In this document: positions 1-64,000 of the stretch, in pieces
How the letters are laid out: every line of letters starts with the position of its first letter
How positions within the stretch are numbered: the stretch's first letter is position 1
NCBI GenBank assembly: GCA_019054805.1
Contig: JAHQIY010000001.1
Span: 7,206,501 to 7,270,500 of the forward strand
DNA length: 64,000 nt
Direction of reading: 5' to 3'
From: Brachionus manjavacas
Taxonomy: Eukaryota > Rotifera > Eurotatoria > Ploima > Brachionidae
The notes under the pieces: model-generated
The model's input: the letters and a program-made list of their open reading frames with translations, nothing else
What the model was told of the DNA's origin: nothing
Databases searched by the model: none
Position numbers and translations under genes: made by a program

Positions 1-1628
1 TACCAGCTTAAGTGGTCGAATAACACGAACCGCTCTAAGTGATTTTAAATCTAAACTGAGGTTTTTTTCCGGTGAATTTTGATCTAGAATATCTGTCACA
101 GCACTCAGGATTCTTGAATGAAAATTAAAATTAAATTTTTTTTTAAGCAAAACTTGAATCTAAAAAATCAGGTTACCCGATCATTACAATTGCAAAATCA
201 AGTAGATTCCAATAATTTCTTAAATAAGCACCTTGATGTAGTACAAAACCGTATGCTATTATCTTTAAAACACACTCACAGGTGAATATTGTCAAAAAAA
301 AGTACTCAACATATTCCTTAAATTTAAAATACATTTAAAAAAAGTTAGAAAAAGTTTTTTTTTTAACTGATTTAATTAAAGTAAGTTTTTATTAAATTAT
401 TTTGTTGAGTATTCAATTTTTGCTGCAATTTTTTCTTTGTTTGATTGTCTACTGTAGATAAAATAAAAATTGCTCGTCAATTAAAAAAAATGAAATGAAG
501 AGAGAATTTAAATTTGTATCTGGAGAGTAAAAAATAAAAAAAATAAAAATATAATCATGGCTAAATATTATTTGACTTTTGAAAAAGTTTCAGAATAATA
601 AAATGAAAAAATAAAAATTATTATTATCTTTTATCTTTTATATTATTAAAAGACAACCTTATGGGATTTATGGATTTATGAACATTTTTTATTTATGGTT
701 ACTTCTACTCCGGTAGAAGCCTTTAATTCGAATTGCTTATGTATATATTGTTTTAATTCGTTTGTATTTGATTATTAGCTTTTTTAAGACCCCAAATGTG
801 TACAGGATTCAAAGACTCATGTCCTTGATAAATATAAAAAAAAAAGAAATATTTTGTTTAATAGAATTTCCTTAAATTATTTCATAGTGTTTATTTTTTT
901 TTTGATGTAACTTAAACTATATTTGTTTATTTTTTTTTTGTTTTTACTGGGCAGAAGTAGCTTCACTTCGTGTGGGCATGCTAGCTCGAAGCCTTTTTTA
1001 AATTAATTTTAAATAAAAAAATATGTCTTTTTAAAAAAAATATCTTTAAAAAAAATAACCTTTGTAGAATTTATCAATATTAAGCACAAAGACAAAATTT
1101 AAAGCTATTAAATAAGATTAAGAAAACAAAAAAGGGAAAAATATTATTAATTGTCGATTAATAAATTTAAGTTAAATAAAGATCTTCAACATAAAAAGTA
1201 TTCTTGATATTTTTGTGTAAAAAAAGGTAATTTTTTTCTACACTTTAGTCGGGGTTTTTTTAAAATTATTATAAAAAAAACTACATCTTACTAGTAATGA
1301 GTTTATTTTATCATTGTCTTTGTTTGGATATGGTGTGTAAACAGCTAGAGCTACGCAGTTTAAAAAAATTGATACTAAAATTAAATATTCAAAGGGTCTT
1401 AAAGTTAAAAAATATTTAACATAGAAAGTTTTTTTTTAATTTAGCTTACTTCCATTCCACGAATTTAATACACAATTTTCGGAAGGGATTTGTTAAGTCT
1501 AAACAAAAAAGAACCCGTTTGGGATGATCAGGCGCGATGTTGGCTTTACGTTTTCGGACTGTTGCCGCCGCCATAACTGTGCTCCAAGTGTTGGCATTAC
1601 TCATTTTATTATCATTTGTCGCATTCAT
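1..1628 (-). CDS. Cav1: L-type voltage-gated calcium channel alpha-1 subunit, N-terminal exons (partial)
   Basis: Pore-forming subunit of an L-type (Cav1) calcium channel of the plasma membrane. Only the start of repeat I is in the window. Four coding exons read on the minus strand: 1628-1450, 1397-1292, 316-177 and 112-1 (continues outside). All junctions are GT-AG and the phases agree. Exon 1 gives a short cytoplasmic N-terminus (about 60 residues) ending in the pre-IS1 motif CIKFVEWK. Exon 2 gives IS1 ([19 protein letters not shown]) followed by YTPYP, which is typical of Cav1 rather than Cav2. Exon 3 gives IS2-IS3 with [13 protein letters not shown]. Exon 4 gives the IS3-S4 linker and voltage sensor IS4, with a positive residue at every third position (K165, R168, R171, R174, K177). 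The ATG at 1628 is the first in frame; an upstream non-coding or alternative first exon cannot be excluded. The 975-bp intron 316-1292 holds no recognised gene. Confidence 0.93.
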
Positions 1629-2886
1629 CTTTTAACTTTGTTTACTAATAAATTTGCTCATTTAATTTTGTTCGATATCGATTTATAGCTAAAGGCTAAA
1701 TTTATCAACAATAACCGATACTGACAAAAATGCATAAAGTTTAAATTTATTTTTTTAATTAATTTTTAAAGCATTTTATTCTAGGCATCTAAAATTATAA
1801 CAAAAAAAAATCCTTTTGAAAAGGGTTATTGAACAGCTTTACAAAAATAATGAATTGAATTAATCTAAATTTTTTAAAATTTAAATAAAAAGTGAAACGG
1901 TTTTTAATGTGTTTTTAAAATTAAACAATGCTTCCAAAATCACAAAAAAAAAATTTTCAAAATGATGTTGCATTAAAATCGGAAACAATAATGAAAATAT
2001 TTGTTTTTTTTATTCTGACTTTTACTGCGAGTTATACCAATTTTCTTGATTAGTAAATAATTTATTCTGTATTACTGGTTGAAATATTATTTCAGAAAAA
2101 TAAATAAATTGTTAACTTTTAAAAATGAAATTTTTTATCTGATTTTTTAACTTAATAGGATTCAATTCTCTGCCAACTTGGTTGCATAATCTGAACGATT
2201 TAAACCAGAAAATGTACCATTTTTGATACTCAAGAGGTAAAGAACTTACTAATCCAGTTTAGTAAATAAAGAATAGCATTTGCAAAGAACTGAAACTCTT
2301 AGAAGGCAGGATAAGAGAAGTTCTTATTGTTTATGCTGGAATGAATAATTTTAAAATATAGAATTAATATAGAATTTTAAATGAAAAGAAGAAATATAGA
2401 ATTTTACTTTTTGATAATCGGTCTGCAAATAAAGCACGAATTAGAAAAAAAAGAGTAAAAGCAACATAGAAAATTATGCTCTGGGATTTTTAGATAACTG
2501 ATAGAGATAAAATATTATTAATCAATCAAATCAGAAAAATAAAAAATATTATAATTTAATACAGAGTTGGATCCGATGTAGAGAAAGAAAAGTTTTAAGT
2601 GCCTTAGAGAAGAAAATCTAGCGAGTGAGCAATAGAACTATTACTATTCTGTTCGATTTTTATGATTATTAAATTCAAGAGGATTTGGGTTTTTTTATTT
2701 TATGATAATTTCACTTCTCATAGAAACAACATAGCGAATCAGCAATTCCATTTATGCTCACATATGAATTAATACTACTTCTCGCTAGTTTATCCATAAG
2801 AAACAATTTCATGTATCCTGAAATTATAATTATTAAATATGTTTTTACAATCAATACTAGAATAAATAGCTATTATTTGTAATCAT

Positions 2887-2945
2887 ACACTCATTTGCTT
2901 TTTGCATCCCAATACCTGCAATTTGATACTGAACCATTTTTGCTT
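2887..2945. repeat. Short dispersed repeat, copy 1
   Basis: This stretch, which includes TTTGATACTGAACCAT, recurs diverged at about 5493-5552 (shared core CAATTTGATACTGAACCAT, similar sequence on its left). The element type is unknown. Confidence 0.55.
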
Positions 2946-5492
2946 TATTAAGTCCTAAATTAGATGCAAATTATTAATTTAGCCAGGATAAAAAATCTAA
3001 AAAATAACATTATTTATTTTCTTCAAAATAAAAAATCTTTTTTCCAAAAAATGCGAATATAACACAATTTATTTTGCTTTTAATTTTAATTGAAAAAAAG
3101 TCTTAGAAAATTCTTATAGAGCGAAATGCAACCAGAATAGAACAAAAAATATCGCTAGACAAAAATATTACCAATCAATATTTTATTATGAATCTTAAAA
3201 TAAAATTTTAACTAACAATTTTCAAATATTTTTAATTCTTAGAATTTAGAGAAAGAAATCTAAAAATCTAGACTTAAAGGGTTTCTATTTAAAGTTTCAA
3301 TTTACTTGGCTTTCAGACAAAAATAAGAATACCTTATTGATGTAGATTTAAATTTGATTAATTGCATCATGGAGCTTTCAAAGGAAAAAAATTATTCTGA
3401 ATTAAGCTTAATTTAAAAAAAACTGCGTCAATCGATCAAATTTCTAGAGTGTCTTGGCTAAGTGACATAAGGCATAATGCAAAAATTTAGACAATTTAGG
3501 ATTTATTAAGCAAAATTATTTAAATTAAATAGTTCATTTTTAATAATTGAAGTTATTTAAATTATTGATTTTTTAAAAAAAAACTTTTGTATAAAATAAT
3601 ATGATTATTTTTTTTAAATTAATAATTTAAGAAACTTAAATGAGTGTCTATTCTTATTATGTTTAAAAAAAAAACTAATTATAAAATAGATTAAAGAGTT
3701 GAGTCGAAAAAGCCTAATTAATTATGAAAAAGATTAATCATTTAACCAATAAAGGCAAATATTTCATAGATTTTTAATTTAGAATTTATCCAATTTCTTT
3801 TTATAAATAAATTAATAAATAAAATTGTTAATTGCTTTTAAAAAAAGCAAGCAGATGTGAAAAACATTATCTTTTAACTATATATTTTAGGAAAATATAT
3901 TTTTTTAAATGAATCTTACACGAAGATTCTATTATTCGTATTTTTAAATAATAAAATTTAAAAAATTTATTTGAATAGATATTTAAATTATCATTTACTT
4001 AAAATTGATTCTTTAAAGAAAAAGATTAATGATTTATTTAGTATTTTTGGAAAAAAAAAACTTTCAAAAATGACAATTTTTAAATTTTTTAATTATCATT
4101 TAGAAAAACTTTTCCATAACGATGTCACAGGCAAGTTTTTCAGATATAGTATTACTTAAAAATTATTGCATAGAGCCTGGAATCTGATCTTGAACAAAAA
4201 AATAAAGATTTTTGCTTCGATTCATAATTTGGTCACTTCAAGGTTTATTTTTAAATAGTTGATCAAGCCCTCTCTGATTCTGAAATCAGTTTCACCATGT
4301 AACAATTAATAAGAGATTTTATGATTTGAATTTTAATGATTTTTAGTGTTTTTCATTCTCACAATTCATGATCGAATCTTTTTGCAAGTGTAGAATCATT
4401 TTAAACTATTTTGTTTAATGACATTCTATATGTTTGCTATAAGTTTGAACTTAAAAACATAATTTCGCAAAAAAACATTTTAGAAAAAAAAATGATTTTG
4501 GAATAAAATTTGCTAAGCAAATGCGTTACTATTAAAGTTCCCAAAATGAAAAAAAATATTTAATTGAAGTTTTAATTAATTTATTAATTAATATTATCGC
4601 TCTAATAGTTAAAAAAATTAATATTTGTTTTGCGGGATTTTATAGAAATTATTTCAGTTTTTGGCTTGGAAAAACTTAGTCTTATCGACGAGCAGTCGGT
4701 TTCTAGTGTCATTTCAGTAAATTTTTTGTAGCTCATACAGGTAGATTTTGGTCGACACTGGATTGAGAAAATGGTGAAAATAGTTTCGATCAATGAATGT
4801 TTTTGTATTTTTTTTTTAAATTAATTAAATTAGGGTCGTGCCGTTTTTAAAATACCCACTTATGATAGTTTACTAGGCATTAATTCTTCGAAATATTTGA
4901 TTTTTTGGATTGTTGTTTTAGTATACCGATAAAACTTTTCAGCATTACCAATATTCTACCCACTATACTTGCATTATTAGCATACCAAACTCTGATTGAC
5001 ATACCAATGCTGTTTTTTCAAAAATTTTTCCTGATTTTTCACTTGAATCATCTCCCGGTAGCAAGTGCAAACAATTCGCCAAAAAGCATTCGGAATGGGA
5101 ATTTTTTGAACAAGACAATTAGTTTTCCTTGCTTTTTAAAGTTACTGATGAGATTAAAATTTATCTTAAAACTCGCAATTCAATTTTTATTTTAATTTGA
5201 AATGTGTGGTGGTAATTAATTCACAATAAGATCATTACAAGAGTCTAATAATTTTTTAACAAACCCACAAGCTTGGTGGACTGAAAAAATGAGAGAGTGC
5301 TTTGATAAAAAATTTTAATTAATTTTTTTTAAACATTTATTTAAATTTAATATATTTTTATGTAGAATTTTTTATTTATTTCAAAAATTCAGTATGCTAA
5401 ACATTTTTTCTTTTTAAAAAAGGTATGTTTTTCAGCAAAAAGTGTGTTAATAAGCAAAGTATGCTTAAAAATTTTAAGTATGTTGGTCAAGT

Positions 5493-5645
5493 GGACCATT
5501 TGATTTTTGCATCTCAATACTTCCAATTTGATACTGAACCATCTTTTAAAATCCTTTTTTTTATATATTATTATTTTTTGAATTGTAAAAGAAATTTCAA
5601 TTTTTCAAAAGCTTTCAAACCGAGTAAATTGAAGCGAACCATTAG
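5493..5645. repeat. Short dispersed repeat, copy 2, next to a fragment like the ArgRS 3' end
   Basis: Positions 5493-5552 match 2887-2945. Positions 5598-5635 (core AGTAAATTGAAGC) closely match the last codons of the arginyl-tRNA synthetase gene at about 6345-6382. Read on the minus strand the fragment gives FNLLGLKAFEK, against [11 protein letters not shown] in the gene. This suggests a partial duplication or gene-conversion scrap about 0.7 kb downstream of the functional gene. The fragment is short, so chance is not fully excluded. Confidence 0.45.
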
Positions 5646-6336
5646 ATCTTAACAGGTCCGAAATATAAGTAAAAAGTTTAAGCTTTATAAAGATTAAATT
5701 TGAAATTTCAATTAAATCGATTTTTTTATTTAAAATTTAAAAGCTGTTTTACATGCAGATATTCAAATAAATAGAATAAAATAATTTCATAGCCAAAAAC
5801 ACTTGAAAATTTTATTTGTGACTTGGAAGATCAAAATGATCATGAAATACGATCATTTTGATATTTTAGAAGAATTTTTTGCCGATGCAGTTTGCAGTTT
5901 TTTAATTTTAAATAATCATTCTTTATTCCTTCAAACTTCTATATAACCTACTAAATGCTGTGAAATTTGGCACAAAATATAACAGAATAAAGGCCTAAAG
6001 ATCTTCTTCCTTTTCATCGAATTTAAAAATTAATGTGAATTTGACAATAATCGTTGTCGCATTATTTCCAACATAAATAATACAAAAATTTTTTTTTAGT
6101 ATTTAAGTAAGAAGTTAAAGAAAAATTTACTCTTGTTGTATTCGCAGAACTTATGTTTAAATTCTGGAAAAAAAAGTCGTAAGATTTTTTGTCAATATCA
6201 TCAGTTCTCTAACCAAATTAAAAAAAAAAATCTGATAAACTTGAAATATTGAGTTTAAGCTTAATAAATAAATGATACAAAAATGTATATTTTTCCTTTA
6301 AAAATTTTATTGAGACTAATTTAAATGGAAAACAAA

Positions 6337-8442
6337 TTACATTTTTTCCAAAGTTTTCAAACCAAGTAAATTGAAGCAAGTTGCCAAAACGCTAGCAGTC
6401 GAATCGCATAAAACTAACCTACTCATATTTACTGATTTTGTTTCACCTGTTTGCCTATCTTTTTCAATGCAATAGCAACTATCATAAAACTCATTGAACA
6501 CCGTGGCCAACTCGTACATATAATCACAAATAGAATGGATCAACAAATCATTCAAAGTTTTGATTAAAATCTCAGGAAATTTAAGAATTTGTTTGGCCAA
6601 TTTCCACTCTTTTGCATCATCTAAACTTATTGAATTACTAGCCGCGTACTCTTTTAGCTGCTGACTGCTAACACCAGCGTTACGTGAAATGGAACGTATC
6701 CTAGTATACGCATACAGCATGTAAACAGCTGTATTTCCTTTATCTTCCAACATTTTGTCAAATGAAAAAATGTATTCATTTGTTCTATTATGAGACAAAT
6801 CAGCATATTTAATGCACCCATAAGCCACAGCTTTTTGTGCCGCAACTAATTCCTCATCACTAAGCACTTTATCTCTTTCTTTTTCTTTCAATTTAGCCAA
6901 GGCCCGATTCAAGCCCTCATCCAACAAGTCTTTTAGTCTAACAGTGTCACCAGATCGGGTCTTGAACTTTTTCTTATCCTCGCCAAGAACAACTCCAAAC
7001 TCAACATGTTCGACTCGGTGGCACGGCTTGATCCATCCGATTTGTCTTCCTGCTGAGAATATCCCCTGCATATGCACAGATTGACCAGCATCGATTACAT
7101 ACAACAAAATGTCGCCTTTTTCAGAAAAAAGGCGATTTTTCAGTGCTGCCAGATCCGAAGTATCATATGTGTATCCACCATCTGATTTTACAATTGTCAA
7201 AGGAATTGACACGTTTGGCGGAAAGACCAGTTTACGACCATCTTCAACTTTGACCAGATCTGCTTTTTCAAAATCGGCTACTACTTCTTTCATCAAATTT
7301 TGATAAAAAGATTCACCACGCTCCACCAAACTAATTCCCAATTCTTCATAGATGTGCTCGAATTCTTTGCGCGATACATCACATATCAACTTCCATCCCT
7401 TGATTATTTCCGGGTCATAACTTTGTAATTTTACCACACATTCATAGGCGCGCTTCTTGAATTGTTCATCTTCGTCAAAGCGTTTCTTCGATTCTTTGTA
7501 AAATGCCTGCAAGTCTCCGATCGGAGGCATTTCTTGTGCATAGTTGGGAAATTTGTCTTTTAGATGAGCGATAAGCATGCCGAATTGAGTGCCCCAGTCG
7601 CCCAAGTGGTTCAGTCGGAGCACATCGTGCCCAAAATATTCAAATAGACGAGATATACCCTCACCTATTATTGTTGAACGCAAATGTCCAACATGCATTT
7701 CTTTGGCAATATTTGGCGAGGAAAAATCGATCACAGTTCGCTTTTTTTCGCCAATGAACGGTGCTTGAGCACCATTGATGACCAATTTTTTCAGCTCGGC
7801 CTGACAAAAATTTTTTGATAGGTAAATGTTGATGAAGCCAGGGCCACTGACCTCGGTTTTTTCAATCAGATCATTTTTTTCAATATTGGCCACAATCTTT
7901 TGAGCCACCTGATTTGGATTCACTTTTTCGCCTTTTGTTTTCAATGCTTGACAAATTGCCATTGCTGAGTTGCATTGGTAGTCAGCCACTCTGCTTCCAG
8001 TTATGACCACACTTGCCTCAGGGATGTCGGAGAACTCAGCCTGGATGGCTTGGTCAAACAAACTGTAAAGAGTGTCCGTAATACTAATCGAGTATTTGTT
8101 TGTGCTATCGGTTGGAGAAAGCGCTTTGGAAGTCAATTTTCTGGCTGAATTTGAACTTTTCATTGCTGAGTTTGATTTTGGCTTGGACAATTCTTCTTGA
8201 ATGCTTCTTTTCAAAATTTTAATTCGAAAAGATAATTTTTCACGTTCGGTTAAAAGTTTAGCTAGCTGCTCATTTGGCTTAAGTTTGTCTCTTTGTTGAT
8301 CCAAGTCAGTAAGCTCTTTTTCCAAAGACTCGATCAATTTGTTCTTAAAAAAAAGATGGTTTGTTTATTTAATTTTAATTTGTTTGTGGTGAAATTTCGG
8401 TACTTGTTGATCGAGTTTTGATTTTAAACTGGAATAATCCAT
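6337..8442 (-). CDS. RARS1: Arginyl-tRNA synthetase, cytosolic
   Basis: Class I synthetase that charges tRNA-Arg with arginine in the cytosol; in animals it is also part of the multi-tRNA-synthetase complex. Two exons: 8442-8404 (ATG plus 12 codons) and 8343-6337, joined in phase 0, giving 681 aa (human about 660). Residues 1-75 form a Leu/Glu/Lys-rich coiled coil, as in the animal leucine zipper that binds AIMP1. The Arg-specific N-terminal domain follows at about 90-175. The catalytic domain carries the HIGH-type signature HVGH near residue 230 (context [15 protein letters not shown]). [12 protein letters not shown] stands where eukaryotic ArgRS has its KMSKS-equivalent loop. The C-terminal DALR-type anticodon-binding domain ends in LGLKTLEKM. 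The longest open frame in exon 2 begins at TTG, which is not the start; the ATG is in exon 1. A polyadenylation signal AATAAA (complement of 6306-6311) lies about 25 nt after the stop. Confidence 0.96.
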
Positions 8443-9534
8443 TTTGATAAATATTTTTTAAAATTAAAATGTTACACGTGAAATCGCTTTAAATATTAAG
8501 CAAAATTCAAAAAATAAAAATGCACAAATAATGTTTAAAAATGATGCAAATTTAAATTTTTAATATTTTAGATTTCTCAACAAATTTAAAAATTGCTCAA
8601 AAAAATTATCATATCTTCGATATTGAAAATACAAATTCATTTTAAAAATTGTAAATCTAAGCTTTTAAATTTATTTGAAATTTTTTTTGATTTAAATTAG
8701 ATTAAAATGATCTAATCACCGATGCATTAACTTTGAGAAAAATAAAAAAATGGAAAATTTTTAAAATTATAATAACTTTGATTTTAATTTATTTTTGATC
8801 TATTAAATAAATGTAAAAATTATTCATTCAGAAAAACTAAATATTAATTACATAATTAACTTTGTCGTCATATTATTTAGAGGGAAATTTATTTATAGAT
8901 GTTTTTTGCTTTTAAATTATTATCAAAATCATTCGCTTTCCTATGCAGAATTAACAAAATTTTTCAAGCAATCTAAATTTTTAATGTCAGAATTGTTAAT
9001 AAACCAGAAATATGCATTTATAAATTAAAATCTATTAATTTTTAAACCGTCTTGATTTCAAGTCGATTTAGAGAAGTATCATTAGCTAGATTTTAATTGT
9101 CAGTCATTCTGAATACCCTGGTACCAATTTTTTCGATCAATTAGTTTTTTAAATTTTTATTTAAAATAAAATCTTTAATTCTTGAATTTTAGACCCTCTG
9201 TTCAAAAAAATACTCTTTAAAGAAAAGGTGGTTTTAAACTTTTTCTACGACAAGTCTAACTCCTTGTAGAATAACACAAGTTTTATTTGGTTAGCTTGTA
9301 GAAGAACTGCTGCTTTTAACAGTTTTTTTATACTCTCTACTTAAGTCTTTCGACACCATTATTTGTTCTTACACGTTTCCATAGGAAGATAATCGTTATT
9401 TCTAATGCCAGGTTTCATTTTTTAGATGAATGGTAACAACCATTTGGAGAAATGATTTGGCGATAAACTCAAATAAATAAGCTCAAATCCATAATTTATG
9501 TTTTTTTTAACGCTACATTTAAATGACTTGATTA
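8443..9534. other. Intergenic, nothing recognised
   Basis: About 1.1 kb of A+T-rich sequence upstream of ArgRS. It should hold the ArgRS promoter on the minus-strand side, but no core element can be assigned by eye. No open frame or repeat of note. Confidence 0.5.
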
Positions 9535-9595
9535 GGATTCGAACGATTGCTCTCAGTCGTTTCACCCGCTGCACCACCATGTCTCTAACCGTTAT
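9535..9595 (-). repeat. tRNA-like A-box/B-box fragment, possible SINE head
   Basis: On the minus strand, TGGTGCAGCGGG (complement of 9565-9576) fits the RNA polymerase III A box. GTTCGAATCC (complement of 9535-9544) is a near-perfect B box. The gap is about 20 bases, shorter than in a true tRNA, and no paired acceptor stem is visible, so this is not called a tRNA gene. A tRNA-derived SINE head or a tRNA relic fits best. Confidence 0.4.
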
Positions 9596-9831
9596 CAATG
9601 TTAATCTCCTGATCTAGAAATCAGTGTTTTTTAAGACTGCTAACAAATTTTTTTATGAATTTTTATAAAGAAAAAATTTTGAATGATGTATCAAATTAAA
9701 TGAAAAACAGTTAGTAAAAAGAAATAATGCTTATTTATATCATAAAAAAATTCGTGCTTTAGAAAAAAAAATTATTTTCAACCATAAATTGATACGTCAA
9801 TTATTAATCCGACAACAAGTAGCAGGTGCCA

Positions 9832-10273
9832 ACTAGTGCATGAATAGACAATGAGATAAAACTTTTAAAAAACCATTTTACTTTTTGAACTTTTTGTACT
9901 TTATCATACTTTTTTTAAATAATGGTAAATTTAATCATTATATTAAAAATTAATGATTAAAGGGGTCCGGGAAGTAGCCTTGGTTTTATTCGATATGAGA
10001 TTCGGGTATGCTGGAAGTAAGAAAATTTTTTTTTTAATTTTAAATTTATATTTAAAATTTTTATTTTTTAAAATCTTTTTTTCAATACCATTATGTACAA
10101 AAAGTACAAAAAATACAGGAACTGGGCCAAATAAAATAATTTTCTGAAAAAGTAAAAAAGTACAAAAAGTACAAAAAGAAACAGGGCGAAATAAAATAAT
10201 ATTCTGAAAAATACAGAAAGTACATAAAGGATTTTAACTTTTTAATATTCTCATTGTCTATACCTCAGCTAGT
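9832..10273. mobile_element. Non-autonomous inverted-repeat DNA element, copy 1
   Basis: The ends are inverted repeats. The left end has ATAGACAATGAGA at about 9844-9856 and the right end has TCTCATTGTCTAT at about 10250-10262. A weaker match continues outward to ACTAG/CTAGT. The interior has a G+C-rich block (ATTCGGGTATGCTGG, 10001-10015) and two imperfect direct copies ending CAAATAAAATAATTTTCTG / CGAAATAAAATAATATTCTG. A second copy lies inverted at 44093-44353. There is no coding capacity, and no clear target duplication was found. Confidence 0.6.
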
Positions 10274-10314
10274 GTTAAATAAAATAAAAAGGTTAAGTTC
10301 AAGAAAAAACTTTT

Positions 10315-10781
10315 AGTTTGGGTTACTGTGTCTGCGAAAGGAATCTCATATCATTGGAAGTTGTGATGCAATTAATCAGAGCGTTTACCAAGATGAATGT
10401 TTGAGCAGGAGATTTCTTCTCTTCATCAATAAGTATCATTCAAACAAAATTTTGGACTTAATGATCGAAAATTCAATTGATCATGTCGACAAGATGGGCA
10501 ACCCTGCAAATTTGTCTGAAGCTAGTCCTATTGAAGGTTTTTGGTCAATATTGAAAGGAAAACTCTACGAGTATGGCTGGGAAGCGAAAACAGTTCATCG
10601 ATTGAGGCTCAGGATATTAAAATGTCTGGGTGAAATCAGCCTAGCATCAATATAGACCCTTTTGGAAGGTGTTAAGAGTCGGATTGCCAAAATTCGAAGA
10701 AATGATATAATAGAAAAAAGTTTATTAATAAACTTTGTAAATTTCATTCCAAATCACTTGTCCTTAGTCTTCATTCTTTAA
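10315..10781 (+). pseudogene. Decayed Tc1/mariner-type (DDE) transposase C-terminal part
   Basis: A reading VWVTVSAKGIS near 10316-10350 shifts frame into DAINQSVYQDECL and then runs open to 10655. That stretch carries NLSEASPIEGFWSILKGKLY followed by GWEAKT. This is the region around the third catalytic acidic residue (PIE) in Tc1/mariner-like transposases, where the usual form is P-x-E-x-(F/L)-W. After a TAG at 10653-10655 the same frame continues as TLLEGVKSRIAKIRRND up to 10781. There is at least one frameshift and one stop, and the N-terminal DNA-binding part and first two catalytic Asp residues are missing. Clearly dead. Confidence 0.8.
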
Positions 10782-12026
10782 AAATGATGGAGTTATGACC
10801 TTTTGAAAAAATTCCGCAAACTTTGAATTCATCCACAATGAAAATCATTCTCAGAGTAAAGTTTTGCATTTAATAAAGGTATCACATTATTGTGTTTAAA
10901 AGTATAAACAAAATTTTATAAAACCTTGTTTTTCTAAGCAAATGTTAATTTATTTACAACGAAACAAATTAGAGAAAATTCAAAAGAGTTAATTCAAAAT
11001 TTGAGTGTTTTTTTTGACAAGAGTAAAGAATTGTTAAATAAATCAATAATTTCAAAGCATTAATTGAGCTTTTTCCAAAGCTCTATCTGAAAATTAAAGC
11101 CAGTTTTCATACTAAATTAAGCGAATAAATAAAAAAATAATTTAGAATCTTTGTAAAAAAAAATTCTTTAGCTTACAAGCATGTTTATTAAACCCATCTG
11201 TTATAAATCAATAAAACCAGTATAATAAAAATTAAACTAGTTCTAACTTTTCTTATCTTCATATTATGTTTCTAAAATTTTCCATCACTTTCGAAATTTT
11301 TTTAATTTAATTATATGAAAAAAAATTTTTTTGCGAGATATTAAATTTCTCACGATCGACATCTTTTAAAAGAAAATTTTTTTTTCTTAATTTTTGCATT
11401 AAATTAAAGGAAATTTTTGTTTTGTGATTCAGTCTAAAATTTTAAATTTTAAATTAAAAAATCTTCTAACTAAGTTAACCAGAACATTTTCAAGTCTAAA
11501 TAATTTTTAAAGCTTCCGCCTACTCTCAATTAATTGTAATTGTATGAATCTACTCTCAAAATAAAAATAAATTTAAAAGTATAAATCAAAATTTATTATA
11601 ATTATTAAAGAGAGATATATTTTTCTAGACTTTAAAATAAATTTAAGTGTTTTCTATCAAGTTAAGTTTTTTTTTGGCATACATATATGTTTCAAACTGA
11701 AATGCAGGTCAAAAAAACTCGAATAAACTTTTAATTAGTTTTTTCTTTTTAGAAATTCTTTTAAATTTTAATGATGCAATCAGTTTTTTTTTTAATTATA
11801 ATAATTTATTTAGTTTCTAGAATATTTCGACAACAAGCTTTTAAATTTAATTTTCACTTTGTTCGAAAAAAAACACATGAAAAAGAACTGTCTAGATTTA
11901 TCTAGAAGCTTCAAAAATCTCCTAATTTTGATCTATTTATACCATGATTAGATTAGATCTAATGACTTTAAATAAACGAACGAATTTTTTTCATATCTCT
12001 CTCAGGCACTGATAAACATATTCCAA
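10782..12026. other. Intergenic, nothing recognised
   Basis: About 1.2 kb of A+T-rich sequence with no recognised gene, repeat or RNA. It includes the presumed 5' region of the following orphan gene. Confidence 0.5.
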
Positions 12027-12827
12027 ATGTTCTTTAAAGTAAACATGAACATTGATGAAAGTTTGTTTAACACGGGACCCTATTTTCACGGTCCTCTTAA
12101 GCGAAAGCGCTACCTTCATTATGAAAATAACTTGAACAGCGAAGATGATGATGGATCCAATGATGGCTCGGAATCAGCCAACTCTTGCAACAGCAATATT
12201 TCTTTATCTCCTTTCGTAAATATTGTAAGGCATGGTCACAAGGTTTTGATAACTCAGAAAACAAATACCAATTCAAATTCCCAAATTGAAGTCGACATGG
12301 ATAATATGGATAGTCCCATAAGTTCTATTGAGCAGGAGCAAGATAATGGTGAATTTAACTTGAGCAGTGACGAAGAAGTGTCAACAAGTGAAAGCGACAG
12401 CAGTTTTGTTTTTTCGGATGCCTTAAAAACCAAACTCCAAGAGCTAAACAGTGAAGATGACTTGATGACTAGACTAAAATCTGATGCTGATTTCTACCCC
12501 AACTCAAACGATCTACAAATCATTCCATGGATACCTAACATACCTCAATCTGAAGAATATGACGTCGAGGAGCCAAATGAAGAAATCCAAATGAATCACA
12601 ACAAACCATTTATTGAAGAAGTTTGCTCGAGTGACAATTTAGTCAAATATTCGAAATCTAAAGCAAACACATTGTCCAATTTTTATCTAGTCGAGCACGA
12701 GGATGATTACAAAAATTTTGATTCTTTTTTAGACAAAAATTGTTCTAGATATAACATAACTGAACTGGAAAACCATTCGTTGGGTCAAGTAAAAATTCAA
12801 ACTGATGAAGAGTCCATGGAATTTTGA
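12027..12827 (+). CDS. Acidic Ser/Asp/Glu/Asn-rich orphan protein
   Basis: I do not recognise this protein. It is a single open frame of 266 codons with more balanced codon use than the surrounding DNA, so it is probably a real gene or a large exon. The start is ATG at 12027, with a second Met at 12045 (MNIDESLF). There is a short basic patch near residue 25 (PLKRKRYLHY), possibly a nuclear localisation signal. Acidic/serine stretches follow (NSEDDDGSNDGSES, then SSDEEVSTSESDSS), with a proline-poor acidic C-terminus ending EESMEF. There are no membrane segments, signal peptide or cysteine motifs. The composition fits an intrinsically disordered nuclear or regulatory protein, but that is inference. 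A polyadenylation signal (AATAAA) lies near 12950. A neighbouring small exon cannot be excluded. Confidence 0.6.
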   Translation: MFFKVNMNIDESLFNTGPYFHGPLKRKRYLHYENNLNSEDDDGSNDGSESANSCNSNISLSPFVNIVRHGHKVLITQKTNTNSNSQIEVDMDNMDSPISSIEQEQDNGEFNLSSDEEVSTSESDSSFVFSDALKTKLQELNSEDDLMTRLKSDADFYPNSNDLQIIPWIPNIPQSEEYDVEEPNEEIQMNHNKPFIEEVCSSDNLVKYSKSKANTLSNFYLVEHEDDYKNFDSFLDKNCSRYNITELENHSLGQVKIQTDEESMEF

Positions 12828-13159
12828 ACTTATTTATTAAGTTTGTTAATATGTTTTTTCTTTATCATAAAGTATTAGTTATTTTAAAAGTTTTGGTATT
12901 AACTTAAACAAAAAAACAAGATTTTAATTTGTATATTTGTATAAATTTTAATAAAATTTTTAAGTTTTGTCATTTTTGATATTTTAACTGTGAATTTAAA
13001 AAAAAGTAAAATTTTTTTAAAAATTTAACTTTAGAGACTATGTAGTAAGGTTGAATTTTGAAAAAGCAGGCCAATTTTTAAAATATAAATATTGAATTTG
13101 TATTATAATATCAGCCAGAGTTGGTCAAAAGTCAAACTTTAAAGTCAGAATCGTCAAAA

Positions 13160-13432
13160 GTCAAAGTCAAAGTCTGACTTTGACTTGAGTTCAAAATTAT
13201 TTCAAAGTCAAAGTCTGACTTTGACTTGAGTTCAAAATTATTTCAAAGTCAAAGTCTGACTTTGACTTGAGTTCAAAATTATTTCAAAGTCAAAGTCTGA
13301 CTTTGACTTGAGTTCAAAATTATTTCAAAGTCAAAGTCTGACTTTGACTTGAGTTCAAAATTATTTCAAAGTCAAAGTCTGACTTTGACTTAAGTTCAAA
13401 ATTATTTCAAAGTAAAAGTCTGACTTTGACTT
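13160..13432. repeat. 41-bp tandem array (about 6.5 copies) inside the hAT element
   Basis: The unit begins AAAGTCAAAGTCTGACTTTG and ends GAGTTCAAAATTATTTC. The first half is a palindrome (CAAAGTC/GACTTTG). Copies are nearly identical, with single changes only in the last two, which points to recent expansion. Confidence 0.92.
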
Positions 13433-13964
13433 GGTTGTTGGCCCACGTCCAATCACCAACAACTTCCAAAGACCAAAAAGTACAAAAAAGTACTAACGGC
13501 TTACAATTACCAACGACTATAAATACCAAGTACCTACAACTAGTTTCTATTTATTTTATTTTTTAACTTTAATTTTTGAATAAAATTTTTTTTCTTCTTT
13601 TTTTTTTCAATTTTGTAAATAAATTATTTTTTTATTTTTTTTTAATTTTCAAATAAAATTTTTTTTTTATCTAATTTTTTTAACTTTGAAATAAACTTTA
13701 TTTTCTTCTTTTTTTTTTTTAATTTTTAAATAAAATTTTTTTTCTTCTTTTTTTTTTTTTTAATTTTTAAATTTAATTTTTTTAATTAAAAAACTATTTT
13801 TTTTTAATTAAAAATATATTAAATTAACTTAGATTTTTTTTTTTTAATTTTTTCTTGGCAGCCCGTTTATTTTAGAAAAAATAAAAATAAAAATATTTGG
13901 TGGGACTTTTGAAAAAAAAAAAGTCTTGACTTGAACTTTTAAACAACTCTGACTTCAAAAAAAT

Positions 13965-14165
13965 AAAATTTAAAGTCAAAGTCCAGACTTGACTTCAGAA
14001 AAATAAAATTTAAAGTCAAAGTTCAGACTTGACTTCAAAAAAATAAAATTTAAAGTCAAAGTCCAGAGTTGACTTCAAAAAAATAAAATTTAAAGTCAAA
14101 GTTCAGACTTGACTTCAAAAAAATAAAATTTAAAGTCAAAGTCCAGACTTGACTTCAAAATGAAA
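13965..14165. repeat. 40-bp tandem array (about 5 copies) inside the hAT element
   Basis: The unit contains AAAGTCAAAGTCCAGACTTG followed by ACTTCAAAAAAATAAAATTT. It is related to but distinct from the first array. Copies alternate between GTCCAGACTT and GTTCAGACTT, suggesting a higher-order dimer. Confidence 0.88.
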
Positions 14166-14231
14166 AAAAATTAAAGTCCAGACTTGACTTTGACTTCATG
14201 ACTTTGACTTTTGACCATCACTGATATCAGC

Positions 14232-15312
14232 TTTAAGATTACCAAAAAAGTATCAACAATTTTTGTTACCTAAATCTTTATTCCTGTTAATAGACACTTG
14301 AGAATTTATTTTAGACAATTATTTACTTCACCGTCTTCAAAATCTTTTCTATTATAGAATTAGAATCTGATTGATCAACATTTTAAGTCCAAATTAACTT
14401 TTAAAAATTAGAAAAATTTTTTTTTGAATATTAAATGTACTGGATCTCAAGTTTTATGTGAACTAAATTTTAGAATTTAAAACTTTTTTGGGTCAATGAA
14501 TTTTTACATGTTATAACAGTGTGTCACTAAAATAGAGAACTCTATTTTAAAGACATGTCAAACAATCCTTTCAAAATTTTTAAAAAATTTAAACCAGGCT
14601 AACTCTATTTAATTTATTTGAAAAATACGAAATCATTAAAAAAATTTCTACAGCTACAGCCAAAACCATTTAATAGTTGGTGACCAGACAAATCAATTTA
14701 AATGGGTATAGTAAAATTTACGCTTATCATTTTCTTGATATTAATGATCTGGATCCCAAAGAACCTGTGAACCATATTTAATCCTTTTATTTTTTCCTTT
14801 TAAGTGCCTTTTTATACTTGAGGTTTTATATCTATATTTTTATTCAATAAAGGGAATGTTTTTTCTTAAAATTTATTTTTTAATTTATTTTTTTAATATT
14901 TTTCTTGATGACAATATTTTAGTTTTTTAAAAATCTGAATCTTAAATTAAATAAAGTGCTTAATCAATTGTTCTATTCAAACTTTTAGCAATTTGAACAA
15001 AAATTTTTTTATTAAAAAGTATTTTTTTGATTTCATTAACTTCTTTTTTATATTTTGACTCATAAAAAATGTAAAATTTTTTATTTTTTTCTATTTATTA
15101 CGCGTTACGCAAAAAAATCATTTGAGTGTAAATTTGATTGATATACACACATACTCAAAAAAAAATGCATTGAATTGTCTGATTACAATGAATACGTAGA
15201 ATATTTTTGTTTAAAATTTATTCATAAATACATGTCTATTTGAAAAAAAAGTTCATATATAATAAAATGAAATAAAAAATATTGATTATTTTGAAGTAAA
15301 AATAAAATATTT
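14232..15312. other. Intergenic, nothing recognised
   Basis: About 1.1 kb between the hAT element and the 3' end of GGNBP2. A+T-rich, no supported feature. A possible polyadenylation signal for GGNBP2 (AATAAA on the minus strand) lies near 15215. Confidence 0.5.
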
Positions 15313-17193
15313 TTAGTTTATGCATTTGTATCTTGGTTCCAATTTAAAGGTTGAACTTAATTTAAGCATTTTGAATTTATTCTTGAGCAATTCTCTTCTA
15401 TTCATTCTTTCATCAAGATAAAATGCTTTGTTTTTATAATACTCTTGTTTTTCTTCATCGGTAATCATTAAACTCTTATCAATATTCAATTCGGTGTTTT
15501 TTTTCTTTTTTCCTTTTGAAATAGTGTTCCATTCGGAATTCTCTATTTCCTCTTGCACAAGCTTATTCCAATACTCGATTATATCAAAACAACAGCTCAT
15601 TTCACACTTTTCATCATTAATTTCTTCAACCGAGTGAACAAATTGATTCACATCGTCGCAATTGCACTCTTGGTTAAGCTCTAGATTTTTCTTGGCTGTG
15701 GACTGGCATTTGGGACTATCCGAGCAGTCGGGCGAAGTAACGGGTGAATTAGAATCACTCAAATTAAGCTTAGTTGACTTCTCGCCATATGTACATGTGT
15801 GTTTTTGTTGAATAGATTTCGTTTTTTTCTTGGCATCTTTTTTTACCTTTTTTGCTTTGGACTTTGCGTCCAATTCTTCCAATTCGGCGCATATTGAATC
15901 CAAATATCTAAATTGATTCAAATCAAACTAAACACAAAATAAAAATAAAATTCTTAAAAAATTTTCCAAATTCAATTTAAATTACATCTAAACGCTTTTT
16001 GAGAGCCACCACACTAGAGTAAAACAAAATTTTCCAAGCTTGCTCAGCTATTTTAAGCGACTGTCCCAATTGAAAAAATCTTTCGTATAAATGAAGGCCA
16101 ATGCAAATCAAAATTTCTTCTTGAGCCACATCAATTGATTTGGCATGTCGTTCCGGTCGTCTAAAAAATAAAATAATAATTTTTATTTTAACTCTATTAA
16201 ATTTATTTAAATAAAAATTTTAATTACAATTCTTTTATTTCGGACTCAGCTTTGGCTATCAGCGAACCTATAAAGTCTTTGCAGGGATTGATGTGCAAGT
16301 GAGGCTTCTTGTCCATTTCGGTGCAGTAAGCGATGCCATTAAATGTGCACGGCTTAAAAGTACCGTCATCATCGACTATTTCGGCCTCGTTGGTCAAAAT
16401 TTTAAAAGCAACCAAAACTTTAAATTTACAATCTGAACAAAACTTATTTCTTTTTAGATACTGATTGATTGTGTGCAGCAATTGATCACAATCGATGATC
16501 GCCAATTGTTTGCGACATTCATCTGTTTCCATTGAGTCCCATACATTTGTCCAGTCATCGATTCTTCTTTGTTTGGTTTGCTTTTGACTTTCCATCATAT
16601 GCAACTGGCAACGTTTGCTACTTGGCTTTTTGTTAATCTCCAATTCAGAGTCCAATTTGGAGCTGTCAATGTAGAAAAGAGTGTACAAAGAGTGTGGTTT
16701 AAACAAAGAAGGCTTGACAGAAATCGAGCCATCACATTCAATTTGAATTGGATCAAGAGCCAGCGACATTGAACCAGCTTTTCTTGGAATCAGTTGTCGT
16801 AGTAGCCTTTCCGCTGAAGAACGACACGAAATGCACCCTGCTGTTTGAGACAATTGAGCCAAAAATTCGTCCAAGGCAACTGATAATTTTTTTTTCTCTA
16901 TAGAATATGTTTGATTGAAATTTTGCAAAAAATTAAAATATTCTGGGTCTGTTTTTTGGCTTGGTATGTTCTGAGACGTGCTCTTGTTCTGTAGTTCACA
17001 AGCTAGACAAGAAATTATGTCGTCAAAAGTCACTATCATCTAAGATTAGATAATTTATTAAAAAAGTTAAAATTAAAAAAAAATTATAATAAGCTACCTT
17101 TGGAAGATCGGCTAATTCGAACGGAATTTGGCGTCTTTTTAAGTCAAACTCGGTGATTTCCTCATTTTGTACAACATTTAAAAGCCTAGTCAT
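15313..17193 (-). CDS. GGNBP2: Gametogenetin-binding protein 2 (GGNBP2/ZNF403) orthologue
   Basis: Four exons on the minus strand with GT-AG borders and matching phases: 17193-17098, 17039-16228, 16160-15986 and 15927-15313, giving about 565 aa (human 697). Recognised by conserved blocks in order. FDLKRRQIPFELADLP is near residue 16, matching the vertebrate F-x-R-R-Q-I-P start. CISCRSSAERLLRQL is a Cys-pair motif. SLYTLFYIDSSKLD, KRCQLHMMES and YLKRNKFCSDCKFKVL follow. Exon 3 carries the strongly conserved RPERHAKSIDVAQEEIL and HLYERF. The C-terminal block FYLDERMNRRELLKNKF corresponds to the vertebrate tail. Between them is a Lys/Ser/Asp-rich low-complexity linker, shorter than in vertebrates. 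In mammals the protein is linked to germ-cell and placental development; its molecular role is not firmly known. The last exon's open frame starts at TTG, but the real N-terminus is in exon 1. Confidence 0.93.
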
Positions 17194-18714
17194 TTTGTGC
17201 AGGGCTTATCTATCTAAAAATTAAGGTTTACTGAAATGAGAATTTTCTTTTTAGCTTTCACATAATAATATGAAAAAACGCTATTTTCTTGAGAAGTATG
17301 TGAAAAAATGGGTTTTTATTTATGCAAATGAACTAAAATGCAAGTAGATTTTTTATGAATTTTAAATTTTAAATTGAAAAAATTATTGGCTGGAGAGAAG
17401 AGATTGCATTTGTTGGTTTAACAATCTGTCTGTTGGAAAGGTTTTGATCTAGTTAGCTTATATTCATATTATTTTATGTAATACTTTTTGCGCAGTATAA
17501 TAAAAACTAATTAAAAGCTCAAAGCTAATATTTGATAGTATTCTAAAAATTAATGATTGCTTCTGTTTGAACCAGACAATTCGACTAAGGATTAAACTAA
17601 AAATTCTTCATAATTTAGAAAAATATTTGAGAAAAAGTAAACTCGATTTTGTTTATCTAAATATGGACATTCAGAATTTAAAATAAACAAAAATAGTGCA
17701 AAAATTTAAAATTTTACAATTTTTTTGTAAAAGTCTAAAATTGATTCTGTTAATTATATCAGCTTAAATATTAAATATTTCATCTAAATCCGGCTTATGA
17801 AAGTACTTTACAAGGATGAAAATGGAGTTTGTTTTACATCCTTTACCCAAAAAATTAATATAACCGATTTTAAGATTTCTTCATAAAAGTTAATTAAGTC
17901 TTATTCTAATGTAATTTTTGTGTTGTATTTGCTCCAAAATTAAAAATTGAAGCTCGAAATTGATTCTGTAAATTGTGTCAATTCAATGCATCACCTAAAT
18001 CTGATAAAAAACTAAAAAACGCACACTAAAAATTAATGAAAATGTATCTGAATAGAAATTGCTAAAATAGATTTTAGGAAAATAGTTAATGGAATTTTTA
18101 TTTTCTTTGATCCGAAATCGACAATTAAAAATTATAATCGAAATTGAAATTGGAACTGTATTTTACGAAAAATCTCATTTTTTTAAATTTTAAATTCAAT
18201 TTTATTTTAACAAAAAAACAGTTTTTTAAGAAACTTTGAATTTTATCATAAATTTTTGATTTCTCAAAATGATCAAATCAATTTTTGATTTTGAAATAAA
18301 TATTTCTTTAAATAATGCAGAGATACATTTTTTAAATTAAAATTAAAATCTACAAAAATATGCAAAAAATTTTTTCCTTAAAATAACTTCATTTATATGA
18401 TATAAACTCTGCAATGTGCATTTTAATAATGCAGATTTTATCTTATTTTATTTTTTCGAAAAAATTGAATTTTTTTCATTTCCTTGTTTTTTAATAAATT
18501 ACCTATTCATTTATTTTAATTGATTCATTCATGAATCGTCTTAAATGTAAATTTTATGCTGGTTGCGAAACATGCTAGCTAGTTCCAGGAGCAAGAAGAG
18601 TTTACTAGATAGAAATATGGCATTTTTTCGTAGAATTTTCTTTAAACAATACTGGAAATTAGAACCTATTTAGTGACCTCTTTTAGAAAAATTATATCAT
18701 TTAATAATAATGAT
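17194..18714. other. Intergenic, nothing recognised
   Basis: About 1.5 kb upstream of GGNBP2 (its promoter should lie near 17200-17400). A+T-rich with homopolymer runs. No gene or repeat supported. Confidence 0.5.
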
Positions 18715-19740
18715 TAGCTACCGCAAGAAACTAGCGGAGAAGTCTTACACGGAAGACTACTATGGTAGCTTTTACACCGTTTATACAACTAAACATTAGG
18801 CTACTATCTAAGATAAATACATAATAAAAAACTACCCAAAATAATATAATAATTCTTAAATTATCCAAAATAAATTAATTAATATAGTTTAAAACATTCC
18901 CAAAATGGATCAGTCCATATGATACTTTTGATGAAAATATTTTAGCCATCAATACAATTACCAACTCTCAACCGATAGAAAAGTACCAGACACTTATAAC
19001 CGCTCCAACCAACAAAACCAAAAGAATTTTCTTCTTCTAAAATAACCAAGACAGATTATTAGTTAATTTCTATAGATACGGATTTTTGAACTTATCTTAT
19101 TCATTTTTGAAGTGATTAACTGAACGAGAATTGATCATTTCCTCAGGAAGTATGTTCCACCTATTTACTACTCTATTGATAAAAATATGTTTTGTGTTCC
19201 CTCTGACTACAATTTTTTAAATGGTCCACCCTTATAGTCTTCTCTTGTGTCCTCTGATTCTCTGAGCTGGTCCTGATAAAGCTATTGAGTTACATCTAGT
19301 AGGAAGTTTTGTGCAATTAGCTTTATTGATGTCACTTAGGAATTTAAAAAGCTGAATTAAGTATTTCTCTCTTTATCTTCTCTCTCAAAGCGGAGTTAAA
19401 CCAAGAACTTCTACAGCCTTTCTAAAATATCGGAGTCACGTTTCCTTTTTCCTAGTGGTCCGGTACACTACTCTAATCAAATGATTTCATGAAGATTTGG
19501 CTCAATAGATCTGAGAAGATAGCTGAAAATTCAGTAATAACATATGGATGGACACCATCCGTACCAAAAGATTTTCTCTGGTTGAGTCTTTTGACAAAGC
19601 GTAGGACCCTGTTAGTAGATAAAATATCACGGGATTCATTATAACAGATTTAATCGGAATCGACGGGATCTTGCTAGACGATCATGGATGAAATACACTG
19701 CTAAACTGTTCATTAGATATGTTAGCAATTTGGTTGCTGC
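18715..19740 (-). mobile_element. Decayed non-LTR retrotransposon (LINE), 3' part with 3' tail
   Basis: Minus-strand reading gives reverse-transcriptase-type sequence: ANISNEQFSSVFHP near 19730, then SFGTDGVHPYVITEF near 19560 (LINE form: GPDGIHP). An abrupt internal deletion follows. The conserved LINE C-terminus comes next: PTRCNSIALSGPAQRIRGHK near 19270, and FINRVVNRWNILPEEMI near 19160 (usual form: FFTNRVVDDWNxLP). Several stops and frameshifts are present and the catalytic core (YADD region) is missing, so it is dead. The 3' end near 18720-18770 carries AGTCTTACACGGAAGACT, a perfect-stem hairpin also found at 38281-38298, so it is probably part of the element's 3' UTR. Confidence 0.78.
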
Positions 19741-21008
19741 TGCATTATTTTTTCAAAATTACAACTTAATTATTGTAATTTACAAATATTCCTATGATTC
19801 GTTTACCAATTCCATCTTTAACATCAATTTTTTTACTTAATATAATCAGAAATCAAATAAATTCTTACAAAATCTATGAACTGAATTAATTTTTCAAAAG
19901 TTAAAATTGCTTTTCAAATTTTACGATTACAAGTACATTTTTTATTATCCAAAAATTTTGGGAAAAGGAATAATTGCAAGAACAAGAATTAGAGTCTTCT
20001 CAATGTAAATTAAGTTCAATTTGTGATTATACTTTAATCTTCAAATCATAAAAATGACTGAAATTATTCTGAACTTTTTAAATTTTTTTTATTATTTATT
20101 TAAATTAATTAAATTAAAAAATATCTGTTTTGAGTATTTCAAGTAATTGACGATAAATTTTTTTTTGGCTTTTAGACAAGCATAATGATTCATGTTTTTA
20201 AATTTTGGGAAGATTAGACAGTATCTGAATTTTTCCTCAATCATTTCATGCTAGGGGCTTCTAAAGAAAACTTAAAGACTCCAAATTATATTTAGATAAA
20301 AATCAAGTTTTTTTTTGAACTTACATATAAAAAATAGTAAAAATAAACTTTTTTTGCTTTTATGTGGTCTTAAATACATTTATAGAGAAAAAAATTTAAA
20401 AAATTTAATATTCTAATTATTTTCCAAATTTTAAAATTTGTTAATTGAAATTTTTTGAAACCTTTTCAAATTGAAAAATTTTTTTAAAAACTTAGACCAC
20501 TATTTCAATTCAAACAAAACTGAAAAAAATTTACCAACTTTTATTTTAATTATCTAATTAAATTACTATAGATAAAATTCAATGAATTATTTGCAAATTT
20601 AATCCGAGAAATTGTAAAGTATAAAAGCTAAGTTAAAATTTAAAAAATAAAAAAAAAACAGCTAAGTGCTCTGAGTCAATGAATAATCAAGAGAACTAAT
20701 TCCAGCATAATTTAACAGACCAAATGATCACCGTAGATAATGAATTTCAAAAAAGAAATTCAATTGAATGTTTTGACTGATTTTTTACCTTGTCTCTTTT
20801 AGTTTTGATTTTTAGATATAAATAATTTGAGAATGTTTTTTAAATTTAATTTATTAAAAAATTTTGATTATGATTTTGAGTAAAAATTGAATCTATTATT
20901 TAGATCAAGAATGCTTTTTTATTCGATTAAAAAAACTAAGAGACTTAAGACTTGATTCAATCTTTTTAAATTTAAAAATTAAAATTTTTTATTTTGAATA
21001 TTTTACAA
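19741..21008. other. Intergenic region upstream of RdRP-A
   Basis: About 1.3 kb, A+T-rich. It should hold the RdRP-A promoter and 5' UTR, but no element can be assigned. No open frame of note. Confidence 0.5.
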
Positions 21009-24000
21009 ATGAGTCGTCCAGTCATAAAATTGTATCCGCCCGATTCCGTTTTATCTGGCATTTCAGATGAAGTAATCGACAGTAGAAAAATTCCAAATTT
21101 ATTTTTCGAGTTTCGGGACAACATAAAGCTAACGCCCAGTTCCATTTACCAAATAATGATCTCGAACGACCGAGAAATTAAAGGACAATATGAATTCGAG
21201 TACAAAAATTGTAACATGGCAGAAATTAAAATTTTCAACGAAAATCAAATTTTATCCCGGACATCTAAAAATCCCTTCACAGCCAAACTAGTTGATCAGA
21301 ACAACCTTACAATTGCACTCGGACTTTTCTATCGATACAGAACATCATCAAGTGAACGTTCAGTGAACCCCGTTAAATGGGATCCCAATTTTATTCCATC
21401 AGATCACTTAAATTATAATATTAATAAATCAGAGTCCAGATTTGATTCTTTCGTCTCTGCGTCTCCAAAAAGCATCAAATCTCCCAATTTTTTTCCCACT
21501 CCTGATAAATCCATTTCGGACATATCCTTGTATTCCATCGAATCTCTAAAATACTCTAGCTATTCTGCCAAAAACAGGATTAATCATTCAACACCCACTT
21601 CATCTTGTGTATCCTCTTTCCAAAAGTTGTCCAAATTAAGTCCACAAAAAAACGCTCCGAATAAAAGACCAAAAGATTTAGAAAGACCTGCACTAGAGTC
21701 AATTTATCTCACTGACGACTCGAGCGATGATGACGACTACAGCTTTGCCAATCGGACCAATTTAACCAGCCATTTTGATAGTCAGAGTCAAATTTCGTTA
21801 GATTCCAAAGCTTGTATGGAATTGTTTGACAGCATTGAGTCGGTTTCAGAAATTAATTTTCCGACCAAAAAAAAAGAAAAATATTTTGCCTTTACTCTTC
21901 TATTCACTTTGAACAATTCAGATCCCAATTTTTTCAAAATTGCGGATAACATCTACATTTCGAATTTGGACAAAATTTTTGTATCCAACCATGCAGTGCG
22001 AAAATTACGAGAAATGTACAATGTAAGACTTTTGGCAAGTTTTAAGGTTGAAATTCAGGCAACTAAAGCCAAGTTGTTCAAACAGGAATTGGTCGATTTG
22101 CTTTTAAATGGCATCCAGGTGGATATAAATGGCAAAAAAGAAAAATTTTTTTTTATCGGCAATTCGAACAGTGGCATGAGAGAGCGAAACTTTTGGGCAA
22201 TCGATGAGCAATCATTTCAAAAAATTGACTTTCAATCATTTATTTTTAAAATGGGAAATTTCAATAAATTTTACTCAATAGCAAAATTGAGTAAAAGATA
22301 CAGTCAATTTTTTTCTTCAAGCAGACCATCGATAATTTTGGAAAAAGACCAGTTTTATGTGATCAAAGATGAGATAAGTAGTGAAAATTTGTGTTTCACC
22401 GATGGAATTGGTTTGATGCGATCAGAATTATGTGAAAGAATATCAAAAATTTTGCAGCTTGATTATAATTGTATGATTTTTCAAGTGCGCTGTGGTGGAT
22501 TTAAGGGAATGCTTGTAGGATTTCCGGATCGAGTGTTCAACAATGTTCTAAAAGCAAGCAATTTACCACTAAATGGTAAAACAAAAGTACTATTCCGAGA
22601 AAGTCAGCAAAAATTTGACTCAAGCAGCTTAGAATTGAATATAGTATCATGGTCGAGTTTCAACTCTACCCCAGCAAGTCTTAATTCAGAATTTTTGATG
22701 GTTCTGGATGGTCTATCAAAATCGCCAAAGCTTAAAAATTACATTATTTCATTATTCCAGGATAATTTAAACGATTTAGATGAGAGTCTAATTAATCCCC
22801 AAAAAGCAGCTTCTAAACTTTTTAACTCTAATGACATAACTGAATTTGCTCACAAATACAAAATGATACTTCTCGCTTGCCGAAAAAACCTTGCCAAAGA
22901 ACTCGATCCAAAACAGTATAAAATAATTAGAAATTTGTTAATAGAACAAAATTTATTCAGTTTAATTACTAAAAAAAAAATGAATATCCAAATAGAAAAA
23001 TCTCGGCACCTAATCGGCATTTTGGACGAAACCGGCACTTTAAATCAGGATGAAGTATTTGTTTCGTACCGAGATCAGTCAGGTAAAATTCAATTTTTGA
23101 GTGAACAATTTTGCATAGTTGGTCGAAATCCATGCTACGGTCTGAGTGAAATCAGAAAAGTGAGGACTAAATTTGTGCCCGAACTTCAACATCTAGAAAA
23201 TTGTATTGTCTTCCCCAAAAAAGGCACCAGGCCATTGACCAATATTCTGAGCGGAGGCGACTTGGATGGTGACTTTTATTTTGTCTCGTGGGATGAAATT
23301 TTGACCAGCATCGAAAATTCAGGCAAATTAATAGACTACCCTGAGAGTCAGGATTTTTCAAGCTATGTAAAAATAAAAAATTTAAGAAATCAGTTGGCTG
23401 AGTTTTATGCCAAGCAGGTTGTAAACGAGGACGGCATCGGACTCTGGCACTATTACTTGACTTGTCTGTATGACGAGGACCGACAAAACATGCTCGATCA
23501 ACGATATCTGGATGCTGTATTAGAAATTAACAAGTGCATTGATGGAGTTTCTCTTGGAGAGAGACAAATGAAGCGAGTTAAAAAACCAGATTGGTTTTTG
23601 AGTACCCAGGAGCTGAGTGGTCTGGATGGCATAAACAAAGAGGAAAAGTTTAGTGCGCTGGCTGATATTTTGGACCGAAAAAACCTTGATTTAGAAAAAG
23701 TTGAGCAAAATGTCCATAGGTATTCTCTACTTGGTTGCCTAGCTGCTATTTCAATCAAAAAATACTTGAATTTGATTTCCAAAATAGACCAGCCATCATA
23801 TGGACAGTTTTTGAATGAAGACGAAGTTGAAATTTTATCAAAAAATAAAAAAATTAATTTAAATATTTCTAAACAGTCAATTAGACTTGAAAATTTGAAA
23901 ATGATAAGACAAGAATACCGAAAGTTTGTCACAGAAGTTCAAAAACTGGATGGTACAATTAAGAATGATAAGAACCAAGAAATTAAGTTGTTTACAGGCA

Positions 24001-24392
24001 TGTATGAAAAGCAAATAAAAAAAGAAGCAGTCTCAAAAAAAGAGCAACAAAAAATTGGATTAATTGATAAATTTCGGAACTTTGTGGTCAACTTAAAATA
24101 TTCGGATAGAGATTTGAATGATGAAAATTATAGAGATAGTGTTTATTGCCTGGATGGATTTCATTTTAGATCCAGATTGGTCACATTGTATTTGGATTTA
24201 AAAGATGAAGAAATTTTTTATCAAATTCCATGGATGTTTTATGATATTTTATGCTATTTAAAAAATTATTGTAACAATAAAAAATGTCACAAAGTGAGTT
24301 TAGCTTTACCAGATTTAATTCCTTTTAGCTTGGCTACTGAATGCACAAATGTGTTTTCGGCCAAAAAGCTATCAAATTTTAACAAATTTTAA
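21009..24392 (+). CDS. Cellular RNA-dependent RNA polymerase (RdRP-A)
   Basis: Eukaryotic RdRP of the QDE-1/EGO-1/RDR family. Such enzymes copy single-stranded RNA into double-stranded RNA or short antisense RNAs and feed RNA silencing. One uninterrupted frame of 1127 codons. The start is taken as ATG 21009 (MSRPVIKLYPPDS); an in-frame TTG at 20994 is not a likely start. Residues 4-135 form a domain shared with the two other family members in the cluster (LGLFYRYRT at 104-112, NPVKWDPNF at 120-128). A Ser-rich linker with an acidic run (TDDSSDDDDYS) follows to about 275. The polymerase core carries GNSNSGMRERNFWAID, CFTDGIGLMR, LDPKQYKIIR and the catalytic signature DLDGD, with D751, D753 and D755 as expected metal ligands (context LSGGDLDGDFYFVSWD). 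All core motifs are intact and there is no stop or frameshift, so it is likely active. A close paralogue lies at 31419. Confidence 0.93.
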   Translation: MSRPVIKLYPPDSVLSGISDEVIDSRKIPNLFFEFRDNIKLTPSSIYQIMISNDREIKGQYEFEYKNCNMAEIKIFNENQILSRTSKNPFTAKLVDQNNLTIALGLFYRYRTSSSERSVNPVKWDPNFIPSDHLNYNINKSESRFDSFVSASPKSIKSPNFFPTPDKSISDISLYSIESLKYSSYSAKNRINHSTPTSSCVSSFQKLSKLSPQKNAPNKRPKDLERPALESIYLTDDSSDDDDYSFANRTNLTSHFDSQSQISLDSKACMELFDSIESVSEINFPTKKKEKYFAFTLLFTLNNSDPNFFKIADNIYISNLDKIFVSNHAVRKLREMYNVRLLASFKVEIQATKAKLFKQELVDLLLNGIQVDINGKKEKFFFIGNSNSGMRERNFWAIDEQSFQKIDFQSFIFKMGNFNKFYSIAKLSKRYSQFFSSSRPSIILEKDQFYVIKDEISSENLCFTDGIGLMRSELCERISKILQLDYNCMIFQVRCGGFKGMLVGFPDRVFNNVLKASNLPLNGKTKVLFRESQQKFDSSSLELNIVSWSSFNSTPASLNSEFLMVLDGLSKSPKLKNYIISLFQDNLNDLDESLINPQKAASKLFNSNDITEFAHKYKMILLACRKNLAKELDPKQYKIIRNLLIEQNLFSLITKKKMNIQIEKSRHLIGILDETGTLNQDEVFVSYRDQSGKIQFLSEQFCIVGRNPCYGLSEIRKVRTKFVPELQHLENCIVFPKKGTRPLTNILSGGDLDGDFYFVSWDEILTSIENSGKLIDYPESQDFSSYVKIKNLRNQLAEFYAKQVVNEDGIGLWHYYLTCLYDEDRQNMLDQRYLDAVLEINKCIDGVSLGERQMKRVKKPDWFLSTQELSGLDGINKEEKFSALADILDRKNLDLEKVEQNVHRYSLLGCLAAISIKKYLNLISKIDQPSYGQFLNEDEVEILSKNKKINLNISKQSIRLENLKMIRQEYRKFVTEVQKLDGTIKNDKNQEIKLFTGMYEKQIKKEAVSKKEQQKIGLIDKFRNFVVNLKYSDRDLNDENYRDSVYCLDGFHFRSRLVTLYLDLKDEEIFYQIPWMFYDILCYLKNYCNNKKCHKVSLALPDLIPFSLATECTNVFSAKKLSNFNKF

Positions 24393-24649
24393 TAATTTTA
24401 AGTAGAGTTATCATTTTATTATTTTGCATTTTTTTTGTTAATTTTATTTTTCTATTTCTATTGACTGTTTTATTGCCATTTTCACAATTAAATAAAATTT
24501 TATACATTCAATTTTTTAATTCAAAATATAAATTTTTTAGACAGTTTTTTCCAAATCTTAGTCGATTATTAATTTGTGAAGTTAATTTTGCAATGTAAAA
24601 AATTGAATGTTAGGATTTTCTATTTATTTTTTTTAGTTTATTACCTAAA
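24393..24649. other. 3' flank of RdRP-A
   Basis: A short A+T-rich stretch with AATAAA near 24490, which is a plausible polyadenylation signal for RdRP-A. Confidence 0.4.
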
Positions 24650-24651
24650 TA

Positions 24652-25155
24652 TATGTTACCGTAAATTTCAAAAACACGTAATTTACAAATTTACTGGTCT
24701 AATAGTAAAAATGTAAAGCATAAAAAAATGAATAAATTTTAGATATTTACTGATATTTTTATTTAAGTAATTTACTGAAACAAGTTTAGTAAATTACTGA
24801 TATTTTTTGCAACCACATTGATTTGTCATACCTTGACCACCAAGCAAGCTTCTGGAATATATTTCTTACATTTTGTCATCATTTTTTGTGCTTGTTTTTG
24901 TTGATTATCACGTGCATTATTTCTTATACCAACAAAGAATTAGCTTTATCGATAATATCATCAATAGTAAGATCTTCATTTGATGGCTCTGGATTGACCA
25001 TTCTTCAAGTTTTAGTAAATTACTGAAACTAAAAAATTGTTTTAAAAAATTACTAGTAAAAAACAAAACATAATTTTATTCCTATTTGTTTTACATTTTA
25101 ATGGTAGACCAGTAAATTTACAAATTAACGTGTTATAGAAATTTAGTGTTACATA
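24652..25155. mobile_element. TA-flanked inverted-repeat DNA element
   Basis: The ends are about 65-bp imperfect inverted repeats. Left begins TATGTTACCGTAAATTTC; right, complemented, begins TATGTAACACTAAATTTC. Both share AAATTTACTGGTCTA. The element is flanked by TA on each side (24650-24651, 25156-25157), as in the Tc1/mariner group. The interior on the minus strand has a short coding-like stretch (MVNPEPSNEDLTIDDIIDKA) broken by a frameshift. The plus-strand open frame 24823-25026 is a shadow of this. Confidence 0.72.
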
Positions 25156-25317
25156 TACACTAATTGTGTTAATTTACTTAAAAAATATTTGAAATATTTG
25201 TCTGAAATATCTAAATTTCAATAATAATAATAATAAAAAACAAAAATAGAAAACAATAAATCCATTTTAAATTTTCAAAATTTGTTAATTAATTTTTTTC
25301 TTTTTTTTGTTTGTAAA

Positions 25318-25350
25318 TTTGTACCGAGCTAATGCTCCTTCAGAATAAAA
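25318..25350. repeat. Dispersed motif CCGAGCTAATGCTCCTTCAG, copy 1
   Basis: The sequence CGAGCTAATGCYCCTTCAGA, followed by an A-rich tail with AATAAA-like runs, also occurs at 36175-36200 and diverged at about 52630-52655. GAGC-TAAT-GCTC can form a small hairpin. The A-rich downstream parts also align between copies 1 and 2. Perhaps a retrotransposon 3' end. Confidence 0.55.
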
Positions 25351-26170
25351 ATGTGTTTAAAAAAAATAGAAATAAAGTTAAATAAGATTAAATAAAAATG
25401 AATAAAAAGGGATAAAAATGATAAGGTTTAGTAATGAAATTATTGTTTAAGAAATTTTGCATTTGCTTGAGGAAAAACTTTGAGTAAATCTGGTATATCA
25501 TAAGCAAAATATTTATTTTAAGATAATTTTAATGGAAGTTTTTATAACAGATGTGTTCAACTTAGACCTAGTTGCAGAGTTTTGATCAAACTTATTCCCA
25601 TTTAATACTTGATTTTTCTCGTAGGGTTTTTATAACTTTACTAAAATTTAATCTTCAAGAATGCCTTGAAAAATTAAAACATTTTCGGACGCCATTTTCA
25701 TCTTATGTTTAGCCAGCAAACTTCAAAATTTTGTTTTAGAAAAGCTTTTTAATAAAGATAAATAAGATGAGAGAGTCGTCCGCGAAGAGAAGGGAATACT
25801 ACCAATCTTTTAGTCATTTTGGTTAAATTATTGATGAAAAGCTTCAAATAAAGGAAATCCTTTTAAATTTTTTTTCATAGTGATTTTTATTGGGCTGATA
25901 AACAATAGGCAAAATCTGTACGGTTTTATTTTAGCTTTTGAAATATTTCGGTATAAATTGTAAATATGTTCCATGTAGATATCTGTAATTCATTTTTTTA
26001 ATTTTTATTATCTACAACAGAGACTAATTGAATAGCTTTGTAAGAAATTTTGATTCAGGCAGAAAATTTGCGTTTATTTTAGATAAAAGATTAATGAATA
26101 TTATTTCGAAATTTTTTTAAGAAAAATTTATTCGTATAGATTAATTTTTAATTTTTTTTTAAAATTGTTA

Positions 26171-27348
26171 TGGTAAAACTGTCTTAATGTTTCTAATGTG
26201 AATTCGGTGACGAAATTTGAAATTTAGTTACATCTCTTCTGTTTTTAATTTTTTTTTCTACAAGCCTTATGTTCTTATAGATCTTGAGGAGAGGAATTTG
26301 AATAAGCATAAATAAAAATCTTTAACTTTTTTTGAGTCTTTTTTTTTTAGATAAAGTTATTTTTCGGCCAATTCGGTGAATATCGGTCAAATTAGTTATT
26401 CGGTTTGTCCACTTTTTCCTCTTTCATCTTAGATGCTAGCTCTAACCTAATTAGATCATTGAATTCCCAATATCTTTATTAGTAATAAAAAATTTTTTAA
26501 GAATTTTTAGTTGTCCTTGGACGTGTCCAGCTAAATGTGTTATTTTTAGGGTGTAATTAGGTAATTAAGGTTTCACCTAAATACCCAAAAATCTCACCTA
26601 ATAAACCAAAAAATCATCCTGTTTAACATAATTAGACTGAAAGGATAAAAATGATCACAATGACGCCATTTTTTATGAAAAATTTAAATTTTTTTTCTAC
26701 TTTTTTTACAAAAATAATTTGATTTTATTTGATTAAAATATTCATTCTGTATTATCAAAAATCGTCAATATATTAAAAAAATGAATCAGAACAAACAAAA
26801 AGAAGTTAAAAAAAAAGTATTCGATGGAAGATCTTGATAACGCAAAAAAGATGTTTTTGAAAAAAAATAAACACTACTCAAGCTTCAAATTTATACAACA
26901 TTCCGAGACAGATCTTATTAACTAATCTTTTTAACTAAAAAAAAATCAAACAAAATTTATTTTGAATTCGTTAATAATTCGTCTAAATTTTTTTCTAAAA
27001 AGTTATGTTGTGGCGTATCTTTAAAAGAATAATAATAAAGAATATTTTAAATATTTATATTTTTAAAAATAACAAAAAATCCTTTTTTTAGTTCTTATTG
27101 GGCTAACTGGGTGAATTCGGTGAATATCCTGAAAAAGAGCTTAGTTCTCGAGCTAAATATTTACAAAATCAGGGGTAACTGGGTTAACCGAATTCACCCA
27201 ATAAGGCTTCACCCAATTAACCGCAGGAGGTAAAGGGGTGACTAGAAAAAACTGGTCTAATTCGGTGAGCATTTTTGGAGTTTTTGAATAAAATGAGTGC
27301 CAAATATGCAATAAAAAAAATAGGTCACCCGGTTAGGCTCATTTACCA
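26171..27348. mobile_element. Pogo/Tc1-like non-autonomous DNA transposon, copy 1
   Basis: Flanked by TA (26169-26170 and 27349-27350). Inverted termini: left TGGTAAAACTGTCTTAA, right complement TGGTAAATGAGCCTAACC. About 1.18 kb. The right two thirds, from about 26572, are almost identical to copy 2 (42660-43439), while the left third is clearly diverged. It contains the start of a reading frame (MNQNKQKEVKKK at 26781) with a 1-bp insertion relative to copy 2 that breaks it. An internal inverted repeat lies around GGTGAATTCGGT / ACCGAATTCACC (27119-27130 and 27190-27201). Confidence 0.8.
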
Positions 27349-27350
27349 TA

Positions 27351-28319
27351 TTAATACAAAAAATTGATTGGAAAAAATATCCCATGTTATTTGGAATGGG
27401 TTTTAGTCCTCTATCACTTTTTTTTTTAAATTTGAAATGGTTCTGAGTAATAAAACTCTTATCTGATTATATCCTGATTGCACTTTTTATAAAAGAGTGA
27501 AATTATTTTCAAGCAAAATATGTGAAAATAAAAATTATCGATTCACTTGGTTTACCTGTACAATTTTTTCTTATATTTCCACTCAAGTGTCAATAAATAA
27601 GAAAAATAAAGAAAATAAAAAGCCTCCTAAATTGCAGTTTACTATAAAAAGCAATAAAAGAAACCTGGAACTTATTCCATTTATATTTCTTTATAAAAAT
27701 ACTTAATACATTCCTGAAAAATTAAAATGAATTTTCCAATAATAATAATTCAAGATCAAATTTTTGAAAAATTTGATGATTTTTTACTAGTTTTCTATGA
27801 TTATTTAAGCAATCTTTTTATTTGTAGACAACATATAGTGGCGAAAAATTAAAATGTGTCCATTTGAAATTTTATGCTAATTTTGTTAAAATATCTTGAA
27901 TCGAATTTAAAAAATAGCAATTTCAAAAGAAACCCAAAATAATCAAAAATCTGACTGGAAACGATATAATTTTTTTGAAAATCTAAAAAATTAAAAAATA
28001 ACGATTTAAATTTGTTAACCAAAAATCAAAAAATTTAAATTTCTTTATATAAGCTCAGGCATGTTGTTTTAGATTAATAGTCTGATATTTAATCTAATAT
28101 TTACAAGCCAAGATATTAAAATGCTATTTGTGACTAATTTATAAAGGTACAAGATCTATTTATGAATTAAAAACCATCTAATTCTATTTAAAAAAAAATC
28201 ATTTTGAACAAATAAGACCATTTTGAGAACTTAATACTTTTAATGATATTAAAATTTAACAAAGTTTACCTCATTAATGTAGATTAGAGAAAAAAATTGT
28301 AATTTAAAAGTTAAAAAAA
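27351..28319. other. Intergenic region upstream of the N-domain protein
   Basis: About 1 kb. The open frame 27497-27706 is Lys/Asn-rich with no motif and is not supported as a gene. Nothing else seen. Confidence 0.45.
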
Positions 28320-29006
28320 ATGAATTCTGTGATAAAACTTTATTCTCCTCAATCAGAATTGAGTTATGTTGCGGACGAAATACTTGATATCAGAAGCAAT
28401 ATAAAAAACCTTAAAATTGAGTTGAGAGATAAAATATCGCTTAATGTAGGGGAAACCTATGAGTTGAGAATAAATCGAGGAGACTTGTTGCGCGCAAAAT
28501 TTTTGTTTATTTATCTCGACTTCAGCTTGATTCGAATTCCTATCAATCATGACGATGAACTAAAATTACAGAGCCTAAAGTCCAAAAAGCCATTTCAGAT
28601 AAAACTTTTGGATGAAAATAACAATTGTCTTGCCAAGGGTATGTTTTATAGATACAAAACTCGGTGTAGATCCACCAGATCTACGAATCCAAAAGAATGG
28701 GATTCGAATTTTTTTCCCGAAAAGCACAAAACTTATGAACAAGAAATTTTTGCAGATAGTTGCTCAGATTTTACCATTATAAGACAAATTTCAAATGAGC
28801 ATGGATCACTTGAGAGCAAGAAGCATCTTGTTGGCATTTGTAATGAACAAAAAATGCTTGTTCAAACCAAAGCTATTTTGGATAAAAATTGCAGAAAATT
28901 TTGTTTTGATTCGGAAAATTTTCAAGAATTTCTAAGTTTTTTAATTAAATTCACAATTCTTTATATTTTATTTGATTTTATTAAACTAGCGTTATCACTT
29001 TTATAA
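28320..29006 (+). CDS. Stand-alone RdRP N-terminal-domain protein with hydrophobic tail
   Basis: 228 codons from ATG 28320. Residues 4-140 match the N-terminal domain of the flanking RdRPs: VIKLYSPQSELSYVADEILD at the start, KGMFYRYKT at 106-114, NPKEWDSNFFPEKH at 123-136. Nothing of the polymerase core is present here or before the next gene. After the shared domain comes about 60 residues of unshared sequence, then a strongly hydrophobic C-terminus (about 204-228, rich in Phe, Ile and Leu) that could be a tail-anchor membrane helix. Either it is a truncated RdRP copy whose frame happened to run on into A+T-rich DNA (which readily yields Phe/Leu/Ile codons), or a gene kept as a free N-domain, for example as a partner or competitor of the full polymerases. 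The frame is clean and the domain is diverged but intact, so decay is not obvious. Confidence 0.65.
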   Translation: MNSVIKLYSPQSELSYVADEILDIRSNIKNLKIELRDKISLNVGETYELRINRGDLLRAKFLFIYLDFSLIRIPINHDDELKLQSLKSKKPFQIKLLDENNNCLAKGMFYRYKTRCRSTRSTNPKEWDSNFFPEKHKTYEQEIFADSCSDFTIIRQISNEHGSLESKKHLVGICNEQKMLVQTKAILDKNCRKFCFDSENFQEFLSFLIKFTILYILFDFIKLALSLL

Positions 29007-29805
29007 AGCATTTATCAAAAGATTTTATTTGTTTTTTTTTTCAGAATAAAAATATTTGATTACAAAATTTTATAAGTTTAAGACCATCTTGACTTAAATA
29101 TTAGGATGGTAATTTTGAAAAAAATTAGTTTCCCATCCTATAAGTCTATGAATAGATTTTTTTACAATCCAAATGAACAATTTATTCTAATAAAGAATTA
29201 TTTTAAAAATTGCACATAATTTTTAATTACTTTTAATAAAGATTTTAATTAGACATAGTTTAATTAAAGTATATTTTTTGGATTTATTAAAAAAGCTGTC
29301 TGAATCAATATTATTTATATTAACTCAATTGATTAATTATTTTTTCTTTAAAAAAAAGAAGCAGCGAAAAATTCTTCCGTATAAGTGAATTTTTGAAAAA
29401 GAATTATTTAAAAATTACGTCAAAGATGAAATTTAATATAATCTTTTTAAATCTCACCTTGTCTTATTAGCTATAGGCTGACTAAATGACAAATTCTAAT
29501 AGCCTTAAAGCCATAAATACCAAGGATCAAAATTAAAAAAAAAAGTTTTGACTTGATTATTTTAATCATTTTAACGTGATCAATTATATTTGTTAAGTCA
29601 AGATTCGATTTATTTAGCTTAAGAGTAAACCTTATCGGCTTGACATTAAAATTATGCCTTGTGATCTAATTTAAATGATTAAATGTTAAGGAATTTTCTT
29701 TTTACGATTGTATTAAAAACTGTAAATAATTTTGAAATTTCTTTTAAAATAGTTTTTTTTTAATTTGGTACTTGTTCATTTTTGTTCAAAAATAATATTT
29801 TTAAG
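29007..29805. other. Intergenic within the RdRP cluster
   Basis: About 0.8 kb of A+T-rich DNA. No trace of polymerase-core sequence, which argues against the preceding gene being the first exon of a longer RdRP ending here. Confidence 0.5.
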
Positions 29806-30336
29806 ATGTCTTCAACCGCAGGTTTGTGGAGATTTAACTTCCGAAATGTTCCGATGAATGAGCATGATCTGGAAAGTTATCAAAACAAGCTTTTAGAAAT
29901 TCGCGAAAAGTACAGAAAAAGGGTTGATAACGTAACTGGCTGTGCATTTTATGAAGGAATTCTGCCCCCAAAAGATAACATATTTGCTTCGTTCACATAC
30001 GAATGTAAGCGTCATCATCCACCGTGTTCAGGCTGGTACTTAATCTGGAATCCCAATTTGGATATTAACAAGTCAAAACTTAATGGGTCTCTACACAATC
30101 ACTGCACTTTGTGGCAATATAAATCAGTGAGCAAAAAGATTCAGCTCGAACTCGTTCACGATTTTGGCAAGTATTTTGACATGTTCGATGATGATGATAC
30201 TCATCCGTATTTTATTGATCAGTTTTACAACTTGAGATATGGTTTTAAAACTGATGAAGATGAAATTCCAGACTACGCATCTTTTGATTTAGATGAAGCA
30301 CATTTAAATGTGGCTGAGACTAGTAATCCTTATTGA
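29806..30336 (+). CDS. Orphan 176-aa acidic protein with Cys/His clusters, in the RdRP cluster
   Basis: Not recognised. The start is ATG 29806 (MSSTAGLWRFNFRNVP); an upstream in-frame TTG was ignored. Codon use is clearly coding-like, unlike the surrounding A+T-rich DNA. Features: aromatic-rich N-terminus (LWRFNFRNV), a short helix-forming charged stretch (LLEIREKYRKRVD), CAFYEGILPP, then two Cys/His groups, CKRHHPPCSGWYLIW near residue 70 and HNHCTLW near 98. An acidic middle (FDMFDDDDTHPYF) and acidic tail (DEDEIPDYASFDLDEAH) follow. The Cys/His spacing might bind a metal, but it fits no zinc finger I know. No signal peptide or membrane helix. It lies on the same strand, between the N-domain protein and RdRP-B. 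A link to RNA silencing is suggested only by position. Confidence 0.7.
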   Translation: MSSTAGLWRFNFRNVPMNEHDLESYQNKLLEIREKYRKRVDNVTGCAFYEGILPPKDNIFASFTYECKRHHPPCSGWYLIWNPNLDINKSKLNGSLHNHCTLWQYKSVSKKIQLELVHDFGKYFDMFDDDDTHPYFIDQFYNLRYGFKTDEDEIPDYASFDLDEAHLNVAETSNPY

Positions 30337-31418
30337 ATGTTAAAGATTTTTTAAATTGACACTTTTTTTAATAAATAATTTAACCTAAGAAAACTATATT
30401 TTAAATATTAATGTTTTTAAACAATGAAGCCTTGAATTATTGCTTTAATGATTCAATTTATTAAAAAAATTTAAAATTCTTCGTTTAATAGAGTATTTGA
30501 AATAATAAAAACTTCATGGCAAAAAATATTGTTATAGATAATTAGATTATTAATAGTATTTTTTGAGTGAAATTTAAGATAAAAGGGCGAGAAATTTTTT
30601 TAAAACGATTTTACCCCTAGAAATTCACATGAACCCGATTTAAATAGTTTGAATGAAATGAAGAATTTTATTAGATTTAATTATCCATGAATAAAAAAGA
30701 TGGTGTTTTTTTTTTAATTTCACTCTTTTGCATCAGAGAAATTATTTAAACAGCAATTGCACCAACGAAATAATTTTTAATAATTTTTCATTTGAATTTT
30801 TTTAAAACGAATTTTCTAAAAATTAATATAGTGGTAAAAAGAAAATTTTTTTCTAATTATTATTACACCTAATGGAACATAAGGAAACGACCCTTAGATC
30901 AAGATATCCATTTTCTACTAAATGAAGTTTGACAATTCAAATCAAAATACATATATTTAATTATGCTTAAAAAAACAGTATTAGAAGCTACACGTAGTTC
31001 TCACTTCTAAGATTCATTTTAATATTTTGAATTATTAAATGTTCATTAAATTTACCAAGTTGATTTTTAGGTTCAATGACTTTTTTAAATATTTTAATTA
31101 AATTTTCTGTTTTAATTTTTTTTCAATATTCATTTTAGAAAAAGCCAGCACTCGTTTTTACCCTCACAAAGCAACTAAAGAACTACGAAGCTTTACTTTC
31201 ACTTTTACTTTTACTAATTTTTTAAATTTTTATCTTATTTTTTGCAGTTTCTCCGATTTGTTAGATAATATTTTAAGAATTAAAAAATCAAGCTCTTGGT
31301 TACGAAATAAATTATGATAAATCTGAGCTTTTTTAATAAGATTTTTTATCTCTTAAAAATTGATTATATTATATTTTAGAATTATTTTAAGCTTTTTTTT
31401 TTAGACATTTTGATATAA
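30337..31418. other. Intergenic region upstream of RdRP-B
   Basis: About 1.1 kb. Around 31140-31260 there is a less A+T-rich stretch (CCAGCACTCG, CCCTCACAAAGC) followed by polypyrimidine-AG sites, so it may hold a spliced 5' UTR of RdRP-B. Not certain. Confidence 0.4.
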
Positions 31419-34400
31419 ATGGAAAAGCCTTCGATAAAGTTATATCCAATTGATTCTGAATTGTCAAAAATATCAGATCTAATATTGGATAAATACAAAA
31501 GTTTTCTTTTGTTTGAAACCAGAGATTGTACCATATCAGATAATGAAGAATACTCGATATCTTTAGAAAGAAAAGATGAATTTATAATTGAAAATGCTAA
31601 AATTGTAAAAATTGATTGGAATAAATTCCAAGTTGGTGATCAAGATCCTTTGACAAAAAATGCTAGAAATCCATTTAAAGTGGTACTAAAAGACTCATCT
31701 AAAATTATTGCCAGTGGTCTTTTCTATCGGTACCGTACTGATCCGGAAAAATCACCATCTAAATGGGATAAAAATTTTAATCCTGAGAGGCATAAAAATT
31801 ATAAAGGTACAGAAAACTTAATTAATTTCAGCTCTTCATCCTTAAATAATGTTATAGAACCAAAATATAAAATATCCAATTCCACCACAGATCACACTAG
31901 ACTGAAAAAAGAAAACATTTCTCCGAAATCAGAATCATTAAATTCGCCAGATGATTCAATCATCGTAGATAAAACAAATGAAGGAAAAAATAAAAATCAC
32001 AAAATTTCGTTTATTAGAGGTATCAACTTAGAATCAAAATTTCACAATTCACCCGATTCATCAAAAAAGCGAATAAAGGAAGAACTAATTGCTCCAAAAT
32101 CAGAGTTAAGAGACATTTCTACTGAACCGATGATCATTGATATGAAAGATAGTGAATATAATTTTCATTCATTTATATTAAACATTAGATACGAATCTAA
32201 TTCATTAAGCTATGAAACAAATATTACAGAAAAACTAAATATTACCAATCGAGCTATTCGAATACTTAAGGAATATTTTCACGTAAGGTTAATTGCTCAT
32301 TTTAAAATAAATTTTAGCGTCGGAAAAACAGATAAAAATAATGAATTGAAAAATTTTTTAATTGAAATCTTAAGAAACGGAATACGCGTGAAACTAGATG
32401 GAAAAAAGGAAATTTTTTTTAGTTACATCGGAAGCTCTAATAGTGGACGAAAAGAGCGAAATTTTTGGGCTATTGACAAAGAAAGCTGTGACAAACTGAA
32501 TTTTAATGATTTCCTTAATTTTTTTGGAAATTTTTCTCAATTTTCCCAGATCCAAAAACTGAACAAACGCTATAGTTTGCTCTATTCCAGTAGTGTGCCT
32601 GTGTTTAAACTTAACCGAACAGAGTACAAAATTGTCAAAGATTTTGAAAAAAATGACTATTGCTTTACTGATGGGGTTGGCATTATTCGCCAAAAAGCTT
32701 GTGAAGAAATCTCAAAAAAATTGAACCTTGACTATACTAGTTATATTTTTCAGATAAGAATTGGCGGATTTAAAGGAGTTTTGACAGGTTTTTCTGATAG
32801 CATAATTAATAAGATATGCCCGGGAGTGAATAGTCAAGTTAAAATTTTGTTCAGAAAAACTCAAGAAAAATTTGAATCAAAAGATTTTGAATTAAATATT
32901 GTTTCATGGGCACCAAATGTTTCTGTTCCAGCCAATTTAAATTCAGAGATCCTAATGATTTTAGATGGATTGTGTGGTGAAAAATTCAAAGAATACATTT
33001 TGAGAATATTTCAAGATTATCTTGATGAAATAGAAAAAAGTTTAATAGATCCAAAAAAAGCTCTGGCCAGATTGTTCAATTCAGATGATGTGAACGAATT
33101 TACGCACAAATACAAAATGATTTTGCTAGCTTGTAGGCGAAATTTGCTCCAAGAACTAGATCCAAAACAGTACAAAATAATCCGTGAGTTAATTATTGAA
33201 CAAGGCTTATATAACATAATTACAAAAAGAACTTTTAATATTAAAATTGAAAAATCAAGATTTTTTATTGGCGTGATTGATGAGACTGATCAATTGAAAG
33301 AAGATGAGGTGTTTGTTTCCTTTCGCAATAGCTTGGGAAACATAGAGTATCTGGATGGAAATTTTGTTGTAGTTTGTCGGGTGCCTTGTTATAGCGTGAC
33401 AGAGGCTCGCAGAGTTCGAACAAAATATGTAGATGACTTATCTCATTTAGAAAATTGCGTAGTATTTCCCAAAAAAGGACCAAGGCCAATGACTGATATT
33501 TTAAGCGGTGGTGATTTAGATGGAGACCTTTATTTTGTCTCATGGGATGATCATCTTACTGATTTTCAGAATTCAAACACTATATTAGAATATCCAACTA
33601 ATCCTAGTTCTTCAACAAAAATAGATGAGAAAAATTTGCGAAATCAGCTGGTTGAAGTTTATGCTAGCGATGTGTTATATGAAAACAAAACAGGACTTTG
33701 GCATTACTTTCTAGTTTGTTCATATGATCAAGATCGGAAAAACATGCTTAAAGAGAATTATCTATTAGGTGTTACAGAGATAAATAAATGCATTGATGGC
33801 ATCAAATCATCAGAGTCTATTTCCTTAGTTAAAAAGCCACTTTGGTACATTTCTTCTAATGATGTAGAAAATGTTGAAAAAAAATCTAAACAAGATAAAT
33901 TTAATTGTTTAAAAGAAATTATCCAGAAAAAAAATTTTGAATTTTCCGAAATTAATTCAAAAAAGAGCTCATTGCTAGAATGTTTAGTTGTTAGAGCTAT
34001 GAAGAAATATACTGATATTGTAGAAAAAGCTAACGATTCGATAAGAGGTGAATTTTTGAGCGATAAAGAACTAAATTTATTAGAAGAAAACGATTTTATT
34101 ATAGACTTAACAGAAAGTAAAATTGAAAGAGAAAATTTAGTGGAAATAAAAAAAGAATATCTAAAATATATTGAAAAGGTAAAAAAAATAGAAACCGATA
34201 AAATTCAAAAGGATAGATGTGACTTGTTCAAAGGAATGTATGAGAAACAAGTGTCAAAAAGCTATAGCTCAGAAAAAGATAAACTTAAAGCAAAATTTAC
34301 TGGAGAATTCAGGAATTTCGTAGTTAATTTGAAATATTTTAACGAAGAAATCAAAGACAAAAACATGAAAAAAAGTGTTTATTCAATTAATGGTCTCTAT

Positions 34401-34631
34401 TTAAGGTCGAGAATTATAAACCTCTATAAGACTTTTAAAAATGAAGAAAAATTGTATCAAATACCATGGATATTCTATGATGTTTTGTGTTTAATGAAAA
34501 ATTTTTGCAACGACAAACTTTCACCAAGAGTATCACAACTTTTTCCAACTATGATACCGTTCAGCATGTCTGCCGAATTCACTAATACGTTTTCTACCAA
34601 AAAATTGTCCAATTTTAACTATCTTCCTTAA
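31419..34631 (+). CDS. Cellular RNA-dependent RNA polymerase (RdRP-B)
   Basis: Paralogue of RdRP-A, same strand, 7 kb downstream of its end. One frame of 1070 codons from ATG 31419 (MEKPSIKLYPIDSELS). The N-terminal shared domain spans residues 4-125 (SGLFYRYRT at 99-107, SPSKWDKNF at 112-120). The linker is shorter and less Ser-rich than in A. The core has IGSSNSGRKERNFWAID, CFTDGVGIIR, LDPKQYKIIR and SGGDLDGDLYFVSWD; D699, D701 and D703 are the predicted metal-binding aspartates. Both polymerases end in the same motif (FSTKKLSNFN in B, FSAKKLSNFN in A), so neither is truncated. Identity to A is highest around the catalytic motif and low in the linker. Codon use is more A+T-rich than in A, suggesting weaker expression or different age. 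The intact motifs predict activity. Confidence 0.93.
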   Translation: MEKPSIKLYPIDSELSKISDLILDKYKSFLLFETRDCTISDNEEYSISLERKDEFIIENAKIVKIDWNKFQVGDQDPLTKNARNPFKVVLKDSSKIIASGLFYRYRTDPEKSPSKWDKNFNPERHKNYKGTENLINFSSSSLNNVIEPKYKISNSTTDHTRLKKENISPKSESLNSPDDSIIVDKTNEGKNKNHKISFIRGINLESKFHNSPDSSKKRIKEELIAPKSELRDISTEPMIIDMKDSEYNFHSFILNIRYESNSLSYETNITEKLNITNRAIRILKEYFHVRLIAHFKINFSVGKTDKNNELKNFLIEILRNGIRVKLDGKKEIFFSYIGSSNSGRKERNFWAIDKESCDKLNFNDFLNFFGNFSQFSQIQKLNKRYSLLYSSSVPVFKLNRTEYKIVKDFEKNDYCFTDGVGIIRQKACEEISKKLNLDYTSYIFQIRIGGFKGVLTGFSDSIINKICPGVNSQVKILFRKTQEKFESKDFELNIVSWAPNVSVPANLNSEILMILDGLCGEKFKEYILRIFQDYLDEIEKSLIDPKKALARLFNSDDVNEFTHKYKMILLACRRNLLQELDPKQYKIIRELIIEQGLYNIITKRTFNIKIEKSRFFIGVIDETDQLKEDEVFVSFRNSLGNIEYLDGNFVVVCRVPCYSVTEARRVRTKYVDDLSHLENCVVFPKKGPRPMTDILSGGDLDGDLYFVSWDDHLTDFQNSNTILEYPTNPSSSTKIDEKNLRNQLVEVYASDVLYENKTGLWHYFLVCSYDQDRKNMLKENYLLGVTEINKCIDGIKSSESISLVKKPLWYISSNDVENVEKKSKQDKFNCLKEIIQKKNFEFSEINSKKSSLLECLVVRAMKKYTDIVEKANDSIRGEFLSDKELNLLEENDFIIDLTESKIERENLVEIKKEYLKYIEKVKKIETDKIQKDRCDLFKGMYEKQVSKSYSSEKDKLKAKFTGEFRNFVVNLKYFNEEIKDKNMKKSVYSINGLYLRSRIINLYKTFKNEEKLYQIPWIFYDVLCLMKNFCNDKLSPRVSQLFPTMIPFSMSAEFTNTFSTKKLSNFNYLP

Positions 34632-35058
34632 ATCAAAAAGCCAATTAAACAAATTTTAATTAAGCATTTTAAATATTAAAAAAAAATGGCCAACCTTATT
34701 TAATCGGATTTGAGGATTACTAACACATAATTGTTGAGGAATATATAACAAAAATTAATTCAAATGAAAAACTAATATTTTAATTTTAGAAATAGAATGC
34801 ATAATTACCATTTGGTTAGTTAAAACCCTTAATTTCATTTTGATATTTAATTTTATGAAAATTCAAGCATAGTTACGCATATATATTAAATTTTTGTGCC
34901 AACGAAACAAAAATGCCTGATTATTTATTTTGTATTTTCAGTGGTGCTACGATAATTGAATTTTACGTAAATTTTTCGTTAATCTGGTAACAATGAGTTA
35001 AGAGAATTTTTTAGTTTTTTTTAACTTATTTTTGAATTATTTATTATTAATAAATAAA
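34632..35058. other. 3' flank of RdRP-B
   Basis: A+T-rich, no feature supported. Confidence 0.4.
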
Positions 35059-35060
35059 TA

Positions 35061-35305
35061 CAGTGCCGGAAATTAACTTGTCACATCATATCATATGATA
35101 TCATTTGATATTAGATGATATCAGCTAATATCAGGGAAAAAAATTATTTACATATTTTTACAAATAGAAATTCAAATTCAAATTCACCTAATATTATCTG
35201 ATATCAAATGATGAAAGCTGATATCAGCTGATATGAGGAAAGTTTAAAAAAATGATATTAAATGAAATCAGATGATATGATGTGACCAGTTAATTTCCGG
35301 TACTG
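35061..35305. mobile_element. 245-bp palindromic MITE, TA target site
   Basis: Left end CAGTGCCGGAAATTAACTTG; right end complement CAGTACCGGAAATTAACTGG. Both run on into TCACATCATATCAT, so most of the element can fold on itself. Flanked by TA on both sides (35059-35060, 35306-35307), as expected for Tc1/mariner-type MITEs. The interior is rich in the sub-repeat TGATATCA/GATATCAGCT. Confidence 0.85.
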
Positions 35306-35307
35306 TA

Positions 35308-38259
35308 TATGGTTTTTTTTTTTTTTAATTTATAAATTCATTCAATTAAAAAAATTAAAAATTAAAAAAAAATACAAAAATTTCTTCAAAATCGAGATTT
35401 TTTTGGCGATTTTAATTTTTTGGGAAAATTCTGGTAAATTTGCCTATACAATTATCGTTGTACCACTGTATTTTATATATTTAGATTTTACTTTTTTAAG
35501 AAAATCTGAAAGTGGAAAAAAGGCGTAATTGAATTGAGCAGACAAAGTATTGAAATATTTTAAGTTTCCTATTTACTATTCAGAAAAATATAATTAATTC
35601 AAAGTGGTTAACCACAGAACGATAAAATGAAGGTTGACCGTAGTAGTATTCTTTTTTAGATTGTTCAATCTTAGACTTTTTAAATTAATTTAAATTTTTT
35701 TGTAATCGATTTTCGAATAAAATTTTCAAAAAATGTATTTTTTAACAGGTTGTCGTAATTTAAAGACTCAAATTTTTTTCTTGATTCAAACTAAACTACT
35801 AAACCGAAATTTTTTTAAATTACTCTAAAAGTCTTCTTTGCGCTTCATAACTGTCGCGACATTTTTGGCTTCTATTGGGGACCAAGATTAGATAAACATA
35901 AAAAAATCATACAAACTCAAGCACTAAAATAAAATTTTTAATAAGATTTAATTTTAAATATTAATTATTTAATTTTTTTATTTAAAAAATATTGAAGAGT
36001 TAAAAAACCAGATATCCATAAAAATCATGAAAATTTAGTTTTAAAAAAAAACTCATTAATAAATGGTTTCATTTTTTGTGTTTGAATTACCAAATGTATC
36101 CATTGTTGAAATAACATTGAAAAAGTGCGATGTTTCCAAAATTTTTTATTTATTAGTTTATTTGTTTATCTGTCCCGAGCTAATGCCCCTTCAGAATAAA
36201 AAAATTTGAAAAAATTTAAAAATAAACTTAAATAAGATAAGGAAAAAAAAAAGATAAATAATTCATTTCGATTAAAATTTATCAATCGTTGAAAAACTTG
36301 GTCTAGTCGGTTAGGTGAACCATGGTTTACCTATTACGCGATCAATTCTTGTTCTCAGGTTTTCTGAACTATTAATCACCTAACTTATTTGTTCACGTAA
36401 AGAGACAAAATAGAATTAGGTGACCAAATTTCAAATTATGTGAATAAATTGAATAAAACTATTTAATAAATAAACAATTTAAGTTAAAAATTTTTTGTTT
36501 TTTTTGTAAATTTGAAGAAGCTTTAGAAATAGCATTTTGATCTGGTTTTGATCTGATCTGGTTGACCTGGTGTTGACATAGATTCATCTAAAAATCTCAT
36601 AATATTACCTAGTCCTAGTGATGAAATCGAATATGCATATTCGAACCGATATTTGAATAAGTAGTTTTTCGAACGGATATCAGCTTCGAATATAATATTT
36701 GAATATAAAAAAATTTTAAAAATATATTTAAATATTATTTCATTTTAATTTTAAAATTGAATCTCTAAAACATTCGAATTAAAATTTGACAAAAAAAAAT
36801 TTTGAATATAAAACCGAATATAATAAATATTTGATTTTCTATTTGAAAAAATTAAATAATTAAAAAAATAATTGAAAAACAAAAAATTTAAAGAAAAATT
36901 TGAATAAAAAAATTTTCAAAAAGTAAATTGAGCATGAATTTGAATAATTTTTATGTGTTTTTTAGATCTTTATGATTTAATTTAAGCTTTTAAAAAAAAA
37001 ATAATGTGTAATTCACAAACTTAAAATTTTATATATGTTTAAATAAATTCAATTTTTATGTGTATTTTCTCTTTTTAATAAAATATTTTTCTTCTATGTA
37101 TTAGTCACATTATTTATGGTTTTTAATCTCCTTTCTTCTGTTGGTGGTCAGCAGTATTTAAGTATTACTGTTTAAGAAATAATGGAAGGTACAAGTTCTT
37201 TTTTTCCATTCGTAAGCATTATTTGCTTGAGATAAACTCCAAATGTTAAATTTGAGAAATTAGAAAAATTTTAAATTTTAAAATTTACCCCAAAAATCAT
37301 GTCTTTGAAGGATTCAGACCCTTAACTGATGAAAAACATATTCAAATTAGATATTTTATAAAAATCTAAGCATACTATACAAGTCAGAAAAATAGAAAAA
37401 GCTAATCCAATGTGTTACTCTTTTAAATAGAGAGTTGCAAGACATAACTTAATTTAAAGTAGTTATTAGATTATTTTTTATTAAAGCTTTTTTTTTTAAT
37501 TTAACCAAAAAACTTTCAGGTTCTTGAATGATTTATCGATTTGATTTATATTGTTCATTTTAAATCAATTTAATAAATAATTTGTGAGTCTGTTTTTGTA
37601 AATCAGCAGTCTTGAATCTAAGGCATCGTGAATTAGAGTACAAAAAATAAAAACAAAAAAAGCTTTAAATCGGACTTACCAAAACATTTTCTGCAAATTG
37701 TAGCAACTGATTAATTCTATGTAGCACCAATATAATTATTTATTTATTTAAAATATAATTTAGGCGGAGACTTAGTCCTTCCTTTCAGCCACTTGATTAA
37801 ATTTTGAAACCTTAAAAAAATTTAAAAAAAAATTTTATGATAGATGTTAAGTAATTTTGAATTAAGTTTTCAATAATTTTTAAGTTTAAGTAGTGGTATC
37901 GGTTACAGAACATGTTTTGTTCATTTCGATTTAAAGCTATGATTTTTTTTTTTTAATTTTGTTTTTTGTTTCAAAATTTACAATGACTTAATCTAATTAC
38001 TTTATTATAAAATCATTATTACAAAACAAAACCAAAAACATCATTTAGAATTGATTCTTTTTAAGGATATTAATTTCCGATTAAATGATTCTTTTAGAAT
38101 TCACCAAAAAAAATTTAAATTTTAATTATCATTTTAAATCATATAATCAGCGAAATTTTAATTAAATTAATGAATGAATATAAAATAAAGCTACTCATAT
38201 TAAGGTTTAAGAAGTTATTTTAAAAAAAAAGATCCCAGACGTTTCTCTGTTAATTTGTG
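35308..38259. other. Intergenic, with a possible truncated hAT-like remnant
   Basis: About 3 kb with no supported gene. Positions 36607-36680 (TAGTGATGAAATCGAATATG, then repeated TTCGAA/ATTCGAA words) resemble a hAT terminus, but no matching right end was found. The dispersed GAGCTAATGCCCCTTCAG motif lies at 36177-36194. Confidence 0.4.
36171..36200. repeat. Dispersed motif GAGCTAATGCCCCTTCAG, copy 2
   Basis: Same motif and A-rich tail as at 25318-25350; see that entry. Confidence 0.5.
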
Positions 38260-38340
38260 TTCTATTTACTACCATAGTAGTCTTCCGTGTAAGACTTCTC
38301 CAAAGTTTCTTTAATTAGCTAATTATTATTATTTATTTTC
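38260..38340 (+). mobile_element. LINE 3' tail fragment
   Basis: CTACCATAGTAGTCTTCCGT, then GTAAGACTTCTCC and TTAGCTAATTATTATTATT, is the inverted copy of the tail at 18715-18770. It has the same hairpin (AGTCTT-CCGTGT-AAGACT) and ends in a short ATT microsatellite. This fits a heavily 5'-truncated insertion of the same LINE family, about 170 bp upstream of the GPCR. Confidence 0.6.
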
Positions 38341-38507
38341 TATTTTATTAATTTTAAATTCATTTAAAATTTTGAATTTTTGTTAAATTTTACCTTATTT
38401 ATTATTTTTACAAATATTTAATATTCTTTTCCGATTTATTTAAGTAGTTTGGAAAATCAATTTAGCAAAAAAGTAGATCGAAATTTTTTGTAAATATAAT
38501 TTCCGAG

Positions 38508-39530
38508 ATGTTAAAAAACAAAAAATATTTAAAATTTACTTTTTCTGAAAAATTTTATTTTAAAATGAATGAAAAAGCAATTGCCGTTCAATATTATTTT
38601 TCTATAACAACTATGCCTTTAGGCATTCTGCTAAACATGTTGTCAATTTGGATTTTTTCTCGTAAACGCTTCAACAAGAATACAAATATGGGATTTTTGT
38701 ATATCATTTTGTGTCTATTTAATATTATAGCTTTAGTTAACCAGCTGATTATTTATATACTAGAAAAATTTGAAATTGATCCGAGAAATTTTAATTTATT
38801 TTCATGCAAATTTTATAATATTATTGCATCGGTTGCCCTCCAGATTCCTTCGATTGCCCAAATTTATATTTCCTACGACCTTTACAGATCTATCTGCAAC
38901 TTTAAAGCTAAAATATTGGGGAAAAAATATTACTATTTTGCCATCGCTATTTCTATTTTAGGTCTTTTTGCTACCAATTCAATTTACTTTACTTTTTTTA
39001 TTGCAACACATAGCACATCCGATGAGACCCAAATTGATATAAATTCAACTAGTTTAAATGGTACAATTATCGAATGTATTGGAACTGAAATAACCGATTT
39101 AATTGGCGATGCAGTTAATATTCTCTTTAGAGCTCTAATACCATTTACGGTTATTTTTATACTTAACTATTCAGTTACCAAGCAGGTTTTAAAATCAAAA
39201 AAGAATACCCAACTCGGAAAGTCTTTGAAAAAAGAATACAATTTTGCCATTACTGTTATAGCAATAAATATCGTTTTTTTGCTTATATATTTACCATGGG
39301 CTATATCATTTGTTCTATACCATACAATGCACTTTATGAGTTTTAATATTGAAGTTGATTTGGATTTATTCGATTTGATTCAATCAATATCAAACTGCGT
39401 ATCTTATCTAAATAATTATTCACCATTTTTTATAAATATAATTTTCAATAGCATGTTTAGGGGTGAATTTAAGTCCTTATTACCACAGAGGATACGAGTA
39501 AAATCTGAAAAATGTTCAATTTATTCTTAA
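38508..39530 (+). CDS. Rhodopsin-class (class A) G-protein-coupled receptor, divergent
   Basis: 340 codons, single exon, seven hydrophobic segments: TM1 about residues 28-51, TM2 62-86, TM3 101-126, TM4 141-168, TM5 197-226, TM6 244-270, TM7 281-310. The start is ATG 38508; a second Met at residue 21 (MNEKAIAV) is an alternative and would give a more usual short N-terminus. A cysteine before TM3 (FSCKFYN) and one in loop 2 (IIECIGTE) can form the usual disulphide. Loop 2 has N-glycosylation sites (NST, NGT). At the end of TM3 the usual DRY is SYDLYRS, so the key Arg of the motif is displaced. TM6 has YLPWAIS, and TM7 has NNYSPFFINI in place of NPxxY. Orphan, possibly a peptide (FMRFamide-like) receptor of a lineage-expanded family. 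The ligand is unknown. Confidence 0.88.
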   Translation: MLKNKKYLKFTFSEKFYFKMNEKAIAVQYYFSITTMPLGILLNMLSIWIFSRKRFNKNTNMGFLYIILCLFNIIALVNQLIIYILEKFEIDPRNFNLFSCKFYNIIASVALQIPSIAQIYISYDLYRSICNFKAKILGKKYYYFAIAISILGLFATNSIYFTFFIATHSTSDETQIDINSTSLNGTIIECIGTEITDLIGDAVNILFRALIPFTVIFILNYSVTKQVLKSKKNTQLGKSLKKEYNFAITVIAINIVFLLIYLPWAISFVLYHTMHFMSFNIEVDLDLFDLIQSISNCVSYLNNYSPFFINIIFNSMFRGEFKSLLPQRIRVKSEKCSIYS

Positions 39531-41171
39531 AAAGAGAAATTATTCCGTTTACAATAAAAAATTTAAAATATTTCAATATAATTTAAAAAAAATTTGACCA
39601 TTTAACTTAAGTTGATGATGTTTTTATAAATTAATAAATATGAAAAAAAATCTATTAATCTTTTTTTTAATTTTTCTAAAATTGATAAAAAATCATGAAT
39701 TTATTTAAGTTGATTTCTCTCTGGCTTTTTAAGTCACTAAAACATTTAAAAATAATCCTTTTGAAGTTTTTTTTATTTCAAATTATTATTTAAGGGAAAT
39801 TTGAATTTTTACACGGCCAAAAAATTATATACGGCCTTAATTAATCTTATCCACAAATTTAATAAATATTAGAACAAAATTAATTCATAACACACTATTA
39901 TGATAAAATAAATAATATTTTGATTTTTTTGTAGCAAATTAGTATTGTGAATAACAAATTTGATGTTAATTGAACTTTTTAACCTTTTTTGGAATAATTT
40001 GATTGTAACATTTTAAATTTTAAAGAATTTATTCAGGAACCTGTTTTTCAGAAAAAAATTTATTAAATGTATTGGAACAAAAAATCGAAACAAATTCAAC
40101 TTATGAAAGAAAATATTTACATCGTCAGATGCGGAAGAAATTTGGGTTTAACTAGAGATGAATTCAAAGAGTATTTAAATAAATTGGAAATAAAGCCATG
40201 AAATAATTTTGATAAAATGATTCAAAATATATATGACATCAGTATTATCGAAATGTACGTGTTAAAATTTTGGGTGAAAAATTATTATTATGATCACATT
40301 TTTGGATGCTCATTTAGTCTAAAGCAATGGAATTCAGGAGCATTCGTATGAAAATTCTTTTTTGCAATAAAAGGAAGAAGCGCACAATGAAAAACTTAAT
40401 CAGTACTTAAAAAACAGTCATCTGATGTTTCGCAAAATTTGACAGTTGGTATTGAATCAGATGAAGATGTCAATTCAAATAAAAGTCATTAAGGAAGAAA
40501 GTCAAGTTTTACCATCCATAACCAATTTGTCGGATTGATTGAAACAAAACAAAATAGTATTTATCTATTTTTATACAAAATTAAATTGTTTATTTTGTAA
40601 TAAAAAAATTATTAACTTTTATTGAATAAATTACATCATGTTTAAATCAGATATATTAAGGGTTCTAATTTACTTAATTTCTAAAACGAGTTATTTGTTT
40701 TTAATGCATCACAGTTTATAGAGTAGTTGATAGTATTTTTGACTCTGTGAAGTAGATTGTAATTCAAATCTTTTTATAATATTTTCCACTAATCATTCAA
40801 GTTGTTGAAAAAATAAAAACAGTATTTTGCAAAATTCTAGAAAAATTTTTAATTCAAAGACATGTTCAATTAAGGTAATACATTGGTGTTGAACAGTTTT
40901 GCATCCATAAATAGCATTTTCTATTGATTTCTAGAAATCCTTTGGATTGAGTTCGATGATCCGGAGCACCATTAGAGAATCTTTATTTTCTGATCATCAA
41001 ATAAATTATTCGCTTAATCAGCGCTGTGTTTTTGGAAAATTAGTTGGTCTTCAGAATTTAAAAGAAGGTCTGATGGTAAAAAGTATGATTACATTGTTTT
41101 AGCATACAAATTGATGTAGCTAGTAATATGCAAATGGTGCAGTGGATAAAATTTTTACGCGAGGAACAAAG
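39531..41171. other. Intergenic, nothing recognised
   Basis: About 1.6 kb. A short open frame near 40100-40200 (IYIVRCGRNLGLTRDEF) has slightly coding-like composition but no homology I can name. No feature supported. Confidence 0.4.
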
Positions 41172-41645
41172 AGAAGAGTAAATTATTTATTAAATTACAG
41201 AAAACAAAAGGTTCGCGCGTAGCAAAACTACAGCACTATCTGAATTTCAGCAAAACGACTTTAAAATATTAATCTGCATACTTGAAAACCTTGAAAAAAT
41301 GATTTTTTAGGTATTGTCAAAAAAAAAAATTTTGACCCCGCCATTAGATCGATATTTTGGCAAAAAATGGTATTTTTTTTTCGGTTATCTAGTCGTCAAT
41401 ACTTAATTAAATTTTTGTTAAATAATTAGTTTTCTAATTATTTTTTTTAACTAACAAAGGTAACTATTTTTTTTTTATCTTTGAGGGGGCTGGGATCAAA
41501 TTTTTTTTTTTGACAATACCTAAAAAATCATTTTTTCCAGGTTTTCAAATATGCAGATTAATATTTTAAAGCCGGTTTGCTGAAATTCAAATAGTGCTGT
41601 AGTTTTGATATGCGCTAACCTTAATTAAATAAATAATTTCTTCAT
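41172..41645. mobile_element. Fold-back element with about 160-bp inverted arms
   Basis: The left arm (about 41172-41340) and right arm (about 41484-41645) are inverted copies, sharing AAACTACAGCACTAT, TTTAAAATATTAATCTGCAT and ATGATTTTTTAGGTATTGTC. The left arm has an extra insertion (CAGAAAACAAAA) near its outer end. The spacer of about 140 bp is A+T-rich, with CCCCGCC/GGGGGCTGGG at its edges. No coding sequence and no certain target duplication. Confidence 0.72.
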
Positions 41646-42258
41646 TTAAAAATTTTTATCTTCAATATTTAGTTTTTAAAAATTCAGAAAGAATTCTAAT
41701 TATAAGTTAAAACATTGAATCAAATATCACTCAGTGGTTTTTCTGGCAATCAATGTGGCAGATTGTTTGAACCAAGATGAATTTTACTGACCGAAGATAA
41801 ACTTTATCAACTATAATAAAATAAAATTTCGATCAATAAAATTTCGCGCTTAAACCGATTAGGAAAAAAGAATCTTTGGCTATTTTTATTTAGTTATAAA
41901 GAGATATTAACATGACCACACAATGTTTCCAATTACGTTCAAACTTATTACATAAATTTGATAAGGAATTCATCACTATCATCGAACTAATATCCAAATT
42001 TAAGAACCCAGACGTAAACAAATCAGGGAATTACAGAGTTGGTTCATTTTCTCCCGAAAAATGACATAAATCTAATTTATTAACTATATCATCTTGTTTG
42101 GTAATTATTAAAAAAAATTGTCAAAAATTTTAAAATGGTCTTTAAAGACTTAATTTAATAATTTTTATAAAAAAATAAAATATTATTTTAAATAAAACAT
42201 AATTGCACCACAAGATTATTAAAAAAAAATTACACTTTTAACCTAAAAAAATTCATTA

Positions 42259-43439
42259 TGGTAACACAGCCTAAATGTATTTAATGTAAATTCGGTGACG
42301 TAATTTGAAAAACCGAAATATATCAGTCGTTTAATTTTTTTTTTTAACAACCCACATATTCATGTAAATCTTGAAGAGAGGAATCCAAGTATATATATGA
42401 AATATTTATAAAAAAATTTTAAACCTTTTTTTTTTTAATTCAAAGTTTTTTTTTGGCTAATTCGGTAGAATTTTTCAAATTAGTAATTATGTTTGACAAT
42501 TTTTGATCCGATGACGGAACAAGTTTGAACTGACCTTATTTGCTTATCGTTTTCAGCGGGTCTTGATTAATAAAAAATAATTTTACTAGAATTTTAAGAT
42601 ATCCGATGGGTCCGTTGTCTAATGTTGTTATTTTTTATGGGTTAAGAGGTTAATGAGGTATCACCTCAATACCCAAAAATCTCACCTAATAAACCAAAAA
42701 ATCATCCTGTTTAACATAATTAGACTGAAAAGATAAAAATGATCACAATGACGCCATTTTTTATGAAAAATTTAAATTTTTTTTCTACTTTTTTTACAAA
42801 AATAATTTGATTTTATTTGATTAAAATATTCATTCTGTATTATCAAATAATCGTCAATATATTATAAAAATGAATCAGAACAAACAAAAAGAAGTTAAAA
42901 AAAAATATTCGATGGAAGATCTTGATAACGCAAAAAAGATGTTTTTGAAAAAAAATAAACACTACTCAAGCTTCAAATTTATACAACATTCCGAGACAGA
43001 TCTTATTAACTAATCTTTTTAACTAAAAAAAAATCAAACATAAAATTTATTTTGAATTCGTTAATAATTCGTCTAAATTTTTTTCTAAAAAGTTATGTTG
43101 TGGCGTATCTTTAAAAGAATAATAATAAAGAATATTTTAAATATTTATATTTTTAAAAATAACAAAAAATCCTTTTTTTAATTCTTATTGGGCTAACTGG
43201 GTGAATTCGGTGAATATCCTGAAAAAGAGCTTAGTTCTCGAGCTAAATATTTACAAAATCAGGGGGAACTGGGTTAACCGAATTCACCCAATAAGGCTTC
43301 ACCCAATTAACCGCAGTAGGTAAAGGGGTGACTAGAAAAAACTGGTCTAATTCGGTGAGCATTTTTGGAGTTTTTGAATAAAATGAGTGCCAAATATGCA
43401 ATAAAAAAAAATAGGTCACCCGGTTAGGCTCATTTACCA
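42259..43439. mobile_element. Pogo/Tc1-like non-autonomous DNA transposon, copy 2
   Basis: Flanked by TA (42257-42258 and 43440-43441). Left end TGGTAACACAGCCTAAATG; right end complement TGGTAAATGAGCCTAACC. From 42660 to the right end it matches copy 1 (26572-27348) almost base for base; from 42259 to about 42655 only a diverged similarity remains. Carries an intact 47-codon frame, listed separately. Confidence 0.82.
42870..43013 (+). CDS. 47-codon ORF in the pogo-like element, possible remnant of a DNA-binding N-terminus
   Basis: Starts MNQNKQKEVKKKYSMEDLDN and ends in SETDLIN. The pattern basic tail, then K-Y-S-x-E-D-L-x-N-A resembles the beginning of the psq-type helix-turn-helix of pogo/Tigger transposases, but only its first helix. 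In copy 1 the same frame is broken by one extra base. Probably the first exon or a remnant of a lost transposase; a free function is unproven. Confidence 0.35.
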   Translation: MNQNKQKEVKKKYSMEDLDNAKKMFLKKNKHYSSFKFIQHSETDLIN

Positions 43440-44092
43440 TAAGCATTTTAAGTAAATTTAAAATCTAAAATGAAGCATCTGAAATTATTTTTTACAAAGT
43501 TTTAGAAAAGTTTTCATTAAAATCCAGGATTTTGATTAATAAAGTTAAACTTAAAAAAAGTAAATTTTGTAAATTTAGTAACCTCTTGTCTTATGAATTT
43601 TTTAAAGAACAAAAGCTTAATCCTTCATGATTTTTAGACTATAAGGACAATCAAAAAAAAATTAAATTAGTTTTACCAAAATATTTAAATCATCTTAATT
43701 TACACAAAATTTTATTTTAATCAAATTTCAAAATTTCAAAATATTAAAAATTTTTCAATGCATTCAAATTACTTTTACCAATCTTTTATAATAAAAAAAG
43801 ATTATTAACAGGGTAGTTTTTTTAAGGCCTCAAAGGTATAAAATCCCGAGGTCTCATCGAATTTAGTCCGGAAAAAAATAATAAATAAATAAAAAATAAC
43901 AGTTTTAAACGTAATAACATTCTTCTCTTTTTAGAATATTTTTTGATAAGCGTTAAATAAAAGATAAGTTTTTGCACAAGTTTTTCAATTTCTCACAAGT
44001 CGCGTGTTTTTTGCCTTCTTTTTTGTTAAAAATCAAAATCTATTGGGTCCAAAGGTTTACTTTTTTCACTTTCATTCTCTGAAGTAAATAAA

Positions 44093-44353
44093 ATGAGAAT
44101 ATTAAGATTTAAAATGCTTTATGTACTTTTTGTACTTAATAGTATTAAAAAAAATATTTTTCTTATCTCCAGCATACCCGAATCCCAAAACCGGGACTCC
44201 GCCCCGGATCCCGTTTAATTTTTAATATAATTATTATAATTACCATTAAGTAAAAAAAGTAAAAAAGGAACAGGGTCTAATAAATTTAAATTATGATTAC
44301 AAACAAAAAGGAAAATGGTTTTTTAAAAGTTTAATCTCATTGTCTATCCATGC
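44093..44353. mobile_element. Non-autonomous inverted-repeat element, copy 2 (inverted)
   Basis: The reverse complement of 9832-10273, shortened. It begins at AATGAGAATATTAAG (truncated terminus) and ends TCTCATTGTCTATCCATGCA. The G+C-rich core here reads CCAGCATACCCGAATCCCAA followed by AACCGGGACTCCGCCCCGGA and is better preserved than in copy 1. Confidence 0.6.
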
Positions 44354-44781
44354 ATTTTCTTATACATTCAAAAATCAATGAAATCAATTTAAAAAAATTC
44401 TAATTTATTTAAAAAAAAGCTACTTCTATTTTTTGATATCGAAAATAAAATTAAACATTGTGGTCTTAAATTTAATAAAAAAAAATAGCCTCGATCGAAA
44501 ATATACAGCCATGCTTGATATCAAATAAGATTAAATTTCCTTTTGTGAATGTCTAATTTTAATATTCCAAATTTCGAATATTTTTTAGTTTTATTTAATG
44601 AAAAATATTAGAGGAAAAATGCAATTCAATTAAAAAGAACTTGATTAACTCTCATTTTTTTTGGTAAACTCTGGAAAAAATTTCCCATAAAAAAATTTCA
44701 ATCAAAACCTCAACCTTCATTAAATTAATCAACTATTGCAAATATTTTGAAAATACAATTTTTAGTAAATATTTATTTCAA

Positions 44782-46126
44782 TTAAAACGACTTTAAAATT
44801 TTCAAAAGCGGACTCGAAGCATGATTTTTCTTTAAACTTTCCTTAGAAACTCTTTTAGCCTGAGGCAATAATTCATTAACGTAATCAACTATTTTTCCTT
44901 CGCCACTTACAAAATTTCCATTAGAAAATTTCAATTTAGGCTCATTTGATTCCACTTGAAAAATAAAAAATTAAAATATAAATAAAAATTCTAGGTAAGC
45001 ATTACTTTTTCTCCAAACAAATGTAAAGCCTAAATCATAGTCGACTCGGTTATCATTTAGCCCAAGCCTCAGTCCTTCGAATAGGTCCTCAATATTCAAT
45101 AATCTATTTTCTAGTTGATTGGCTAATGCATTGGATAAAGAACTGTGGATATGGAATTTGGCAAAGAGTTTGGCATTTAGTGACAAAAGATCGAAAAAGT
45201 TAATTAATTCTAGCGGAATAGCAGAGGGATCTGCATAAACCACTAAGTCTTCTACGTTACGGTCAGTCAGTAGTTTTGAACTGGCTCTTTCTATGCTTTT
45301 GAAAAGAGCCATGTCTACCTTGAATTGCTGTCTTTTTTCTTTAGTCTTTACTTCGGCTGATTTAATGCTCATTTTCTCAAAATCACCTAAAATACTTTTG
45401 AGTCCCATTTGTTCACATGTTTGTTTCACTTGTTGGGTCAAATTTTCAATTTTTTGGAACAAAGCCTCTTGTTTTTTGAACACCTGCTCCAATTTGCTAG
45501 CTTCAGCATCTTCCATTTGAACATTTGGTATTACCAAATCAGACAATTTTAGATCTTCACACAACTCGTTGGATCTATTAATCAAACGCTCGAGTCGTCT
45601 GAATTGTTTATTCTGCTGTTTGGTCAATTCTTCCGATTCAACCAAGGACTTTTTAAAACAAGAATTAATTTTTTAATTTTGAAATTTTTAGATGGACTTG
45701 GACAACTATTTAGAAAGAGAACTCGATTTAATCCAAATTGATTTAAATCATCTGAAAAATAAAATAAACACAATCAAGCTCTCGTATTCGAGATATTTTA
45801 CCAATTTTTTGAACTCGTGTGATGCGACAGACTATCTTTTATACAGCTTTTTGGACTATTACAATAATTGCGTGCTGAGTGAAGAGGTGGTCGGAAAGAA
45901 TAGAAAAGTGTCAAAAAATGGTTCTATTTATGAGTACAATGTGCCTACCGAGAACAGATTTTCAGTATTACAAATGGCAAAAAGGACTCACTAAGTTGGC
46001 CATTGGAGAAACCACTTCATCATCAAACTTCAAATCATTTGAATTGAAATAGCACTTTGTCTTGTAAATACATGTTGGAATACATGAGATGGCAATTTTG
46101 TCCTCGAATGGTTTAACTTTATACAT
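44782..46126 (-). CDS. AIMP2: AIMP2 (multi-tRNA-synthetase complex scaffold), short C-terminus
   Basis: Three exons on the minus strand: 46126-45992 (donor GTGAGT), 45648-45006 and 44954-44782. Phases agree, giving 316 aa. Exon 1 reads MYKVKPFEDKIAISCIPTCI, matching the vertebrate AIMP2 start (M-Y-x-V-K-P ... P-T-C-x-Y). Exon 2 begins with a long charged coiled coil (KQFRRLERLINRSNELCEDL onward), the expected zipper. It then has DLVVYADPSAIPLELI and VDYDLGFTFVWRK, equivalent to vertebrate DIVINANP and DYQLGFTLIWK. Exon 3 has KLKFSNGNFVSGEGKIVDYV, the point where the GST-like C-terminal part begins, but it stops about 40 residues later. Most of the helical GST-C domain of vertebrate AIMP2 is therefore absent. 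AIMP2 scaffolds Lys-, Asp-, Arg- and other synthetases in the cytosol. A 100-codon frame lies on the other strand in intron 1. Confidence 0.85.
45692..45994 (+). CDS. 100-codon ORF nested antisense in AIMP2 intron 1
   Basis: Begins with ATG 45692 (MDLDNYLERELDLIQIDLNH) directly after a TTTTTAG that could be a splice acceptor. It ends three bases inside AIMP2 exon 1. Composition is coding-like: a Leu/Ile/Lys helical N-half, then FLNSCDATDYLLYSFLDYYN and a tail EYNVPTENRFSVLQ. I do not recognise it. The ending resembles N-R-F-x-V-L segments in some LINE ORF1 or zinc-knuckle-linked proteins, so a retrotransposon fragment is possible. It fills nearly the whole 343-bp intron, longer than most introns here (63-80 bp in many cases), which supports either an inserted piece or a genuine nested gene. 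Confidence 0.4.
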   Translation: MDLDNYLERELDLIQIDLNHLKNKINTIKLSYSRYFTNFLNSCDATDYLLYSFLDYYNNCVLSEEVVGKNRKVSKNGSIYEYNVPTENRFSVLQMAKRTH

Positions 46127-46405
46127 TCTACCAAATTTCTATTTTGAATTAAAAAAATAAATAAATTTTTAAAGCTAAAATAGACTATGTCTAGTTTTTG
46201 TCTGATTTTTTTCTTTTGCTTTTAAAAACTCTGTAAACGCTTACAATGGGATGTGACGTTAGCACATGTTCTAGAAAGCAAACTTTAATTTTGCAATTTA
46301 GTTTTTTATTTTTGCATTCAGTTGAACTAATTGCAAAAAAGTTTTATTTTATTTCAACCGCCGAAGAAAGTTTCGACTTAGAGATTATTCAATTTTAGTT
46401 GAAAA
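46126..46405. promoter_or_regulatory. Putative bidirectional promoter between AIMP2 and NUTF2
   Basis: The two divergently transcribed genes have start codons 279 bp apart. The interval includes GTGACGTTAGC (46252-46262), a CRE-like TGACGTTA. It also contains an unusually mixed-composition stretch compared with the A+T-rich flanks. Inferred from layout only. Confidence 0.35.
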
Positions 46406-46905
46406 TGGCTGATAAACTTACCGTTGATCAAGGCAGAGAAATCGGAAATGCTTTTGTTCAAGCATACTACAACATCTTTGACAATGGGCCGAGAGAAAAT
46501 CTTTCAAATTTTTATGTAATTTTTTTTTTTTTTGTTGGCCCAATTTGACTCCTGGTGATTAAAGGTGCCGGATAGTGAAACATCCCAAATGTCTTTCGAG
46601 GGAAATTTAATCAAGGGTCAACAAGCAATCGTCGAAAAGTTAAGAGTAAAAATCTAAATTTTTGTTTAATTTTTAATTTTGTTTAATTTAACAAGAATTT
46701 ATCGTTTCAAAAAGTCTCACGTATGATTACCGCGGTCGACACACAAACCACTGTTGAAAACGGAATTATGATTTATGTCATCGGCCGATTGCAAACCGAC
46801 AATGATCCTGCTCACTCTTTCACACAAAGTTTCTATCTTAGAAACTCGAACAATACTTGGTTCATTTTGAACGAATCGTTCAGACTTTTGGTACACAACA
46901 TTTAA
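46405..46905 (+). CDS. NUTF2: Nuclear transport factor 2
   Basis: A small dimeric factor that carries Ran-GDP into the nucleus through FG nucleoporins. Three exons: 46405-46515, 46565-46645 and 46696-46905, all phase 0, with introns of about 50 bases; 133 aa (human 127). Conserved NTF2 features: AFVQAYYNIFDN near residue 16 (human SFIQHYYQLFDN), MSFEGNLIKGQQAIVEKL (human LTWEGQQFQGKAAIVEKL), LSFQKV, VIGRLQTDNDPAHSFTQSFY and the end ESFRLLVHNI. The catalytic-type pocket is not enzymatic; the acidic residues that bind Ran (DNDP) are present. The start is well fixed by similarity. It is head-to-head with AIMP2 (279 bp between start codons), so the two may share a bidirectional promoter. AATAAA lies about 150 bp after the stop. 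Confidence 0.94.
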
Positions 46906-47493
46906 GCTATCAACGCAATTTTTAGTTTTTTTTCTAATTTAATTGAATAATAATGGCTACTTGAAAAACAAAATACCCTTATTTCGTTTACTAATTCGAC
47001 TTAATTTTATCTTCTTTTTTTTTTTGATTAATACATTAGTATATATTTGGAATAAATAAAATATTTTATTTTTCTGAATATCCATTAGTTCTTTTAATTA
47101 ATTTTTAAAATTTTTTTATTTTAAAATTCCCTTTAACCAAAGAGCTAGAAAAGATGGTTTTTGAAATTAAATTAAATGCAACATTTGTGATTGATTAGAA
47201 TAATAAGCAATGGATTCATGTGCATGATAATTTTAGATATTGGGTTGATAGTTGATAAAAATAATTTATTTACATCTTAAGTTGAAAACATGATTTTTTC
47301 GTCTTAAAAAAATAAAATCGAGTTTAGTGCCTGAAACGAAACTAAATCTAAATAAAAATTTGCAACAATTTCCTATATGCAAAAAGAAAGTTCAAAATCT
47401 AAATTGGTTTCAAAGCACCCTGAAAGTGCCAAATCAAATCACAGTCCCTCTTTATTTAAAAATAAAAAAAATTAAAAATAATACAAACTATTA
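46906..47493. other. Intergenic, nothing recognised
   Basis: About 0.6 kb between NUTF2 and the 3' end of the LINE relic. It holds the NUTF2 polyadenylation signal region and otherwise nothing. Confidence 0.45.
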
Positions 47494-49270
47494 TTAGTAC
47501 TTGAACAAGTCGAGATGAGTCATAAGACAGTTCTTTGCAATCACACCAGTTTCTGTGCCATAAACCATCCATTTAGCCAGAGTTGTTTAAAAGCCCCAAA
47601 AAAATGTCCAAATCCGGACTTTTTTTTTAAAATTTGCTAGATCTGGCTTCATATCAAAAAATTGATATACTCTTGGGTTGTCTAATGCAATGGATCTGCC
47701 AAATATCAGAATTTTTTTTAGCATAAATGTCTTCAGAATATTCAAAATTTGAAAGCCTGGATTTGGACTTTTGAAATAAAATTAAAAAAAAAAGTCCGGA
47801 CTTGGGCTTGACTTGAGACTTGTGACTTTTCAAACTCTGCATCAAACAACAACTCTGCATTAAGCCTTGCTTTGAAAGAGTTTAACGAGTTTGCTTTAGC
47901 CAAATTTATTGGTAAACGGTTCCAGTCATTTACAACCCTGTTTTTGTAATAAAATTGAAACATGATGGACAATTTTTAATTAGCTCTATTGTAACCATCT
48001 TTGCATGTCCCACAAATTGTATTTGTTTCTTTGAACATAAATGATTCCATTTACCAATTTAACAGTGTCTAGACTATTTATAATCTAAAAGAATTGAATC
48101 AAGTTACTGTGATAGAGCGAAATCTTTGTCAATATCACTGGAAACTTGATTAACTTAACCATGAGCGTGTAAGTTAACAAGGAGAATAGGTAACTGCTCC
48201 AACAAGTCTTACGAAAAAATCGGATAGATGGGCCAAAGAGTAAACATTTTTGTATCTAAGTTTTAATATGGCCAATATTTATTCATATTCAAGATTCTTC
48301 AAAGTTGGAACCAACTTCGTAGCTCTACTCTACAACTCCATATTCAATTAGAGATCTGACGAATGAAGTACGCAGTAGCTTGGCTACACTAGAGTATAAA
48401 AATTTAAAGTTTTTCTAAATCATTCCCAAGATTTTATTTGCTCTGGTAGAAAGGTCGTTAACGTGTGCACCCCATTTAAGATCATTTTGAAAAAACAAGT
48501 CTTAATCTTTTTCCAAATTTGTTTTTTCTAATGACTCAGTCACATGTTAAAAATTGTGTTCGCAAACCGAGGATTTATTTCCAATATGACTCTACACTTC
48601 TCTATGATTATACCAGTTGCCCAAGTAATCATCTAGCTTGAAATAGTATCTATATCGCTTTGTAAAGATAAATAATCCTTAAAATGAGTAACCGCTGCTA
48701 TAATTTTCATATCATAGCATAGACTTTTGTTTTATTCTTCAAGATTCGGAAAAGTCGTTTATGAAAATTACAAATAAAATAGGTCCGAGAACCTAAATCA
48801 TTGCGGAACATCAAAAGTAACATCAAGCCATTCTCTTTCAACATTACCTAGAACAACTCTTTGCTTTCTTCCATTCGAAAAATTTTCACCCAGTATAATA
48901 TTTTTGCCTCAAATCTTTAAGATGACAACTGGTAAAGCAACAGTTGATGTGAAACTTTGCCAAAAGCCTTAGAAAAGTCTTTGTCGATCGAATTGCCAGA
49001 GGCTAGAAAGCTTGATACCGAATCAATTTTTTTAAGCAAATTTGTAGAACATGACTTCTTTGGTACGAAACCATGTTGCGAGTCAGATAAAAGATCGTTC
49101 GAAACAAGTAAACATTTTTTCTTTAATAAAGCCTTCTAATATCTTACAGATAAAAAATGGTAAGTGAAACAGGGTGGTATTTACCAGGATTGAGCATAGT
49201 GTCATTTTTATATAATGGAGTTATATTAGCATGCTTCCACAGGAAAGGTAATTCATCCTTTGCAATTTTT
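47494..49270 (-). mobile_element. Decayed LINE reverse transcriptase, interrupted by a hAT-like element
   Basis: Minus-strand reading, 5' truncated. AKDELPFLWKHANITPLYKN is near 49260-49200, then MLNPGKYHPVSLT. SIDKDFSKAFGKVSHQLLLY is near 48990-48940 (LINE RT: V-Y-L-D-F-S-K-A-F-D-K-V-x-H). REWLDVTFDVPQ is near 48810 (usual V-P-Q-G-S). The C-terminus FYYKNRVVNDWNRLPINLAK comes near 47960, then NSFKARLNAELLFD. The frame resumes beyond the insertion as KWMVYGTETGVIAKN and ends at the stop 47496-47494. Multiple frameshifts and stops, so inactive. Same broad LINE type as the relic at 18715-19740, but retaining more of the RT. Confidence 0.85.
47578..47839. mobile_element. Short hAT-like MITE inserted in the LINE relic
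   Basis: Begins CAGAGTTGTTTAAAAGCCCC; right-end complement begins CAGAGTTTGAAAAGTCAC. The interior near both ends has AAGTCCGGACTT-like sequence, as in the larger hAT element at 13116-14223. The flanking octamers CATTTAGC and CATCAAAC agree at 5 of 8 positions, consistent with an old 8-bp duplication. Removing it rejoins the LINE frame (LLFD / AKWMVYG). Confidence 0.65.
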
Positions 49271-49568
49271 TTTTTAATTTTTAATATCAACATAATTGGT
49301 AGGTTATTAATAAACTTAATTTAAATAAAAATTATTTTTATAAGGATGAGAATAACTGTTGATTAAGACAAAGTTGTTTTTGCCAAGTAAATTCAAAATT
49401 CTTTTATTTAAAAAAAATGCTATTGTTTTATTTGAATGAAATTCATAATAAATTCGAATCAAGTTTTTTTTATTTATTAGTTAATCTGTAATAGACAAAA
49501 GCTCTCTCAGGTTGAAAAAGATAATAAAAAAATAATTAATTAAAAACTAAAATTACAAATAGACAAAT

Positions 49569-49811
49569 TTAAATTGTGAGAAAAGGAACTAAATGCTTAT
49601 TATATGCACGGTTCAGGTAGCAATTACACAATGAAGTCAGGTAAATCTTGATTTTGAAATCTTCTTTGTATTCTTTCGCCAATCTGAAAGCCAATGAATC
49701 AGAATGACTTCTAAAATATCTATCAATCAACTCAAAAAGCCGATTATAAGCTTTTAGTATCATAAATAAGCGTCCCCAAAAGACTTCCTGTAGATTAAAA
49801 GATTTATCCAT
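49569..49811 (-). CDS. Hypothetical 80-aa protein
   Basis: ATG at 49811, reading MDKSFNLQEVFWGRLFMILK, with a helical, Leu/Phe/Arg-rich middle (LFELIDRYFRSH) and a C-terminus with two Cys (SLCNCYLN). Not recognised. The codon mix is a little less A+T-driven than chance frames nearby. It could be an exon of an unknown gene or a random frame; no splice partners identified. Confidence 0.25.
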   Translation of the reverse strand: MDKSFNLQEVFWGRLFMILKAYNRLFELIDRYFRSHSDSLAFRLAKEYKEDFKIKIYLTSLCNCYLNRAYNKHLVPFLTI

Positions 49812-50449
49812 GTTGCTTAAATCTACATAAGATATCTAATTTGAAAAAATTTTCCATCAGCTAAGGGTCTAAATTCTTCAACAAAGACACGATTAGCACT
49901 TATTTGCCAGAAAATAAGGTAGTTTAAGTATTTTAATGGCTTCGTGATATAAAATTTTGAAGGAAATACGATATTTTAATTTTTTAATAAATTGTATTGC
50001 TGATCAAAAAATCTTATAAACTTAAAACTTTTTTAAAACTTTTTTTGATACATTATCTTTTATCGGAAAGGAAAATAAAACTAATGAAGAAAAGAAAGAA
50101 AACAGCTAGTTTTAATTTACACTATTAATGAGACTCTAGAAAAATTATTTCATTACTTTTGAAAATAATTCTAGATTTTCTAAAATTTATTTTAGATTTA
50201 AAACTCGTCGTATTTAAAACAAGACCAACTTTAAATAGCCTAAGAATTAATATTTAAAATTATGAAAAATATAAATAATTTTGAAATAAATTCTGTAAAT
50301 GTATCCTTTTTTAACTCTACCGAATTTGGTTCCATCAAATGATGAAATTTTTTAATTTTTTTGCTTAAATCCTTTAAATTATTTTGAATAAACAAGAAAA
50401 AGTTTAAAACCTTAAAATTTTTGAAATCTTTTATTTTTAAAAATTTCAA
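49812..50449. other. 3' flank of ELP3, nothing recognised
   Basis: About 0.6 kb of A+T-rich sequence. A polyadenylation signal for ELP3 (AATAAA on the minus strand, near 50427) is plausible. The frame 50240-50449 is a simple continuation of A+T-rich DNA. Confidence 0.4.
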
Positions 50450-52218
50450 TCAAACAAGCATTTTAGACATATAAGGTCCATCAAGCTCATAGCCAAGTTT
50501 TCGGTAATAATTTCTAGTTCCAACACCTGAAATGACACTAATTTTAATAGACTCATGTTCTTCCCTAGCAATACGTTCTGCCTCTTCCATCAACAAAATA
50601 CCAAATCCTTGATGCTGAAACTTACTTGGATCCTTTGCATTTACCGGAACAACACTTCCATATACGTGCAGTTCTCTGACAATTGAGCATCCACCTTTCA
50701 ACTCAGGCCTGAATGTATCAGGCGAACACTTTCTCAAACGCAGCAAACCAATTAGAATATCTTGCTCTGGATCTTCATAGGCCAAAAACGTTTCCCATCC
50801 ACCATTAGCTACATAATCTCGCCTAATCAACTCAATTTCATAAGGCTTAACTTTGTTGTGAATTTCTTGTATTCCAACCTCTCTAGTTCTGACATCTCGA
50901 CACTGCAAGCCCAGCTCTTTCATTCTCGCCAAGGCCAACTCTCTCAAATTTCCGTGCTCAACACCAGAGCTGACCAGAGGCATCGGAATATCTCTCTGCA
51001 CACGATAAACTCTAGTCCACGGTGGAACCAGCGCCAATATTTTTGCCACAAGATCCACTAGCATGCTTGGCGGATAGCTTTTGTATCTGCCACACTTCCA
51101 TAACTCGTAAAGTCCAGTTCCTCTAATTACCAAAGTGGGATATAACTTTAATCCATCGGACCTAAATGCCGGATTTTCGAAAAACTCTATGAATTGAAGC
51201 ATGTCTCTTTCCATGTCTACATTAGGCAAGTTAGGCATCATGTGCACTACTACCTTGAAGCCGGCGTCTTTTGACATTTGAAAGGATTCGCAAACAGCTT
51301 TGACTGTGTGGCCTCTATTTGTATCTCTGGCCACATCTTCATAAACAGATTGCACTCCAATCTCTAAACGTGTGCATCCATAGCTTAGCATGTCGCTCAA
51401 ATGTTTTTTTAAACAGTAATCAGGTCTTGTTTCAATGGTAATGCCAATACATTTTGTTTTACTTTTTTCAGAATATTTCACTGCTTCTTGTACACTGTTG
51501 CTAGTGTGGCCAGATAAAGCGTCATGTAAGTTGCGGATAAAGTAGTCACGATAGTCTTCGCCTAAGCACATAAATGTGCCACCCATGATAATAAATTCCA
51601 CTTTGTCTACTGAGTGACCAAGCTGCTTGAGCTGTTCGAGTCTGTGTTTTGTTTGAAGATAGGGATTGTAGCGAGCTCTGATGGCTCTCATTGAAGTTGG
51701 TTCGTAGCCAGTGTAAGACTGGGTAGAGTATTCAAAGTCGGAGTCAGGACCACCTGGACAATAGACACAAATATTACCAGTCATGGCTATGTGAGGACAT
51801 CGATGGGGCTTGCACATCACAGCCACCACCGCAATCTATTAGAAATTTAGAATATTGGCTAAAAGGAAAAAAAAATTCAATTACTCCAGAAGCTGTTCGA
51901 ACAGGTTTAGCTCTTAATTTTGGTAAAAGTACTTTTTTGTACTGAAGAGGAACTGCAGATATTATATCGGTTAACCGAGGTTGAATGGGTAAGCCGTATT
52001 TTGCCGAAGCTTTGCATTTTATTTTGTTCAGATCTACAGATTCATTTTTTTCGTTGGCTTCAATTAGTTCTTTAATAATTTCGGACACTGTTTTTACCAT
52101 AAGTTCATGGGTCGACAGACCTGAAAACTCTTTTAAAATAAAGGAAAAAGTAATCTAATGTTTGGTAGGTCAAATAATATTTACCATTTAATTTATTTTT
52201 ACTTTTATTTTTAACCAT
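50450..52218 (-). CDS. ELP3: Elongator complex protein 3
   Basis: Catalytic subunit of Elongator; it makes the cm5-type modification on wobble uridine of tRNAs with a radical-SAM plus acetyltransferase mechanism. Three exons: 52218-52185, 52120-51885 and 51835-50450, phases consistent, 551 aa (human 547). After GLSTHELM the N-terminal tRNA-binding region has [18 protein letters not shown]. The radical-SAM cluster cysteines are C103, C113 and C116 ([19 protein letters not shown]). They are followed by [36 protein letters not shown] and [18 protein letters not shown]. The C-terminal acetyltransferase has [20 protein letters not shown] (acetyl-CoA motif) and ends in GPYMSKMLV. Extremely conserved, so the exon borders are secure. 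The start in exon 1 ([11 protein letters not shown]) is short but has the only fitting ATG. Confidence 0.97.
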
Positions 52219-52779
52219 GTTTGAAATCTTTTGGCAATAGAAATTATAAATCCAATTTTTTCCAATTTTTGTAAAAATTTCAAAATAATTCGCGAATTGC
52301 AAAATTTTTATTTATTTTATTTAAATTCTGAAGGCAGTTTTTTTTGTCTTGATTAGAAAAATATTTATTTTTAATAAAAAAAGATTAATGAAATGAAGAA
52401 AAAAGTTGAATTCTTATTATTATTATTATAAATAAAAAAAAATCCATTTACAAAAAACATCAAAATTTTTTTTGAATTGATTGACAAAATAATTTAAAAT
52501 TTGAATTTTTTTTCAAAAAATACAATAAATGATTAGGATATATTGGTTTGGCTTTGTATTTATTTATTAGTTAAGTTTTAAATTTTTTGATACTATTACT
52601 TTTCAGAAATGTTTTATTCATTTTTATCTGTGTCAGGTTATAGCTCCTTCAGATTAGTAAAGATAAATGCTTCAGGAAAGAAAGATAGAATGGCTATGTA
52701 GCAATTACAGAATCGATTTCATCTCTTTTTATAAAAATTTAAAATATCAAGTTTAAAAAAAATGAAATTTTGATTTTAA
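52219..52779. other. Intergenic upstream of ELP3
   Basis: About 0.56 kb, A+T-rich. Contains a diverged copy of the dispersed TAGCTCCTTCAG motif at about 52630-52655. No gene seen. Confidence 0.45.
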
Positions 52780-52781
52780 AT

Positions 52782-54084
52782 ACCGTATACCCTTGCAGTG
52801 AAATGCGTGCCCTTAAACCCGAATATCAGGTTTTAAACCATGCGCCGACCACCATCTAACCCATGTTATAGTGTTATTAATAAGAAGACCATGTCTTTAA
52901 ACCTGGCATTCGGTTTTAAGTGCATCGTTTATAACAAAAAATCAAAAATAGACCCAGGGTTTATACCCAAAAATCAGATTCAAAAGCAGCGTTAAAAAAT
53001 AAAATCTACGAGAACGCTAAATTTCAATTCTAATCTAATCTAAAATACACTTAGTCCAGCGGATAACTATGCTTCTTTTAATTTCAAAATTTCTTGAACA
53101 TTCATTGATACTATGTCCATTCTTGTACTAGTTAATCACTCGAATTTTATACTCTAATGGGTATCCTAGAACTCTGATTTGTCTCCGGTTTTGTAAATTC
53201 ATGTTTTTTGTTTGAAAATCAAGTTTTGTTTAACTATTATACAAATTTTAAATCTTAAAATTTGAATTAGATTCATATCAGCGATAGAGAGAGACAGAGA
53301 AAAAAAGAAAAAGAGTCTAATAATATTCTTCAACAACTCCTCTATCAACCTCAATTTGAATTGGAAAATGTACGTGTCATACCATCAACTTCTCCTATAT
53401 CGTCCCAATCATCTTCAAGTCAATCAAGAGTTGAACAAGCTACAGCCATAATCTATTGCTTCAAACTCACCATCATCCTCAGAAGAATCCGAAGTAGCTC
53501 AACCAGAACCTACCCAAACGATTTCATCTCCACCCTCAATTGAGCCAACAATTACACAAACATCTGAACAAATGGAAATAACGTCTGCACAAAATGTTGT
53601 TAAAAGAAAACCTGGCCGACCACCCAAAAACTCAACAAAAAAAAACCCCAATAAGTAGTCGAGTATTTTTTAAAATTTTTCACCATTTTAACCTTTGAAT
53701 TTCGATTTTTTATAATATTTCTTAATTTTTGTACCCGCACCTAAATACGAATCTCATATTTTTGTAATTAAAAAAATAATTAAAATTATTTATTTATTTT
53801 AAAATTGTTTTAATTTTTACCCCAGCTCTTAAAACCAAAACCTAAATTTAGCGTTCTCGTAGATTTTATTTTTTAACGCTGCTTTTGAATCTGATTTTGG
53901 GTATAAACCCTGGGTCTATTTTTGATTTTTTGTTATAAACGATGCACTTAAAACCGAATGCCAGGTTTAAAGACATGGTCTTCTTATTAATAACACTATA
54001 ACATGGGTTAGATGGTAGTCGGCGCATGGTTTAAAACCTGATATTCGGGTTTAAGGGCACGCATTTCACTGCAAGGGTATACGG
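52782..54084. mobile_element. DNA transposon with about 240-bp near-perfect inverted repeats
   Basis: The left arm 52782-53025 begins CCGTATACCCTTGCAGTGAA; the right arm 53844-54084 is its inverted copy with very few changes. Flanked by TA (52780-52781, 54085-54086). Total 1303 bp. The arms carry G+C-richer words (ACCATGCGCCGACCACC, CAGGGTTTATACCC). The internal segment holds the end of a coding region (see next entry). Long inverted repeats plus TA target fit a Tc1/mariner/pogo-group element that has lost most of its transposase. Near-identity of the arms implies recent movement. Confidence 0.87.
53250..53658 (+). pseudogene. C-terminal remnant of the transposon's protein, with AT-hook
   Basis: One frame reads LENVRVIPSTSPISSQSSSS; after a frameshift near 53450 another runs SNSPSSSEESEVAQPEPTQ, then Ser/Thr/Pro-rich sequence, and ends in VVKRKPGRPPKNSTKKN with a TAG stop at 53656-53658. 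KRKPGRPPK is a classical AT-hook that would bind A+T-rich minor grooves. No catalytic domain is left. Confidence 0.55.
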
Positions 54085-54086
54085 TA

Positions 54087-56869
54087 AGTTCCTCTAGTGA
54101 GTTATCAAATTTATTTGAAATTTTTAAAATTATAAAATTTTTAGTGATTATTTATTATTTTTATGCTTGTTACTCATATTTGAAAATGCTTATATTCGGA
54201 TATTTTTTTTTGCTTAGTAATTCAATAAACAAAAGCGGTATCGCATTCGAAAATGCTTTTCGACACACCTTTAAATTATCGTAATTTTAATTATCCCATC
54301 TCATTTTTATCTTTGTTTCAAAAATCGAAGGTTTTTTTGAACACTATATAAATAGCGATTATTTGAATTTTTTATATCTAAACTATTAAGAGATCTTTTG
54401 ATTGGGATAATGTTAAAACCTAAAATTCGTTAAAAAATCTACAAAAAAATTTTAAACAACTTTCTTTTTTAAAAACAAAAACCATCAAAATAAAAAAAAT
54501 AAATTAATATGAATAATTATTTTTTAAATAAATTTTTCAATTAGTCATTAGTTTTACTCGACAGTATTACATGGTTCCATAAAGGCTAGGATTTAAACAA
54601 CTAAGACTTTTTTTCTAATTTAAAAATGATTAAAAGACTTTTAAAATCATGAATTTTGGTAAAATGTATATTTATCACCGATATTATCAACCCTGAATAT
54701 GTTGTTCAATTATGGTTTTCATTCACGACATCAAAAAATATCAACAATATTTGGAACCTAAAAAATTTTCATCAACGAAAACTGAAAAATAGGCTTAAAA
54801 GCCCCATAGCTTGTAATTTAAGGGTTTGAAAATGATCTAAGAAAGTTGTATTTATTACTTAAATATCTAGCCAAATAATATATAGGCTACATGGATAAAT
54901 TAACCTGGAGGGGTATTTTATCAGTTTAATGTTTTTTGACTTTTTGGATGCTTTTTAGTCATCTTTATAAAAATTATGGAATTTCTACAGATAAATAGGA
55001 AGCTGTCGATCCAAATTTTCTTGAAATTTGATCAATTAAACAAATAGGAATTTTTGAAAAATGTAAAAGCTAAATTGATTTAATAAGTGAAAAATTTGTC
55101 TTGAAAAAATGAAGAGTAAAGTAATGTAACATGAGTTATTTGCAGAATGACAATAAAATTCTTTGTGAGGGTGCTATAATTTAGTATTGAAAAAAAGTTA
55201 TTTCAGAATAAGAAATTGATTTTTTTAAAGAGTACCTTGTAATTGTTATCATTCTGCAAATTATTCTTGCTTCATTGCTCTTTACTTCATTATTTTCTTT
55301 ATATTTTTCATCTTTTAAAATAGCATTTTTAACCAAGATCAAAAAAAAAATCGGTAGTTTTCTAAAGAATTTTATTATTTTTATAACAGAATTTTTTAAA
55401 TAAGGTAGTTCTATACTAGTTTTGTGCCATATTTCTTTTGGTATTTAAAATCAAGCTAACTTTTTAAAAAAATATTCCCTAAGGGTGCTTAACAAAGAAA
55501 ATTAAAAATTCTTTTAAGATCAAAACCTATTTTAACTTTTTATTTTTTTTGAATTATAAATTGAATTTTTCACATTGAATGATCATTTTAAAGTTTAAAT
55601 ATTAAAATGATATTTTTTATTAATTTTTCCAATAAGACTTAAAATAATTATAGGATATTTATAGCGGAAAAAATCAGAAAATTCAGAAAGCCATTAAATG
55701 AGTGGATATCTCAGACGTGAACATAATGGAATTTATAAAGTTATCTTGTTTTGTATCTTTTATTTAAAATAACAGTTTTCTATTAATTTGAATTCTTTCT
55801 TGATTTTTTTGTATTTTTTCGAAAGAATTTTTCATCTAATCTGATTTAATGATGTATGATTAATAATTTTTATTTGTGCTTAATTTTAAAATAATTTAGA
55901 GAATTAATCCTGGTAGTTTGAATAGGAGTCTTTAATTTTCATTTTTGAAAATTCTTCAACTAATTTTTAAGACTAGTTAATTTTACAAAAAAATACGTTT
56001 GAAAGAATTTTTTTTAGTTTTGATTTTTAAATAATAAAAGCATTTTAAATGATTCGAACTTTAATTATCAATTCAAAAAATATCAAAGCAGTTTATTTCG
56101 AACTCCCTTCGAATTGTTTAAATTTTTTCTCTTATAATTCGAGAATTAAATTAGAAACTAAAAAAAATAACATTTGAATAGAATCAGTAATCAAAAAATT
56201 TTTCCGATTAAACTTTTATCTATAAATTTGCTTAAGTTAGCTTTTCAAAGAGATGTTATCATAAATGACATGATTTTTTTTTTCTCAAAACAAGATGGAC
56301 CACACAAAAATTTTAAAAAAATTATACAAAACCATCTGGAAAAATTTTTGAAAGCCAGTATTTAAATATATTAGTATCAACTAGCAAATTGTTAAGCACC
56401 TTGACAAAAAAATTTATTTGCTGTTTAATCAAATTCTACCTAGATAAAATAAACATAATGGAATATCGATTTTTACAACATTTACTCTTATTACATCTAG
56501 GTTTAAGTAATAAAAAGTATTATTTGAGCAAAGCGTCTTGTAGACTCACGTTTTTTGGAACCAGACTAACTTTTTATTAAAAAAAAGCTTTATTTCTTTT
56601 TGATATATTTATTTCGACTCTTTCCTCTATTAGACTTTTTAAATATTTGCTTAATTCAATATCTAGTTTCATCATCTATTTTAAAAATTTCAAATCAAAC
56701 AATTCTTGAACTATTATTGAAATTTAAATTAATTTCACGTTTAGCATGCGTGTTAAACATTCACTGTATAGTATATTTTTCTTAACTAAATTTCAGTATA
56801 AAAGTTTCAAGTATAAATAGATGTCATTTTTTTCATCTAATAAACTAATATCTTAAGATAAATAGCAAA
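54087..56869. other. Intergenic, nothing recognised
   Basis: About 2.8 kb of A+T-rich DNA upstream of asparagine synthetase. The frames 56174-56365, 56389-56580 and 56600-56785 are Phe/Leu/Lys-rich with no motif and are taken as chance. No repeat matched elsewhere in the window by eye. Confidence 0.5.
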
Positions 56870-58567
56870 ATGTGTGGTATATGGGGCATATTTGGCTCGG
56901 ACGTGGACTGTCATGAGCAAGTTCAATGCTGTTTTCAAATAGCGCACCGCGGACCGGACTGTTTTCGGTTTGAAAATGTGAACCACTTTCAAAACTGTGC
57001 ATTCGGTTTCCATAGATTGGCCATTGTGGACGACCTTAATGGAATGCAGCCGATTCGCTTGGTCAGCATGCCGCATATTTGGATGATCTACAATGGAGAA
57101 ATTTACAACTACAAGCAACTACAAGCAAAATACAATTTTGACTACTTGACCAATTGTGATGGCGAGTCTTTGATCCATTTGTACAATAAGGGTGGTATTG
57201 ATTTCATGTGCAAAAATCTCTATGGTGTTTTTGCCTTCATTCTTTTGGATACCAAGGAGAACAAGTTGTATTGCGGTAGAGACTCGTATGGAGTTCGTCC
57301 TGCTTTTAAACTTCTGACCGAAAATGGGACTTTGGGAATTTGTTCCGAAGCTAAAGGACTGCTGAATCTAAAGCTGGCACAGGGTGCCAAATTTAAAATA
57401 GAATTTGTTGAACCGGGCACTTTTGAAGAATACTCGGTTCATTTAGCTTCCAACAATGACAGAAAAGTTAGATACGAACGAAAGTTTAAATTTCATGAGA
57501 TTACACAATTGCCTGCCTATGATGTCAGTGTGAAGTTGATGGACAATGTTTTGGAAAATATTAGAAATGCTCTGACCAACTCGGTAAAAATGAGGCTCAT
57601 GTCACAAAGAAGAATGGGCTGTCTGCTATCAGGCGGATTAGATTCAAGTCTAATCACAGGCTTAATGGTTCACGAGGCCCGCAAAGCTGGTATAAACTAC
57701 CCGATTCAAACTTTCTCAATTGGAATGAGTCACGAGAGTCCAGACATTTTGGCTGCTAGAAGAGTTGCCAAACAATTGAACACTGAACATCATGAAATTA
57801 TATTCACAGCTCAAGACGCTATTAATTCAATTAGAGATGTTATCAAAGCCTTGGAGTCGTTTGATGTGACTACGATTAGAGCTTCGATTGGAATGTATTT
57901 GATAAGCAAATATATAAAGGAAAATACTGACACTGTGGTCATATTTTCCGGAGAAGGAAGTGATGAAGTTTGCCAAGGCTACATTTACTTTTATAAGGCA
58001 CCAGATGAGAATGCAGCTCATGAAGAGAGCCTTCGTATTTGTAATGACTTGTACTTGTTTGATGTTTGCCGAGCTGATCGTACAACTGCTGCACACGGTT
58101 TAGAACTTAGAGTGCCATTTTTGGACCACTTTTTTTCGTCATATTACTTATCAATTCCGAGAAAAGATAAAATTCCGACTAAGGACAGATGTGAGAAGTA
58201 TTTGCTGCGAAAGGCATTTGATGACCTAGACATCATTCCCAATGATATATTATGGAGGCCTAAAGAAGCCTTTTCAGATGGTGTGGCGTCCAAAAAAAAG
58301 TCTTTGTTCGAACATTTGCAAGAACACATAAATCCGTTGGTAAAAGATGAAGATTTGATCAGCGCACGACTCAAATACCCGCTAAATACACCATTGACCA
58401 AAGAAGCTTATTTCTATAGAAAAATATTTGCCGAGTTATTTCCTGATTGCGATCATTTCACTCCGTACATGTGGTTGCCCAGATGGTGTGGAAATGTGAT
58501 CGATCCATCTGCAAGAACTCTTAACCATTACGACAGTCGACATGATATAAACCAAGTTGAAGCCTAA
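56870..58567 (+). CDS. ASNS: Asparagine synthetase [glutamine-hydrolysing]
   Basis: Makes asparagine from aspartate, glutamine and ATP in the cytosol. Single exon, 565 aa (human 561). The start MCGIWGIFG is fixed because Cys2 must become the N-terminal nucleophile of the glutaminase domain after Met removal. The glutaminase half (to about residue 205) has AHRGPDCFRF, GFHRLAIVD, IYNGEIYNY and DGESLIHLY. The synthetase half has the ATP pyrophosphatase loop SGGLDSS at 254-260. TFSIGMSHESPDILAARRVA, FSGEGSDEVCQGY and DRTTAAHGLELRVPFLDH follow, and the C-terminus contains AYFYRKIFAELFP. All expected catalytic motifs are present and there is no frameshift. The lack of introns in a gene usually rich in them is notable but not by itself proof of a retrocopy; codon use is well balanced and unlike decayed DNA. 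Confidence 0.98.
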   Translation: MCGIWGIFGSDVDCHEQVQCCFQIAHRGPDCFRFENVNHFQNCAFGFHRLAIVDDLNGMQPIRLVSMPHIWMIYNGEIYNYKQLQAKYNFDYLTNCDGESLIHLYNKGGIDFMCKNLYGVFAFILLDTKENKLYCGRDSYGVRPAFKLLTENGTLGICSEAKGLLNLKLAQGAKFKIEFVEPGTFEEYSVHLASNNDRKVRYERKFKFHEITQLPAYDVSVKLMDNVLENIRNALTNSVKMRLMSQRRMGCLLSGGLDSSLITGLMVHEARKAGINYPIQTFSIGMSHESPDILAARRVAKQLNTEHHEIIFTAQDAINSIRDVIKALESFDVTTIRASIGMYLISKYIKENTDTVVIFSGEGSDEVCQGYIYFYKAPDENAAHEESLRICNDLYLFDVCRADRTTAAHGLELRVPFLDHFFSSYYLSIPRKDKIPTKDRCEKYLLRKAFDDLDIIPNDILWRPKEAFSDGVASKKKSLFEHLQEHINPLVKDEDLISARLKYPLNTPLTKEAYFYRKIFAELFPDCDHFTPYMWLPRWCGNVIDPSARTLNHYDSRHDINQVEA

Positions 58568-58832
58568 ATGTATAATAATAACTAAGAATATGCTAGTTAT
58601 TTTGATTTAGTTTAAAAAATAATTTTATTTTAGAAAATAGATATTTTAAGTAATAAAATAACTTAATTAATGAATTTAAAAAATTCTTTTTGAAACCATT
58701 ATTTTTTCGAATATCATCTTGGTCCTTCTTTCAGACTTGAATATTAATAAAAAAAATTGATTTTAGATAGATTTTTTGATTTGATTATACGAAAACATGA
58801 TTCGTTTTTCTCAAACTTAAGGCATTTTAGTC

Positions 58833-60038
58833 GGCACTAAATTTCTACTTACCAAATAATTATCAAATTCTTCACCAAAATAAATCACCAAAAAAATATT
58901 AAAAAATGAACCAAATAAATATATTTTTCACCAAAACAATTTTATTTCACCAAAAAAAATATTATTTTTTCACCAAATTTATGAATTGTTTTAAACCAAA
59001 AAAATATTTATTTCAACCAAAATAATAGTTTTTATCACCAATAATAATACAAATCAAACCAAAAATAATTACTGAATTATCAAGGCTTGTTTTGCCTTTG
59101 CAGGACTTCCAGGTTTTCTTTTTTCGCCGATAGGAATATTTTTCGCTGATAATGGTATTTCACATTCAGGAATATTAAGAATTTTTGATATACCAATTAA
59201 GCGCTTGCAAATGTTATTCTTGATGTACCATCTACATGAACATTTTCCGTTCTTGCTTAAGTCATTGAGGATTTGAATTGGTTTACTTATTCCATATTCG
59301 AATAATTCAATGATCGCTTCTTGGGTGCTTTTGGGTAATTTAGATGTTATTCATCGCCATGTTAGTGTTGATTTTCATTTATGCATAGGACCACCTTGTT
59401 GTCATCAATCTTTATTAAAATGTAGGCTTGCATCTGACACTTGGCTACATTTAAAATACTGTGGCTACATTTAAAATAATGTTTTGCTCCATCGCTGGTA
59501 TAATGCTTGCGTTGTTTTCTCCAATTGCCGATTTTATTGAGATCTTCCAAAGCTTCATCAAATAATTGATAATTGTTGTGCACGTTGTATACTTGAACTT
59601 TGCTTCTTTTCCTTTTTCTGTGCAATGTTTCAGATTCAATATCAGAATCTACATCATCACTAGTATCTTGATAAACAAGTACGTTTTCACTTGATGACGA
59701 TACTGTGTTATCTTGAATTACTGCTGTTGTCATCGTATCGATCGAGTTTCAATTGATTTTTTAAGGATTTGCGGTAAAATAACATAAAAATACTATTTAT
59801 AATATTTTTGGTGAATAAAAAATTGAAATGGTGAAGTATAAATTAATTTGGTTTAGAAATCTATTTTGAATTGATGGTTTGATTTGCACGGGTAATTGTG
59901 GTTTTTTGGTGTCAATTAAGAATAAATTTGCGACAAAATACACCAATTAGGTGTTAAATTTTGGTAATCGAGTTTCGCCTTAGATTATATTTTTTTGGTG
60001 AATGAAAAAAATATTACTGGTGAACGATAATTGTATGC
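58833..60038. mobile_element. Internally deleted MULE (Mutator-like) DNA transposon
   Basis: Flanked by a perfect 10-bp direct repeat CATTTTAGTC (58823-58832 and 60039-60048); Mutator elements make 9-10 bp duplications. The ends are imperfect inverted repeats, GGCACTAAATTTCTACTTACC and, complemented, GCATACAATTATCGTTCACC. They lead into long sub-terminal regions full of CACCAAA (left) and TTTGGTG (right). The interior encodes minus-strand remnants of a MULE protein, listed separately. Confidence 0.82.
59069..59733 (-). pseudogene. MULE protein remnant: FLYWCH-like N-terminus and SWIM-like C-terminus, catalytic core missing
   Basis: ATG at 59733 opens a 123-codon frame with an acidic N-terminus, a basic patch (HRKRKRSKVQV), and then a FLYWCH/WRKY-like zinc-binding module (NWRKQRKHYTSDGAKHYFKC through INENQH). 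After a stop and frame change near 59360 the sequence continues STQEAIIELFEYGISKPIQI, the usual next segment of MULE proteins. It then jumps directly to CSCRWYIKNNICKRLIGI, a SWIM-type C-x-C ... C-[KH] finger, and ends in EKRKPGSPAKAKQALIIQ with a stop at 59071-59069. The DDE transposase domain that should lie between is deleted, so it cannot move itself. Confidence 0.72.
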
Positions 60039-60459
60039 CATTTTAGTCACACGAATTTTTTCTTTTTTTTTACTTTTTTTTCTGATAAAAAACATGACTC
60101 ATTTAACTGTTGCTTTTATTTTCCTTTTTGATTCACTGTCGTTCCTCAAATAACAAGCTTAAATAATATTTTGAAATCATTTTATCTTTTCTTCAATTTC
60201 ATTTTGTCTATTATTTTCCTAAGATGTTCCAAAACATAAAAATCAAATTAGGATTTAATTTTATTTATAACAAATTTTTATTAAAATTTTTCACAGTCTA
60301 TTTTAACCTTTAATTTCTTTTTTACCAAGTCTTAATTTAGGTAAAACTTAAAAATCCAAAAATTTTGAGGATTTAGTAAAATAAAAGTAATTATAAGTAT
60401 TTAAATAAAGTACATCAGTAAGAAAAAAAACAGTAAAAAATTAAAATAATTATAGCCGG

Positions 60460-61823
60460 TTATATAAACAGTTCGTGAATATCTTGAGATTTTAGAGACC
60501 TACGACAGCTCGGACACTCAAATCTTGATTTGTTCATTTTTCTAAGCAACTGTGAGGTACAATTTTTGCATATTATGTGACCACATATTGAAACATTTAA
60601 TCTAACACCTTCTTTTTTCAACTGCAGTATTTGTTCAAGGCATATTGGACAACATGCAAGATCACTGGAATCATCTACATTATTATTTTTATCTAAATAA
60701 AAAAATATTCTTTAATAGTCATATAATAACTTATTTTTTAAAAAAAGGAAAAAAAAAATCAATTTAAATTGATACATCAAATGCAGCAATCATTGTTGCA
60801 TTTATTGCCTGCGAAACAAAATTTACAGTGAGAAAATTAAAATTCTAGATATTTAATTACAAAAACTACTTGACTAATGTCATTAAGAATTTTATAAATT
60901 TTTTTATTTTTTTTTTAATTTAAAACAAGCGTAATTTTTATAACTAAACATTTATAATTAATTTTTCACATTTTTGTAGAGATTTTTTATCTAAATTAAT
61001 AAGTTTTTGCACTTTTTTGCATTTTAAGAACAAATTCAAATAAAGCGACATAATTTTTTATTTCGCTTTAACATAATTCTAAATAGTTTTGAAAGATTAC
61101 TTTTCCTTTGAAAACTTATCGATCATTAATCAAAAACCTTTATTTAAATAAAACTTCGATATTTTTTTTCCAAAAAAGCAAAGGAAATCACAAGAATTTT
61201 TACATATTCTTTATAATTCTGAAAAGAGAATAAGATATTCTTCAATCTCAATGAATTTTTCAATCTCAAAAATTTAATTTCCTTTTTTATACTAAAATAT
61301 TGTAAGAATATAATAAAAATAATAATAATAATAAATTATTCAGTAAACAGATCAAAATTTCTTAGTTAAAAAAAATTTCTAACTTACCACTTTTTTGTTT
61401 AAATTTTAAACCATTTTTATAGTCTTCAAATCTGAGTTCTTCGGGTGAAAACTTCTCGTACTCCAACATGGTAGAAATATGAGTTAAAACAGTGTCTCTT
61501 GGATAAGGCTGTTGAGTGTATTTATTAGTCTTAAAATCGACTCCACAAACTGGTTTGTATTTATAGAATCTTGTACCCTCTGATTTAGAAAAGTCTTTAA
61601 TGACATTAGTTGATTGGGGGTACTTTCGATTTAAGAGATAATCTTCGTGTCTTATTTCTTCGAGTGATTTGTTTCTGTAGGCATCTTGAGTAGTGATACA
61701 ATTGAAGCTAACAGGATACAGAACTTCGACTCCATTTTTAATTATACTGTCATAAGATGTTATTGAGTTTCGGTTGGTGTCTATCTGGCCAGTGTAATCC
61801 GAACTGAGCGTAGATCGCTGCAT
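60460..61823 (-). CDS. Two GLEBS-like (Nup98-type) motifs joined to an RNF4-like RING finger
   Basis: Two exons, 61823-61388 and 60692-60460. The donor G|GTAAGT is in phase 1 and the acceptor TTTATTTAG continues the codon exactly (G+AT = Asp), giving 222 aa. An in-frame stop upstream supports the ATG at 61823. Residues 23-73 resemble the GLEBS motif of Nup98, which binds the mRNA-export factor RAE1/Gle2 (CITTQDAYRNKSLEEIRHED, then YLLNRKYPQ; human has CITAMKEYESKSLEELRLED). Residues 103-140 repeat the pattern (THISTMLEYEKFSPEELRFE). Residues 160-208 form a C3HC4 RING: C160, C163, C182, H184, C187, C190, C205, C208. The tail DIHELFI parallels the RNF4 end. Prediction: an E3 ubiquitin ligase recruited to RAE1/BUB3-type beta-propellers. 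There are no FG repeats. The joining of exons is inferred and needs a transcript. Confidence 0.72.
60693..61387. other. Intron of the GLEBS-RING gene
   Basis: A 695-base A+T-rich intron, longer than most here. No recognised exon; a small extra exon with a length divisible by three cannot be excluded. Confidence 0.5.
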
Positions 61824-64000
61824 TCTTAAGGCTTGGGAGTGTGTTTACAGCAACGACTATATTAAGATTAGTATCTAAAATTTATGATTTGGAAAATTAT
61901 TGGTAGTAATAAATTAAACAAAGGTGTCAATATTTATTTACTAGTGAAATAAACAAAATCATAGAAAAAGAAAATTTCCTCAAGCTAAATTGAAATCACA
62001 ATCGATGAATTTAATTTGAATCAAATTTGATTGTATTTTGAAAGAATTTTTCTAAATTAAATTAAAACTTGTAATAAAACACAGGTAATTTTTATTTCAA
62101 AATAATTTAAAATTTGAATTAAAATGAAACGTATACAAGTTTAAAAAGCTAACTAAGATTTTTCTGTACCATGAACAAAAAAAAATTGCTAGTTTTTTTA
62201 TGTTTTTTAAGTTTATTTGTAATTTTCTACCAAGTTTACTTTAGATTCCGACATTAGATTACAAAAAAAAAATGTTTTTTTAAATTTTTAGGTTTCCTCT
62301 CATCAGCGTTAGCGATTATTTAATTTTTTAAAGGTGTTTTTTAAACGACTACCTGAATTTCTTTTGTTGTTTTTTAAACTATTGGTAAACAATAATTTGA
62401 ATTTTTTAAAAACATCAAATTATTTTAGTATTGAAATTGATAATTTGACCAAAATTTATTTTAATTTAGGAAAAAAAAAATTTAAATTAAACTTAACTAT
62501 TGTATCTATATCAAATTAATGAAACTTTAATATTCAAAAGTAACGAATCTAAAAAACAACGAAAATTTAATTTTATAAAATAGCTTACAATGTAAAAAAA
62601 ATAAGGATTTTTGATAAGCCTGAATTTATTAAATGAACCTTGATTAACAAGGAAAACATTTGTTGAAGTAAGGAGAGGAAACGATGTGACAAAACTTTTT
62701 AAATTTCTCAGCTTAAAATATGAATTTTTTTAAAAATACGATTATTAATACTTAATAGTTGCATTCACTAAATATTTAATTTTTCCAAATTAAATTTTTA
62801 TTTTGATATGTTTCAAAGAATCAACCATTGCTAGTTATCTAAAAAAAATAAAATCTAGAAAAGTAATCTAACGATTGTTTGAAATTTCACATAGAAAATA
62901 GATTATTTTTTTTCGAAAAATTGAAGATTTTTTAAAAATGATAATTTTTTTAAAATCAATTAGATTTTTTTATTCTTTTTTTTTGAATGGTCAACAATTG
63001 GATTCTTAAAATTTTTTAAAAATTAATTCATAAGATTTTTTCATTTTTGAAGACTAAATCTTACGTTAATTTTTCTTTCAAAGATTTAGCTGCGCAATAG
63101 TCTAAAATAATCTTAAAATAAATTATAAGACAAATTTTTTTCCTAAAAATTAGAATACTTTAATTGAAATTCATTATTGCGATCCGTAAAGATGAAATTA
63201 CTAATGCTTGAGACAAAAACAAAGCTATAAAATTCTAAGAAATTTTTTAAATTGTTAAAAAGGCTGATGATATTTAATCTTTATAAAAAAATAAATTGCT
63301 GAGCAATAAGACATCTTATTATCGATACATATATTTGTTGTTTTTTTTTTTAAATTACAAAAAAAAATCTGCCAAATAATAAATATCTATCTTTAAATAG
63401 ACAGTTTATACTTGATATTTAATTTATTCGATTTAAAAGTCCAATTTTATCACTTTTGTTCCACTAAAGTTCAACTCTTGGCCAATCCTGTATCCAAAAT
63501 TATTTTTAGATTTTTCAATAAAAACTCTACTAGTTCAAATTTTTCACAGATAAATCTTATCATTTTTCGTCGTCTAAAGATGATTATCATCTTAAATTAA
63601 TCACAAAATTTTCTAAAACAATAAAAAGGATATTATTAAACACTTAAATAAAAATAAAAAAAAATCTCATGTTTTAGCCAATTCATACCAAATTTACATT
63701 TTTTTCACCTTGGTTTATTAGACTACCTGCAAAAATTTTAGCACACCCTGTTATAAAATGAAGCTATTATAACATAACATTAAGCTTGAAAGACAAATTT
63801 TTAAATATTAAACCGGTCTCATTAAAAAAAAGAAAAAAAACGAAAAGAATTTAGATATAAAAATGTTCTTAAAGGCGTTTTTAAAAATACAGTCAAAATT
63901 TGGAGTACAAATATACAAATCTCAATTTTTTAAGTAGACAATTGTCTAAAAATATTTTTTAAGATGATCAGCTCATAAATTTCACAAAGTTTTTACCAAT
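61824..64000. other. Intergenic to the right edge, nothing recognised
   Basis: About 2.2 kb, A+T-rich. The frames 62334-62519 and 63412-63600 lack motifs and are taken as chance. Confidence 0.5.

Follow-up and report, generated by a model that had tools for sequence, protein, structure and literature searches.

Cellular RdRPs share a fold of two double-psi barrels, and the solved members of the family include RDR2 and QDE-1. Fusions of a helicase with an RdRP are known from Dictyostelium, peronosporomycete oomycetes, Hydra and Nematostella (PMC4791657). In rotifers, the mean number of RdRP copies has been given as 2.5 in monogononts and 38.9 in bdelloids, and many of the bdelloid RdRPs were suggested by Nowell et al. 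(2021) to be a retained old lineage (PMC7943196). Multiple RdRP copies have also been reported in Brachionus koreanus (PMC12256650), and the available parts of a further source (PMC13312535) contain nothing on rotifer RdRPs. Amplification of silencing cannot be assumed for animal RdRPs, since those of amphioxus are reported to take no part in RNAi (PMC6396948) and secondary siRNAs are reported as not detected in Nematostella (PMC12768352).

The locus described here lies in a window, meaning the whole 64-kb stretch of DNA that was analysed, whose mean GC content is approximately 27%; the main GC peak of B. asplanchnoidis is near 25% (PMC8447722). Judged by this GC content and by the size of the assembly, the host is probably a monogonont rotifer, perhaps a Brachionus. 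The genome searches covered the 114.17-Mb assembly of 61 contigs, in which Wnt matches at three places identify the genome as that of an animal. Long intronless frames for DNA cytosine methylases were observed on two contigs (two frames on C21 and one on C40), and these contigs may be bacterial.

An RdRP pair, an N-domain gene and an orphan frame

The four plus-strand ATG frames of the first-pass annotation were confirmed at the positions given there. RdRP A (21009-24392, plus strand) is predicted to encode 1127 aa, comprising an N-domain (residues ~1-140), a linker, an RdRP core (Pfam 327-867) with the motif SGGDLDGD, and a C-terminal part that is common to A and B. RdRP B (31419-34631, plus strand; 1070 aa) has the same architecture, and its SGGDLDGD is also intact. 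Between the two are located N (28320-29006, plus strand; 228 aa), which consists of a stand-alone N-domain (residues ~1-140) and an 88-residue tail, and O (29806-30336, plus strand), a 176-aa orphan. Chance frame lengths were estimated by simulating the 64-kb window 100 times with an order-2 Markov model, and the longest stop-to-stop frame of each simulation had a median of 122 codons and a maximum of 195. A, B and N (232 codons stop to stop for N) exceed these lengths, and the frame of O, with 190 codons stop to stop, is not above chance by length alone.

No other genes had been noted between the four, and indeed no stop-to-stop frame of at least 80 aa lies wholly between them (an antisense frame of 85 aa overlaps the start of B), but two dispersed repeats take up about one third of the 3.9 kb that separate A from N. 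One of these is an element with inverted ends at approximately 24650-25157, whose ends are 74% alike over 139 alignment columns; the other, of about 820 bases (26534-27350), occurs at at least 39 other places in the genome, and its second copy in the window (42621-43441) is 97% alike. A block of 26 bases was also observed downstream of both A (25324-25351) and B (36175-36202). It was rejected as a common control element of the two genes, because with up to 2 mismatches it occurs at 1709 places genome-wide (808 + 901; the reversed control gave 0) and is thus a dispersed repeat. AT-rich tails flank it in the 12 places looked at, and the block possibly represents the terminus of a short retroposon. 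Additionally, an inverted repeat with 63-base arms that are 86% complementary, containing TGATATCA-like units, lies downstream of B at 35049-35317.

Both A and B are full cellular RdRPs, as had been proposed. In the Pfam search they matched PF05183 with 306 bits (E 6e-91) and 266 bits (E 9e-79), respectively, far over the curated cut-off of 23.8 bits, and the DxDGD catalytic motif is intact in each. The same search gave no helicase match for either protein, so that they are not helicase-RdRP fusions. When A was used as the query in a PDB search, it matched RDR2 with E values of 5e-33 to 4e-32 and QDE-1-type chains with E values of 3e-22 to 2e-20. A and B are 43% identical over 1145 alignment columns. 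The same codon is used at 0.46 of their conserved residues (478 cases), compared with 0.466 expected at synonymous saturation, and first, second and third codon positions are identical in fractions of 0.56, 0.72 and 0.42. Saturated synonymous sites in a conserved protein show that the duplication is old and that both proteins have been held by selection.

N matches A and B at their N-termini and is without the RdRP core, in agreement with its description as a protein with the N-terminal domain only. Over the first ~140 residues it is 41-42% identical to A and 33-35% identical to B. In a single-protein search of the 114-Mb genome, this N-domain of about 140 residues was found at three places only, in A, B and N. 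The same codon was found at 0.345 of the compared residues of A and N, compared with 0.372 expected at saturation (55 cases), and identity at the three codon positions over the N-domain was 0.50, 0.63 and 0.35. For B and N the values were 0.587 compared with 0.486 expected, which is above saturation in a small sample of 46 cases, and 0.45, 0.62 and 0.40. The duplications of the N-domain are also old, and the proteins have been held by selection.

The tail of N was compared to the remaining parts of the RdRPs. Residues 164-201 show a weak in-frame resemblance to residues 662-701 in the core of A, with an E value of 1.5 in the window. Against A, shuffled versions of residues 141-202 scored at least as high in 20 of 1000 cases, and shuffled versions of the whole tail in 78 of 1000; the corresponding numbers for asparagine synthetase, an unrelated control, were 90 and 154. 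The same comparison gave no support for a match of the tail to B (204 and 281 of 1000) or to the third RdRP of the genome described below (291 and 579 of 1000). These values hint, at most, at N being an RdRP copy with an internal deletion, and the match of its tail to A is tentative. Moreover, the last ~25 residues of N are hydrophobic, with a 19-residue hydropathy of up to 1.93 at residues 207-225, and the corresponding maxima are 1.22 in A, 1.12 in B and 0.44 in O. This end could possibly serve as a membrane anchor.

Codon usage was scored with three training sets and 77 intergenic control frames. The own frame of N was the best of its six in all three trainings and exceeded all 77 controls in one of them only, and the own frame of O exceeded all 77 controls in each training. 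However, the third antisense frame of O also exceeded all the controls, so that base composition explains part of the score of O. It is important to mention that B and a GPCR gene, both of which are clearly real, scored low as well, and the test therefore discriminates poorly.

The first-pass annotation regarded O as an orphan, and we found no second copy in the genome and no family match; no Pfam match was obtained at a limit of E 10, and the PDB matches were at chance level only (best E 0.85). A FLYWCH-like zinc finger, suspected by eye from the spacing of Cys and His, was rejected for O, owing to the lack of a Pfam match, the absence of O among the matches listed in the genome-wide search (150 of 173 candidates scored) and a non-significant alignment with the protein encoded at 59365-59748 of the window. 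The genome itself holds at least 148 FLYWCH matches among the 150 scored candidates, several of them clustered on C18 near 1.10-1.13 Mb. O is tied to the RdRPs by position, and until shown otherwise we treat it as an unrelated neighbour. What stands of the proposed four-gene cluster is thus one old RdRP pair plus an N-domain gene, O having no tie beyond its position.

A third RdRP and the RdRP complement of the genome

RdRPs were found at three places in the genome, namely A, B and G000:C4:5310420-5312081. The cluster had been called expanded, but three RdRPs are near the reported monogonont mean of 2.5 (PMC7943196) and represent an ordinary copy number. The lack of introns, which had been proposed as a distinguishing mark, was not borne out either. 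The Argonaute match on C8 lies within an open frame of 1157 aa, the Dicer match on C3 within one of 1872 aa, and the third RdRP within one of 2143 aa that is preceded by one inferred intron of 50 bases; frames of this length in other genes mean that intron-free frames do not mark the cluster.

The third RdRP gene (G000:C4:5307202-5314646) is predicted to encode one protein of 2464 aa across the inferred intron. Its order is a RIG-I C-terminal-like front, a Dicer/RIG-I-type DExD/H helicase, an RdRP domain (583 bits in Pfam) with the motif SGSDLDGD, and a final part of 676 residues. In the PDB search it matched RDR2 with an E value of 9e-134 and QDE-1 with an E value of 4e-15. The resemblance of the front (residues 5-128) to the RIG-I C-terminal domain is below the Pfam cut-off (E 0.002); searched alone, this domain had no support in the PDB, and its alignment was not significant with the genome's other RIG-I-like domain. 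The latter is found at the usual end of a separate RLR-type helicase (C4:3611504-3614803; match at C4:3613004). For the last 676 residues Pfam and the PDB gave no convincing relative, and a nucleotidyltransferase that had been suspected by eye at the C-terminal end was rejected for lack of support in both.

The relation of A and B to the third RdRP was analysed in an unrooted tree of six sequences (A, B, the third RdRP, two RDR2 and one QDE-1). In this small tree with long branches the third RdRP joins RDR2 with a support of 99.7/98, and A and B stand apart with a support of 92.8/88. With the same six sequences, a tree joining A and B with the third RdRP alone was rejected (AU p 0.0096), as was a tree in which QDE-1 and the third RdRP group together (AU p 0.027). 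It is thus improbable that A and B were copied recently from the third RdRP, and their separation from it could be due to long-branch attraction.

Possible roles of the locus

The identifications of the RdRPs and of the N-domain made in the first-pass annotation hold, and the RNA-silencing module proposed there is upheld in part. The genome contains 20 Piwi matches, which group into 8 places, and a Dicer in which platform, dimerisation and PAZ domains were matched. A role in RNA silencing is plausible in an animal genome with Argonautes, Dicer and an RLR-type helicase; O, however, has no link to such a module, and the argument from introns fails. For A and B themselves, the analysis establishes at the level of sequence their identity, an intact motif, an old age, conservation of the protein and the genome counts found.

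In our best explanation, to which we give a probability of roughly 0.45, A and B form an old tandem pair of RdRPs that serve in silencing; their N-domain docks, and N acts on the enzymes as a competitor or a tether. A and B would form a lineage distinct from the RDR2-like third RdRP, with catalytic motifs intact, and would copy target transcripts into complementary RNA. This RNA would feed the Argonautes and Dicer, either for amplification of silencing or for defence against transposons or viruses, presumably by way of secondary small RNAs. The N-domain shared by A and B would serve for docking. N would be a duplicate that has retained this domain, carries a hydrophobic tail at its end and may compete with A and B or tether them. 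A stronger form, in which a separate ancient A/B lineage with its own docking domain and N as a membrane-tailed regulator together make the locus a self-controlled cassette for RNA amplification, appears improbable to us. The weak match of the tail of N to the core of A makes both the best explanation and this stronger form less likely.

If real, the same match is what an internal deletion would leave, and it would favour a simpler account in which A and B are plain tandem duplicates, N is a functionless third copy that was truncated or internally deleted, O is unrelated, and there is no module. The lack of an RdRP core in N, its weak codon score and the missing link of O to RNA silencing are also consistent with this account, which we regard as a real possibility, somewhat short of the best explanation. 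On the other hand, the frame of N has stayed intact over 228 codons while synonymous sites between A and N look saturated, and the second codon positions of N are 62-63% identical to those of A and B. A and B may instead be RdRPs that are no longer in RNA silencing and have another RNA-copying role, for which amphioxus provides a reported precedent (PMC6396948); the Argonautes, Dicer and RLR-type helicase present in the genome speak against it, and we consider it unlikely. An origin of the pair as an endogenised or mobile RdRP cassette, derived from a virus or another mobile element, would agree with the dispersed repeats within and beside the locus and with the distance of A and B from the RDR2-like RdRP. 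Yet viral contigs searched with A/B, O, N-domain and RdRP-core queries, using peptide patterns as a coarse filter, contained no relative, no further copies were found in the genome, and four viral RdRP families are reported to have no hits in bdelloid proteomes (Nowell et al. 2021, PMC7943196), all of which makes this origin very improbable.

An old selected A/B pair together with one different RdRP, three genes found in all, gives a small set for testing RdRP-dependent small RNAs, and the stand-alone N-domain copy would give a handle on how A and B are recruited or restrained.

Comparison with known RdRPs

RDR2 and QDE-1 share the family and the DxDGD motif with A and B. For A, the E values are 5e-33 to 4e-32 with RDR2 and 3e-22 to 2e-20 with QDE-1-type chains, whereas for the third RdRP they are 9e-134 with RDR2 and 4e-15 with QDE-1. 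Compared with the known helicase-RdRP fusions (PMC4791657), A and B differ in having no helicase. The third RdRP has the helicase-RdRP order of these fusions and differs from them in the additional RIG-I C-terminal-like domain (below cut-off) in front; in searches of open-licence papers, no front domain of the RIG-I type on such a fusion came up. The third RdRP may represent a new variant of these fusions.

Among rotifers, the closest described systems are the divergent clades RDR I and RDR II of bdelloids and the RdRPs of monogononts (Nowell et al. 2021, PMC7943196), where several RdRPs occur, as here. Most of the bdelloid copies are placed outside the main metazoan clades (PMC7943196). Set beside the bdelloid RdRPs by description, the position of A and B apart from the third RdRP fits the retained old lineage suggested by Nowell et al. 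The available text of that study (PMC7943196), to which our RdRPs can be likened by description only, does not describe the N-domain or a stand-alone N-domain gene. The locus of A, B and N is a real but modest extension of what is known in rotifers.
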